From: Ochromonas danica
Taxonomy: Eukaryota; Sar; Chrysophyceae; Chromulinales; Chromulinaceae
Reading direction: 5' to 3'
NCBI GenBank assembly: GCA_015146655.1
Contig: VKHL01000054.1
Coordinates: 1-64,000 of the forward strand
DNA: 64,000 nt
A model generated the notes under the pieces. That model was not told the DNA's origin. It saw nothing but the letters and a program-made list of their open reading frames with translations, and did no database searches. Every line of letters begins with the position of its first letter. The first letter of the stretch is position 1. Below, in pieces: positions 1 to 64,000 of this stretch. The position numbers were made by a program, and so were the translations under genes.

Positions 1-91
1 CAACTGCTTGAAGATTACGTTGACTGACTTTATGATCAGGTCCAAGTAGTGTACCATCCATATCTGATAAAACCACAATGCAGATAATGCA
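1..91 (-). CDS. HAD-family (Cof-type) phosphatase, N-terminal exon, cut by window edge
   Basis: Read on the minus strand, the first bases encode IVVLSDMDGTLLGPDHKVSQ, which carries the DxDGTLL motif I of haloacid-dehalogenase phosphatases. The first Asp of DMDGT is the expected nucleophile and the second the acid/base. The reading frame is open to the window edge. A plausible 3' splice site (tatccag) ends at 92, so this looks like an internal exon whose upstream exon should lie in 92-250. An ATG at 183 is possible, but the joining phase did not fit cleanly, so I leave the start open. Cof-type members dephosphorylate sugar phosphates or nucleotides; nothing here fixes the substrate. The gene is head-to-head with the permease at 583. 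Confidence 0.6.
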
Positions 92-582
92 CTGGATAAG
101 GATTGTTCATTAAGAATAGTTCGATTAGTTGTCAATAACAAATGACTTAAAAAGCCAATAAAACGACTATGGAAGAAGATCATTCTTCACACACTCTTTC
201 TACTCTCTTATCCTGCAACTGGAACTGCGGCAACTTGTTTTGTTTTGGTGTTGATGGATTTAATTCGAGCAGGTATTATTGACTGCGTGGGGCCAACGGT
301 GTGCATGCGTGGTCCACACCGAGAAATCTAAACAAACCACATGGAAAACGACTTGTTAAACGCGTTTTATCCCGAAAATCGCGCTCAACGAAAATCCCGA
401 AATACGAATGGCTGGTACAATCGCCGCGTGTGCAAAAAAAAGATGAAAAATCGGAGTCGCGTCGTTTTTTTCGGCCGACACTTCCTTCCCACTCTACCTC
501 GTCTCTGTCTCCATCATGCAAAGTCATTATCCTTTCTATCATTGCCAATACGCTCTTTTCTACCATTGCCTCGCAAAAAGAA
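92..582. other. Spacer between HAD gene and permease
   Basis: This stretch presumably holds the first exon and 5' leader of the HAD gene and the permease promoter. Pyrimidine-rich runs occur near 184-215. The permease frame stays open upstream to about 301 but has no ATG before 583, so that extension is not called as coding. I see no other gene. Confidence 0.4.
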
Positions 583-2385
583 ATGTTTGCTCGAATCAAA
601 AAAGAGCTCACTCGTCATTCAACCATTCTACATGTCTACGCTTTGGGTAAGTGAGACGAACTATACCTCTAAAGTTTAGATCCAAGACTCACATCATCCA
701 TATAATCATATTCTGAACCTTTTCTCACCATCCTTAACAAAAATCCCTTCTTCATGGATTTAGGGATCTGTATCATGTGTGGCAAACAGAATGTCAAATG
801 GCATCAAGGTAGGATCCTATTTGCCTTCCGCACCAAATCATCACACACCTTTCTGACTCCCTTTTGATGCTAACTGAACCCCACAATAGGATACGCTCTG
901 TGTGGCTTCTTTCTCTTTGCAGTGGTTTCCGTCGTCTATATCATCATGCACATAGTGTTGACCTTCAGCTTTGCTGAGCTGATCTCCACCGTCCCCTTCT
1001 CGGGTGGTGGTTATGGCTATTCTCGATGCTCGTTGGGTCCAGGCATGGGGTATCTGGCGGGCATGGTGGAGCTGGGCAAATACATTGCCTACACGTCGGC
1101 GACGGTATCCCGTGTAGGTTTGATCTTTCAAGATGTGTATTTGTTTGACGACAAGTATCTGTTCATGGCGTGGCTGCTGTTCTATGTGGCGGTGAATGTG
1201 TTGCATTTGTTTGATATGAAGTGGACGTGGATGGCAGTCGGTCTGTTGGGTCTTGCTACGGTGGCAGTCCAGTTGATGTTTGTGTCGGGTGCGATAGAGA
1301 AAGGAACGACGGCGAATATTGGAGGATCATACTGGCATACTGATCCTACGCTGTTTCTCCAGGGCCTACCGTATGCGGCATATTTGATGGTGTCGGCCGA
1401 TGCTGTGCGTGCATGTCTGGATGACGAGGTAAGCAAGTGTTCATTGTTCATGTTTATTATTGATGTTGGTGTCTAATAGATGTTGTGTTTGAAATTGTGT
1501 GCGGGTATGTCAATGGTAATTGCTGTTGTTCAGAGTAAAACAACCGTACCCAGAGCATTGCTTCACACGTTATATTGGTCAGCTTTGATCGCATTTGCCT
1601 CCATGATAGCTCAAGCTGCCTATGTTCATGATGACGCGTTGTTGGCTGGCGGGGCGTATGCCTATAAGAAAGGCTTCACGCTTATGTTTCCTAGTATAGA
1701 TCCTGCCAAGTTCGCTTTCTTTGCTCTTCCAGGTACAGTTGGCTGTGCTTTTGGCTTTCTCTATAGCTCAGCTCGTCAAGTGCGATCGATGGCGTTGTCG
1801 GGTTTACTTTCTCCTGTGTTGAAGAAAGGGTTCAAAGCCAGCAAGGTGGGTGTGACATCAGAGAATGAGTTGGGAGGTACTATTGCGGTTGTGCCAGTAG
1901 GGAACAATGTGAACAATACTAAAGCAGAGATAGAGGAGGGAGTTATTCTTGTTACGAAGCCCACGTTGGCATTGTTTGTAGTCTCTGTACTGAGCTACGC
2001 CCTGTTGGTGATAGGGTACTATACTATGGAAGATGCCAAGACCACCTATGCTGATGCTGGCAATTATTTGAGATGTTTGCAGTACTGCTTCTTGATGTCT
2101 GCCTATGTTTCCTTTGGAACTCGCTTCGCCGCAATGTCGAGAGAGATGAAAAGTCCATTTGGTTTGCCAGGGGCGGTGATAGTGCTGGGTTTCTTTGTGA
2201 CGATGTTTATATCAGCGTTCTATTATGGAGATGACAGCAAGGGTCAGGGCATCATGTTGGTCTTTTATTTCGGATTATCAGGTCTTTATTATGTGTTGGT
2301 GGTGCACAAGAGGCAATTCTTTTCGAAGGAGGAGCAAGAGAGGTTTCTGAAAGCGTATATTGTGAATGGTAAGACTGGGTCCTAA
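583..2385 (+). CDS. Amino acid/polyamine permease (APC superfamily, ethanolamine-permease-like)
   Basis: A multi-pass membrane transporter. The exon model is 583-646, 764-808, 890-1428 and 1534-2385, about 499 residues, with all junctions in phase. The N-terminal part joins as LHVYALG/ICIMCGKQNVKWHQG/YALCGF, which matches the first helix and the following GxxxGW region of APC permeases. FSFAELISTVPFSGGGYGYSR is the family motif after helix 2, and the third junction gives DDESKTTVPRALL, the loop usually seen as ET.D...IPR. I chose the ATG at 583 because it is the only in-frame ATG. The 3' end is uncertain: the frame stops at 2385 (ending NGKTGS), but 2432-2659 could encode one more helix plus a basic tail. 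Substrate is unknown; import of amino acids, polyamines or ethanolamine is the family range. Confidence 0.8.
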
Positions 2386-3664
2386 CTCCAAACGCTGGGT
2401 CCCTGTAATGAGCTCCTAATTGTCTCATCAGTTGATTGACGGTATTCTGTGTGCTTTTTTGTTGGTATTGTTTGTCGTAGCTAATAAGCATCGCAGGAAG
2501 AAGTCCTCTAAGAAGGATGGGGCTATTGCAACTGTTTTTGACTATTGCTCTAGAGCGTTTGGTAGCAATAAAGTGAATCCGGCGAGTAGTAATAAGTGCA
2601 AGATGAATAGTGGCAAGAGCTTTGATGCGGCGGGAAACAGTGTGAGTGTTCCTCGTTGATGGTTCGCCGCTGGAAATTTTGTTCTGGTTGCAATTTTCTT
2701 GTTGACAAATATTTCAGCTGATGATGTCGCATGTTTGGTGCTCTGTGTGTTTGTATTATGCTATTTTGACTAGAGTTTTGGTCGAAATGTCTAAATGTTT
2801 GCTGTGTGTTGTGGCTGTTGCTTTGTATGTTCCCTGGGTGCGTTGTCTTTGTAATTTTCAGAGCTGCAGCAGCGGCTGTTTGATGATCGAGCAATTCGCG
2901 TAGTAATGAAATGATCTGGTTGTTTTCTCTTCTGTTGTTATTTATTCCTATATACTAGTATATTTTACCATATTCCCGTCCCCATTTGCTGGGTAAGTTG
3001 TTGGATACTTGGCCATATTACAAGTCCAACTAGTGTGTGGTAGTAATGTCTTGACATGCGTTTAAGAATGTCGAGATTACAATATTTGCATTATGATTTG
3101 TGTGCTTTGATCTAAATTGTAACAAACAATCCTGCTCTCTTTCTTGATTTCAGCATTTTGTTTACAGGTATGGACTTTGCTACACTAGACTACCTGATGC
3201 CACCATTTACTAGACTACAAGATACACTTGGGTTTGCTAAGATAGTGAATTAGAAGTCGCGAGGATTGTTCCAAGAGTGGAATGATAGGAACCCCCTCCC
3301 GCTGAAAGCACCCATCTATCTGTGCAAGTCGTAAGCACTTTTATCAGCTTACAAAAGCTGCCTTTTGTTTTAACAGTGAGTAGATAAAAAGAAAACTTGT
3401 ACCATCTATCCTCCAAGGTGTTCAGAGGGATATGATAGAAACCTCCATCTTTATGGCATGGAGTCTGTTGGCCTCCTCAACAGCCTTGTGATCATCATCA
3501 TAAATGCCGGGCGTTTAAATGGAGACTGATAATCAAATGTCATTTTGGAGTATGTTGTTTGATGGCAAAACGTTAATGTGAAATTCCATGGAATGGAACA
3601 CGGAACGCGGTGTTTAGACATTAAAGTTAACATTCACCCAATCTCTTCACAAAGAGATGCAATC
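2386..3664. other. Spacer, possible alternative 3' exon of permease
   Basis: Positions 2432-2659 encode LIDGILCAFLLVLFVV followed by a Lys/Arg-rich tail. This reads as a membrane helix and could be a final permease exon, but the best donor (gtaaga at 2369) would give an early stop. A weaker donor (gtgaat at 2362) keeps the frame. Beyond 2660 I see no convincing gene. A perfect 12-bp palindrome, ATTCCATGGAAT, lies at 3583-3594. Confidence 0.35.
3583..3594. promoter_or_regulatory. Palindrome ATTCCATGGAAT upstream of the PC-esterase gene
   Basis: A perfect 12-bp palindrome about 70 bp before the chosen ATG (3665). The same or a closely related sequence occurs upstream of importin-5, ALG9, the IQ protein and the histone deacetylase in this window. 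It contains an ATG of its own. A promoter or transcription-factor site is inference. Confidence 0.4.
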
Positions 3665-4648
3665 ATGGTCGTCTTTCTTTTCTTATCCTGTCTGCTCTTC
3701 ACCTTCACAGACTGTCTTGTCCCAGACTATCCCTGGCATGGAGACGGCTCTTGGGATACTGTCTATATTGAAGCTTTCAAAGATCATCCTCTCCGCAAAG
3801 GCATTAATCTGGAGTGGTTAAGTTTCCTTCGCAACAAGAGGATCGCTTTCATTGGCGACTCTCTCACACGTTATCAGTATTTATCATTGGCTTGGTTCTT
3901 GTCATCAGGTCAATGGCTTGAAGATCCAGGACTGCCCAGTCTTGTTCGTGAGAAGCAGTATGGTAGTTGGAATGCGTTCTTTCGATCAACTAATTCACGA
4001 CTTGGTTGTCATGAGATTCTTGATGCTTTTCGTCCTGAAGGTCGATTTGAAAATATACGTGAAAATCGATATTTCCATCATTTTGGACTTAACCTCACTA
4101 TTAGTATGAATCTTTACATTCCCACTATCCCAATGGCGGTGGGAGCAGATTTCCCCACATTAGCAGATTTTACTGCGCAGTGTATGGGTATTGCAAGTAC
4201 AATGCGCTTTGCTAATCCCACATTTAGCAATCCTGCATCTCGTACTTTCAATACTGTACAAGACTTTGTTGCAAATTGGGTTGCTCCTTTCCAACCGGAT
4301 TATCTCATTTTCAATCAAGGTTTCTGGAAACCTGAAATGGTTCATGATCCTTCGTATCTACCTTGGTTGAGAGGTGCGATAGGTAATACAACAAAACATG
4401 TAATATGGAAGACTACAACAAGTGAACACAAAGGTGGAGGACCTTATGAAGATGATGATCTTCGTCAGAGATTAATCTCTTTGGGATTTGACATATTCGA
4501 TGCTTTTGCTTTGACAAGACATATCAGCTATGTAAAAGGTGCCTTTTTCGATGTTAATAATTTTGCCCATTTTGCTATCTATCGAGAAATGAATCTTGCT
4601 CTCTTTCAATTTCTCCGTGACATTGACTCTGCGGCTCCTCATCCTTAG
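3665..4648 (+). CDS. Secreted PC-esterase/GDSL-like protein (TBL-type)
   Basis: An intronless gene of 327 residues. The ATG at 3665 is preferred over the in-frame ATG at 3593 because it opens a clear signal peptide (MVVFLFLSCLLFTFTDC). The mature part begins with a PDYPWHGDGSW segment and then IAFIGDSLTRYQYLSLAWFL (residues about 65-85), the GDS nucleophile block of PC-esterase proteins such as trichome-birefringence-like and CASD1 families. Near the C-terminus, FDVNNFAHFAIYREMN resembles the DxxH catalytic block. Relatives add or remove O-acetyl groups on glycans in the Golgi or cell wall. The acceptor cannot be told from sequence. It could instead be a divergent GDSL esterase. Confidence 0.6.
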   Translation: MVVFLFLSCLLFTFTDCLVPDYPWHGDGSWDTVYIEAFKDHPLRKGINLEWLSFLRNKRIAFIGDSLTRYQYLSLAWFLSSGQWLEDPGLPSLVREKQYGSWNAFFRSTNSRLGCHEILDAFRPEGRFENIRENRYFHHFGLNLTISMNLYIPTIPMAVGADFPTLADFTAQCMGIASTMRFANPTFSNPASRTFNTVQDFVANWVAPFQPDYLIFNQGFWKPEMVHDPSYLPWLRGAIGNTTKHVIWKTTTSEHKGGGPYEDDDLRQRLISLGFDIFDAFALTRHISYVKGAFFDVNNFAHFAIYREMNLALFQFLRDIDSAAPHP

Positions 4649-4703
4649 TAACTAATAATGGCAATTACTTTATTCTGTGAATTACTGTTTAGGACGATTT
4701 GCA

Positions 4704-4731
4704 ACAATAAGAATATTGTGTTTCTTATTGT
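4704..4731. repeat. Short hairpin in spacer (10-bp stem, 8-nt loop)
   Basis: ACAATAAGAA at 4704-4713 pairs perfectly with TTCTTATTGT at 4722-4731 around TATTGTGT. It lies about 55 bp after the PC-esterase stop codon, so it falls in the presumed 3' UTR or terminator zone. The rest of 4649-5008 shows nothing I can name. Confidence 0.4.
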
Positions 4732-5008
4732 AGCAAACAATAATTGCCTTTGGTGACATCACTAACAGAGAAGTTCCTTGTTACGGCCCAGTTGGAATCA
4801 GTCCAGCATTTAGTAGGATTTGTAGCATATTTGATCATCAAATTAACCTTATTTCCAGTGTAGACCACGACACTGGATTAACTTTATTCCACCACATTGC
4901 GTATTTGCTTATTTCCTCAATTAAGGAATTTCTTTCCCTCTAGTGGGGTAACTGCCCACAGAGAACAATGGGAACAAGACAGATTGCCATTTGGTTGATT
5001 GTTCAAAG

Positions 5009-6942
5009 ATGATGACTGATCAGAGCAGTCCCATGTTTCTAGCAAAGACATTAGGTCTTCATGGTCATTGGGGTCTTTCTTCTCCATTTGACTTTGTAGA
5101 AGCATTAAACACATTGTGGAAGAAAGAGGAGAAGAAGACAACAGACTCAGCACAACAAACCTCCTCCCCTTTACACATCCTACTCATCCATCCGAATGAT
5201 ATTCGTCATATAGTTCACACTATCGCAAGATTGAATCAGCATCACCAAGTAACATTCCCTGAAATACATTTCTATCTCTTAGAAAATCCCATGGAAGTCT
5301 TAACAAGAGATTTACTATTACTTGAAGTCTTCTTAGACTTTGAACTTCCTATTCGACAACGAGCTAATCTCTTCTTAGAAGTCTATGGAAACTTGTTTAT
5401 TCAAAGACGTACAAGTCTCTATCTCGAAAACTTGGCACAACGATTGCGACACTTCTTAGCGAAGGTGACAGACATATTCTGTCATATTCTTGACCTCTCA
5501 TTGCTTAATCATCGACAACGTGATGAGTTGGAGGCATGTCTTAAACAATATGATCGTAGTGAAGTAGTCTCTATGAATGATTACTTTGATCATCGTAAGC
5601 GAGGACTGTATGAGGATCGTTATGATAGTCGTAAAGCTCTAGTTGATTGGGATTATCATCAATCTATACGACCTAAAGCAAGCATTATTCATATTAAACA
5701 GTACAAGGAATGGCGTGAGACGGGTATTGCTTATCAATTTGGTGATCAGTCTTATACAGAAACCAACCCTACCTTGCTGTCTTATACTGAGGGAACAATG
5801 AAAGCGGGTAAAGAGAAAGGTGTGAAAAAGCAAGTTCGAGGTTATTGGGGTGATATTGTATGCTCTCCTTATTTTGCCTTTGGTATTGATTGTGATACTC
5901 CCAATAAGCTGGCCGAGGGACTGTTCGAGATTCTCAACAAGGTAGACTTGTGTGTGCTTTGTGGCATTTCGTAGTTCTCCTACTCTTGATTTTCCTCTTA
6001 ATAATGCTCTAATAACATGTTAGGATACTGGCACGGAGCAACATCGTCACCATGCTGTGGAGGTTGCGTTACATAGCCTTTTCTCTTCCTTGTATGCATT
6101 GGAGCATGATGCGGTCTATCAGATGACTCAAGCACATGATATCTTTAGTGGTTTAGGTGAAGATGGTCGGTTAAGTGGTGAAAAGGAGGATGGAGAGGAG
6201 GAAGCGACACCTTCGGAGAAGAAAGAAGAGCCAAGAGTTGTGGAGTTGGCAGAAGGTGAAGAATTGCCAACAGAGCAGACCGTGACAGTACCTAGTACCA
6301 CTGTTGAAGACGAGCAAGGTTGGCAGCTTTACCATCTCATTCTACCCTCTCTCTCTTCTAACCCTTGCCATTTTTATATTTTATTAGTGGAGAAGTTAGC
6401 CAAAGCTCTTGAACGTGCGGACAATATACATTCGTGTTTGGCCAAAGTTAAGGTGTGTGTTCTCTACGTTTGGTTGGAGTTTAGCCATAATTCCTTTGAT
6501 GAACTCTATTTTAGCTATTTCCAATGTCTGGTAGCGTGAAAGATTGGATTGGCAAAGGAAAGCTCAAGGGCCATTTTGATGCAGTATTTGTTTCTAGTCG
6601 ATCAGCAGAGGTTGTGGGCCAACCAGGGTTTGATCAATTGTTCAGGTCGTCTCCTGAGAGACCTGCTCTTTTAGCAATGGAGACTGCCAAATTCCTTGTA
6701 CCCTTCGCGCAAAAGACGAAAACGCAAGTTGCATCAAAGATAGAAGAACTTGCCACATCCATTAACTTGGAGCGGATTGAAGGTTTGTTTGACTTTCTTA
6801 TTTTGCTGCTTATTTCTTTGCAATAGTTAAGTATATTTGTACTTGTTTATTAGAGTCACCAGTGTTGAGAAGAAGACGTGATGAGCGAGATTTAGAAGAC
6901 GATGTGCTGTTTTTCAAAACCAAGGCGCCTAATCAATGCTAG
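5009..6942 (+). CDS. DNAAF3: Dynein axonemal assembly factor 3 (DNAAF3/PF22-like)
   Basis: A cytoplasmic factor needed to preassemble axonemal dynein arms. The model is 5009-5941, 6024-6318, 6388-6452, 6515-6782 and 6854-6942, about 549 residues, all phases consistent. The first in-frame ATG is at 5009. HGHWGLSSPFDF near the N-terminus matches the family's WGLSP start. IHFYLLENPMEVLTRDLLLL and RANLFLEVYGN follow the DNAAF3 order of blocks. The C-terminal half has GHFDAVFVSSRSAEV and ALLAMETAKFLV, which mirror the vertebrate protein's methyltransferase-like fold. A Glu-rich insert sits around residues 370-390. The last exon ends in LEDDVLFFKTKAPNQC. Its presence implies a motile cilium with dynein arms. 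Confidence 0.85.
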
Positions 6943-7864
6943 TGCGTAGCCTCTCTAATCAGCAAGAATGGTGCTGTGGTTCCAGTTAATTCCAATTTTC
7001 CTCTTTGCTGCGACATGAATTCCTTTCTTCGGAATAATTGCAATCTCATCTAAGTTCTTTTTCACTAGTAAAATCGGTTTTCACTTTGTATGGAAAGTCC
7101 AGTGGAATCAATAGCTGAATCAGTGGACAGTTTATACTGTATATAGTCGAGAGTGTCCGAAAGGTGGTGTCTGCTGTCCTCTAACAATATGGTACACCGA
7201 TTCCTATACTTCCTCTACCCGAGTACAATGTTGGGGGTCGAAAACTACTGAATGGTGAAAACTACAACTTCTTTCAATGAGAATTTCAACTTCAACTTCA
7301 CAAATTGTCTTTTTTTTGACCATTTTCTTTTTCGTCACTCTGACATTGTGCTTGACAGAGGAAATATAATAAAACCTACTTCCTAAGATTGTCACCATAT
7401 TTGAATCGTGGATAATTGCCCATCCATCATTTTCATTTCTATTCTATTCTTAGTCCTATTTTAGGCATAAACACACTAACACATCATTAATTCAGATGCG
7501 GATAGCAACATATGAAAGAACGCAAATATTCAATGCGATAACAGGTATAATGTGTATGAATTTAGGTTTAGAGTGTGTGGGGATTATCATGTTCTGTCTG
7601 CTTTCGAAAAAAAGTATCAGCATGCGCTTTTTGGATAAGCTGTTTGTCAGAGAACACGGCAGCAACTTCACCTTGCTGCTCATGCTGTTGTCCCGTTGTG
7701 CTGTGCTGGAGAAGGCTGTGCTGCTGCTGCTGGTTGATTGAATTAGACAAGCCAAGTTAAGAGAACTTCTCCTCTCCCTCTTGTGAAGAAACAAATTTCA
7801 TACTAGGAACCTTATTCTATCTTCTTTCTTTCTTTCTTTGACTGACTCTATTCTCTAAGATTCC
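6943..7864. other. Spacer upstream of FAM135
   Basis: About 920 bp without a recognisable gene. Short open frames around 7496-7760 have no family features and low-complexity Cys/Leu content. A pyrimidine tract (repeated CTTT) lies at about 7818-7840, 25-50 bp before the FAM135 start, as is common just upstream of starts in compact genomes. Confidence 0.4.
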
Positions 7865-10800
7865 ATGAAAGCAAGTATAGAATTAGATTTAGTTGCTCAT
7901 TTGGGTGAATTTCGGAATGTAGATTTATTACAAAAAGGAGTCTATCGTGTCCAAATCTCTTTGAAATGTGGAACACAGTCTAATGCAATTGCACCCGTTG
8001 CCATTTTTTCATCATCCTCAACATTAGATTCCTTTGTGGATGATATGAGAGTAAGTCCTATCATCTATTCAACATCATTTCATTTGTGTGCAGGATAATT
8101 GACGTTCTCCTTCATGCATAGATTACAGGGCATGGTCTTATTGCGCCTTGTGAAGTAGATGATGCAGCACATGTTTTTAAAAGTCGTGCTTTTCTGATTC
8201 TCTATCTTGACGAACGATGTGTAAGTCATCGCACCCTGTCTGTCACTCCACCTCGGCACTCATGGATGTCTTGTGTGTTTATTGCTACTGATAATATTAG
8301 GAGCTAAATGAAGGTGTTCATTGGCGTCTAACATTTCCTTCTTTGGATCTCTCAACGACTCCAAACAATCCAATACTTTGTCCTGAATTACTCCATGTTA
8401 AATTTGATCTTTTATTCTGTGAGCTGAATGCTCCCACTTCGACTGTTACGCATGATACAATTCAAAGCCTTATTCCCAAGAAGTTACGCTATGAAGTTGT
8501 TGCTTCTCAGCACCTAATAATCCAAAAAGCGTCCAGTGACTTTCATCAATACTTTCCTGTAAGTAGCCTCGCATTGTTTTCATTCCATAAGATATGTATC
8601 TTATCATAGCTTTCCTCCATGTATTCCTAGGTCACGTTTAGTCATAGCTATGCTACAGAACTGGATGTGATGTTCCATGCCTGTATCACTGGAATTCATT
8701 TTCCGCACATTAAAGCTCTCCCTGATGCATTAGCGACCAGCAGTCGATCTGAAGATAGCACTCGAATACATCGAAGTGAGAGCGGTCATTCCGATCCGCT
8801 TCCTCTCCCTCCTAATCATTCAACACCTATTTCGCAACCACCACCTCCAGCAGCTGCGACTGCAACCGCTGCGGCGCTTATCTCAGCATGTCATTCATCC
8901 TCAACTACTCAGCTGGTTTCAGAAGAAGATGCTGCGTTGATATCATCACCTCATCGTGTAACTTTTACTGACTCAGATGAAAGTTCACGGTCATTCGGAG
9001 GCAGCAGTTGGCGGTCAGAAAATTATTCACGCAGCAACAGTGTCCAGGTGGATAACAACGGCTTTCTTCGAGGCGATATTACGACGAAGCATAACTTCTT
9101 TCGTTCAGAGGATGATTCGGAAAGATCATCTACCGATAAACCAACTGACCCAACCTCTGATCATGTCGAAGAAAGTGTTGAAGGATCCGAAGGTGTCGAT
9201 GATGAGATGATACTGGGTCAAGTATATGGTCCAGAGTATAGTAAGAGAAGAACTGAAGTCAAACAACGTCATTTTGATATGCCTGAAGAGTTCAAAAGTC
9301 CAACTCCATCATCTACACCACAGCAGTCTGAGGAAGGGAAGAGTGACGAAGAGAACCCTCCTCCTTCTACTCGATACAGTAAGAGTGCTCAGAGAAGAGC
9401 AACGACTCTTATCGCCAGTAAGACAAGTGTCAATGCCACTGATGCTTCAGGCCAATGGAGACCTTTACAGTCTATCATGAAGTTAGTCGCACCCAGTCGA
9501 GCAACTCATCAAAACAGTGACGGCTCTTCCCCATCGTCAGGAGCAGGTTCCCCATCATCTCCCACCCATCACCACACCTCGCCTCATGGCCATCATGCAG
9601 GCAATCACCATCATGCAAGTCACGATGCTCATCATGCAGGAAAGTCCAAGATGCATTTCTTCTCTCGCTTTGGTCAGAAACCTGCCAAGAGTGAAGATCT
9701 TGTAGCAGCCCATCATACCGGCAAGCACACTCCACCCACGAGAAGTCATCCCAGTAAGATACTTACCAGCACGGTTGGTAATGCTCCTCAGCACTATGGT
9801 TCGGAGAGCGCGAAAAGTGCAGTGAGCACGGAAGGCAGTGAGTCTTTTGGAGCTTCATCGGCCTCACACCATTCTATTGACTTGTCTTCAATCTTATCCC
9901 CAGAGCAGATAGAATCTCTTTATCATGTTTACACTCAACCAGTTATTGAGAATTTCCAGTTAGCCGTTGCGAGTAGCAAAGCAACCTTGGAGCAATATCA
10001 CGAACAAAATGCTCTGGACAACAACGCTAATACCCGCACAGCAGCGGCTTCTTTGCAATTACAGCTTGCTTCTCATTGTGGATTGGAAGAAGAAGCCGAT
10101 GCTATAATCAATGAACTACAACTTGCTCGATCTTTGAAGGATGTAGAAAAGCGACTGCGAAAGCGTATTGATAATGTCAATGTGCAGTTATCGTTGCGTT
10201 GGTCTGTTCTGCTCGTCGCCATGAGAAGAATGATGTACAGCATTAGACGTGAACTCCGCGAGAGTTTTATGGTCACTATTAAAGGATTCTGGCGGCAGCA
10301 AATGATAATCTCCACGAGAAGTCCAGAGAAGGTTGATGATTTGTTGTGGAATGAAGATTATAATACTTTGCAAACGTTACAATATCATATGGAGGTTGAA
10401 CGTAATCAAGATCGATTGATTATTTCTGGTCAATTGTTGTATCCATTGGCAAGGCAGTTATCTGTATTCGATGCTGATGTTCACATGGTTAGAATTGGCC
10501 TATTTCAACTCCCTTCTGTTATCTTTACACTAACGAGTCGTTTTTGTCGTAGATTCCAAGTCGCTTGCCCTATATGTTCTTAGAACAGCACGTTCCACCA
10601 AGTTCAGCTTCTTCGTCGTCTTCTAATGAACGCTTATTTGACAATCTTTTCAATGCCTCTCTCTCCACTTCCTCGCTAACCACATCTCATTCGCATTCTA
10701 TTACACATTTGGTGATCTTGGTACATGGATTCTTGGGCTGTGAGGCGGATATGTGGTTGCTTGCACAAGCATTGCATCTTATCTTTCCTTCCAGAGAGCA

Positions 10801-11884
10801 CCTGCGAACCTTTATTCCTCAATACTGCGAGGCATCAGCTTTTTCTGAAAAGCTAGAGGTGATGGGCAACCGTCTGGCTGACCAATTGTTTCACTACTTC
10901 AAAGGTGAGAAGCTATTTGACCAACCTTTTCTTATTATGTACCTTCTCTTAAAATGCGGGTATGTTTTTTGCATGAGCAGAGAAAATGTCTGAAATCTTC
11001 TTGGATGATGATCCCACCAGTGAATACCGTATTCGTGTGTCTTTCTTTGCACATTCTATGGGAGGAGTGGTGGTGCGTCACGCTTTAAGGGATCCACGAT
11101 TGCAGTGCTTAAAGGATAAGCTCCAGGTGTTCGTGTCCATGGCATGTCCTCATATCGGGACTTTGTACATGTCCTCTACGCTCGTTTCTGCAGGCATGTG
11201 GGCACTTACAACTTTCCGTCATTACAGTTCTTTGAAGGTTAGTTACCTCTCAACATTCTATTAATGCTACCATCTGATTAATTTATTGTTTTGCAGGAAC
11301 TGAATCTTGAGGATGAAGGAATTAATGGAGACCTCACTCAGTCTTTCGTGTACAAACTTAGCGAGAAAAAGACGGATGGAGAAGAAGTGGATCTCTTGGC
11401 TTGCTTTCGTCGAGTCGTCTTCATATCTGCGCCTGAAGATCAATATGTTCCTACTTACTCGGCCAATGTTGAACTCCCGCCTAGCATTGCGAAGGATGGC
11501 AAATCTGGGGAAATCATCGCCACCATGGCTCGCAACTTGTTGGCACGGCTTGATGTTAGTCGCATTATTCGTCTCGTTCTATTCAACTTGCATTCCAACA
11601 GTAGTAGCAATCATATCCAAGCCTATACCAGTGGTGCAACTACCTACAACCTCAATGCTTCTAACAGCAACATCACGGAGAGTTTGGCTACACATCTCTT
11701 TGGTAATGCTGGCAACGGTGGTAACAATAATGGAAGTCAAAGCACGGTTTCAACTCCGAAGAAGCCCGGCTTGATCGATCTCAACACGGCCATTGGACGC
11801 ACCGCGCACATCTGCTACTTGGAGAACGCGCAGCTGACGAAGCAGTTGGTTTTCATCTTATCAGCTACTCTTGAGGCGGAATGA
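7865..11884 (+). CDS. FAM135: FAM135 family putative serine lipase
   Basis: A large protein of about 1198 residues. Exons are 7865-8050, 8122-8220, 8301-8558, 8631-10487, 10553-10904, 10981-11237 and 11297-11884, all phases agreeing. The first 180 residues (LGEFRNVDLLQKGVYRVQIS) match the N-terminal DUF3657 region of FAM135A/B. A long low-complexity middle carries Ser-rich segments and a His-rich patch (about residues 490-520). The C-terminal alpha/beta-hydrolase has VHGFLG (near 855), the nucleophile elbow FFAHSMGG (near 943), PEDQYVP with the likely Asp (near 1051) and TAHICYL with the likely His (near 1176), so the triad appears complete. Family substrates are poorly known. The His-rich segment is unusual. 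Confidence 0.85.
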
Positions 11885-12340
11885 AGTGACTTGCTTATAG
11901 TGCAGTAGTCGTAGGAGTTAATGGTTGGTGTATATATAGTTAAACATGGTTGGTTATCGACGTTGTGTGCCACTACGACTTCGGGTATTTTAATGCATTG
12001 TGATAGAAGAATGAGAGGAATCGTCATCATTACTCGTGTTATCCACCAATTAGTGTTAAGATTGATCACAATGGGATGGGGTGAAGCAAATCCAGTATTA
12101 GTATACTAGAAGGGCCTGGACGATTGAGACAGCAGCTAAGTAAGATAATCAAGACTATAAGAACCAGTTGTGTTGCAGCAAATTAGACTATACACACTGT
12201 TCTACAATCTAATGAAGAGGAAGAAGAAAAACACGCGCTGTTGGCTTCGTGGGTAGATACTATGTAGCAGTAGAAGTCATCATCTTGATGAATCCAAATG
12301 ACACCACACCGCATGTAGCATTATATCAACAACAACAAAA
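11885..12340. other. Spacer between convergent FAM135 and RIB43A genes
   Basis: This holds the two 3' UTRs. I see no third gene and no strong repeat. Confidence 0.4.
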
Positions 12341-13829
12341 CTAACGACAAGATTTACCAAAGCCATCAAAGAAACCACCTCGAATATCACCATACTTAGT
12401 CTTATTCCATTCTTCTCGATCACGACGTTGTTGATCAATCTGATCACGTAGATAAGACAAATGATCTTCTTTTAAACCTGCTTTGATCTGTCGTTCTTCT
12501 TCTTCAGCTTGTTCCATAGCACGTAATGATAAAATCTGATGAATCATCCAATCATATTCACGTTTTTTCTCTTCTTCACGTTGTAAACTCTTTTGACGTA
12601 GAATCTCTTGATTATCCATCAAAATCTTTCTCTTTTGTTCATCTGTAAAACCTTTGAACATATCTCTACGAATAATATGTCCTGTAGCATCCAATGCTAA
12701 TAGCTTGTCTTCATCAAAAGCAGGCAAAGAAGTCATCAAAGGTTGACCAAAGTTATCCGTTCGTTGATTATTATTCAAACGATTACGATCACGTTGTTGT
12801 TGTGCTAAATCTTGATTAAAATGTTTAACAGAATCTGTAATATATTTACGTAAAGCTGCTTCTTCACGTTCTGTTTGTTCACGTATTTCATCCACAGCAC
12901 GTAACATTTCAGCATAAGACATTTCATCTTCTTTTTCTAAATGACGTAATGCTGCTTTTTCAGCAATTTGTTCTTGTATCCATTTCTTCATTTGTGCTTT
13001 TTGTGAAGATAATCTATCATCATGACTTTGATCTTCTCCAGCAAAACGTAAAGCACTAGCTGGACCACAATTCTCAATATCAAAGTCTTTGGTAGATGGT
13101 TGTGCTTTTAATGTTTGTTGATGAGATTTAGCAGATTCCCAACTTTCTTTTAGTTGTTGCATTTGAAATTCTCGCATTTGTCGTTCTTCTTCAGCAGATT
13201 GTGCTAACAAACGTTCAATCTCCATGGCTTGTAATCCTAAACAAGACATTACATAATTGTCGTTAGTGAGGCAGTGAGCATATGGTAGAAGTGTATGAAA
13301 GCATAAGGTGGTAGTAGATATTGCGTAGCAGTGTGTGATTGCAGCTAGTCTAGTCTAGTGTACTAGTAGTACAGCTAGTATACAACCATATAACATGGTA
13401 CAGTATGTAGTCCAGTGTATATCCTATCATATACACACAATATGTGTATCGTACGGCAGTATGTATCCTACAGTAACACTTTTATTCTCTATAACCATCA
13501 TACACATACACTGTATGCTATACACTGTCTCTCTTCTTCATTCTTAACTTAACTTACTTTCAAATCGATCAGCTTCTTTCTCATCTTGTCGTAGACGATG
13601 TTTCTCTGCCACTTGTTGATTTAGTGCTTGTACATCCACACCAATGAGACGAACTTTGGCTTGTAAATAACGTTGACGACGAATCTCATTCTCTTCACGT
13701 CGTTTTAAAACACGTGCTTCATCACGTGCCATTTGCATTTCCTATTATTAATGTAATTAATTGACGTCTCTACTACGTTGTATGGTGAATAAGATATAGA
13801 CTTACTTGAAGATTATTTCCAGAGATCAT
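12341..13829 (-). CDS. RIBC2: RIB43A-like ciliary microtubule inner protein
   Basis: A filament-forming protein lining the lumen of axonemal doublet A-tubules. The minus-strand exons are 13829-13806, 13741-13558 and 13236-12341, giving 367 residues, close to the family's usual 370-390. Exon 1 is only eight codons (MISGNNLQ). VRLIGVDVQALNQQVAEK is the family's N-terminal block, SALRFAGED the middle signature, and FFDGFGKSCR the ending. Nearly the whole protein is predicted coiled coil rich in Glu, Gln and Arg. The second intron (13557-13237, 321 nt) is the longest intron I resolved and is rich in short palindromes. The gene is head-to-head with another coiled-coil gene at 14318. RIBC1 and RIBC2 cannot be told apart here. 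Confidence 0.85.
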
Positions 13830-14317
13830 ATTTCTTCTATTTTTCTTTTTGAAAAAGGAGGAGGAATCAATCAATATCAATCAAAAGTCTTTGTTGTTTC
13901 TTCTCTGTCGCTGTGGCTCTTGGCGAATGCCATCAAAACGGGTGAAACTGCTGCTGCTGCTGGTGATCTGGTTTTGCGTGGGAAGTAATACTTAGCCGTT
14001 AGTTTCATCTTCTTAACTTCATTCTCTCCCACGCATACTAACAAGAATGACTGCTTTGTTGCTGTTGTTGTTGTCCTTCCCATCAAGTCAAATCAAACAA
14101 GAGCAAGGGCATCATCTCCTAGACTATTTTTGTCATTCTAACTGATTGACAATAGCTACTCTATTATTCTAATCTTCTCCTTTGTAGTTTAACTTGTCTT
14201 CTTCTTCTCTCTCTGTTGGTTAGTATCAACTCTTTCCAATTTAAATCAAATCAAATCAAATCAAATCTCAAGTCCATTTATAACTGAGAATTAGCAAAAA
14301 GAAGAAGAAGAAGAAAG
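13830..14317. promoter_or_regulatory. Shared upstream region of RIB43A and coiled-coil gene
   Basis: 488 bp between two divergent start codons. It contains a short AAATC repeat run at 14246-14267 and a GAA run just before the start at 14318. A bidirectional ciliary promoter is plausible; no RFX-type X-box was confirmed by eye. Confidence 0.35.
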
Positions 14318-15486
14318 ATGATGGAACAAGGAATACAAGCATTACAAGAAAAGATTTTTAATTTACAACTAACAATTCAAAAACAAGATGAAGAGTTAAG
14401 ACTTTATCGTAATGGTACTACCGCGAATGAATTATTTGAATTAATTCATGAAAAAGAGATTGAAATTGAATTATGGCGTGTTAAATGTGAAGAAAAAGAT
14501 GAGAAATTAAAAAGATTAGCTAAGACATCAGGTGATGTTTTAATGAAGTATGAAGAGTTACAAAGTAACTTACAAAGTTTATATGATTTGAAATCATCAT
14601 TAGAACAAGAAGTGAAAATAGCACAAGAGAAGAAAAAAGAACAAGAATTAGTATATCAAGAACAAAAGAAAGAAATGAATAAAGTACAAGATGAATTACA
14701 TCAACGTGAAAATGAAATTGGTTCTTTACGATTACAACTTTGGGAAATGGAACAAAAATTGGAAGAAATTCAAAATACAACTAATCATGCACAATTAGCT
14801 ACCATGGAAGCGACTACAGAAGTGAAACAATTACGTGATTATCAACAAGAATTAGAACATCTCATAGCGGAACAAACACAAGAGATTACATCATTAACAC
14901 AAGAAGTCAAGAAATGGAAATCTTATGTCAATGATCAAGATCAAAGTATTGAGAAGTTACAAAAACGTTGTGCTGCTTTAGTTAGTGAGAAAGCAGAGAC
15001 TTTACGTAGTCTGGATTTGGAACGTCAAGAGATGATTTCACATGTGCAGAACTTCCGAGTAAGTCCTTCTTGTTATACGTTTGATAATCAACAAGATGTA
15101 ATCTCTGCCGCTTGGTCTCGTCTCTCGATTGTGTTTGTTTGTGGTATTAGGAAACGATGACAGTGAACCTAAGTCAAAGAGATGAGGCATTGAAACGTCG
15201 TGAGGAAAAGATTCGTGAGTTGCAATTCCAGATCAGTGTTCTTCAACAAGAGCTCAAGATGAAGACAGGCCAAACCCTGCCCTTGCCTTCCATCTCCAGC
15301 AAGGATGCCGTTACGAACAAGGACGGGAAGAAGGTTTTATCTGAGAGAGTCAACAATCAAAACACTAATAGTGTCCAGGGATCATCAGCTGGACTTGTGC
15401 AGAAGACGGAGAAAGCTATCGTGAAGAAAGACCATCACAGCGAGACTGCCTCTGGACCTGCAGTGGAGGTGGAGCCTATTGCTTAA
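14318..15486 (+). CDS. Coiled-coil protein, unidentified
   Basis: Two exons, 14318-15058 and 15151-15486, give about 358 residues. Residues 1 to about 275 form an almost unbroken coiled coil (heptads of Leu, Ile and Glu; EKEIEIELWRVKCEEKDEKL). The last 70 residues are polar and disordered (SSKDAVTNKDGKK). I do not recognise a family. Its start lies 488 bp from the divergent start of ciliary RIB43A, so a ciliary or centrosomal role is a reasonable guess but only that. Codons in exon 1 are strongly A/T-ending; exon 2 is less biased. Confidence 0.7.
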
Positions 15487-15674
15487 CTCCAGAGTTATCA
15501 TACCTTCGCTTTTCTTCTCTTTGCCTTGACGTTTGATGAGATAATGAAAAGAAGGGAAGTTTCGCTAATCTCGATTCATTGGCATGGATGACATCCGGTT
15601 TCTTTATTTTTTGTATGCTGTAAATGCAATCAAATTACAACAACTTCTTTTACATTTCTTCTGAGAGGTTGAGG

Positions 15675-18600
15675 TTATTGACAAAGAGTGAAACATCTTT
15701 TCTGCAGCTCTTCGTTCAAAGGCACACTTTCTGCCAATTGTTTTAGCAAACCTTTCATTCGGTGAACGACTGGACTGATGAGAACAATTTCCACATCATC
15801 TTCTTCCGTGTCATCTTCTGCATGCTTTATTCCTTCTTGCTTCTCCAAGAGACTGACTAACACTCGAACAACTTCAGGGAATGATTCCTGAGGATTTCCA
15901 CAAAGTACTTCATTATGTGCAGAGAGAGCATCAAGCAAGATGGACAAACTATCCTTTGCCTCTACGGCATCATATTGTAAAGGTAAAGCACGCAACCACG
16001 ACTTGGACAATTCTTGTAAAGAGACAAATCCATTCTGTTGGGCAACTTGTATTAATAAAGGATGGAATGCTGATTGACAAAGTAAACAACCCAGTCCATA
16101 GATAGCATTTTCACGAATACCTCCCAAATTCACATCTTGACATAATGGATGACGAAGAATAGTCAAGAAAGTGATTACTACTTGAGAGAATGTAGAAATA
16201 ACATTTTCACCAAGTAAGAATACAGGTGAAGTAAATCTACAAATGACTGCTAAACCATAAACAGAGCATTGGACCAAAACTAAATCATCATCTTCTAAAT
16301 CTTCTTTTATCACTCCCATAGCATTTCGTAAGAAAATAGGTAATATCATAGGAAGATATTTCCAAGTAGCTTCTCCACCAAATTCTAAAGCATCATCAAG
16401 TAAGCTACAAGCTAAGATTTGTAAAGGTACAGCTTTGTCTGCTTGCAGATATGCTGAGAAAGCAGGTGCAACAACTTGATCGAATATAGGCATAAACTCT
16501 GCTCGCATTAATTTGAGTAATTGACCAAAGATATCTACAAGAATACCTAATAATTCTTGTTCTTCTTCAAGTTCTTCTCTCTGACTTTCAATATCTTCTT
16601 CATCAAATTTCTCAGCATTTGCTATTAAATGTTGTTGTTTATCATGATATCGTAAAACACATTCAGCACATTGTTTTATGATACTTGAAACAATTTCTGT
16701 TGCTTCAGCTACACTAATTTGTATTAAGAATGGTTGAAACTTTCGACCATCTTCTCTTTCACTTCCATGATTATAGACTGCTTCAAGGATATCACGTAAA
16801 CATTCCACTAAACAAGTACGTGTCATTTGATCAGGTTCAATACGAATCCCTGAGATTAATTGACGTAGAATATGTTGAAATAGAGTGATTACCTCAGGTT
16901 GATCAGGTATAACTATGTTATTATGTATTGTTAATTGATATTTTGTATAAGCTGTAAACATCTTACTCAATGCTAATGCAGCAGAGGATCGTAATTCATC
17001 AGAATGTTTATCTACTACTAATTGAGAAAGTGATTGTAATGAAGGAAGAATAAAACTTCCTAAATGACTTTCTAAAGCAACAGCTAATTCATAGAAGATA
17101 CGTGCTGCTAATTGTTTTTGTTGTACTGCATAAGAATGAATGGAAACACGCTTTTTCGTTCCACCACCAAAAGAGACAACAGTACTTTGCATTCCTGTTT
17201 CTTCATCTTGAACAATTTCTCCTTCATTTTCATCTTCATCTGCATCTTCCATAGTGAATTGTACTTCTTGATTGGCTCCTTCAAGTAGTGGACCATAGAT
17301 TATAGGAAGATAAGGTGTAAAGTCATTTCCTAATGCTTTCGACATTCTTGCACAAGCAGGAAGAATATACTCAAAGGTGATATCACGATCTCTGTCTGCT
17401 TGCTAATAGACAGACAACAGACAGACAGAAATGTAGAGTGCAGACAGAGAGCAGACATGAGTGACGTAATGTGAGACAGACTATAGACAGATGAAAGACA
17501 AGAACAAGGTCTTACCAATGCCTCAACAATAATTCCAATCACTTCTTTGGCATCATAAGCAAAATTCTTTACACCAACGGCTTCTCCAATTAATCCAGCA
17601 CATTCAATCGCTTTTCCACGTAGTTCTCGTAATTCTACTGAAGAACGAGCTTGTAATAACAATTCCTTTATACCTGGCATAAACTGTCCATAATAGACTG
17701 CAAATTGCTCTGGACAGACTTGTGCTACACATCTATTCATGTAATCATGCAAACAACAGCAAAAGTGTGTAAAAGACTAGATCTACAACAAGCACAAGAA
17801 CAAACAGAGCGTTTCTTCTTACCCTAATACCACCAAAGAAGGTGAACGAACTTCAAATGGTGCAGATTGTAAACATAATAACAGTCCTGCTAGTAAGGGA
17901 TCTAAATACTTCACTAATACGTCACTATCACAATGTGAAGGATTGAGAAGATTAATTAAAGCCGATGCAGCATGTCCCCGAAGTCTAGCACAATAATCTT
18001 GATGTTGTAAAACACTTGCTAAGAGAGGAAGATAAGAATCAATGAAATTGGAACAATTGTTTGGGAAGATACTCGCAAATCGACCAACAACCTAAACAAA
18101 TCATTGTTACCTCATAGGCTATTAGACTAACGGCTAGTGGGTAGTACCAACCTGAATGCCTTCATATTGAACACGAGGATTAGAATCTTGAAGACAAGCT
18201 AAAAGAAAAGTTGTAACTTGATTCAAAAAAGGAGTAAAAGTCTTTGGTGAGCCTTCAGCAAGTCTTCCTAAGGCAGCTACAGCAGCACGTCTATTCTTCC
18301 AATCGCTATGTTGAGAGTTGCTTTGAATGGCAGTAAAGACAGCCTCAAAGACAGTTTTACCACCTAAACCAGATGATAATCGTTGTATTGCCTGATCTCC
18401 AGTAGAAGCATCTTCATCAAGATCTTCAGTGTTATAAGGTTGTCTAGTCCAATAGGCGATGTCATCATCCACATCCAGCATAATTCTCATAATGACTGAA
18501 GTAAGACTTTTAGCAAATCCTTGACATCGACGTATCATAGCAGGAGCTGTTTCAGACATTGTTAATAACCATTCTAATGCCATAGATCGAGTAGAAAATT

Positions 18601-19405
18601 CTAAATTAACAGCATCAACTACAGAAAGCATAAATGCAATCATTTTATCTAATAATGGTTTGAAGAAAAGTGGTTGAATTTGAGCAACACAGACTAAATT
18701 CTCAATCAAATGAGTAGCATCAATTTCATCACCATGTGAAAGTGCATGAGTTAACACTGTTAAAACAGGTTCTAACGCTGCACGGAAGGTATTCCGAATC
18801 GTATCATCTTCCAATACAACAATCAAAGCAATAATCGCTTTAGCAGATGCCATACGAAGAGAATCATTCTCATCTATAATAGAACGTGCCAGAAATTGAG
18901 ATAGTAAAGTCGATTGTGTGTTAATATCTTCAGAAGAATATTCTGATAAGATTTCAATTAAATAACAAGCTGCAATACAGTGATTCCATGTTGTTGATGA
19001 TGATGTTGTATGATGGATTGCAACAAATTCTATCACACTAGGTAATAATTCAGGCCATGATTGATGACAGAAAATCTGTGCAATAACATGTGATAGTTTA
19101 TTAGATAATTGATATTCATTAGTATTCTTCCATGCTTGAAACAATCCATTCTTTAATTCTAACCAATCTTCTGATGTTATCCTTTCAACATTACGTTCAA
19201 TAACTCTTCTCATTAAAACAGCAGAAAAGATAGTTAGAATACGATCTTGATTTGAAGTAGGAGTTGTTTGAATTAATGTTAATAAATGACGAAGTAGATT
19301 CATCACATTTTCTTGAAGAAAACGTTCAAATTGTTCTTCTGCTTGTCGTCTATGTTGATTATTACTACTCATGAGAGTAGAAAGAAGATGAGCAAATTCT
19401 TCCAT
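15675..19405 (-). CDS. IPO5: Importin-5 / Kap121-type karyopherin beta
   Basis: A nuclear import receptor that carries cargo such as ribosomal proteins and histones and is released by RanGTP. Exons on the minus strand are 19405-18152, 18091-17823, 17732-17516 and 17402-15675, about 1155 residues, near the family's roughly 1100. It begins EEFAHLLSTLMSSNNQHRRQ, the usual first HEAT repeat. FLACLQDSNPRVQYEGIQVV, SVELRELRGKAIECAGLIGE and YLPIIYGPLL are conserved IPO5 blocks. The acidic loop inside the HEAT array is present (EDADEDENEGE, in the last exon). A second acidic stretch lies near the C-terminus. The third intron is built of repeated CAGACAG-like units. A palindrome lies 147-158 bp upstream of the ATG. 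Confidence 0.92.
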
Positions 19406-19923
19406 TTTGATTCTTCTTCTCTTCTTCTTGGATTGTCTATGATAACAACGTGTGTCTAGAAAATGCCATCATGGCTGGTCAATCACTCACTCACCCACAG
19501 CAGCAGCCAGTGCCCCAAACTTTTGAATTTTGATTTTTGAAATTATGTATAATTCCATGGAATCATGGAGTTGACTTCTATCAAAGGTCATAGTACAACG
19601 TTTTGTTCACTCCGACCACAAAGTAATTCCACCTAACCTACCTAAGAACTCTTATCGATATTCTAAATCAAAAACACTGAAGTGAACTTTGTGTACTACC
19701 AGTTGAGCAGAAACGAGACTTCTCAACAGTTTCATGATGAAAGAGGGTCCAAACAGTACCAGGATGCCGCCAGTGGAGCGGTATATATCCTTTTAAAGAA
19801 AGCCAGAACAAGACTTGCACAACACAATCTTATTCTAGAGTAAGCGAGTAGGTGTGGCACCAGACAACAGCATTGCACAAAATACACCATATTAAAGGAA
19901 GGGGATATTTAGAAGCATTACAT
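19406..19923. other. Spacer upstream of importin-5, with palindrome at 19552-19563
   Basis: It holds the importin-5 promoter and the eIF3b 3' UTR. A perfect ATTCCATGGAAT palindrome is at 19552-19563. I see no further gene. Confidence 0.45.
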
Positions 19924-22173
19924 TTACGCAGAGACAACTTCGATGTCATAGTTGCGCTCGTCATCAGAGTCATAACCATCTCTGAGTTGGACGCGAAGAG
20001 GTTTGAGCTCGGCGCTTTTAGCTTGGTTGGCATGCATCCACTCAAGGAACTCCTTAGCGATTCTGTAGCGGTTCGCTTGCAACTCTTGGGTAATCTCATC
20101 TTTTCGGGCACGGTCTTCCTTCTCGAAGGCCTTCTCATATTTACGAATGTTCTTAATAATCTTCTTTCTCTCCTCATTGCTGAGCAGATCCTTGGGACGA
20201 GGTCTCCATGCAAAAGAATACAACTTCTCTCTCTTCATCTGATGGACCAAGATGCCTTGGAAAGTGTAGAAGTTGACACCATCATCAGGGTTTCCTTTGA
20301 CATTAACATTTCGAAGATCAGTAATAGTACAAGAAGCAAGATATCTTCCAGAAGGATCCCAAAGCAACTTAGTGCACCGGTCATGTCTGCGGTTAGCCAA
20401 GATAACATTGTTATCCACATCCAACAACTCGAAAGGACAAGAGTCAGAAGCGAAATAGGCCAGCGCAATAACTCCACCAGCGGGAGACCATTGAACGCTG
20501 TTGCACTGACTACAAGATCTGACAAAGAGCTGAGTCATCTCTAATTTCGAGGAAGCTGCGGCCTTTGCGGTGGTTGTAGTGGAAGCATAGACAGTAATCG
20601 TGGGAGTACGCTGCTCGCCGTAGAGAATAGCAACGCGATTTCCCGATGGTTCCCAAGCAACATTCAAAATAGGTTCAGGCACTTCAACTTGAACAACAGG
20701 CACATTATTAATATTCACGTGGAAGAACATCAAGACATATGTCTTCTTCTTGTTGGCAAGCTTGGTCATGTGAACACAAAGATACTCGCCTTCATTCTGC
20801 CAGACCATCTTTCCATCAGTGACATCAAAAAGATTTCTAGAAGAAATTTCTGCGCGATCAGGGAAGCGCACAATGTTAATGGAAGCGGGGTGATTGCCGA
20901 CAGCAGGAGCCCAATGTGCCAACAAGCTTCCCTTGGGAGACCAACAGAAGTCAACGGAGTCCTTGGCAGCATGAGATTTGCTGCCCAAAAGATTCATAGT
21001 AGGAAGCTCATAAATGGAGATGATATCGGTACCCAAACGGGCAAGGTACTTTCCATCAGCAGACCACTTCAATCTGTTGGGATCCTGGACAGCCTCTACT
21101 TTATCCTGAGACACCCGCTCTTGCTGGTTGTGACCCACTTCAAGGGTAAAATAACCAATCTTTCCAACAACTTCATAGGACTTGACTTTACAGCGGACAA
21201 GTTTCTCAGCAGTCTTACCGCTCTTCTCTTCAGAGATCTTCGCCTGAACATGGCATCCCACATCTAAAGGATTCTTCAGCTCGAAAGTCTTCAATTTACG
21301 ACCTGTCCGGACATCCCATACAATAATAGCTTCTTTGGCTTCCTTAGAATCTTTGCTGGTGGCAGGAAGGTCGCTGAAGCGATAGGTTACCAAGTAGTTT
21401 TCGCAAGGAGAGAAAGAAATCTCTTCAACATTAGGATGCATAAATCTACCCAGAGCATTGAACTCTCCAGAACCCCACAACTTAACACCAGGCTTGTGAA
21501 AAGTGACAAAGTAAGTGCCTTGTGGAGACCACTCAACATTGAGTTCACACCAAAGCTTGCCAGTCTTTTTCTCACGTTCTCCTCCGTAGACGAGAGAAGG
21601 TTCTTCACCAGAAGCATTGGCCCAGTATATTTCAGTTTCTCTTCCATGGCGGACAGCAAACTGGTCTCTGCATTTCTCATCATTCAACCAAGAAGCAATT
21701 TCTGGCTTGGGGTGGAAGTCAGTAAGAGCTGGAGGTTGGTCATCCTCAGAAATCTTAGCATATTTGCTCAGGTCAGAGTAAGGAGATACTTTAAATGCAT
21801 GATTCTTATCAAGTTGAAAACCTTGAGTCGCCTTAATGGCCTTCTCAGCATCGCCACCACTAGCCAATTGGATGAAGCAGAAGCCATAGGTCAAGTTTTT
21901 GCTTTCATCGATGGGCATATAGATGTCATCCGCCGTAAGAGTAGAAGAAACTTGAGTATAGAGCTTCAAAAACACAGCAATTAATCTGGGAACTTTCTCA
22001 GGAGGAATTTTTGGAAGGTTGTCCACAATGATGGCTGAGGAATAGTCAGGATTGAATTTGGGCAGAGCACTTTCATCCATGGCCACTTCCACAGGAGTTA
22101 AATCAAGATATTCCTCGATTTCTTCATAGTCAGGAAGGGAACGATAATATTCAAGATCAGAGGTATTCGCCAT
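19924..22173 (-). CDS. EIF3B: Translation initiation factor eIF3 subunit b
   Basis: A scaffold subunit of the eIF3 complex on the 40S ribosome. The intronless reading frame opens at 22329, but I start it at 22173 (MANTSDLEYYRSLPDYEEIE), where family-like sequence begins, giving 749 residues; the preceding 52 codons look like translated 5' leader. An RRM spans roughly residues 45-130 (IIVDNLPKIPPEKVPRL, GFCFIQLASGGDAEKAI). A WD-type propeller follows (VEWSPQGTYFVTFH, WSADGKYLARLG, WDPSGRYLASC). The C-terminal tail (FAWRPRPKDLLSNEERKKI, GYDSDDERNYDIEV) is typical. Codons are richer in G/C-ending forms than in neighbours, fitting high expression. Confidence 0.95.
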   Translation of the reverse strand: MANTSDLEYYRSLPDYEEIEEYLDLTPVEVAMDESALPKFNPDYSSAIIVDNLPKIPPEKVPRLIAVFLKLYTQVSSTLTADDIYMPIDESKNLTYGFCFIQLASGGDAEKAIKATQGFQLDKNHAFKVSPYSDLSKYAKISEDDQPPALTDFHPKPEIASWLNDEKCRDQFAVRHGRETEIYWANASGEEPSLVYGGEREKKTGKLWCELNVEWSPQGTYFVTFHKPGVKLWGSGEFNALGRFMHPNVEEISFSPCENYLVTYRFSDLPATSKDSKEAKEAIIVWDVRTGRKLKTFELKNPLDVGCHVQAKISEEKSGKTAEKLVRCKVKSYEVVGKIGYFTLEVGHNQQERVSQDKVEAVQDPNRLKWSADGKYLARLGTDIISIYELPTMNLLGSKSHAAKDSVDFCWSPKGSLLAHWAPAVGNHPASINIVRFPDRAEISSRNLFDVTDGKMVWQNEGEYLCVHMTKLANKKKTYVLMFFHVNINNVPVVQVEVPEPILNVAWEPSGNRVAILYGEQRTPTITVYASTTTTAKAAASSKLEMTQLFVRSCSQCNSVQWSPAGGVIALAYFASDSCPFELLDVDNNVILANRRHDRCTKLLWDPSGRYLASCTITDLRNVNVKGNPDDGVNFYTFQGILVHQMKREKLYSFAWRPRPKDLLSNEERKKIIKNIRKYEKAFEKEDRARKDEITQELQANRYRIAKEFLEWMHANQAKSAELKPLRVQLRDGYDSDDERNYDIEVVSA

Positions 22174-22436
22174 ATTCTTCACCAATCTTTCTTTTTGCAA
22201 GAAGACACAAATGCAAGACAAGAAAGGGAAGCGATCGATCTGTGGCAGCCACAGCGCAGCCCACAGCCTCGCCCCAGCCAGCCACCAGACCAAACCCCGC
22301 AGCAGGGGAAGAAGAAGCTGTTTCAACAATTCGCACTCGTTTTTCAGAGTGTTTTTGAGATGGGAGGGACGGTTTTGGTTTTGTTGTGATGTCCTCCCAA
22401 TTAATTACTGTCAGTAGTAATTAGTAATCTTGATTA
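22174..22436. promoter_or_regulatory. Divergent promoter region eIF3b / coiled-coil gene
   Basis: 263 bp between start codons. The eIF3b-proximal part (22245-22320) is clearly GC-rich (repeated CAGCC and CCAGCC), unlike the AT-rich half near the other gene. Confidence 0.4.
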
Positions 22437-23614
22437 ATGGGTGATAGCAAATCAATTTATGATGTTCCTGATTTACAAAATCGTATTCGAAATCTTAAAC
22501 AACATCGTACAGAATTACAAACCTTGAAAGAAAGTTTATTAGCAGAGATTGAAGTCAAAGAAAAGAAACTCACTCAACTTCGTCAAGAACTTGTTGTGGT
22601 TGCTCCCAATGAGTCACTACGTTTCCAACCTGATGACACAAATGTAGGAGAGAGTGGCAATCTCAATGAAAAACGTTTTCAAAAGATGAACGAAAAACTA
22701 GAAATGCAAATCTTAATTCAAGAAATTCATGCTGCTTTACCAAATTTAGAAAAAGATGTCAAAGCTGCTGAAGTTGCTGCACGTATACAATCAAAGCAAG
22801 TTAGTATATATAGTAAAGGAGTTGGTAATGGAGATGATTCCGTCGTGGTCATGAAGACTTCTGCTGAATTGGAGACATTGTTACAGAAAAACGTTGAAGA
22901 GATCATGCGCTTGCAAAGTGAACAATCTACTGGCTTAGATCAAGATATAGAATATAATCAAGAAATATCGTCTAAAATATCATCTCTTCGGAGAGAGTTA
23001 AATCGTCTACTACAGGATAGGGCAGCTTTGCAGGAGAGTGTATTGCAAAGTCGAAGAAAACCATCTTTGGACGTTGAACGATATCACTGCCTGCTCAAAC
23101 AGCAGAGAGAAATACGAGATCGAATTCAAAGTTATCACGATGGATATGGATGGCAAACCGAGGCATTCAAGCAACTTGCTGGTTAGAATGAAGCAATCCT
23201 GATACCTTTCTTCCAAGATAACTGTTTGCAATGTTTGTTGGCATAGGTAAAGAGGGCAAAGTTGTTGGTGTTGGCAATGTTATCCCTGTTCTAGAAGATT
23301 GGCTTTGCGTAAATCCACTGGATGCATCTTGGAAAAAGGAAGATTACATCCAGAGCGTCCTTCAAGAGATTCGCAGTGGAGATGCATTGGATCAACCCAA
23401 GCCAAATGTGGCAGCTGAAGTCATCTCTCGGGAGGCTTCCGCAAAACAAATTAGCGAGGAGGAAGAGGAGGAAGAAGAACTTCTTGTGATTGCTGATACC
23501 CTTGCAACACCATCAGCTTCCAAGAAAGAAAGCCAGAAAACACCAATTACAGAGATTGACCTTTCTATGTTCTGCGAACTGTGTGATCGGCTACGTGTTC
23601 TATTGGAGCACTAA
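22437..23614 (+). CDS. Coiled-coil protein with conserved-looking C-terminal segment, unidentified
   Basis: Two exons, 22437-23181 and 23247-23614, give 370 residues. The N-terminal 230 residues are coiled coil (LRQELVVV, EIMRLQSEQ, LRRELNRLLQ). The junction reads QLAG/KEGKVVGVGNVIPVLEDWLCVNPLDASW, a globular-looking segment that is probably the diagnostic part, but I cannot place it in a family. An acidic run of Glu (about residues 295-305) and a short C-terminal helix end the protein. It is divergent from eIF3b and convergent with RTF2. Confidence 0.65.
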
Positions 23615-23675
23615 AAAGAAGGCAACAATCGTTTTCTTATGTACAATAACAATAACCAAGAAATAACAGACACAA

Positions 23676-24593
23676 CTAGCCCAATGTATAGCGAATACCA
23701 GCCACTGTCATGAAAAGATCACGATCTGTGCGATCTTTCTCTCCGTCTTTATGAAATAGCTTTTTGTAGATCTCACTTCCTTTCTGCTGGTCCTGGACAT
23801 TCTTCGATACTTCCTCCAGCAATGAAGAAGATAGCTTGGTCCTTTGGGGCAATTGTTCGTCACGATCATGTTCCTCCTGCTCAGCAACATCCTTCTTTCT
23901 TTTCTTGCCTTTTTCACCATCATCTCCATTCTCTTTCTTGTCTTTTGAGTGGGCTTTCTTACTGGCTTTGGCAGCAGCACGGCGGTCATGCATAGCAGCA
24001 CGCTGAGCATCCATCTCGATGTCTTGGGGAATCAATCGTACCAAGTCTTGCTCTGTGAACGGTCCATACTCAGATTGAAGAGATTCAATTCCTAATTCTT
24101 TGATCGCCTTTTCAGAAATAACCCATCCGGTTGTCCAAATAACGTAGAAAGGGTACAAGCCATTGAACTCCTGGTTGGTAACAGGACACATAAAAAGACA
24201 GGGGTCCGCGTCACCATCTTGTCTGTTATCATGTACTAGTGGTGTAAACTTTAAAGCTTTCAAATCCTTTAGACCACGGATATGTGACAGCCCACCATGT
24301 GCTAAACGCTTTTCCAACAACGCCTGCAAAATAGCGTCTTTATTGAACAGATTTCCCAGTTCACAGCAAACTATAGGATCAGATAGGCGCTGAATTTACA
24401 TAGACGTCACATGTTTAATTTAAATAAATTGACAGACAAGGATGCAACTAACCTCTCCGGACAGACAACAAGTGGTAGCTCTCAAATGTTGCTCTTGATT
24501 TCGAGATAGTTTTTGATTTGATTCTTCATTAGCTTTCTTTGCACCACGAACAAATTGTCTTTTAGTGGCAATAACTCCACCATCACCTCCCAT
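23676..24593 (-). CDS. RTF2: Replication termination factor 2 (RTF2)
   Basis: Exons 24593-24453 and 24389-23676 give 284 residues. The protein starts MGGDGGVIATKRQFVRG, the canonical RTF2 opening (MG.DGG.IP.R...V). The first half-finger has TTCCLSGE and the second exon begins RLSDPIVCCELGNLFNKDA, matching the Rtf2 RING-like (U-box related) domain. The second half has FMCPVTNQEFNGLYPFYVIW. The C-terminal third is Lys-rich and basic, as in relatives, and is probably nuclear. RTF2 proteins act at stalled replication forks and are linked to splicing. The in-frame extension upstream of 24593 is not counted because family homology starts exactly at this Met. Confidence 0.92.
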
Positions 24594-24825
24594 CTTAATG
24601 AAATATAGACTATACGGTCTAGACCAATTGATAATTGAAAGGAGTTTGCCAAACTGAGCAAAAACACAAACGCAGCGAAAAACCACAAACGCACTCTGTG
24701 GCTCTCTCCCCCCCATTGTAATAATAGTTGACTTTGATTTGCCACGCACTTTGGGCTTGGACTCACCACTTTCTGCTGCTGCCAATGGACATCATCATCA
24801 TCTTCTTCTTGCCTGCTGAATAAGA

Positions 24826-27800
24826 ATGAAGTGGCGGAATCTTTCGTATTTCCTTCTCTTAATCATTGACTTATGTTGCTATGATGCATTCAGAAACTAC
24901 TATATTAGAAGAATCATTGCTTCTACTCGTCGATTAGAACGTCGAGCTGTATCATCAGATTATTCTCCTCCCATCTCCTCCAACACTCCATCAACAAGAC
25001 AATGGAAAGACAAACAGACAAAAGTTACAGATAGTCTAATAAAATTTGAACGTAGATTGAACTACTTAGAGAAAATGAATCCTCAGAGAACATTAATAGA
25101 AGATTATGTTTCCACATTGAAAAATGTTGCTGCACTCCATCCTTTCCGTGACGCACAACCACTTAAGAATGCCTCTGAAATCATACTACCTCATATTCTT
25201 AGATTCCTTCCAACTATTCTCCAATTGAAACATCATAGTGAATTGATGTCCTATGTGCTTTGGTCATGTGGGCGTATGGAGATGCAATATGACCAATATA
25301 CAGCCCTCTGTACTGACCTTTTCTTGACATTTCTACATCAAAGTGACCATACAATGGAATCAGTTACACGTGGTGTTTATGGGGCAAGTAGAATGGGGTT
25401 TAAGCTGACATCTGGCAACCCTGTCTGGCCGTTGTTGAGAGATGCACTGACTGAGATTGCACCAGCAATGGATGCCCGTGGACTAGCTAATAGTATCTAT
25501 TCGTAAGTAGAAACCTAACATCTTACTCACACATAATATATTGCTGACTAATAGCCACTCCTTATAGATTGTCAACGATGAACATAACGGCGGAGTTAGC
25601 ACAGGAAGCAATGCCTGATTTGCTTGATCTTCTCTCATGTTTACTTCCTAAGATGGAAGCACAAGGAGTAGCAAATACTATATATGGACTAGGTTTTATG
25701 AAGTTTTCATATCGAGATTTCCCAAATGATCTCCAAGAGCAGATCGAAATAGTATTAGAACGTCAATTACCTCTAATGACTTCACAAGGATTGGCTAATA
25801 TTCTCTTTGGTTTAGGTGCAATGCAAGCTAATTTTAGAAATTTTGGAAGTGGTGTAAGACATCAATTGATCTTTTGTGTGATCAAGGAGATCTCGAATAT
25901 GTCTATTGTTGGTCTCTCAGGTACTCTTCGTGGTCTTGCTACCTTGCAAGTAGAATGGGATGATCTACCTTTTGAAGCTCAAGATCTCCTTCAAAAATCT
26001 ATTCAACAGGCAAGATGGAATAAGGAAATGACACCTCGAGGACTATCAAATATTTGTTATTCGTTAGGTAAGATGGGCGCGTTATGGTGTAAACTCTCTC
26101 GTGGTTGTCAGGAACATCTTTTGCAAGCATTCCATTATCATTGTCTCTCACTTTCTCCACAAGGACTTTCTAATACTTTATACGGGTTTAGTTTGATGCA
26201 ACTCCCATATAATTTGACTTATGAAAGCTGTCTACTAGAAGAAGAGGAAGAAGAAGAATTGGTTAAACTGCCACTTTCCTTTTCATTAGGATGGGAAAAG
26301 ATTCAACAGGCAATGCAATCTAAAGTGGTTCAAATGTCAAGTCAAGAATTAGCAAATGCTATCTATGCTCTTGGATTAATGGGTTGTCAATGGAAAGATC
26401 TTGATAGCACTACTACTTCAACCCTCTTAATAGCTCTCAATACTACTGTCTCCTTGATGAAACCTGAGGAACTAAGTATTACTTTATATAGTCTGTCTAA
26501 GATGCAAGTTTCATGGTTTAATGATTTACCACCAAGTTTACAAGATCATCTTCAAGTAGTATTGTTAAATTGTTTACATCAAATGAATGAACAAGCTATT
26601 GCAAATACTTTATATGGTCTAGCGATAATGGGACTCAAGTATACTAATCTCTTACCTTCTTTACATGGAAGTATTACTAAATCATTAAATTCAATGCAAA
26701 AGTTATCCCCACATGGAATGACAAATATTCTCTATTCTCTTGCTCTTTTAGGTGTCTATTGGCAGAATATTAATATCTATAATACAGATTGTATGCAGAA
26801 AGTGATTTATCGGATAATGTCACGTATGAATGAAAAAGGTATTGCTCATACTTTATATTCTTTAGCTCTTATGGATGCATCTTGGACGACTTTAACATTC
26901 CCAATGAAATTAGCATTATGCTCTGCTTTGAATCAAACTGCACCAAGTATGTTTATCCAAGAGGTAGCCAATACAATGTATGCATTGACTATACTATCCT
27001 TTGATAGTGACTATTCCATATCATATCATCTTCTATCTAAAGAAGCGGAGAAAAGTCATAACTCTACTTTGAATAACCTCAGTTATTCAGAACGTTTAGA
27101 TTTCCAAGAACGATTTGAAAGTAGTATGTTACTCTATTATGCTCATAGTCGTGTATTACAAGCTTTCAAAAGAGCAAAGGTGACTTATAATGTTACTGTG
27201 GAAGAAGAGATAGATCAGTTAATGTTAACAAACACTGTTAAAATGAAAGGTAGTAGTAGAGGAGGAGGTAATAATAATATGGATGAAATGATTGGTCAAG
27301 AGATTGATGAACAAATTGGTCATGGTATTCGTAATATGACATTATATGGAGATTCTTCAATATCAACAGAACAATTACATTTAAATCAATTTGCAATCTA
27401 TTTTGCTGCTATGAATAGTAATGAAAATACAAGAAGACTTGTAGTAGAAGTGTTAGGAGAAATGCCTAATATTGTTGCTCATTCTGATTTAACATTTTCT
27501 CGTGTACAACGAGTATTTCATGAAGAATTAGATCAACAACTTGCTGATCTTAGTCGACGACAACATCGTCATTCGACTAAATCTTCTAAAACAAATAGAA
27601 GTAAAGAGATGATAAATGCTAAACATGAAGAGCATGTTAATAGTAATAGTAATAGTAATAGTAATAGTAGCAGTTGTTCACATCGTTCTGGTTATAGTGA
27701 CTTTATAGTACAGAGTGAGTTTCCTGGATTACAAGGTATTTTCCCTATGGATATTGCAGTGTTTCTTTCTCCTGATGCCATTCAAAAGAGGTTACCAGCT

Positions 27801-28082
27801 CCATCAGAACGAAATTCTTCGTCTACATCTTCTTTGGACTTACCTTTAGCCTTTATTGAAGTGGATGGATTATCACATTATATTCAAACCAATAGCTATC
27901 ATACTCATCTCAAGCGAACTGATCGATTGAAAGAGTATCTATATAATAAAACCTATCCAGGAGTACCAATCTATCGCATTGATGTTGCTCTTGTTAACCG
28001 TCATAACTTCGAAGACATTACAAGAGAATTGGCTAAGAATATTGTGAAAAGGTCTGAGACCATTAAATTAGATCGGTGCTAA
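24826..28082 (+). CDS. RAP-domain protein with OPR-like repeats, probably plastid-targeted
   Basis: Two exons, 24826-25502 and 25568-28082, give 1063 residues. The N-terminus is a hydrophobic signal (SYFLLLIIDLCC) followed by YDAF/RNYYIRR: an AF-type cleavage site and a basic stretch, as in bipartite presequences of secondary red plastids. Residues about 200-720 contain repeated units with the consensus GLANTLYGLGxM, spaced about 35-45 residues, as in OPR/RAP proteins that bind organelle RNA. A polar Asn/Ser run lies near 920-930. The RAP domain closes the protein (FIEVDGLSHYIQ, KEYLYNKTYPGVPIYRIDV). A role in organelle RNA stability or processing is inferred from the family. Confidence 0.85.
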
Positions 28083-28103
28083 ATTAATGTACAATGCTCT
28101 TAA

Positions 28104-30195
28104 TTAAGTCAACCGTTTCTTCAACAAAGCATATGCTGCTCTAGGTACGTACTGCTTTGATATGAATGGTAAGTAATAAGCACGAGAGATGACAGTAAGG
28201 AGACGTGTTATTATCGGATGGTTGGATACCACCACCACACTCCCAATATAGGAAAGAACTGGTTGATAGCTGATCACTTCAAAGACTGGTTCTCCTGTAG
28301 CACACTTGACATTCTTATGGAAGTCGCTTTGTTCTAAATTGTTGTGATCCTGCTTGTTATACCATCTTAACAGTGTCTCTGAGCAGATCTTCTCATGTAA
28401 GACTGTTGAAAGGTCTGGAGATTCTATGGTAACCAATAGAAAGTCACATGATGAAGGTTGGACATATCGATCAGTTTCCTCTTGGTTCAGATTGTTGAAG
28501 TGTAAGTGAGGAGTGGCAGCAGTGTGATTTCCAAAAGCCTGTGGTAACAGTCCACCAAAACGATCACGAACATAATTTAAACGAACAGAACTATCCTGTA
28601 GAAAGAAGTGAGAAGGAAAGCGATGCCATTCCGCACCAATACAGAGAGAGCCAGGTCCTTGAAGATGGTGTTGAGCTTGTTGAAAGATCGAAATATAACC
28701 TGACGACATCAAGTGATTAGAATATCATCACCTACTACAGTATCAATTTATCATAGCCTACCAAAATAGTTCTGGTGGTTCGCTGCTAAACGACACGAGC
28801 CAAGAATAACAGAAGCGACAAGGAGTAGGCGATAGAAGTGAGTACGAAAGCATCCGCTTGACTCTTTGTCGACTGATGGTGTGCCTCCTCCACTTGCAGT
28901 CACCTTGACAAGAAGTTCATCTGCCAAGGTCAACAGCCCCCAACCACTATACGCTGCCAACAAACACAAAGGCCCATATATAGGGTAGAGAAAGCGCTCT
29001 TCCTACAGAGTCAAACAGGGATGTGTTAGTCAAGTCATGTTTAGTAAGAGAACCAGAAAGAGAAGCGATTTACTGACTTTATGGGGTCGTGAAAACAACA
29101 CTCCCAGCCAGAGAACTACACTAGCATAGAGAGTGAGTAGAATAATCTTGTTGGATGATGATTCTTTCTTAACTAAAGACAAGCAACCAATAGGAAACAT
29201 GCAGAATAGAGGCCAGGCAAGTTGACAGGTGAGTAAGAGATTCATGAGGTAGTAGCTCAGTGGCTCTACTCCATACAGCTCATCACCATTACCAGCTAAG
29301 GCATTGTAAAGGAGAATATTCAATGAAGGTACAGTCCTGACCAGTTCAATGAAGAAGAAGAAGTTAGACTAGTACAGTAGTAGACAAGGCACTAGAGGTA
29401 CAACACTTACCAAGTCTGGTAATAGTAATGATCGATTAGAATAGTTGGTATAAAGACTATAATAACAAGTACAAGACTTGAGAGACAAAATGTGATAACT
29501 TTAATTATACCACTATTGTAATGTTTGTGTGTGGTAGAGGTAGAGGAGGTTTGATAACAAGACCAAAGCATATGAAGACCAATAGGTAAGAAGAGTAATC
29601 CAACAAAAGGCCATCCTGTCCATAACACTGCTATACCACCCCAAAATATGGACCATAAGAAGGAATCATCTAACCAACATGATAATGATAACATGAAGAA
29701 AGTACCAGCTAAGGCGGAGGGTAAGAAAGCTGTGCTACTTAATAACAAACCAGGTGCACAAGTCATTAATCCAATGGCTAATCCTTGTATAGCTTTTGAT
29801 TTAAATGAAGACCATTGTAATCTTTTAGTTAAACTGTATAAAAAGGATGATTCAGCATAAGCAGATGATACACCTAATAGTAGACGAACAATATAGAACC
29901 AAATGATCTTTTGCTCTCTATTATTACCACATATTAATTGAAATACTTGTACTAACCAATAGATAGGTAGTAGGAAGGAATAAGATCGAATAGCATATTG
30001 TGGTGCATATTCCCAAGTTTGAAGACCATGTCCATATAAAAGATAATGTAAAGGTTCCCAATAACCATAGGGTTCATCTGTATCATCTATATGATTTAAT
30101 AAACCACCCAATACATTCAAGGTGGCAAAAATTAGAAATAATGACCAACGATTCATCGGCATCATATTTTCAAGATAATCATCGCCAGGTGGCAT
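28104..30195 (-). CDS. ALG9: Alpha-1,2-mannosyltransferase ALG9
   Basis: An ER membrane GT22 enzyme that adds mannoses to the lipid-linked oligosaccharide for N-glycosylation. Minus-strand exons are 30195-29411, 29336-29078, 29002-28762 and 28699-28104, 626 residues. It has DEPYGYWEPLHYLLYGHGLQ and TWEYAPQYAIRSY, the ALG9 hallmark with the loop-1 acidic residues. NILLYNALAGNGDELYGVEP follows in exon 2, and the next junction rebuilds PHK/EERFLYPIY, the conserved HKEERFL motif. GAEWHRFPSHFFL is in the last exon. Multiple hydrophobic helices fit the family. The stop codon is only 21 bp from that of the convergent RAP gene, so the 3' UTRs must overlap. Confidence 0.93.
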
Positions 30196-30655
30196 GGTAG
30201 ACTGGGAATTGTGTAATTCCTTAACTCATTCATGGAATCCATGGAATTAAGCAAGAAAATGTTAAATTCATTCGTCATTTTAGACTACCATGAATTGACA
30301 TCCGCACATTCAGTGACCTTATCAGCAATGATTGTGATCTCTTCCTTGAGCTTGTTACTACTACTTCTCCTTGCGTTTGAACGCAGCAGACATATGCAGT
30401 AACGTACACATATGCAGACATATGCAGAGCAACGAGGGTGTGGATTGTGGTAATGCTCGGGATTATAGTAATGCGATGATAAATCACACCACAGCGCTCT
30501 GTAATAAGGTATGGTTGCAGGTGAAGCTGAAAGAATAGCTTATCGAATTAATATTTTAGGTAATTCTTGTACAATGTCCCTAGACTATCTTTCTTGAAGG
30601 AATAACAATTAAGCTTTTAGTCCAATGCAACGCACTAAACCAACTGTAAATAGTC
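30196..30655. other. Spacer upstream of ALG9
   Basis: Tandem half-sites CATGGAAT occur at 30231-30238 and 30240-30247, about 36-52 bp before the ALG9 ATG. A short repeat, ACATATGCAG, occurs three times at about 30390-30427. No gene is seen. Confidence 0.45.
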
Positions 30656-32251
30656 TCACAAAGCAGGGAAAGTATCTGGAAACATCTCTCGAGCAAGCTC
30701 AACAAAGTTATTCACCTGCAACAGCAAACCAAACATTTGAACAAGAAACACATTACACAACTTATTAACACCCACCACAATTCATTAGCAGCACTTACAT
30801 CTTTGCATATGTTGGCAATCTGAGCATCAAACTCTGCAGAGTAATCGACATTATCTTCAAAAATTAGCAGACCATCTGTTCATCGCATTAAAGCCAACGT
30901 TATGGAAACATCCCAATACGGTCCAACAGTTCCTTACCCACTTGATCTATCGTGGCTTTCAAGCGATTCTCAGCAATCATAGTGCATGCTAACTTCTCTG
31001 CCCGTCTCTTGTCAACGGAGAGAATGGAAGCAAGTTCCGATAAATATATGTTAGAATAAAGCTTACTCACAGCAAGCATATTGTACTCAACGATTGCCTT
31101 CTGTAAAACAGTCGATCCATCCGCAGTCATCTATTAGCACATGCAAGCGATTAACAAGTGGTCAAAACAAGAACACAATCAACATACCGCTTTCTGGTGG
31201 TCAGCCAAAGATATTTCCAATTGCTTGACTTCATCATTCTTTATGATTTGCTCGCGAAACATCTTTTGAACTAAAGCTGCATGAACACTATGCTTGGGGT
31301 TGTGTTCCAGATCAGACAAACGATCATCTTTGCAGATCAGTGACAAGATACGACTGCGCTGAACACCTGCTTTGCTCAGAATTGTGCATGTAATTGCCTT
31401 GACTAAAAGCTCTAATAACTCTTCTGGTAACAACTATTCACCACAAAACACAAAAAATATGAAAATAATGACCTAGAAGTGAAACTACATACACGATAGA
31501 TAAACAAACAACTTTACATTTTGATTATTCAAGGTTGATAATTCATAATATCGTAATGCAGCTTCAACAAACTTGCGATTGGCATCTTGAACTCTTGCAA
31601 AGGTTGCCTTGTATCGAAGTTGTAAAACCCAATTTTGTACGGAATTAATAAAAGGAGAAGCTTTATTCATAAAGATCTCTGCTTCAATCGCCATATCATC
31701 TTCTAGATAAGCTTCAGCACACTTGATGTATAAGTCAGCTTTCTCTTCATCATTAAAAGGGCGAATGGAAGAGTCAACATTCACACCTGCTAAAGTAGTA
31801 GCAGCATCTGAATATTGTCCACATTGAATATAAAAAGAAAATAACTGATCACGTAGTTGATAGGATAATTCATCTAGAGGAAGAGAGGATTGACATTGCT
31901 TCATAGCGACTAGGATAGAATTGGCAAGGTCTTCATATTCTTCAGATGTGAGTCTTTTCTGCATAGCAGGGAGAAGATAGGCTAAACCTGGTTTAGACAC
32001 CTGCAATAAGGACAAAACCACCATCAGATTATTAGACATGGAGAGAGGGGAGGAGAGGAGAGGAAAGAGCATAGAAGGATAAGACAATGACTACTTACTT
32101 GAGTGACAACATCTTCGGAGAGAATTCGATTGACAATCGTCTTCAAAGCATTGATATTATGAGATTGAATATGATGATCTAGAATAGCTAGAAGATTTTG
32201 AATTTTCTCATTGATATCAACAATAGAGAGAACTCGATCAAGATCAGACAT
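30656..32251 (-). CDS. CSN4: COP9 signalosome subunit 4
   Basis: Part of the complex that removes NEDD8 from cullins. Six exons on the minus strand: 32251-32099, 32000-31518, 31433-31188, 31130-30938, 30875-30799 and 30715-30656. All phases fit, giving 403 residues, almost the human length. Recognisable blocks are KAITCTILSKAGVQRSRIL, the PCI winged helix IVEYNMLAVSKLYSNI and the end of PCI, IDQVDGLLIFED. The last exon (VNNFVELAREMF) aligns with the helical C-terminus that packs in the CSN helical bundle. Codons are A/T-ending. The last two exons are only 77 and 60 nt. Confidence 0.93.
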
Positions 32252-32789
32252 GTTTGTTTTTCAATCAATTGATTGTTTGTCATCAATTTGGCAATTTATC
32301 CCATGAGAGGTACGGCACCAAAAGTCATTATTTCGAATTTATAAATCACATAATTCTATGTTTTCTACACTAGCAAATCAATCATCCCCGTACAGTATTG
32401 AAATAGTGACTTGTTTTTGATGAAGTTGAATGAAAGTAGTGATGTTCTCTACTTGATTGGAACGAAAGATTTCGATCAAGACAACGAACTTGCGCTCGAA
32501 GTATTTAATAACGTCTAATATATAAATTTGATATTGGTAAAGTAAAAAGACGCTAGAAAAGTCAAAGGAAAGTGGACCATGTCTGATTCAAAATGGTTAA
32601 GATTCCAAATTTCAGTATGATACAATGAAGTACGGTCCAAACTATACACAACTAGTAGCTCCTGAACTCACAACTAACAACTGTGGACAAGCAATGCAGA
32701 CATCACCGAGCTCTCTACATCAATGGCCAGTGAGTGGGAGGTCAGGACTATTGTCTACGGCTGAATGAGAATATTCACCAGCTAAGAAG
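32252..32789. other. Spacer between CSN4 start and AT-hook gene end
   Basis: 538 bp with no reading frame or repeat I can support. It presumably holds the CSN4 promoter and the neighbour's 3' UTR. Confidence 0.4.
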
Positions 32790-33842
32790 CTAACTTATCA
32801 AACTGGTTGTTGTTGTCTGGGGAATTATCAATGGTGAAGGCAACTTTCCATTCACTGAAGGTTCCATGCCATGATTGAATTTCGTATCACCTTCCTTCAC
32901 ATCATATGGAGGAAATACTTGAGTAAGGTCTTCTGCACTGTTCCTCTCCATGCTCACATTATTGACAGAACGTACTTGACTGCTGGACATAGTTGCTGCT
33001 CTCGCCTTGTCATCGGCTGCTAGATCAGCAGAGAAGGAGTGTGGATTGGAGTACAGCTCCTTACTTTCACTGATACCACTATCATTCTCCACAATGACAC
33101 CATTGGTGGTTATCAGACTTTGACTATTATCTTTCCTCCTCCCCTCTTCTTCTTCACCTTCTTCCTCACTATCAACAGTGAAATAGACATTGTCCTCCGC
33201 ATGAACAAGATGAGCATCATTTAAAACACTCTCTTCATTTTCCATAAAATACAAGTCCTCCGCTTTATTCATCAGGATAGAACTACTTGAGGCGGTAGAG
33301 GTAGCAGCTGCGGTGGTGGTCATCGTGGTGAGCGGATTAGGAATAGCAATAGGAATAGAAAGGTCAGACTGCTGAATGGTCTTCCGCGGTCGACCACGTT
33401 TTCGTTGGATTGGCTCATCTCCACTATAACCACTACTACTAGCACTTGTATTCTTAGCAGGGTTTGACATCCTTCGTTTCCTTGGCTTACTCTTTGCCAT
33501 GTAGAGTTGTGTATGACGATTGTTATTAACAGGATGATGAAGCAAATGTCGTTCACTGGATGTCAATAATGTTTCATCTTCCAAGCCATTAGGTAGAAAA
33601 TAAGGGAAGTTATTAGTAAGATCTATAACATCTTCATGAGAGGAAGAAGAAGAAGAAGAAGAAGGTCTGAAAAGATTGTTGGTGTGGTACTTCCTTGGCA
33701 CTACGAAGTGTTTCATCTCATTCTCCATCTTCTCATAGGATGGTAGTGGACCACCTGCTAGTTTCTTTTGAACAAACAATCCTAGGATGTCTAACTCAGG
33801 AAAAGAGAGTTGACTATCACCCCAATACTTTTTACCAGCCAT
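32790..33842 (-). CDS. AT-hook protein, unidentified
   Basis: A single exon of 350 residues. The N-terminal 55 residues (KKYWGDSQLSFPELDILGLF, LPSYEKMENEMKHF) look folded and may be the conserved part. A SUMO-interaction-like motif, EDVIDLTNN, follows a Ser run. The basic segments KPRKRRMSN and KRGRPRKT are a nuclear localisation signal and a typical AT-hook that binds the minor groove of AT-rich DNA. The rest is disordered, with acidic and Thr/Ala-rich stretches. A nuclear DNA-binding role is inferred from the AT-hook; I cannot name the family. Confidence 0.7.
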   Translation of the reverse strand: MAGKKYWGDSQLSFPELDILGLFVQKKLAGGPLPSYEKMENEMKHFVVPRKYHTNNLFRPSSSSSSSSHEDVIDLTNNFPYFLPNGLEDETLLTSSERHLLHHPVNNNRHTQLYMAKSKPRKRRMSNPAKNTSASSSGYSGDEPIQRKRGRPRKTIQQSDLSIPIAIPNPLTTMTTTAAATSTASSSSILMNKAEDLYFMENEESVLNDAHLVHAEDNVYFTVDSEEEGEEEEGRRKDNSQSLITTNGVIVENDSGISESKELYSNPHSFSADLAADDKARAATMSSSQVRSVNNVSMERNSAEDLTQVFPPYDVKEGDTKFNHGMEPSVNGKLPSPLIIPQTTTTSLIS

Positions 33843-34231
33843 TTCTCAACCCGATCATCAGCAGTCAGTCGGTCAGTCAATCTTGCCCAATCAACTCGCA
33901 GGTCTCAAGGGGTGGCAATCCACACATTAACTTAATAAGATACCAGACCAGATTGCAAGCAGTACTGTAGATGAACAATAACCAGCGATCTGGTCCAGAT
34001 CTAAATAGACTACATGTAGCAGGGAGACTAACAAATTACGAACAGTAAAGACTTTAAGTAACTGATTAGTCTAGCAACCGCAAATGAACTATAGAAGTAG
34101 TGTAATTACATTTTCTTAAAATTACTATTTATCCTAACAAAAAGTATTGTCCATTTATTGGGTTAGGATCATCTCATCATCTTTACATATTATTAATTGT
34201 ATTTTCGAATAGGTTCTAGTACTAGTATCAT
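33843..34231. other. Spacer between AT-hook gene and COMMD7
   Basis: 389 bp with a short GTCAGTC repeat near the AT-hook gene start. Nothing else is supported. Confidence 0.4.
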
Positions 34232-34808
34232 TTATCGTGGACTGACATAGTTCAAGAATGATTTGCATTTCTCCAAAGATGCTAGGAATTGATAGAATTG
34301 ATCCAATGTCAACTCCATAAAGACAGTTCTTCTTTCATTATTCTGTTGTTCTAATACCAATTTCAATTGAAGGAAAGTTTTTCCCACATGATCACAATCA
34401 TCACTTGAGGCAGTGACACCAAAAGTCCAGTCCATGTCAATTAGTTTGTTCTTGCAGACAACTTTGGAGACCAGATGGGAGGCTATCTTCCCTGCCCAAG
34501 AGTTCCAGGTGGTAGCAAGAGTGGTGGTGGCTGTTTGGCTCAGTCCCAATGCGATGGATCGTTCCTTCACCTGCAGAGAACTTGCCCCACTCTCCAACAC
34601 TGACAGAGGCGAGTCAACTATAAAACTGATACATAGAGAGAGACAAAATAGAACAGACTAGCTTACTATTTTGAAGAAGAACAAGTAGTCCTTGAGCAAG
34701 GCCACGGAAGGCTGCAGTGGGAATCCCACTAAGGCATAATACGATCACAGAGAGACAGAGAGAGAGAGAGAGACAGAGACATGTGAGAAGGAGAAAAGTT
34801 TTCCCACG

Positions 34809-34850
<42 letters not shown>

Positions 34851-35011
34851 TAGGCTCACCTGCTGGCTGCTGCTATCTCGCCTAACTCCTGCATATACTC
34901 ATCTTTGAAAGGATGAATTAGAAATGACAAAGAAGCAGCAATGATACGACTAAGATTTTCTTGATCAATATCATTAGCTGCACTTAATAAATTGCTCAGT
35001 TTCGAATCCAT
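34232..35011 (-). CDS. COMMD7: COMM-domain protein, COMMD7-like
   Basis: A subunit of the Commander complex, which recycles endosomal cargo. Exons 35011-34860, 34728-34667 and 34617-34232 give 199 residues, the length of human COMMD7. The N-terminal helical half (LSRIIAASLSFLIHPFKDEY) leads to the COMM domain: LIDMDWTFGVTASS, then VGKTFLQLKLVLEQ, then FMELTLDQFYQFLASLEKCK. The order and the Trp-Phe-Gly signature are diagnostic of COMM domains; COMMD7 is my best guess from length and the MDW.FGVT string. Intron 1 is largely an (AG)n microsatellite. The gene is divergent from NDUFV2. Confidence 0.85.
34751..34850. repeat. (AG)n microsatellite in COMMD7 intron 1
   Basis: Two AG-repeat blocks, about 34751-34777 and 34811-34850, make up most of the first COMMD7 intron (34859-34729). 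On the transcribed strand this is a CT-rich tract next to the 3' half of the intron, so length changes could affect splicing. Confidence 0.8.
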
Positions 35012-35303
35012 TTCAGTACTTTGTAAAGACAAGGAATGTTTCTTGACAAGGATCTGTCAATAAAGATTGTCATGGAGATGATGAAGGAAATATTATTGTT
35101 ATGCGTGGTAGTGATAGTAGTTATTATAGTTGTGCGTGGTAACGGTAATAGTAGTTATTATTGTTCTGCGTGTGACTCAGTGAGACCCGTTTCCGGGATT
35201 CCGACGGAGAAAGGTCTGTCTCCATGTCTGTCTCCGATAGTGGCAACACTATCATCTAACAGAAGACCCAACTATCATATTGAGTCTATAGCTTGACACT
35301 ATC
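35012..35303. promoter_or_regulatory. Divergent promoter region COMMD7 / NDUFV2
   Basis: 292 bp between start codons. It includes TAGTAGTTATTAT-like duplicated segments at about 35109-35130 and 35147-35165. No gene is seen. Confidence 0.35.
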
Positions 35304-36457
<1,154 letters not shown>

Positions 36458-37104
36458 AGGTCTTGTGTATGCGGTGAGCTGTAGAGCATTTGATGGATGA
36501 TCATAACTAGATACAATCGACAGGCTACATGCTGTACGCTGTTTTTCCTTTGTTTTCGCTAGCAATTTGATGAGTTGCAATAGTCTTGTCATATTAGCTC
36601 ATTACCAATGAGTATTATACTTTCACATTTGTTTGCTCAGGTTGCTGCGGAGAGAAAACCCATGTAGGCTAGACGTTAGTCATCCTTGAACATTCTTTCT
36701 TTCCACTCAAGATTTCAATATTCAAAGTCAAGCATAGAACTACTAATTGCTCAACTTCCATCATTATCATAGAAACAATGCCAAGCCTCTTAAATCACCA
36801 ATTTCTTAGCACATCCTGCTGGAAATTTCTGGTAGTATTTTTCTATCATCTATTAATCGCACTCATACTATTCCTACTATCATCATAGGGAGGATAAGAT
36901 GTCTTCTAAATACAACAACAGGGATGTGCCGGCTAGGGTGAAGAGAAGGTATAATTAAGATAAGGATTGTGGTTGGGCAAGGGATGAGATGGAAGTTGCA
37001 CTTGCATGTGAAGCAACGAACAGTCCCCACGCAAGAGAAGAGAGAAGAAAAGAGATCTCATCTTCTCTCCTCATACCTTCTCTGTGACCTTCTCACTTCA
37101 TAGG
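36458..37104. other. Spacer between NDUFV2 and cysteine synthase
   Basis: About 650 bp. It includes GA-rich DNA just upstream of the cysteine synthase gene (37030-37060). No gene is supported; the long antisense frame at 36155-36592 is a shadow of NDUFV2. Confidence 0.4.
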
Positions 37105-38688
37105 ATGTCTTTGATCTCTGTTATCACCATTGTTATTACTCTTCTCACGGTAACCTATGGTTACACGGGGTATAGAAATACAATGATAAGAGGGGTAAGA
37201 TACTTTGATCTGTTTGTTTGCTTCATTCTTTCAGAATACCGTCTGACTCATTTTACTCTCATTAGACTAAAATCTTCTCTACTTCCTCGGAGAGATTTAT
37301 TGCTGAAGGTACGCCTTTCCAAAGACCTAAGATTGCAGACTCTATCGTGGATGTCATTGGTGGTACACCCATGGTAAGACACATCAGTCATCTCCTCTTA
37401 ACTATTTCTATGAGATGAATAGACTCATACAGATATAACCTACCATTATGATTGATTGATTTAGATTCGTTTAAATCGTTTAACAGAAAATGTGAAAGCG
37501 AATATTATTTTGAAATTAGAAAGTATGGAACCTTGTAATAGTGTAAAAGATCGTATTGGTAAGAGTATGATTGAAGAAGCAGAGAAAAGAGGTGATATTA
37601 TTCCAGGGAAGACTGTCTTAGTTGAACCAACTTCTGGTAATACGGGTATTGGATTAGCGATGGTGGCTGCTGCTAGAGGATATGAACTTATTCTTACCAT
37701 GCCAGCATCCATGTCATTAGAACGCAGAGTACTTCTTAAAGCATTTGGTGCTAAGCTTGTCTTAACACCTGCAGAGAAAGGCATGAATGGAGCAGTTGCT
37801 AAAGCAGAGCAAATTTTAGCCAGCTTACCAAATGGTTATATGCCACAACAATTTAATAACCCAGACAATCCCAAAGTGCATAGGTACAGTAGTCTTGACT
37901 GACTAATAATACAGTATACTGACTTCTTGGCGTTGTTAATGAACTATATCTCTCTAGGGAGACAACTGGTCCTGAGATCTGGTTTCAAACAGATGGTAAT
38001 ATTGATTTCTTGGTGGGAGGTGTAGGAACTGGAGGTACTTTGACTGGCTGCTCACAGGTAGGATTATCATGTTGTTCTTATGGTCTTGTTTGCAATACTT
38101 GTCCAAATTAATTGATGTCTGTATATCAATATGTCGTCTGTCTTAGTATCTCAAGTCCAAAAATGAAAATATGAAAACAATTGCTGTGGAACCATCTGAA
38201 AGTCCAGTTCTTTCTGGTGGCAAAGCAGGTGGGAGCTCTCTATCTATGCATTTACCTTTCTGTCATGAGCGTCATCTTTTTGTTTGTCATTTACTATAGG
38301 TCCACACAAGATTCAGGGTATTGGAGCAGGCTTTGTACCCAGGAATTGCATTCAAAGTTAGTGTTTCTTCTTTATACCATATTTCTGTGTTGATGTTAAT
38401 GACAGTGGTCTTACTGCTGATTGATCAGGTTTATTGGATGAAGTCGTTCAAATTACCTCGGCGGACGCTATTGCAACCGCACGAGCACTTGCTGTGAAGG
38501 AAGGTGTTCTTTGTGGCATTTCTGCTGGTGCTGCTGTTAAAGCAGCTTTGGAAGTTGGTAAACGACCTGAGAATGAAGGAAAGAACATTGTCGTGGTAAT
38601 CCCATCCTTTGGTGAGCGCTATTTGTCAACTGTTCTGTTTTCTGAGCTCTTTGATGAAGCTGCCAAGCAACAACCTGAGTTATTCTAA
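37105..38688 (+). CDS. Cysteine synthase (O-acetylserine thiol-lyase), secretory/plastid-type N-terminus
   Basis: A PLP enzyme making cysteine from O-acetylserine and sulfide. Seven exons: 37105-37194, 37266-37373, 37465-37883, 37958-38057, 38147-38228, 38300-38356 and 38429-38688; all phases agree, giving 371 residues. The core begins [28 protein letters not shown] carries the PLP Lys94, PTSGNTGIG the substrate loop near 121, and [10 protein letters not shown] binds the cofactor phosphate. The first 20 residues ([20 protein letters not shown]) form a signal peptide rather than a mitochondrial presequence, followed by YRNTMIRG and a Ser/Thr/basic stretch. In an alga with a secondary plastid this fits plastid import. 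The junction has Tyr where Phe is usual, so targeting is less certain than for the Hsp70. Confidence 0.93.
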
Positions 38689-38878
38689 AGCTCATCGTGC
38701 TTATTCATCCTCTTTGCTGGCACCACCAAAATATCACTAATCCAAATCAAGTTGACTTTCATTACAAAGTTGGTATTGACTATATGGTGGAGAAATGAAC
38801 TGATTACACTTAAATAATAAAAAATTATTCGCGAACTTCTTCAACCATCATCCCCAACAACAACACATGCGAGATAGA

Positions 38879-39898
38879 CTAACTCATTGCATCACTTTGG
38901 CTACCAATTATCGTGAATTTTGAGAATATCACCTTCTCCATAGGAAATGAAGCTTTAAGTTCTTGATTGGGATCTGAAAAGAAGGGTACTATTGCCGTCT
39001 CTGCTGCTTGCCATAAGGAAGCATCTTCTGATGATAGAGCAGTTATTTCACAGCATTCTTCAGGAATGAACGTATAATAATCTAAGTGACGACAACGACG
39101 ATCAACATCATCAATATAATGCGACCAAATTGCATCGGTCGCTGCTAGGAAAGCTTTCTTTTTTGCTGTCATCTTATCTGACAAGCCATTATTCCCACTT
39201 CCTTTTTCACCTGATAGCATAAAATCAACAGATGCTTTTCGACCACCACCACTACTACTGGGTGTTGTAGCTTTATCATTATTATCACCCATAAAGCTCT
39301 CTCGAGGAACCATAAGCTTCCCTACTGATCGTGTAGAGAAGGAAAGAGATTTAGACTTCCGTAATGTTGAAGGTCCACCATAAGGTTGCTGCTGATAAAG
39401 TGAAGGTCGTATAGGACTGGGTGGAGTTGAGAATGATTTTTGTGAGAAAGATCGTCCACGTAATGATTTGAAATCTATAACAGCATGATCAAAATCTTCT
39501 GAGACAGTTTTCAAATTCTCCAAGACATTCATTACTTGTAGACTCATTTTGGGTAGTTTACGAGCAATCCCTAATAATCCCATTTCTACCTCTAAAAACT
39601 CTCTAAGAAAACGATTACTATTTAAAGGATGACATTTTAACAATCCATCTAAATAGCTTTGTAACTCTTTCCTTCTTAATCGTAACATCTTTTCATCATG
39701 ACGACGGAAAGCATACTTAGCAGGTAAAGGATAAGGTATTTCCATCTCATTCTTTAATAAAAACTCATGTAAAGTTGCAAATTCCTTATATCTCTTTTTA
39801 ATACTCCATTCACGTCCATTATGAACTACTTTAATGAAATATTCCACATAGCCATCGCGATTTCGATCATAGCGTTGGATTTCTGCGGAAGCAGCCAT
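38879..39898 (-). CDS. PX-domain protein
   Basis: A single exon, 339 residues. Residues about 5-112 form a PX (phox) domain: DGYVEYFIKVVHNGREWSIK, KRYKEFATLHEFLLKN, the Pro-rich IPYPLPAKYAF loop and RRKELQSYLDGLL with a terminal helix. The RYKEF basic/aromatic patch is the phosphoinositide-binding site, usually for PI3P on endosomes. The middle is Ser-rich and disordered; the C-terminal 100 residues (HYIDDVDRRCRHLDYYTFIP) look folded but are unfamiliar. It is convergent with cysteine synthase. A strong G-rich tract lies 167-208 bp upstream on its coding strand. Confidence 0.82.
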   Translation of the reverse strand: MAASAEIQRYDRNRDGYVEYFIKVVHNGREWSIKKRYKEFATLHEFLLKNEMEIPYPLPAKYAFRRHDEKMLRLRRKELQSYLDGLLKCHPLNSNRFLREFLEVEMGLLGIARKLPKMSLQVMNVLENLKTVSEDFDHAVIDFKSLRGRSFSQKSFSTPPSPIRPSLYQQQPYGGPSTLRKSKSLSFSTRSVGKLMVPRESFMGDNNDKATTPSSSGGGRKASVDFMLSGEKGSGNNGLSDKMTAKKKAFLAATDAIWSHYIDDVDRRCRHLDYYTFIPEECCEITALSSEDASLWQAAETAIVPFFSDPNQELKASFPMEKVIFSKFTIIGSQSDAMS

Positions 39899-40064
39899 GA
39901 ATAATCAAAATACTTTATTTTCTCCACTTCAACGGAGTAAAGTGGTTGGAAGGAAAGAATGGATGATGTCAAGGAGGAATAAGATCTGCTGACAAGCGAT
40001 GATGATGATTTGAATGCTTTGTTGGACTACAGCAAGGAGTGGCACCAAGATGAGTGATAACAAA

Positions 40065-40106
40065 CCCAACCCAACCCAGACCCAGACCCAGACCCAGACC
40101 AAGCCC
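40065..40106 (-). promoter_or_regulatory. Potential G-quadruplex tract upstream of the PX gene
   Basis: On the minus strand, which is the coding strand of the PX gene, seven GGG runs occur. Their plus-strand CCC positions are 40065, 40070, 40075, 40081, 40087, 40093 and 40104. The first six are separated by only 2-3 nt. This satisfies the usual G3+N1-7 quadruplex pattern more than once. It lies in the promoter or 5' UTR. Confidence 0.6.
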
Positions 40107-40141
40107 AAGTCACGCATTTTTCGTTTTCGTTGGAAAACAGT

Positions 40142-40914
40142 CTGGCTTTTTTAACAGCATAAAATGTTTCTTCATCGTATTGAGTTGGACGCGAAAGTCC
40201 TAACTATTGTGAATAGCATGGATCAGATTGGATCAGATAACATGGATAGTTATTTTTATGCTTTGATAGTCTATTTGATAAGTATGATTACGTTTAGTGT
40301 TTAAGCAATTTGATTGAAATCTTTGGTAGGGAGTGGAGGCAGTATTTTGGCTCCACTCCCTACCAAAGATTTCAATCAAATTGCTTAAACACTAAACGTA
40401 ATCATCCTCATATTGAACTCCTGGTAGGCATGGAAAGTGGAATATAAAATAAATTGGAGTATGCTTCTAATAACCTGTTCAGCCAAGTGTACTCAACCTC
40501 CTAAGGCAACCACGCACTTTTCTTCTCATAGATAGTTGCTAAACGCTTTCTTAAACAAACATATTTGTCATGAAAGGGTATAATAGTGTTTCATAATCCA
40601 CAGATATCACGGATACTGCATCTATTACCTAAAAGGCTGGTTAATACTGGCATGAAAGAGTGGATCATCAGGAAAAATCTGGGTAGCAGTCCAGACAAAA
40701 TCTTTTGGTATTAAACGTTTTATCAATCAAAAATTGCACTCTATCATGTCAAATAGATAAAGAAGTATCAAATGGAGAGTCCAGAAAGAATAGAAATGTA
40801 AAAGAAGGATAAGATCAAGAGATGAATAGAATGCAATGATTTCATACTTACGAAAACCGAATATCACATGCGGGGCAACTGGTTTTTTAACAACATAAAA
40901 TGTTTCTTCATCAT
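40142..40914 (+). repeat. Direct repeat pair of about 37 bp bounding a 0.77 kb segment
   Basis: The segment at 40142-40178 (containing CATAAAATGTTTCTTCATC) recurs at 40879-40914 in the same orientation, with one indel and about two substitutions. The pair brackets the 55-bp inverted repeat. Interpretation is open: an old segmental duplication, or the traces of a non-coding mobile element. Confidence 0.6.
40284..40405. repeat. Perfect 55-bp inverted repeat with 12-nt spacer
   Basis: The left arm is 40284-40338 and the right arm 40351-40405. They are exact reverse complements around the 12-nt spacer GCAGTATTTTGG. No target-site duplication is obvious at the outer ends and no ORF lies inside. 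It could be a foldback/MITE-like element, a hairpin RNA precursor or a recent local inversion-duplication. Confidence 0.9.
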
Positions 40915-41027
40915 CGGAGAAAAGTCATAAAAAGCGAGTTATAACACAATCAGGGGACTCCGAAAACCGAAACCGAAAACTTTGACCCCCTGAAAATTTC
41001 GCTGCAGCTCTTCTGGCACATCGAAAC

Positions 41028-41582
41028 ATGACATCCAAATCAGAAACTCTGTCATCATTTACTTTCATTCCTGCGAACAGTAGTTCCTATGGTACGCTAT
41101 CTATTGCTGAAGAGGATATTAAATTAAATTCAGTTAATCACAATGAAGAATTGAATCACTCCCAGAAGAAAGTACTCATAACACTGGGGCAGCTCGTGGT
41201 ATTCATCTCTTGTTTCCTCTTCTATGGATACTGTATCTTTGAAGCTCTCTCTCCTATCTCAATACATGATGATGACTTATTCCTTCATCGACGTCTTGAC
41301 GATGGATCCACTTCTTCGTCTACTTCCTGCACACTGACATCCAAGGCTGCTGAGATTTCAGTTGGTGCCGTGGCTGGTGCTGCTTTAGTAGCAGGAGTGT
41401 TTCTCGTGGCCGGTCTTTCTCCCTTGGGTCCGCTAGCTGGCGGGTGGTTTGCCAGTCAGATGGGAGCTGGCTTGGCAGCAGGGTCAGCCTTGGCTGCTTT
41501 ACAGTCAGCGGCTATGACAGGAACGACCTATGCCACAGGTGCTGCTGTTGGAGCTGTTACAGGAGCTGCTACTTCCTGTTAA
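41028..41582 (+). CDS. Membrane protein with IFI6/IFI27-like C-terminal domain
   Basis: A single exon, 184 residues. A polar N-terminus is followed by one transmembrane helix (VLITLGQLVVFISCFLFYGY, about 49-68), a short acidic/Ser loop and then an Ala/Gly-rich hydrophobic region from about residue 110. Within it, LGPLAGGWFASQMGAGLAAG and SALAALQSAAMTG match the interferon-induced 6-16 (IFI6/ISG12) family pattern of helices, especially AAGS..A.LQS. In animals such proteins sit in mitochondrial or ER membranes and affect cell death; here only the fold can be inferred. Low complexity could mimic this family, so confidence is moderate. Confidence 0.65.
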   Translation: MTSKSETLSSFTFIPANSSSYGTLSIAEEDIKLNSVNHNEELNHSQKKVLITLGQLVVFISCFLFYGYCIFEALSPISIHDDDLFLHRRLDDGSTSSSTSCTLTSKAAEISVGAVAGAALVAGVFLVAGLSPLGPLAGGWFASQMGAGLAAGSALAALQSAAMTGTTYATGAAVGAVTGAATSC

Positions 41583-41853
41583 ATCAATGATTTGACTCGT
41601 ATTATGATGCTTTGATACCATCCCTCATTGTCGTTCACACTTATAACCTTCCATGCCATATACTATTTCTGTAGCTTATTACTAAAGTTAAGAAATCAAT
41701 GTAAAAATTGTAATGTTACTACTAGTACTATTTGACGACATTACTTTTGTTCAATACTACGTACAGTGTAGACCAGTCTCTAATTGTGAAAATCCTTTAC
41801 TGTTGATTTTAGAGGAATTACGTAAATGGTGCATGGGAGGATGAAGACAAAGT

Positions 41854-43812
41854 ATGACCATGATAGTGGACCTGTGCTTGTTGCTTTTATCCTCTTTGCC
41901 TCTTTTCCATGCTTTTCTTTGGACTAAGTCAAGATCTATTCTAATTCGTCCTTTAGCAGATAGCAATAAAGGTCATCATCATTCAATAGGAATTGATTTA
42001 GGCACGACCTATTCCCTCGTCACTATCATTGAAAACAAAAGACCTCATATCCTCTCAATTGATGGTAGTCGATTACTACCTTCTGTTGTTCATTATCAAA
42101 GTAATGGTCAAGTGTTAGTAGGTAAAGAGGCAGAAGAGATGTTAGCTGTGGATCCTTTGCATACTTTCTCTTCCATTAAACGACTTGTTGGACGAACTAT
42201 GAAAGAAGTGAAAGAAAGTGGTGATGATTTGATCTTTCGTAGACAACTCCTTCCTGTCTATCCTAGTAATGATAATAGTAACGACACTACTACAAGTCAT
42301 AGTACTAATAATAGTCATAGTAGTAGTAGTAGTAGTAGAAAGGGAATGGTATTATGTGGATTACGATGTGATGAAAAGATTTTATTACCAGAAGAAATTT
42401 TAAGTCAAATTGTGAAAAAACTAATACAACGAGCTAGTCAATATTATCAGAATGAAAATATTAATATTAATAATAATATTAATAAAAGAAGAAGAACAAA
42501 AATTACACATGGTGTAATTACTATACCAGCCTATTTCAATCATCAACAAATAGAAAGAATAGAACGTGCTGGTTTATTAGCAGGATTAGAAAAAGTGAAA
42601 TTATTAAAAGAACCAGAAGCTGCTGCTTTAGCATATGGATTTAATCTACATGATCCACAAGTAATTCTTGTCTTTGACTTAGGTGGTGGTACTTTTGATG
42701 TCTCTGTCTTAGAAGTAGGAGGTGGATTAGTTGAAGTCATCGCAACGAGTGGAGATGGTCATTTAGGAGGTGATGATTTTGATCAAGTTATTGTTGATTG
42801 GATATGGAATCATATGAATATAGAAGGAGAGTATTATCCACAAGAAGTAATGGATAAAATGAAAGGAGATGTTGTTGTTAAGAAAATAGTTCTTCGTTTA
42901 GCACAAGATGCTAAAGTTTCATTAAGTACTGCCCAACAGGTTACCATTCCAATCCAACCTATTCTATCAGCTGCTGTACAGAGAGATATTATTGGTCAAT
43001 CTTTTGACGAGTCTTTTCATGGTAAAAGAGAGTTAATATTGACTAGAAGAGGGTTCGAAAAGTCATGTGTTGGACTTCTTCAACGACTATTAAGACCATT
43101 ACGTGAAGCTGCTCTGCTAGCTGGTATTAATCTACCAGGTGAATCAGGACAACTTGCTGAATCTATTCTCAAAGATTGGGAAAGTGATGATGTAGACAAA
43201 GAAGAAGATGATGATCAAGAGAAAGATAGTGAAGTGGATATTCCTCTCAATCCTAATGATATTAGTAAAATGGATATGAAAGAGTTGGAAATAGCGCAAA
43301 AGTCAGGAAGAAGAGAAGCGAAAAGAAAGCAGAAGCTTAGAGGAGATAGTCGCAAAGAAATGAATCGTTTGCGTAAGACTACAGGAGATAACTCGTTAGA
43401 TTTATTTCCTGGAGGGCAACCATTGAATGATGTCATTTTAGTTGGAGGTGCAACACGCATGCCTTGTATTGTAAAGCTTGTGCGAACCTTAACACATATT
43501 GATCCAAAGCGAAATATTAATCCTGATGAAGCTGTAGCATTAGGAGCTGGAGTTTTGTCTGGGATATTAGATGGAAAGATTGATCAAATGCAAGTAATAT
43601 CAGCATGGCAAGCTGCTTGCTTACGAGCTATGCAAGAGCACGAAGGTGGGCTTGATTCGTTTTTAACACAGTCAGAACTCAAGGATAAGGAGAGCTCCCC
43701 TTCAACCCCAACCAAGGAACCCATCGTTGCTGAAGATATGGTCAAGACATCTTCGGAGGAAGGAAAGCGTTCTTCCGTGTTCAAAGCTTTGCGTAAAGAC
43801 AGGAAGAAGTGA
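41854..43812 (+). CDS. Hsp70-like ATPase domain protein without substrate-binding domain, plastid-type presequence
   Basis: A single exon, 652 residues. The N-terminus is a signal peptide ending SLPLFHAF/LWTKSRS (HAF at 19-21 followed by basic/Ser residues), a plastid bipartite presequence by the ochrophyte rule. The Hsp70 nucleotide-binding domain starts near residue 45: IGIDLGTTYSLV (phosphate 1), KEPEAAALAYGF, VFDLGGGTFDVSVLE (phosphate 2) and ILVGGATRMP (adenosine). Two low-complexity inserts interrupt it: a Ser/Thr/Asn run near 140-165 and a charged Asp/Glu/Lys insert near 445-515. After LGAGVLSGILDG the protein runs about 80 residues of disordered sequence and stops, so the usual 200-residue substrate-binding domain is absent. 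HSPA13/STCH has the same architecture and is an alternative reading, which would place it in the ER. Confidence 0.85.
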   Translation: MTMIVDLCLLLLSSLPLFHAFLWTKSRSILIRPLADSNKGHHHSIGIDLGTTYSLVTIIENKRPHILSIDGSRLLPSVVHYQSNGQVLVGKEAEEMLAVDPLHTFSSIKRLVGRTMKEVKESGDDLIFRRQLLPVYPSNDNSNDTTTSHSTNNSHSSSSSSRKGMVLCGLRCDEKILLPEEILSQIVKKLIQRASQYYQNENININNNINKRRRTKITHGVITIPAYFNHQQIERIERAGLLAGLEKVKLLKEPEAAALAYGFNLHDPQVILVFDLGGGTFDVSVLEVGGGLVEVIATSGDGHLGGDDFDQVIVDWIWNHMNIEGEYYPQEVMDKMKGDVVVKKIVLRLAQDAKVSLSTAQQVTIPIQPILSAAVQRDIIGQSFDESFHGKRELILTRRGFEKSCVGLLQRLLRPLREAALLAGINLPGESGQLAESILKDWESDDVDKEEDDDQEKDSEVDIPLNPNDISKMDMKELEIAQKSGRREAKRKQKLRGDSRKEMNRLRKTTGDNSLDLFPGGQPLNDVILVGGATRMPCIVKLVRTLTHIDPKRNINPDEAVALGAGVLSGILDGKIDQMQVISAWQAACLRAMQEHEGGLDSFLTQSELKDKESSPSTPTKEPIVAEDMVKTSSEEGKRSSVFKALRKDRKK

Positions 43813-44320
43813 GAAATGTGTTTAAATTTATACATACAATGAAGCTGCCACCTGAACCGTACATGCAACTTCTCTTTATCTCTCAATGAATAGAATACAA
43901 TCACCAAAGCAAAATAATAGATGATTTTGCACGGTGGCTCGTTCAAACCATTTTTTTGTTGTGAGACTATGAAAACTACAACAAAACATAGCATCTCAAC
44001 ATATCTTCGAATCGCAAAGCATCTCAACAACTCACAAACTCAGATACCAACATGAATGAATGTAATCAAATCGCGCGGTGCTACTATCTACATGATCTCT
44101 ATTTCAGCTACTGACGCTGACTTTACTCTCTTGTGAGGGTCGAATGAAAGGTGAGGGAGAACTTGTGATCGCATGGCTATCATGAGACTATCTTCAACAA
44201 TGTTCTCAGTCATTCGCACCTTTCACCTCGTCGTTCCCTCTTCTTTCACATTCACACCCAGCATACCTAACAAGAACAAGAAAAACAAACTCATGATAAT
44301 ACAGGTACTATACTTGATCG
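43813..44320. other. Convergent 3' region of Hsp70-like and selenoprotein genes
   Basis: 508 bp holding both 3' UTRs. On the minus strand it must contain a SECIS element if the selenoprotein call is right. The best stem-loop I see is listed at 44145-44225. Confidence 0.4.
44145..44225 (-). promoter_or_regulatory. SECIS-like stem-loop candidate in 3' UTR of the selenoprotein gene
   Basis: On the minus strand, 96-176 nt after the stop, TGAAAGGTG (44225-44217) pairs with CACCTTTCA (44153-44145). Inside it, GAGAAC (44207-44202) pairs with GTTCTC (44162-44157). An ATGA (44213-44210) sits between the two helices on the 5' side, where a SECIS quartet belongs. The opposite strand lacks the expected GA and I see no clear AA apical loop, so this is not a canonical SECIS. 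Confidence 0.25.
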
Positions 44321-44593
44321 CTATTTAAGAGCAATGACACGTTTAATCTCTTCTATACAGGTTGAACGCCTTGCAGGATTCTTCCTGAAGAGATTTCTTT
44401 GATCTGTTTGCCATAACACTACACCATATAAATCTGTGATCTTCACATATATAGGAAAACTATCAAATCTATGTGCAATTATTTCTGCATTAGGATGAAC
44501 AGCCAAGATTGCACTACGAACAGCATGCAACTCTTGACTGCCCCCATCTCAACTTGAACAATACTCTACGATAAACTTCTTATTATGTCTCAT
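44321..44593 (-). CDS. Probable selenoprotein, SelH/SelW-like (Rdx family), TGA read as Sec
   Basis: From ATG 44593 the frame reads MRHNKKFIVEYCSS, meets TGA (44551-44549) and continues without interruption to a TAA at 44321: 90 residues if TGA is selenocysteine. Cys12 and Sec15 form a CxxU redox motif directly after a beta-strand (FIVEYC), the position of CxxU in Rdx thioredoxin-like selenoproteins (SelH HCTSU, SelW YCxxU). The part after the TGA looks genuinely coding: AILAVHPNAEI, FPIYVKITDLYGVVLWQ and RKNPARRS resemble the strand-helix-strand and LW..I.K.PR pattern of SelH. TGA is an ordinary stop in neighbouring genes, so general reassignment is unlikely. The alternatives are a pseudogene, a sequencing error or an unseen splice. 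Confidence 0.7.
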
Positions 44594-45545
44594 GATGACT
44601 TGGAATGTGATGCAGTGTGAGAGGTCAGCAGAGAAGAGTGAGTCAATCAAGTAATAAGTCAATGAGTGAATGTCAATGAGTAAAGCCAAAGTGAAGGAAT
44701 CAATATCTTTAAGAGGTAGAGTAGTAAGTGAATCCAAAGTAAGGAAAGACTGGAAATGAAAACTGAAAAATGTACAACAAAAGAAGACTTAAAGAGACAA
44801 AACGGAATGAAAAAGAGGTTGAATGAGCAGAGGATGAGTGGCCGACACCTCCTTTTGTCGTCACCTCCTCCCACCTCACCCTCAACTCCACTCCACTTCG
44901 TCCTCACCTCCTTATTGAAAAACTGGTTTCTCCGCAGGTGCAGTGTGTTTATTGCGGCAGAGTTATGAACAACAGAGAGAGAGAGGAGGAAAATGTGGTT
45001 TTGGGGTCATTTTCTTTGAAAGGACAAGTGATCTTCTTGACGATGTTGGATAGGCTACCTTGCCAGTTCTCACCGCCAATTCATTTAGCATGGGATGTTT
45101 GATTCCCTACCGCTGCCTACAGTAACCTTGACGATCGGAAGTGGTTTGAGTGGTCACATGTGATCTTGCTAACTAAAACCACTAGTTGGTAAGATATCCT
45201 TAAACGCAAGTGCGCCACGGCTGAAATTAAAAATCAATATGGCAAGAGGAGGGAATCAAGGTAGTCTAATCTGGTTTCTTCTACGGCGGTCTCTGTCTTT
45301 GTTGCTGAAGCTAATGTATTCATTGAGAGCAATGAAGATAATAGTCTGCTAATTGGCGAGGAGTTTGGGTTATTTTAGGATAAGCGTGCTTACTGGACGT
45401 TGCCACCGTCACACAGCATGAGAGAGCGAGAGAGAGAGGAATAAGAAGGCTGGTATCTAGGAATGATACTAATGGCAAATATCATATCAATATAAACTAC
45501 GAATATCAAAACAATACCATAGGTGAATAATAAAGACGTCTTTTA
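44594..45545. other. Spacer between selenoprotein gene start and TRPC4AP end
   Basis: About 950 bp with GA-repeat patches (44972-44990 and 45422-45440). Open frames here are low-complexity and I do not support a gene. Confidence 0.4.
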
Positions 45546-48500
45546 CTATTCTAGTCTCACAGGAGAGATCTCTCGGTACGCTGGTGAATTCATACTATAG
45601 GGACTTGTGGGTAAGGGAATAGCTCTCTTCAGCAAGGCTGTACTGCTACCGTCGTCAGCACATAGTTTTGCTATAGGAACACGCGGCTATTAGCAAACAC
45701 ACTACACGAAGGAAGAGCAGTTAATGCAAAACAACTTACCCACAACCTCCTGCCAATAAGAAAAGGGAATTCGACAAGAAAACTCAATGCTCAAACGATC
45801 TCTCCCTCTTCGTAGATAGAATTCTTGCCAGTACCATAACACCTCACGGAAGTTACGGAACACAATTTCAGACCCTTTCTCTACTTCAGACGTGTTGTTC
45901 TGATCTGTAGTCGGAGGTGAACATTCATCGCACAAAGCAACGTTGGAATCACAACTACACAAAAGTGAGGTAGTTCCGCAATTTGGACCAAAACATTGAT
46001 TTTTCTCTTCTGCAGAGCCAAGGTTATGGAAAAACTTTGACGGGGTTTTCTTGGCAAGAATGCTGTGACCACCAGAAGGGTCCATCACTTCATCTGCCAA
46101 TTTTCGGGCTCGCGAAAGCGTTTGTGCCAACAAACCCCTATAAAATAACAAAGAAAAGAGTTGAGTTGGGAGTTAAGCAGAAAAATAGAGCGAATGGACA
46201 TACCGACTGTTATCCAATAGTAAAATAAGGAGGAGAGTATTAATACAGCAAATGTTTTCATGACTAATCGTACGCAGAGTCACTACTCCCATGAGCTTCA
46301 CAATAATAGATATTTTCTCTTGCAATAGAAACATTGAGAAACGGAAGAAATTGCTTTTCAATGTTGTATTGTGTTTCGCCGACTCTGAGGCAGGAGATTT
46401 GAAAGACAATGAAGGACTGCAAGTGGTGCTTGGTATAGCGTCATCGCCTTTCATTTCCACGTGTTCCCTCAAAGCAGCTACAGAGAAAGAAGGAGATGGA
46501 GATGAATTTTGAGAAACAGTACTTGTTGTAGTGTTGGTAGATTGTCGAGCGAAATAGGGTCCTTCAGGTGGAGTATAATATCTAGCATCTTCCATTTCAT
46601 TAGTTTCTTTAGGAAAAAAACAAGACTTCTCTTGGTTAGAATTGTTGCTATCCACAGATGAAGGACTGGGTTCGCCAAATCTGAAGAAATGAGTTGCTGC
46701 TTTACGAATATCCTTCCACGCTCCAACCACATTACTTGTCAAGGCTGAACGACCAGACTTTCCCGTATGATTATTGCGATTATTATAATGCTTCCGAGGA
46801 TATGAAGCAAAATATTCTGTAGGATTTTCAACTATCTTTGCAGCCGTTTGAGAGACTATCTTTGGGCTAAACATAATCCAGGAATCAGTGAGATAATTAG
46901 GTCGAGGAGAAAGTGTCAGCACTTCAGACCCATCGAGAGCATTGTCCAAGAAACGAAAACTATTGAAAGCATCATATACAGTTTTGCAGTTTTCATCAGT
47001 TTGATGACTCTCTTTAGTCTCTTCCTGATTGCTGGAAAGATTTGATTGATGAACCGAAGTAATTTGTTCCGATCGACTCACAATCTCCATATTCATAAAA
47101 AGGGCTCGTAAAAAGACGTTAGAGTCAATCATGTTATTCACAACAATAGTGATAAGATGATGGAAGTCCTCATCAGAAATTTGTTCTTCCATGAATCCCA
47201 TCGAAATAGGATTTCCTTTTACCATCTCACAGAGCAGATCAAAGGCTGTCTGAAGAACATTATTGCCGTGCTTACCAGGACTTCCAGTGTTCGTTAAACT
47301 ACTGTTGATAATAAATTGAACAACATGTTGCATACAGCCACTACGTACTACCAACAGTTGCCCCATGTGTCCACACCCACGAAGAAAGTTCTCAATACAA
47401 GCTGAGAGCCAAAAGCGATAGGATGATTCTTTGTTGGTTTCCTTCATTAAGACACACAAGATCTTGGACAGCAACCCTTCAACTGCAGAAGAAACAGGAG
47501 CAGAGGGTGCACGTGCAATCATTGCATTTGTCGATGTGGAGGAGGCTCCAATAGAGTTCATAAAACCATCAGCAACAGTTTGATGCAAAGAAGACGTGAC
47601 GAAAACTTGCTCGGAAGGAGAGAGCACTGAGTACATATTGATATTGCCCAATAAGTCACGATCATAGAAATTATGTACCAGTCTTAGATATTGTACACGA
47701 ATCGCACTTTCTGGGTTACATTCGCAACTAGGACCATGTATATGCTCCATTGGGTTAACACCAGAATAGGGCGGAGCTTCCCAAGACATTCGATCGAACA
47801 TTTTTAACAGAACATCGGAGAGACCCTCCTCATACAATTTCTTTTGCACCGCTAATTTCCGTCTGCCAGCTAGAAGTGTACATAACACAAAGATTAACTC
47901 AATTTGATGAGGGTTAAGTAACATAGCGTGGAACTGAAGCTCATTTCGTGCTCTTCGAGCATTAGAAATACCACTTTGCAAAAGTCTGGTAACAAATGGT
48001 TGCACAACAGCACTAGGTGACAGTTGGCCTCCATTTCGTTGAGCTTCTAAGAAAGGTTGTGCTTGAATTAGCGCCTGCCCCAAAGCAGTCAAACGAGCAA
48101 TTCCTAGATTTTGTGCAGCACGCATGACGTTGATTATACTAGATATCTCAACATGGCGAGATGATCCACTCCCATCAAGAGCTGAACCAATAGAAAAGGC
48201 TGCTAGAAGATCCATATTTATTTCATCTTCTAAATTTTCGTCTTCATTCACATGATGGGATTGATTATTAGTGCTTCTAGCATTTAAGGAATGAGACGAA
48301 ACTGTGGCAATTAGAGACTGAAAATGATCCCAATCACTAATGTTCATTGCCGTTGAATTAAATACCATGATATCATTACTAATAGGAACATGTGTTGTTA
48401 CATTATGATTCAAAGTATCTGACAGGCTTGGACCGTAATTAATAACCTTCAAAATCTGCACCATATGAGACAAAAAGTTAGGCATTTCTAGGACAAGATT

Positions 48501-49292
48501 TTGATTGCGTTCAACGATCACATTATTGCCCTTAAGCATGCGCTTTCGTCTTAATCTTAGAACTTCCATAGATCGCAAAGCTTGTGGACTTTCTAATGTC
48601 TGTCGATCTTCAGGTTCAAAGACAACCAAACTCAACACACGGCAAAAATGGGCCAATTGCCTTGCAGTGAACTTCTCAACCAGCTGGTAGAAATTGGGAA
48701 CTATTGATAATGGAAAGGTTTCCTCTCTGGTGGCTAAGATTTCCTCTAATAAGTTCATTACATTATCGAAAATATTTTTATAGTATAAAAAAGTGACTAA
48801 TGTGGAAATACAACGATTATCAATATATTGATCTGCTATAGAAGGTATAGAGATGATCAAATCTCGTAAGATAACCATAATTTCATTCCATGTTTCATTA
48901 CGTCGCATTACAAAAGGTCGAATTCGTCGTGCATCATCATTTGCATTAACAGATGGCATGGAAAAAATTGACAGTAAAGCTTGTACACCACCAAAGAGAA
49001 CAAAATAATCTCTTTGCGATTTCTTTTCTGGACTATTATGTTTTCCATTACCAAAGTCTAAGACTTCTGTTAGACTGGTCATGATATCATTTACGATACA
49101 CTCTATTTTCGACCAATTGTCTTCTTTTGTTGCATTACTTATCCTTTGGACAAGAGTATAAATATCTTGTGACTGACGATCAATTCTTTGTGTAATTGAA
49201 GGGTGATAAAGTACTTTAGATTGTGATATTAAACCCAATTCACGTAACTTGATCTTATCAGCCAAACTTTTAGAACATTGATAATTTGCCAT
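45546..49292 (-). CDS. TRPC4AP: TRPC4AP/TRUSS homologue (DUF3689 family)
   Basis: In animals this is a substrate receptor of CUL4-DDB1 ubiquitin ligase. Exons 49292-46204, 46137-45740 and 45670-45546 give about 1203 residues, roughly 400 longer than the human protein. Strong blocks are NVMNLLEEILATREETFPLS, QLAHFCRVLSLVVFEPEDRQ, LNPHQIELIFVLCTLLAGRR, PPYSGVNPMEHIHGPSCECN and AIRVQYLRLVHNFYDRD. The C-terminus has GHSILAKKTPSKFF, SCDSNVALCDECSP and DRLSIEFSCRIPF. The last exon, using the acceptor at 45671, continues AKLCADDGSSTALLKRAIPL. Extra length comes from Ser/Asn-rich inserts, mainly near residues 870-980. The fold is ARM-like helical repeats. Confidence 0.88.
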
Positions 49293-49946
49293 TTTATATT
49301 ATTTTACTTTTATTTTTACTTATAATTTGATTTATATTGAATTACTTTTGATTAAATTGAATTATACTTTTAATTAAATTGAATTATTTTTTTTTTAATA
49401 AAATTGATTATATCGAATTATTTTATTCATTAAAATACTTTTTTTAAATATTTAATCTTGTGGTGCTTGCAAGCCATTCAATTCCTCACACCTATAATAT
49501 ATTTCGAGGAAGATGGGAAGAAGACTTATCACTATCGTCTAGTGATTAGCCAATAGAGTTGATTGATGATTGATAACAATGGACAAGAAGATGAGGTCAA
49601 TCTTGCTGTCCTGTCCGCTAGGCCAATGGGGTTAACTTCACAACGTGAGCGGGTTTTTTTGTTTTTATTTTGGTGTACAACAATGCAGTTTATTCATGCA
49701 TGATAATTGTTGAAAGATGACAGTTGTATACGATCCCCTCACGAAGGTAGTTGTAATTTATGGGTACAATTTCAACGCTATGACTTAATCCAGTAAACTT
49801 TATACCACCTACTACAGTAATAGAAAAGTGACAAGAAGACATCTCACCATCCATCCACAGGAAAGTCCAAAACCACGGGTTTTAACTCTAACAATGATGT
49901 GTGGACAGTTTCCAGGAAACCCGAACACAAAATTAAAATAATCAAC
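49293..49946. other. AT-rich divergent spacer with imperfect repeats
   Basis: Positions 49297-49452 are over 85 percent A+T by eye and are built from imperfect TTTTGATTAAATTGAATTA-like units. The remainder up to 49946 is ordinary spacer for the divergent TRPC4AP and secretory-protein genes. ATGs at 49894 and 49897 are out of frame with the next gene and may be upstream ORFs. Confidence 0.5.
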
Positions 49947-50903
49947 ATGACTTGTGGTGTCTATGTCACCCTCTTATGGCTTTGGACTTTCCTTGTAAGA
50001 CTTTGTCGAGGAGAAAAGTCAGACAATTGGCATTCATCGATGGATTATAAGCTCTTCCCTTCAACCAAATACGTGCCTTGCTTGCAAGATGAAGAGACAG
50101 AACAACTTGTTCATACGAACGGCACCCGTCTGCGTCTTTTTATTTTCTATCACGATGACCACACCTTTTCTATAGTCAATCGATTTGCCCACTGCAAGGA
50201 CTGGATTACGCCATTCAAGATGGAGAGGTCTCCTTTCATGGAGAGCCAGGTCTACCGCCGACTCTTCTTACCTTCCATAGCCAATCTCACCCAAGAAGTT
50301 GACTTTGTGATGACTTGCACCTATCGCCATGTTCTTCGTTCTATGGCTGCAGATGGTCATATCACGACTGCGTTGTCTTTCCAGCGTATACGACACATTT
50401 TGGAACAGGTGACGGCTGAGAAGTTCGATGTCATTCCTTTGGAAACACTTCCACGGGCTTTTATTACATACTCATTGTTTAGCTATCATGGTATAAATTC
50501 GATAAAAGCTTGGAATGTGCTGCTTGTCAGGATGGGTTTCTCGTTAGCAGCCATGGATAGTGCTCAACATATCTATGGCTTCTGGAGATCTTCCTATCTC
50601 ATTCGTCCTCCTGTATTGCACGGGCTGACGTTGCTAATGGTGGAGGCTATGGATCGTGTGGAGAAAGATAATGAATGCAGGAGGTTCTTTGTGAAGGATG
50701 CAAGGTACACCGGCACGAATTCAACTGTGGCTCAGTTGGTCTTTGGAACACCATATTACCAGATGCACCCTTTCATCTTCGAGAGGCTTCCAGCTTTCTT
50801 TCTGACAATATATAACGCTTCTATGCCTAACATGGTGTCAAAGGCTTACCGACGTCCTGCTGAAATTCGAATCTCTGACAACAAGACCAGTCTTTCGTTC
50901 TGA
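49947..50903 (+). CDS. Secretory-pathway protein, unidentified
   Basis: A single exon, 318 residues from the first in-frame ATG. An N-terminal signal or anchor (MTCGVYVTLLWLWTFLVRLC) is followed by RLRLFIFYHDDHTFSIVNRF, a strand-loop-strand opening reminiscent of glycosyltransferase-like proteins. MESQVYRRLFLPSI and EVDFVMTCTYRHV resemble the pattern YES..Y...., D.VG..TYR seen in uncharacterised algal and DUF4422-type proteins. NGTR, NLT, NST, NAS and NKT are possible N-glycosylation sites. I do not recognise the family with confidence; a Golgi glycosyltransferase is a weak guess. Confidence 0.6.
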   Translation: MTCGVYVTLLWLWTFLVRLCRGEKSDNWHSSMDYKLFPSTKYVPCLQDEETEQLVHTNGTRLRLFIFYHDDHTFSIVNRFAHCKDWITPFKMERSPFMESQVYRRLFLPSIANLTQEVDFVMTCTYRHVLRSMAADGHITTALSFQRIRHILEQVTAEKFDVIPLETLPRAFITYSLFSYHGINSIKAWNVLLVRMGFSLAAMDSAQHIYGFWRSSYLIRPPVLHGLTLLMVEAMDRVEKDNECRRFFVKDARYTGTNSTVAQLVFGTPYYQMHPFIFERLPAFFLTIYNASMPNMVSKAYRRPAEIRISDNKTSLSF

Positions 50904-51520
50904 TGTGGTTGAATTTTCTTTTTGTTCACATTACCTCGCTCAATTGTTTCGCAAAAAATCATTTTTAACACATAACAAAGATCGTTTGGAGTTGAAAGAA
51001 AGTTAGTCAAACCCTCAGTATACTTCTGCATAAATTAGTACCAGTTATATATATGGGGTGTATATTTGACTCGTGCTGCGAATAGCTCGGTGGTCTATCC
51101 TTGATGGCAAGAAGATCATCAAATTGTGGCACCACATTGGGGGAAAGTCATTCTGTAATGCTTAAATTTACTTGAACACACATACCCAGGATATCTGGTT
51201 ATATATATACTTAATCATGTTTTTTGATCATATCGACCAGGAATTGACTATGAAAAGTATCAGACGTTATGCTTTCTGGATAACATCTTGGCAACAGAAT
51301 TTCAAGAGCAAAGCTAGTTGAAGGTATGACATGGTTACATCGTTGTCGTTCAATATATGAACTTCTTCTCATTGTACAGTACCTTCAATAACAGAACTCT
51401 ACATACAATTCCAATAATGCTGCTGCTGCTCTATGACTTACAAGCTTCAACCACTGTAGTAAAACATCAAAAAGACTCTACAGAGTCACTTACTCACCAC
51501 CACAACACTTCTGCATAATC
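50904..51520. other. Convergent spacer
   Basis: 617 bp between two stop codons, with two ATATATAT patches (51041-51056 and 51198-51208). I see no gene. Confidence 0.4.
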
Positions 51521-52828
51521 TTAATATGAAGACAGCTTCATGTAGAATGCATCTCTAATTCCATGGAGCTTTTGTCCAGGTAGAGCACCATTGGTTGATC
51601 CCGTGATATAGATGAAATCCTCATCATCCAAAGCCACACCCAATGCACGGTCATCACCATCCGTACCAAATAAGGCTGTTGATAAGATGCTTCCTGCCGC
51701 ATCATATGTTTGTACAAAGACATCATTGCCGCCATGATTGATCTGCTTGCTGTCGAAGGATCCATCAGTATAGCCCACCACATGAATATAGTTCTTACTA
51801 TCGATGACTAAGCTCATAGCATAATCAGAATTGTTACTTCCTGCTTCTTTTACATAAAGAAGCATACCATTGTTGTCGTATTTTAACAACAAGACATTAC
51901 CATTATTCTCTATGTTACCATTAACCAATCCTGTGATATAGACATTATTAAATGTATCAAGCACAAGGTCATTGCCTTGATCAAAGCCTTTCGTTCCAAA
52001 CAATCGTGTGAATAGAACATTACCACGTTCATTCAACTTCATCAAAAACAAGTCACTATTCCCAATATAGGACTGATCGTGTAGAGAAGCAAAGGTGTAA
52101 CCCGTGATGAAGACGTTTCCTTCCCTGTCCACAGCCAGACTTACGGCAAAATCATCTCCAGAGCTGCCGAATTGCTTCACCCACAGTTGATTTCCAGTAG
52201 AATCAAGCTTCGTGAGGAAGAAGTCTGATTCTCCGAAGTAAGGTTGTCCCTCCAAAGAGCCTTCCACTATGCCCGTGAGATAGACATGTCCTGCTCTCTT
52301 GGAGTCAATGGCCACGGCACTTCCCTCGTCATAGTCGTTCGTGCCGGTCTGTTTATAGAAGACCTTGGTACCATTACTTGCCAGCTTCATTAAGAAGATG
52401 TCGTAGTTATTAGTGCCCGCTAGGTCATCGCCGACGCAGACCGCACCAGTCATATAGACCGCACCGTCGGCCATTTCGTCCACGACCAAGTCATTGACAA
52501 AGCCTTTCATATCAACCCTCGGGAACTTGGAGAAGGTGGCAGGAGTCTTGGCTTGTGTCTTGGAGAAGATAGACAGGGACGAGGAAAATACCTGCCCCAC
52601 ACCCTCTAAGTTGGGGGGAGATCTCTCCTCACCAGCTACGGTGATCACACCAGTTGAAGAGACAATAGCGATAGCGGAGGCACTGACCAGTGAATCAGCA
52701 TCCCCACCAAACTGGAGAGCATCAATCACTTTGTGGTCCCCCACACTCTCCACGAGGAAAACTGATGAAAAAATCATCAGCAAGCAACAGATCCAACCTC
52801 GTATTTTGATTTGATTCGCCATCTTCAT
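51521..52828 (-). CDS. Secreted SBBP-repeat beta-propeller protein
   Basis: A single exon, 435 residues. The signal peptide is GWICCLLMIFSSVFLVESVG. From about residue 110 there are six or seven repeats of roughly 50 residues with the pattern D..GN.Y.TG...G, D.FL.KL...G...W...FG, typical of SBBP (beta-propeller) repeats: VYLTGIVEGSL, VFITGYTFASL, VYITGLVNGNI, IHVVGYTDGSF and IYITGSTNGAL close successive blades. Such proteins are common in bacteria and planctomycetes and scattered in algae; function is unknown, probably extracellular binding. The absence of introns and a mostly bacterial family could mean ancient gene transfer, which I cannot test here. It is divergent from the IQ gene. Confidence 0.8.
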   Translation of the reverse strand: MKMANQIKIRGWICCLLMIFSSVFLVESVGDHKVIDALQFGGDADSLVSASAIAIVSSTGVITVAGEERSPPNLEGVGQVFSSSLSIFSKTQAKTPATFSKFPRVDMKGFVNDLVVDEMADGAVYMTGAVCVGDDLAGTNNYDIFLMKLASNGTKVFYKQTGTNDYDEGSAVAIDSKRAGHVYLTGIVEGSLEGQPYFGESDFFLTKLDSTGNQLWVKQFGSSGDDFAVSLAVDREGNVFITGYTFASLHDQSYIGNSDLFLMKLNERGNVLFTRLFGTKGFDQGNDLVLDTFNNVYITGLVNGNIENNGNVLLLKYDNNGMLLYVKEAGSNNSDYAMSLVIDSKNYIHVVGYTDGSFDSKQINHGGNDVFVQTYDAAGSILSTALFGTDGDDRALGVALDDEDFIYITGSTNGALPGQKLHGIRDAFYMKLSSY

Positions 52829-53139
52829 TAAGAAATGCTTTCTTGGTTTTGCAAATTTCTGTTCTCTTCACGTTGGCATCACACCTCTTCAAACCGTTCT
52901 GTCTGGGGACGACAAAGAGAGAGTTTCCAACGGATTTCTCAACCTCAACGGAGCGCAGTATCGCCCTTTAAAACTCTCATTTCCGCGCTGAAAACCCATC
53001 ATTTATCTAAGTGGTTAAGTTCCCAAAGGCACCTAATTCCATACGAACTTCCATGGAATATCTTGAAAACGGTTTTCATTGTTTTGGTTGATTGAAAATG
53101 GAAATGGCAACTATTTGAAAGCATGAATGATCTCAAAGA
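52829..53139. promoter_or_regulatory. Divergent promoter region SBBP protein / IQ protein
   Basis: 311 bp between start codons. TTCCATGGAA at 53049-53058 is a 10-bp palindrome of the recurrent type, with a half-site AATTCCAT at 53035-53042. Confidence 0.45.
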
Positions 53140-56100
53140 ATGAATACAAGTAATATACGTTTCATAAGCCGTCAAAATTATTTTGCTGCTATTATCATAC
53201 AAAAAGTATGGCGTAGTTATCATAGTCGTCAACGAATTCGCAGTTTTGGGGGGGAACAATGGACACGAAGACTAATCACCTTCCAGAAACATTGTCGAAG
53301 CTTCCTTGTGAGTTACACTCTCTTTGCTGTTTCAACTTCTTCTGTGGAATAGATTACTAACTAAAGTGTTTGTTTTGTGAACGATAATAGGCAAGACGTC
53401 GTGTTAATCATTTACGTGTTGCCCATTGGCATCATGCAGTCCATCTTATCCAAACTATGTATTATCGTTGGAAATATCGTAGAAATAAGCTATTATTTCA
53501 TCTAGCTGTAATGAAGAAAGCTGTAGTTAAGTTACAAGGTGCTTATCGTCGTCGACGTGCACGTAAACTATATGCTCTTGTACGAAGTCTTCGACGAAAT
53601 AAAGCAGCCACAAAAATCCAAGCTATTATACGAAGATGGATGGGATATCAAAAAAGTCTCTATCGTAAGAGATTAATACAACAACTTAGTAAACCTTTTC
53701 CTATCCTTTGGCAACAACCACAACAACCACCAGAACAACAACAGCAACAATCAGATCAACAAGCGGAGGAAAATTGGAAATCCCCACAAGAATTAGAAGT
53801 CTTCCTTCAATTTTGTAGAGAGTTAGGATTAGATGGAGATTTTAACCGTGCTATGAAGCTCTCTGAAACATTAATTAACCAATTTATGATAATAGAGAAG
53901 GAAAGAGGACGAGATGGTCTTGCCTCCCATCCACAGGCTGTGTTAACCTATTGGATGGCCATGACTAGTTGCTTTCTTAGTAATGCTACTTTATGGTCTA
54001 AAAGTGGACCAACACGACAATTAAATACTTTTCTATTAGAACGAATGATTGGTCTAGTTATGCAGTATGGATCTATTAATAGAGAACAGATGAAAGCAGA
54101 AGATAATCCTTTCCTTCAACAAGATGAATTCAATGACAATAAAGAGCAAAAGTATACGATGAAAATGAATTATTCCTTCTTTGATATATTCGATGTCTTT
54201 TATCAAATTATTCATTCTCCTTTAATCAGTAGATTAAAATTATTTGATGTTTTAATATTGAAAGTAGATATCTTAATTATGAAATTATGGTGGGGATATC
54301 AATATCCTCTTTTAAATATTCAATCTTATTCTATACCTAGTATTAAAGCGATAGGAAATGATCAAGAAATTCATCGTATTGTAAGACGTATTTGGCAATT
54401 ATTAATGCGTGCTAAAGGGTTATTATCACCAGGTTCAACTGATCAATTTGAATTACGTTTTCGATTGGAATTATATAGTAGTTTAAGTCAAAGTCCAATT
54501 GAGCTTCCTCGAGAAGCAATGCAAGCATTACCTATCCTTCTAGTAGATAAGAAAACATCATCATCAATGATGACGATGACGACAGCTACTGTTCGTTCAT
54601 TATCTTCAACTATGAAAGCAAGTGGATTATTAGTAAATGTAAAGATTTCCTTACATCGTATTGGATTTATTGTGATTTTGACTGGTAAGATTGAAGAAGA
54701 AAATGATAACTATGCTTCACGTGGTAGTGGTAATAACAGACGTGCTAGTACAAAGGGTAATGGGTCATCACCTACAAAACCTGCAGGCACAAGAAGAACA
54801 ACAACAATAGCAGGTCCAGGTGGTGGTAGTAATAGAGTCTTCTCTTCTTTACCTTCTCTATCTAGAGAGAGGAAGAAGATGTTAGATCCTATCATGTCAT
54901 CTGCTTTAGAAATATCTGATATATTACAACCTTGTATTCTCTTTGCTAATGAAATTGACTATCTTGCTCAGACATATGATTTATATCTTTCTAGTAAATC
55001 AAGTCGACGATTTAGTGCTCCTTTAACTACTTTATCTTCTCTAGGACAACAACAACAATCGAATAATAAGAAACAAGTGGTTGACTATAGGAAATTACAA
55101 AGTTTCTTATTAGAACGATTACAAGTGATTTTACTTCATCCTGTTGAATCATCATTAGAATCACCTTGGCAATTATCTATCCCAGAAATTGATCATAGAA
55201 GAATTAACTTCTTGGAAAGTAATGATACACGTTATTCTACTCTACTATTACAACGTATCTATCGTGGTTATCGTGGAAGAAAACGATTTAAACAAATACA
55301 AAATAATTATTATCATTATAAACGAAAACATTGGTTAGCATGGAAAGTTTATTATAAATGGAAAGAATTACGTCGAAAACATGATTTTAATGCTTCGATT
55401 ATACAAAGTCATGTAAAAGGATGGTTATGGAGAAAGACATTAACAAAGATGAAAGAAAAGATTCTTTATATTCAATGTCTTGTACGTTGTTTTCTAGCAC
55501 GCTTAAAAGTAAAACATGAACGTGAACGTCAACAAGGTGGACCACCTGTTATTGAAATGTTAAATGGTCATGGACGTAATATTATCTTAGGTGATCGAAA
55601 ATTCTTATTAAGAATCTTTCGTTGTGGGAATAATTATCGTTTAGAAGGATTTGATATGATACATGGATGTCAATATCATGGTGTTCTCTATGCTCAAGAT
55701 CTCATGGTATTACTAGAAGAATACAATGAACAGATAATGATGACTACTACTAATAATGGTCATCATAATCGTCATCATAGTAATACTCTAGTTCGATTAA
55801 GAATCTGGCAATATGAACAAATTTGTGAATATATTATAACACATTTATCTCTTGTGAATAAGATTGATATTGCTACCAATACTTTAGGAGCATCACATAG
55901 AGATACTACCTTATCACTAATCGTGTCAAATCAATTACAAGGTGTCTTTAGTGAAAAGAGAAGTGAGCGTGAGTTAGCTTTAGCCAATCGACCAGGAAGA
56001 AGGAAGAAACAAGGAAATCCTATTAATAATCTCAATCTACCTACTGTACCACGATTGTTACCACCTGTACGACGATTAGATCGTACACCTCCTTATGTAC

Positions 56101-56171
56101 AACTTCTTCGTGAGAAAAGGAAAGTTGCTTTACTTGAAGAAAGACGTCTATTTGCTGCTCCAAGGAAATAA
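53140..56171 (+). CDS. Multi-IQ-motif protein, probably ciliary or cytoskeletal
   Basis: Exons 53140-53307 and 53391-56171 give 982 residues. At least six IQ-like motifs for calmodulin binding are visible: AAIIIQKVWRSYHSRQRI (about 16-33), VVKLQGAYRRRRARK, ATKIQAIIRRWMG, TLLLQRIYRGYRGRKRF, ASIIQSHVKGWLWRK and ILYIQCLVRCFLARLK. Between the two clusters lies a Gln-rich stretch (near 155-170), a helical region and a low-complexity Ser/Gly/Thr insert (about 505-560). A conserved-looking C-terminal block, NIILGDRKFLLRIFRCG, follows the last IQ. The family resembles IQ-repeat ciliary proteins, but no single orthologue is clear. Codons are strongly A/T-ending. Its stop lies 45 bp from that of convergent MGAT1. 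Confidence 0.75.
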
Positions 56172-56216
56172 TCCGTAGTCTACTACTACCACTAGTACCA
56201 GACTACTAGTGTAGTA

Positions 56217-57740
56217 CTAAGACAATTCTTTAGGGACAAGATGAACTTTGACATCTTCAGACCAAAAGCTAACAATTCCTTTATAAGCTGTACGAGGTAC
56301 ACGTGCTTTGATATTATCCATGATTCCTAACTGCTTTGCACTACGAGGAAAGCTATGACTACTTCCTCCTTCTAGTGAATCATATTCAATACGAACTTCT
56401 TTAAACTTCCTTACAGAACGTACTTGAGGTAATTCTTCTACGGTGATAAGAGGGGCTTTCTTCACTTGTTCTTCCATATAGACTTTATCCCATGTAGGTT
56501 GTTGTAAATAGGAGAGATCCATTGTAGTAAAAGGTATAAAGTCATTATTAAGATGAATAGCTGTGAGGAAATCAGAATATTGTGCATTACTAACACCTCG
56601 TTGTCCATAATGTAAAGTACGACAAACTTCAGGTCGAATAAACTGTCTACCTTGTCTTTGTTTTGGTTCTCGTAACCAATCATCCCAATAGGCTCGTGGC
56701 CATTTACTTTCTAATTCTTTCCAAATTCGTCTAGGCATCATCCATCCTAAACCAGGGAAGAAATCAGATCGATATAATTGTTTCGGATCTTTCACTGCTT
56801 TTTCAAATCCATTATCATTCCATGCTGAGACGGCCATTAGAGTATCATCTTGATCTAATAAAGATGCTGTAGCAGCAAAATATTCAAAGAAATCAGGTGC
56901 AATTTGTAAATCTTCTTCTAAGATAATAACACGTTCAATTTTTTCATCCATAAAGACTTGTGATAATGCCCATTTGAAATGATCAGCTAAAGCAAAATAA
57001 CCATTTTCATATCTACCATGCCCTTGATGATGAACATGTTTCACAGACAAAGAAGATGATGACTGTTGAGTAAACTGTCTACTAAATTGATCAATGACGT
57101 TATTAACAGTAGGATGGTTTCCATCTTGAGAGATGATAATCGGGACAGCAGTGCGAGGATGATAACGGAGGATATAGTCTAATGCCTTCTTCAAATAGTC
57201 TGGTCGATTGGATGCGATGACAAGAAGAATGGTATTCATTCCTAGACTAGCTGCACCTTGAGAATTAGTCATCAGTTTTTGAAGATTCTCTTGAGATGGT
57301 GATCCACGTAATGATGACGATACAAGATGTTGTTGTTGATGTTGTTGAGGTGAGGTGGGTGTAGTGATCGCAGTGTTAGAGTTCTTGACTATCTGTGATA
57401 GTCTAGGTGATGATGGTTGATCTTCTTCCTGCCGCTGCTGCTGTTGGTGTTGTTGTTGTTGGTCTGCTGACATCAGGGTGGTGGGAGGCGAAGGTTTTGG
57501 AATGACTTGATGATCTTCTGGAATCGGACTTTCTTCCATAGGAAAATCTGCCATCGTAGACCCAGCAGTTAATAGAATATTTAAGACTTTGGTCTTGTTT
57601 GTAGTGCCATGGGCTGGTAACAACCTCAGCACTGCGATGGTACCAATAGTAAAGATGAGCAAAGCAACATAGATTAAACACCACGAGGTGAAGCCTCCTG
57701 AAGCAGCCTTGGTATATTTACTATGTTTATTAGATCGCAT
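56217..57740 (-). CDS. MGAT1: N-acetylglucosaminyltransferase I (MGAT1, GT13)
   Basis: A Golgi enzyme adding the first GlcNAc to Man5 N-glycans, opening complex glycan synthesis. A single exon, 507 residues. Type II anchor: CLIYVALLIFTIGTIAVLRL (21-40), then a Gln/Ser/Pro stem to about 165. The catalytic domain starts ILLVIASNRPDYLKKALDYI. The metal motif region is VIILEEDLQIAPDFFEYF (EED at 275-277, where animals and plants usually have EDD). SAWNDNG, YRSDFFPGLGWM and YWDDWLREP (353-355 with the putative base) are conserved, as are IRPEVCRTLHYG and LGIMDNIKARVPRTAYKGIV. All other key blocks are intact, so activity is likely. The poly-Gln/His stem is an oddity. Confidence 0.95.
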   Translation of the reverse strand: MRSNKHSKYTKAASGGFTSWCLIYVALLIFTIGTIAVLRLLPAHGTTNKTKVLNILLTAGSTMADFPMEESPIPEDHQVIPKPSPPTTLMSADQQQQHQQQQRQEEDQPSSPRLSQIVKNSNTAITTPTSPQQHQQQHLVSSSLRGSPSQENLQKLMTNSQGAASLGMNTILLVIASNRPDYLKKALDYILRYHPRTAVPIIISQDGNHPTVNNVIDQFSRQFTQQSSSSLSVKHVHHQGHGRYENGYFALADHFKWALSQVFMDEKIERVIILEEDLQIAPDFFEYFAATASLLDQDDTLMAVSAWNDNGFEKAVKDPKQLYRSDFFPGLGWMMPRRIWKELESKWPRAYWDDWLREPKQRQGRQFIRPEVCRTLHYGQRGVSNAQYSDFLTAIHLNNDFIPFTTMDLSYLQQPTWDKVYMEEQVKKAPLITVEELPQVRSVRKFKEVRIEYDSLEGGSSHSFPRSAKQLGIMDNIKARVPRTAYKGIVSFWSEDVKVHLVPKELS

Positions 57741-57823
57741 GATTTATCAGTTATTATCATATATTTAGTTCTTGTCAATTACTAGTATAGCTTTAGTTGT
57801 CATTGTTCCCACAACATCTCCTG

Positions 57824-57857
57824 TTCCATGGTATTCCATGGTATTCCATGTCATTCC
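57824..57857. promoter_or_regulatory. Tandem 10-bp repeat TTCCATGGTA in MGAT1/HDAC divergent promoter
   Basis: Three units at 57824, 57834 and 57844 (the third reads TTCCATGTCA) plus a partial TTCC. The region between the start codons is 149 bp. It is the same CCATGG-centred theme seen upstream of other genes. An ATG at 57848, inside the repeat, is in frame with the downstream gene. Confidence 0.5.
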
Positions 57858-57889
57858 AGCCAGTTTTCGCACAGACTTGGCAAATATCC

Positions 57890-59116
57890 ATGATGACGTC
57901 TCAAACAGGATTTGTATTTGAAGAAGCCTGCATGTGGCATGAACCTGGTAATCTTCCAGGAACTGAATGGGTAGAACCAGTAGAGCATTGGGAGAATGTT
58001 GCCACCAAGAGAAGACTATACAATCTGCTCTCCAAGTCAGGGGTACTCGAACAATTAGTTCGCATCAAGTCCAGAGCTGCTACTCGTGAAGAAATCCTCA
58101 AAGTACACGATGAATCTTATTTGGAGAAGATTGTGGAGTTAAGTCGTGGTCGTGGAGGTGATGGAGGAGAATTGGCCACCTTTGGTCATGGCGGTTATGA
58201 GATTGCTGCTTTGAGTGCTGGAGGTGTGCTTAGTGCCGTAGATGCTGTGACTCAAGGAACTGTTCGTAATGCCTATTGTCTCGTTCGACCCCCTGGTCAT
58301 CATGCTGAACCGGACAAGGGCATGGGCTTCTGTATCTTCAATAACATTGCCATTGCTGCACATTACGCCCGTTCTTTGAAGAGTCATGATGGAAAGCCTA
58401 TTCAAAAGATTGCCATTGTGGATTATGATGTTCATCATGGCAATGGGACGGAGAAGATCTTCTGGAATGATCCAGACTGTTTGTTCATTTCCTTGCATCA
58501 AGACAACAATTATCCCGCGGGAGGAGGAGCCGCCACTGAGATTGGGGGCGAGACAGCAAAGGGAAGTAACATCAACATTCCCTTGCCTGCTGGAAGTGGC
58601 ACGGCAGCCTATCGCCTAGCCTTTGAGAAGATCGTCTTGCCTTCCTTAGATCTATTTAAGCCTGACTTCATCTTTGTCAGCTCGGGGTTCGATGCTTCCT
58701 ATGCAGATCCATTGGCACGAATGATGCTTTCTAGTGAGTGCTATGGTGATTTTGCACGATGGCTCAAAGCCGCTGCTGAGCGCTGGTGTGATGGTCGTCT
58801 AATATTTGCCCATGAAGGAGGATACAGCAAGGACTATGTCCCTTTCTGTGGTTTGGCAGTTATTGAAGCTATTAGTGGGATCTCAAGCGCTGTGTTTGAC
58901 CATAACCTTCCTGAGATCAATGGGTGGAATCATCAGGGATTGTTACCCCATCAGCTTTTAGCCATTCATCAAGTGTGCAAGATTCACAGTTTGCCAACGT
59001 CAGACTTCTCTTTGTCGGAGGAAGAAGAGAGCATCCAGACACAGATGAACCAGCTGCTGAGCGGACTATCCAGTGAACGTAGAACCCTTTTATTGAACAA
59101 CCTATTGTTGCACTAG
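57890..59116 (+). CDS. Histone deacetylase superfamily protein (class II-like)
   Basis: A zinc amidohydrolase. Single exon; 408 residues from ATG 57890, or 14 more from the in-frame ATG at 57848. The core has LVRPPGHHAEPDKGMGFCIF with the His pair, IVDYDVHHGNGTE (metal Asp and His), DCLFISLHQDNNYPAGGG, VSSGFDASYADPLARM (second metal Asp) and HEGGYSKDYV. The zinc ligands and the two active-site His residues therefore appear present. The SGFDAS..DPLARM form resembles plant HDA8/HDA14 and bacterial deacetylases more than animal class I enzymes. Substrate could be tubulin, polyamine or another non-histone target; location is not evident, as no signal is seen. Confidence 0.88.
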   Translation: MMTSQTGFVFEEACMWHEPGNLPGTEWVEPVEHWENVATKRRLYNLLSKSGVLEQLVRIKSRAATREEILKVHDESYLEKIVELSRGRGGDGGELATFGHGGYEIAALSAGGVLSAVDAVTQGTVRNAYCLVRPPGHHAEPDKGMGFCIFNNIAIAAHYARSLKSHDGKPIQKIAIVDYDVHHGNGTEKIFWNDPDCLFISLHQDNNYPAGGGAATEIGGETAKGSNINIPLPAGSGTAAYRLAFEKIVLPSLDLFKPDFIFVSSGFDASYADPLARMMLSSECYGDFARWLKAAAERWCDGRLIFAHEGGYSKDYVPFCGLAVIEAISGISSAVFDHNLPEINGWNHQGLLPHQLLAIHQVCKIHSLPTSDFSLSEEEESIQTQMNQLLSGLSSERRTLLLNNLLLH

Positions 59117-59197
59117 GTCTAACACTTCTGTGAATGATACATGTTAATATGTTATCTAATATCTCCATGTCTATTGTCTCCACCGTCACAACTTTGT

Positions 59198-60160
59198 CTA
59201 CAGTTTGGGATAAAGCGTTCGAGCTTCGACTTTGAAAGCTGAGTATACTTTAGGGAATGCCATAAGATCTACACTATCCGATGTTAGCCATGCTCTTCCT
59301 AAACGAAGGAATAGGATGGTATACATTTTGTGGATGATCTCCACCACTTGCTCGACAGTTTTGGCATCGAAAGGTTTGCCATCTGAAGGCATTCCACTAT
59401 CTTCCAGAAGAATCTTATCCAACTCTCGAATCATTAGAACGTGGAAGCGACGCTCCTGTAATAGCTCTAGAACAAAAGCTGTGACATTAATACCTGTCGC
59501 AGCAAAAGGGAAATAAGTGGCATCAGCCTGTGACTCTTGCAGCAATTGTCTGGCAAGTTGTGGGGAGGATTGGCTAAAGTAGACCAATTGAATCAATCCT
59601 AGCAATCCCATTCCACGGAAATCAGTTGCTGGATCTTTCCCTTGGAAGCCTAACTTGCCCCAATCTTCAGTGATTCTTCCTCCAACTCTCGTCACTCCAG
59701 GCAACAGATTCCGCCACAAACTTTCCAGCAAATCAACATGTTCTGCAACACTATCAGAGAATACTACACTCTTTAACTCCATGATACGTTCAATTGCAGC
59801 ATTGATAAGGTTAAGATGGCGTAGACAATTCTTTAAATTAGCAGTGAGAAGAGAATTCTCCCTGGAAAGATGCTTTCTCTCCAAAATGAGACGAGAACAA
59901 TCTTGTATAGGAAAGATATGACCACTAAAAACAATATCAGTAACTTCTCTTAATTGTTTAGAAAAGGATAAAGATGTAGCAAAATGAATGGTCATGTCAG
60001 CAGAATGCATTTGTTGTCCATGACGACATATTCGTTCAATCTCACATTGTCTTGTAAATAGATGAAGAATTGACTTCCATAGAAAGCGAAATGACTCATA
60101 AAAAAGATCAGATATTCCATTTAGTATAGATATACCATATTCTTCAAACTTTTCAAACAT
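59198..60160 (-). CDS. ELMO-domain protein (ELMOD type)
   Basis: A single exon, 320 residues. The N-terminal 120 residues are helical. The ELMO domain spans about 140-305: VDLLESLWRNLLPG, EDWGKLGFQGKDPATDFRGM and GLLGLIQLVYFSQ. W..LGFQG.DP.TDFRGMG is the diagnostic block of ELMOD proteins, some of which act as GTPase-activating proteins for ARL/ARF GTPases; the Arg in DFRG is part of the proposed GAP site. It is head-to-head with TBC1D23, another membrane-traffic gene, and its 3' end is 81 bp from that of the deacetylase gene. Confidence 0.88.
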   Translation of the reverse strand: MFEKFEEYGISILNGISDLFYESFRFLWKSILHLFTRQCEIERICRHGQQMHSADMTIHFATSLSFSKQLREVTDIVFSGHIFPIQDCSRLILERKHLSRENSLLTANLKNCLRHLNLINAAIERIMELKSVVFSDSVAEHVDLLESLWRNLLPGVTRVGGRITEDWGKLGFQGKDPATDFRGMGLLGLIQLVYFSQSSPQLARQLLQESQADATYFPFAATGINVTAFVLELLQERRFHVLMIRELDKILLEDSGMPSDGKPFDAKTVEQVVEIIHKMYTILFLRLGRAWLTSDSVDLMAFPKVYSAFKVEARTLYPKL

Positions 60161-60282
60161 TCTCTTTATGGATAATGAAGCTGCTGAAGATTTCCAATGG
60201 CTGCCAAATCTAGGAGACTAGCCTTTTGGGGTGAAGTTAAATCCTTTTAGGTACTTGGTCTGGGTATTTGAGGGGAAGTTAA

Positions 60283-60307
60283 AGCTGTGGGTAAGCCTCC
60301 CACAGCT
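60283..60307. promoter_or_regulatory. Perfect 9-bp inverted repeat in ELMOD/TBC1D23 promoter
   Basis: AGCTGTGGG (60283-60291) and CCCACAGCT (60299-60307) are exact reverse complements around a 7-nt spacer (TAAGCCT). It lies near the middle of the 275-bp gap between two divergent start codons and is a candidate transcription-factor site for both genes. Confidence 0.5.
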
Positions 60308-60435
60308 GAAATCCTTGACAAGAGGAAATCAGCAGGAAAGGTTTGATAACTTCTTTTCACCAGTGTGACATTATACTTTTTACTTTTTGTTATTTCTTCT
60401 CTCTTGGATTGAAAGAAAAAACAAGATAATAAGAA

Positions 60436-63400
60436 ATGGATGAGATTGATGATCTCTTTGCTGATCTCACTACTCCAATCAAACCATCAGGTCTGAGTGA
60501 GACTAATGCATCGATAACCAATCCTACAACAACAACTACTGCGACAACTACTGCGACAACTACCAGTGCTATCTCTATGAAGATTATGGAGGATGAACTC
60601 TTTGCACTGCTGGGTAGTCCGGACGATATGACTATTCCTAGTAATCCAATTTCCACCATTACCACTACCATGAAGCAACAGGAGGGTAGTAATGCTACTC
60701 CTATAGTGAGTGGTGGTATTGGTGGTGATAACACTACCTCTTCATCCAACTTCCAGGATACTTCTGACTTTTTGTCTTGGCTAGAGGAGAGTCCTTCGAA
60801 GGACAACAAAGTGGATGTTCCTCTTCCTACTACCACTGCCTCCTCCACTAGTGATGCTGTCCTCTCAGAGGGGTCTACTCATGCTACTGCTATTGGTAGT
60901 GATGATATGAGCATCTCTCGTGGACCAGATGCTAACACATTGAATAGCAGTAGTCCAATGTCACCCTCTAAAGAGGAGACAAAGTCATCACTGCTTTCCA
61001 CTGCTACTAACCCTGCACTTCCTCCTCCAAGTACTCCTCCTCCTACCAAACAAAGTGCAGGAATAGTGGAGAGTGGACAAAAGGATATTCTTTCTCCTAT
61101 CATTGCATCTCCTTCGAATGAAGCGAATAATAGTTTCTTCCAAGAAGTCTTTGGTAGTGAAGAGAAGAGCTCGCCGCGTTCACCCATGGTCCATCATTCC
61201 ACCTTATCCACGCAGTCTAACTTTGTGGAAAATGTTGAGAGTATTCTTGCTTCTCCTTTCCCTGATATTGGTCAACTACGAGGATTAATTGATGAAGCAG
61301 GTTATCTTCCAGCTCATTTGAGAGTACAAGTTCTTCTCTTATTACTTACAGGAAGTAGTCTACGTGATGAAGAAGCAACACATTTTACTGCTACTCAAAC
61401 AGAAGAACAACTTTATCAAGAGTTATCAGCTGATTGTGAGACTTTAGTGAAAGCAGAAGAAACAGTGTTAAGTGATCAGACGGCTGTCATCCAAGAGATG
61501 AAAGATATTATCATCTTATTCTGTCAGAGAAGGAACTTAGAATACAGGAATGATTATAGTCGAATCTTATTGGCTATTATTGGAGGTGCTAAATTTCGAG
61601 TTAAGAAAGGTTTAGCCTCTAGTTTGTTTTATTCATTAGCAACGAGTTTTATGCCTTTATTAGGTCTACAGGTAAGCTATTCCTGTTGTTGTTAATAGCT
61701 CTTCTATAGGATGGATCATTGATTGAGATTAAATGGATGTGATGATGTTTGTTGAATGTCATGTGTGTTTAGTACACTGCTCTTGAACTAGCACAAGAAG
61801 TGGTTCATCGTTGGCTGCGTTTGCTTCTTCTTTATCACTGTCCAGCCCTTGCTCAACATCTTGATCGTGTTCTACCAGGTTGGGAACAACCTGCCAAAGA
61901 AGCTTCTACAGCACAAGCTGCAAAATACAGTAAGCTGTTAGTTGGTGCGAATAATCTAGACTTGTTGGAGAAGGAATTGGGATTGGAGAGTTCATTTGAA
62001 TACGATCTCTCTCAGTCTGATAACAGTGGTCCTCTTAAGAAGGAGAGCGAAGACAGCAGACATTCTTCATCCAATAATACAGAAAAAGTTATTTCTTCTG
62101 CTCATCCGAAGGCAACAGAACGTAAAGGAGTGATTAGAACAAGTTGGATTATTAGCTTCTTTGCAGGCTGTCTCCCAGCTAGCGAGGCTTCCAAATTGTT
62201 AGATTGGGCAGTTTTCAATGGTGAACGCTTTGCTGGATTATACTTTATTGTCTCTTTATTAACACTTCATGCATCATCACTCATTCAGATGACTGCTACA
62301 GAGCTTGTACAGTGGTTTGATGATATCTTTGCGAATAAGAAGAATTGGTTCAAGACAGGACATGTAAAGCCTATTTGTGAAGCTGGATCAGCAGCAGCTG
62401 CTACTCACCCAGTGGAAGAAGTAGATTGTAGTCAATTGACATGGTCTACCTTCACTAAAGGATGGATACACGCTACAGCTGTGGTAACAGCAGGTACTCC
62501 TGAGGCATTCCGCGAAGCCTTATCAAGGACAGAAACGTGGGCTGTCTTCACAGCGGATAGGCAACGACAAGCTCTTTCTGCTCAACTTCTAGCCATGCAG
62601 CAAGAAGATGATGATGAAGGGGTAGAAGGCGATCATCATGGTGACTTTGAAGATGTTTTTGGTGGGAAAGATGGCAAAAAGAAGATAACCAAAGCACATG
62701 GAGATGAGATAGATGGTGCTGGTAATGAAGGTGATAACAAGACTGACTCTTCAGGTGGTGATGATGAGGAAGACGTTAGTCAAGGAAAGGGTGGTGTTGG
62801 TCATGTGGAGAGTCAGCAGCAACCGACTAGTCTTCTCAATACTGCTAGTCAATTGGTTAAAGCGATTGGTATGAAACTACAAGGCAAGTTTGATAATGCA
62901 GATAATTCAATCGTTAAGAATGAAGAGGACGAGTTTGTCTTTGCACAAGATTCGAAGAAAGGTCAAGAAACGATTTGTTTGTGGGCAGATCCACAAGAAG
63001 TTTTACCATGTATAACTTCCAATCAACGCCGTCAAATCCAGGCTGTTCCTTCTCTTCCTTTAGATGTACAAAGTGCATTTTGTGCAGCTGTACAAGATTC
63101 TGGACATGTATCTTCACAATCAGACAGTGATCGAGCAGGATGTTGTTTCTTCCTCAGTCGAGGTGTAATAGATGCACCTTTCTTCTTTGGTATTGATTGT
63201 CGATCAGAAGAAGAAAGACAACTTGGTCTATTTCCAAAGGCTTATGCTGTAGATCCAGATATTGTCACCGATGGAGAAGCTCTAAACAATCTTATGGCTA
63301 TGTTAGCTCCTTTAGCCTCAACCACTCACATCTGTCTCATAGGTAAGAGAGGCTCGTAACCTCCTTGTTTGTTGAGATTGAAGAAGATTCTTAACGTATT

Positions 63401-64000
63401 GATTGTATTTGGATGGAATGGTTAGGTGCGGGAGAGGAATACTATCGTTGGGAATTCTTACAAAAACGGCAAAAGAAGCGTTTTGGTCGTAAGAATAGTA
63501 TGAAAGATACTAAAGAGCTTCAAGCTCATGTGAAAGAGCGTAGCAATGGTATCAATGCTGTGGCATTGTATCTGATTAAGAAGTCCTTCTCTCGTGTCAG
63601 GTTAGTTCAAGATGATAACTATGATATGTAACTTTGTTTCCTTGTGCACCGTATGTATGCAGATGATAACTAACAGTGTGGTGGTGATATTATTGCGACA
63701 GTATTTTGGATGGAGGATTCATAGCAGCTGCAAGATGTTTAACAAAGTCTGACAGTAAGCTGTTATTAGAAAGTGCTTTGGTGGATATCCAACAACGATC
63801 TCAACTCTATTCCATGCTGGGCTTGCCTCTGCCAACTACCACTACTGCCACTCCAGCTGGACAGACCAGCGCCAATATCAAAAATGCTGTCTCCAATCTC
63901 TTTGCTACATGGACATCATCCAATGCGACAACGACCAACTCTACCCAACAACAAGTTCCATCGACTGCTCTAGCTAGTGGGGGGCCAAGTGTTCCTCCTA
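60436..64000 (+). CDS. TBC1D23: TBC1D23-like protein (TBC plus rhodanese), 3' end cut by window
   Basis: A trans-Golgi adaptor that captures endosome-derived vesicles. Exons 60436-61671, 61773-63342, 63426-63600 and 63702 onward; the last runs off the window. The first 270 residues are Ser/Thr-rich and disordered. The TBC domain follows (AGYLPAHLRVQVLLLLL, YQELSADCETLVKAEE, RNDYSRILLAIIGG, LDRVLPGWEQPAK). The second exon has an acidic, Gly-rich linker and then a rhodanese-like domain: GVIDAPFFFGIDCRSEEERQ, HICLIGAGEEYYRW, NAVALYLIKKSFSRVSILDG. The DGGFIAA string matches the family. As in relatives, the rhodanese domain lacks a CX5R active loop. A long linker makes it larger than the animal protein. 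Confidence 0.85.

Follow-up and report, generated by a model that had tools for sequence, protein, structure and literature searches.

Does a short reading frame that is interrupted by a single TGA in the chrysophyte Ochromonas danica encode a selenoprotein? The question arises on the minus strand of the window, by which we mean the whole stretch of 64,000 nucleotides that was analysed, where 90 codons between an ATG and a TAG form a frame with one in-frame TGA (Table 1). An earlier note on this DNA had described a 90-residue product with the TGA in a CxxU motif, at the U of CSSU behind a FIVEYC strand, and both statements hold exactly, including the coordinates and the strand: the TGA is codon 15, and CSSU stands directly after FIVEYC. 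Selenocysteine (Sec) occupies the second redox residue of CxxU in SelW, SelT, and SelH, and the location of the TGA at the Sec/Cys position of this fold family is therefore an argument for selenocysteine; eukaryotic selenoproteins likewise have an in-frame TGA where a redox residue is conserved. Collectively, the evidence described below suggests that the locus probably encodes a divergent SelH-like Rdx selenoprotein, into which Sec would be incorporated at this codon.

Reading frame, coding signal, and neighbouring genes

The translation of the frame is MRHNKKFIVEYCSS-TGA-DGGSQELHAVRSAILAVHPNAEIIAHRFDSFPIYVKITDLYGVVLWQTDQRNLFRKNPARRSTCIEEIKRVIALK-TAG. The in-frame stop upstream is a TAA at 44791, downstream of which the ATG at 44593 is the sole in-frame ATG, and the part behind the TGA contains no Met, so that translation of the long half of the frame could not begin at a separate ATG. 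The downstream neighbour, at 41845-43812 on the plus strand, is a convergent HSP70 gene that is terminated by TGA; its end at 43812 leaves approximately 500 nt for the 3′ UTR of the SelH-like gene, unless the two genes overlap.

Table 1. Positions of the features discussed at the SelH-like locus (numbering of the window)
Feature	Position	Strand	Basis
SelH-like Rdx reading frame, 90 codons, read through one TGA	44321-44593	-	Frame, coding signal
Proposed selenocysteine codon (in-frame TGA, codon 15)	44549-44551	-	Translation
CxxU motif (CSS-TGA) at the predicted beta strand 1/helix 1 junction	44549-44560	-	Translation and model
Possible 47-nt 3′ UTR intron, unproven	44267-44313	-	GT...polypyrimidine...AG
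Candidate non-canonical SECIS core, weak evidence	44191-44238	-	Hairpin scan and folding

The bare pattern of a CxxU motif in an open frame is not significant against chance. When it was defined as an ATG, at least 8 codons, CxxU, and then at least 60 more open codons, it was present once in the window, namely in the SelH-like frame, compared to a mean of 0.5 and a maximum of 2 in 40 windows generated by a first-order Markov model. The codon usage is more informative. Codons 16-90 have a codon log-odds score of 0.152, which 51% of 144 chunks of long open reading frames (ORFs) do not exceed and which none of 75 open segments in the wrong frame, taken from inside long ORFs, can reach. Among the 39 stop-interrupted frame pairs of the window (22 with TGA, 12 with TAA, and 5 with TAG), the SelH-like frame ranks first by a wide lead, the next score being -0.019. 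That runner-up is itself interrupted by TGA (28448-28720, plus strand, 73 codons after the TGA) and shows no signs of a gene. The signal is distributed unevenly along the SelH-like frame: it peaks at codons 16-37 (0.349), the most coding-like part, and is near zero (-0.012) at codons 65-90. The sequence had previously been considered protein-like on both sides of the TGA and in the same phase. This can be maintained for the phase and for the part after the TGA, which scores like long ORFs, but not for the 14 codons before it, which are not coding-like on the codon measure (-0.098).

TGA serves as a normal stop of neighbouring genes, as had also been noted; three of the 24 long open segments in the window end in TGA, the HSP70 gene included, while 11 end in TAG and 10 in TAA, making TGA the least used stop. 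A general use of TGA as a sense codon was rejected on the basis of these three segments and of a histone deacetylase domain, covering profile positions 1-296 of 298, whose frame is free of TGA. Two further genes of the window were recorded. The region 25569-28082 (plus strand) encodes a protein with many NTLYGL-type repeats, which gives a weak FAST-kinase-like match below the cut-off and which resembles algal repeat proteins, and the region 51521-52828 (minus strand) encodes a secreted-looking protein with SBBP beta-propeller repeats. Introns of the GT-AG type are present in the importin gene of the window, in which three were read with lengths of 60, 90, and 113 nt, one of them with the donor GTTGGT. 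Directly past the TAG stop of the SelH-like frame, the 47-nt stretch GT...TTTGTTTTTCTTGTTCTTGTTAG resembles a short 3′ UTR intron.

Predicted fold and family assignment

The AlphaFold2 model obtained from the single sequence, with no alignment, has a pLDDT of 81.8 and a pTM of 0.72, with the highest pLDDT blocks at residues 21-40; two of the five models were poor (pLDDT 48.5 and 45.8). As a control, one 90-codon stretch of the window in the wrong frame gave a pLDDT of 40.7 and a pTM of 0.28. The predicted topology is beta-alpha-beta-beta-beta-alpha (E6-12, H18-32, E37-43, E48-53, E59-64, and H73-88), which is the thioredoxin-like arrangement of Rdx proteins, and provided that the TGA codes for Sec or Cys, the CSS-TGA motif (residues 12-15) lies between the first strand and the first helix, as in Rdx proteins. 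In a Foldseek search against the PDB, nothing was found at E <= 0.001; SelW-like chains account for 16 of the best 50 of 1257 matches, with probabilities of 0.99-1.00, and the top 16 query TM-scores among the matches listed (0.52-0.60) all belong to them. These chains come from the entries 2oka, 2obk, 3dex, 2fa8, 2p0g, and 2ojl. The PDB names 2fa8 and 2p0g as selenoprotein W-related and 2obk as a putative Se-binding protein, and the remaining three (2oka, 2ojl, and 3dex) are SelW-like as well. From the fold and the motif together, an Rdx-like class is well supported.

Sequence profiles see less of this relationship. Pfam returned no family at E <= 10, the Rdx profile (PF10262) included, NCBIfam contained no family for the 90-residue protein, and a sequence search of the PDB gave no credible match, three polybromo-1 sequences at E 1 being taken as chance. 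Since PF10262 does not detect the protein, we file it as Rdx-like and divergent rather than as a Pfam member. The Rdx assignment of the earlier note is therefore upheld by an Rdx-like predicted fold in which the TGA occupies the U of CxxU, but not by recognition through PF10262.

Among five sequences compared, human SELENOH is the closest. With Cys at the TGA site, it aligns over residues 8-88 of the window protein, CxxU on CxxU, at a score of 48 that none of 2000 shuffles reached; 480 overlapping chunks of ORFs from the window all score lower, the best of them at 42. With X at the TGA site, the match has a p of 0.0045. The query letters of SELENOH, as well as those of mL43 and NDUFA2 used below, are assumed to be correct; the SELENOH query scores PF10262 at 6.5e-10 in Pfam. 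The match is not significant (p 0.17) when just the residues after the TGA are compared with SELENOH, the CxxU region being removed, and neither human SELENOW (p 0.09) nor SELENOT (p 0.11) matches significantly against shuffles. In hhalign comparisons, an alignment of SELENOH, SELENOW, and MIEN1 gave the best probability of all (28%), with none of 60 shuffles as good; SELENOH alone gave 5%, with one of 60 shuffles as good. Against bacterial SelW-like profiles, the window protein beats 60 of 60 shuffles, but just 11-12 columns around CxxC are aligned, and the bacterial Rdx profile was set aside as too distant a comparison. The loose SelH match and divergent membership proposed previously thus stand as far as SELENOH is the closest of the five, whereas the part after the TGA does not carry the likeness by itself.

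Relatives were also searched for in viral and prokaryote contigs, in which 6 and 63 pattern matches, respectively, were obtained and none was confirmed; searches of the viral contigs with SelW-like and SELENOH queries gave 12 and 6 pattern matches, respectively, again with none confirmed. A bacterial SelW-like gene (locus L111, ~396-178, minus strand) has an in-frame TGA in C-G-A-TGA and scores 50 bits against Pfam Rdx with this one TGA; it is probably a bacterial selenoprotein in its own right. Animal SelH has a basic, AT-hook-like N-terminal extension. In the window protein, 14 residues precede the TGA codon and no such extension is found, although an extra upstream exon is possible. SelH-like is the best label for the protein, formal membership being unproven.

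Search for a SECIS element

The SECISearch rule, as given in PMC2375036, combines NTGA, 10-13 nt, AA/CC, 15-39 nt, and GA with energy limits. Our own implementation of this pattern, with extra stem filters and uncalibrated on known SECIS elements, yielded 20 raw matches from 44330 to 42800, none of which passed, and thus no canonical SECIS within ~1.5 kb; over the whole window, 12 sites pass on both strands. Rfam, at gathering and E-value thresholds, detected no SECIS either, and no tRNA was found in the window. The SECIS for which the earlier note had suggested a search in the 3′ region accordingly turned up in neither search, and what the region offers is one non-canonical candidate.

The candidate is composed of GGGA (44238-44235), an unpaired AAA (44223-44221) that sits 11 nt above the core, a mini-stem (44220-44208), and a 3′ GA (44192-44191), and its lower stem extends to 44267/44167. 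The layout is that of type II, with a stem of 9 layers (6 pairs, one mismatch, and 2 pairs) and a 3-pair mini-stem, and the hairpin is the unconstrained minimum-energy fold of a 104-nt stretch. Its stability is unremarkable (z -0.27), and longer sequence contexts favour other folds, the pair probability being at most 0.03 in five contexts. The same hairpin scan over the whole window and both strands gave 2 GGGA and 19 NTGA sites. None of 600 shuffled UTRs contained a GGGA site at the energy of the candidate, a count that is flattered because the GGGA class was one of several SECIS definitions applied successively; fairer counts are 26 of 600 for a site of either class (GGGA or NTGA) and 83 of 600 for any site at a weaker limit. 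The GGGA hairpin can be regarded as the best available SECIS candidate, weakly matched and a candidate only.

Two other hairpins were rejected: an ATGA...TGAT hairpin (44213-44181), which has a stem of 5+3 pairs and AA at 15 nt above the core instead of 10-13, and a long hairpin (44294-44231), which lacks an apical AA. A relaxed scan of 1.5 kb returned 8 rows for 3 locations, namely the GGGA site plus two sites with TTGA, a result that was unchanged when the possible 3′ UTR intron was spliced out and that says little because the background is ~4 sites per kb.

Alternative explanations and comparison with known systems

An Rdx-type gene that encodes Cys here could have acquired the TGA through a base error during assembly or through a nonsense mutation of recent origin, the latter leaving a pseudogene. 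The TGA is one base away from the Cys codons TGT and TGC, and the failure to find a canonical SECIS by Rfam or by the SECISearch pattern to ~1.5 kb would be expected; however, such a change would have struck the one codon of 90 where the fold family carries Sec, in a frame that is otherwise intact and has normal codon usage in codons 16-90, which makes this explanation unlikely, if the most serious of the rivals. Splicing around the TGA, or a frame of several exons, for example with a donor that overlaps or precedes the TGA (GTTGAG at 44553) and an acceptor downstream (44485), appears less probable still. GT-AG introns do occur in genes here, as in the importin gene, and the TGA could be excised through any of 35 GT...AG pairs that are in frame, span 40-400 nt, and have their donor inside the ORF, one of which ends at the 44267 acceptor with a clear polypyrimidine tract. 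Use of that acceptor, however, would excise nearly the whole ORF, the acceptors within the ORF have no polypyrimidine tract by eye, and introns longer than ~65 nt would remove most of codons 16-37, where the coding signal peaks and helix 1 is predicted. Introns, a pseudogene, or a base error fit the data less well than a selenoprotein does.

It is also quite improbable that the frame encodes a protein of the L51/S25/CI-B8 type (mL43, NDUFA2), with a TGA near a Trp site that is an error. The fold is shared, as is the YC..GGSS start, and complex I and mitoribosome chains, taken to be of this type, make up many of the best 50 of 1257 Foldseek matches, including a complex I subunit in the first row by E-value. 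Their TM-scores are nonetheless 0.35-0.50, below those of the SelW-like chains among the matches listed. Arabidopsis mL43 aligns at a score of 34 (p 0.04), but several other ORF chunks of the window surpass this score (up to 42), and three of 60 shuffles reach the hhalign score against mL43/NDUFA2; NDUFA2 gives no alignment (p 0.85), PF05047 is not matched in Pfam, and by eye helix 1 is shorter and beta4-alpha2 longer than in mL43. Least probable of all, by a small step, is a chance open frame that encodes no protein. The expected 0.5 CxxU frames of such size per random window and the lack of a homologue among viral or prokaryote contigs would agree with it, but the coding score, the confident alignment-free fold, and the similarity to SELENOH argue against it.

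In the preferred selenoprotein reading, the locus would be a small single-exon frame whose product, a thioredoxin-like redox protein of 90 residues, belongs to the Rdx kind (SelW/SelT/SelH/MIEN1) and is nearest to SelH. UGA would be decoded as selenocysteine with the assistance of tRNA-Sec, EFsec, SBP2, and a 3′ UTR SECIS, giving a CxxU selenolate-thiol pair, and the protein may act as a thiol/selenol oxidoreductase. A more far-reaching version, in which the gene represents a lineage-specific branch of Rdx selenoproteins beyond the Pfam profile with Sec insertion by a GGGA-core type II SECIS, is conceivable but doubtful. If it were true, the variant element would be more widespread than apicomplexan parasites. 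Confirmation of the gene would show protist SelH-like Rdx selenoproteins to be more varied in sequence than is known, and the GGGA hairpin offers a case in which a non-canonical SECIS can be tested. Such genes are easily missed, because a standard reading gives no more than 14 codons and the protein escapes the Rdx profile of Pfam.

GGGA-core SECIS elements occur in Toxoplasma and Neospora. The candidate hairpin shares its GGGA core, in place of AUGA, with the Toxoplasma gondii SECIS, but differs in being a predicted candidate with a weak stem and competing folds. According to PMC11431864, the Toxoplasma element is non-canonical and active with SELENOH. As to distribution, PMC7539508 describes algae as selenoprotein-rich with SELENOH among the most widespread families, brown and yellow-green algae as having few selenoproteins, and eustigmatophytes as having none, and it locates the Sec of SelW to the second of the motif's two redox residues; a 2007 listing in PMC2375036 gives SelH for Ostreococcus and Drosophila but not for the diatom Thalassiosira.

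Among protein families, mL43 and NDUFA2 resemble the window protein in the general thioredoxin-like fold and the YC..GGS start, but their TM-scores are lower, their sequence match is weaker, and the sequences compared have no CxxC/U. SelW and bacterial SelW-like proteins share the predicted fold, a comparable length, and CxxC or CxxU after beta1, with an identity of just 12-17% in the structural alignment to the SelW-like chains (2oka, 2obk, 2fa8, 2p0g, 2ojl, and 3dex). SELENOH differs in its basic N-terminal extension and in a GPPRKLKFP stretch that, by eye, is not retained in the window protein, but the two have in common CxxU after strand 1, a Pro before beta2 that is, by eye, equally far from U, a last strand that contains a Leu-Trp pair, and a similar last helix (VVEEL/CIEEI).
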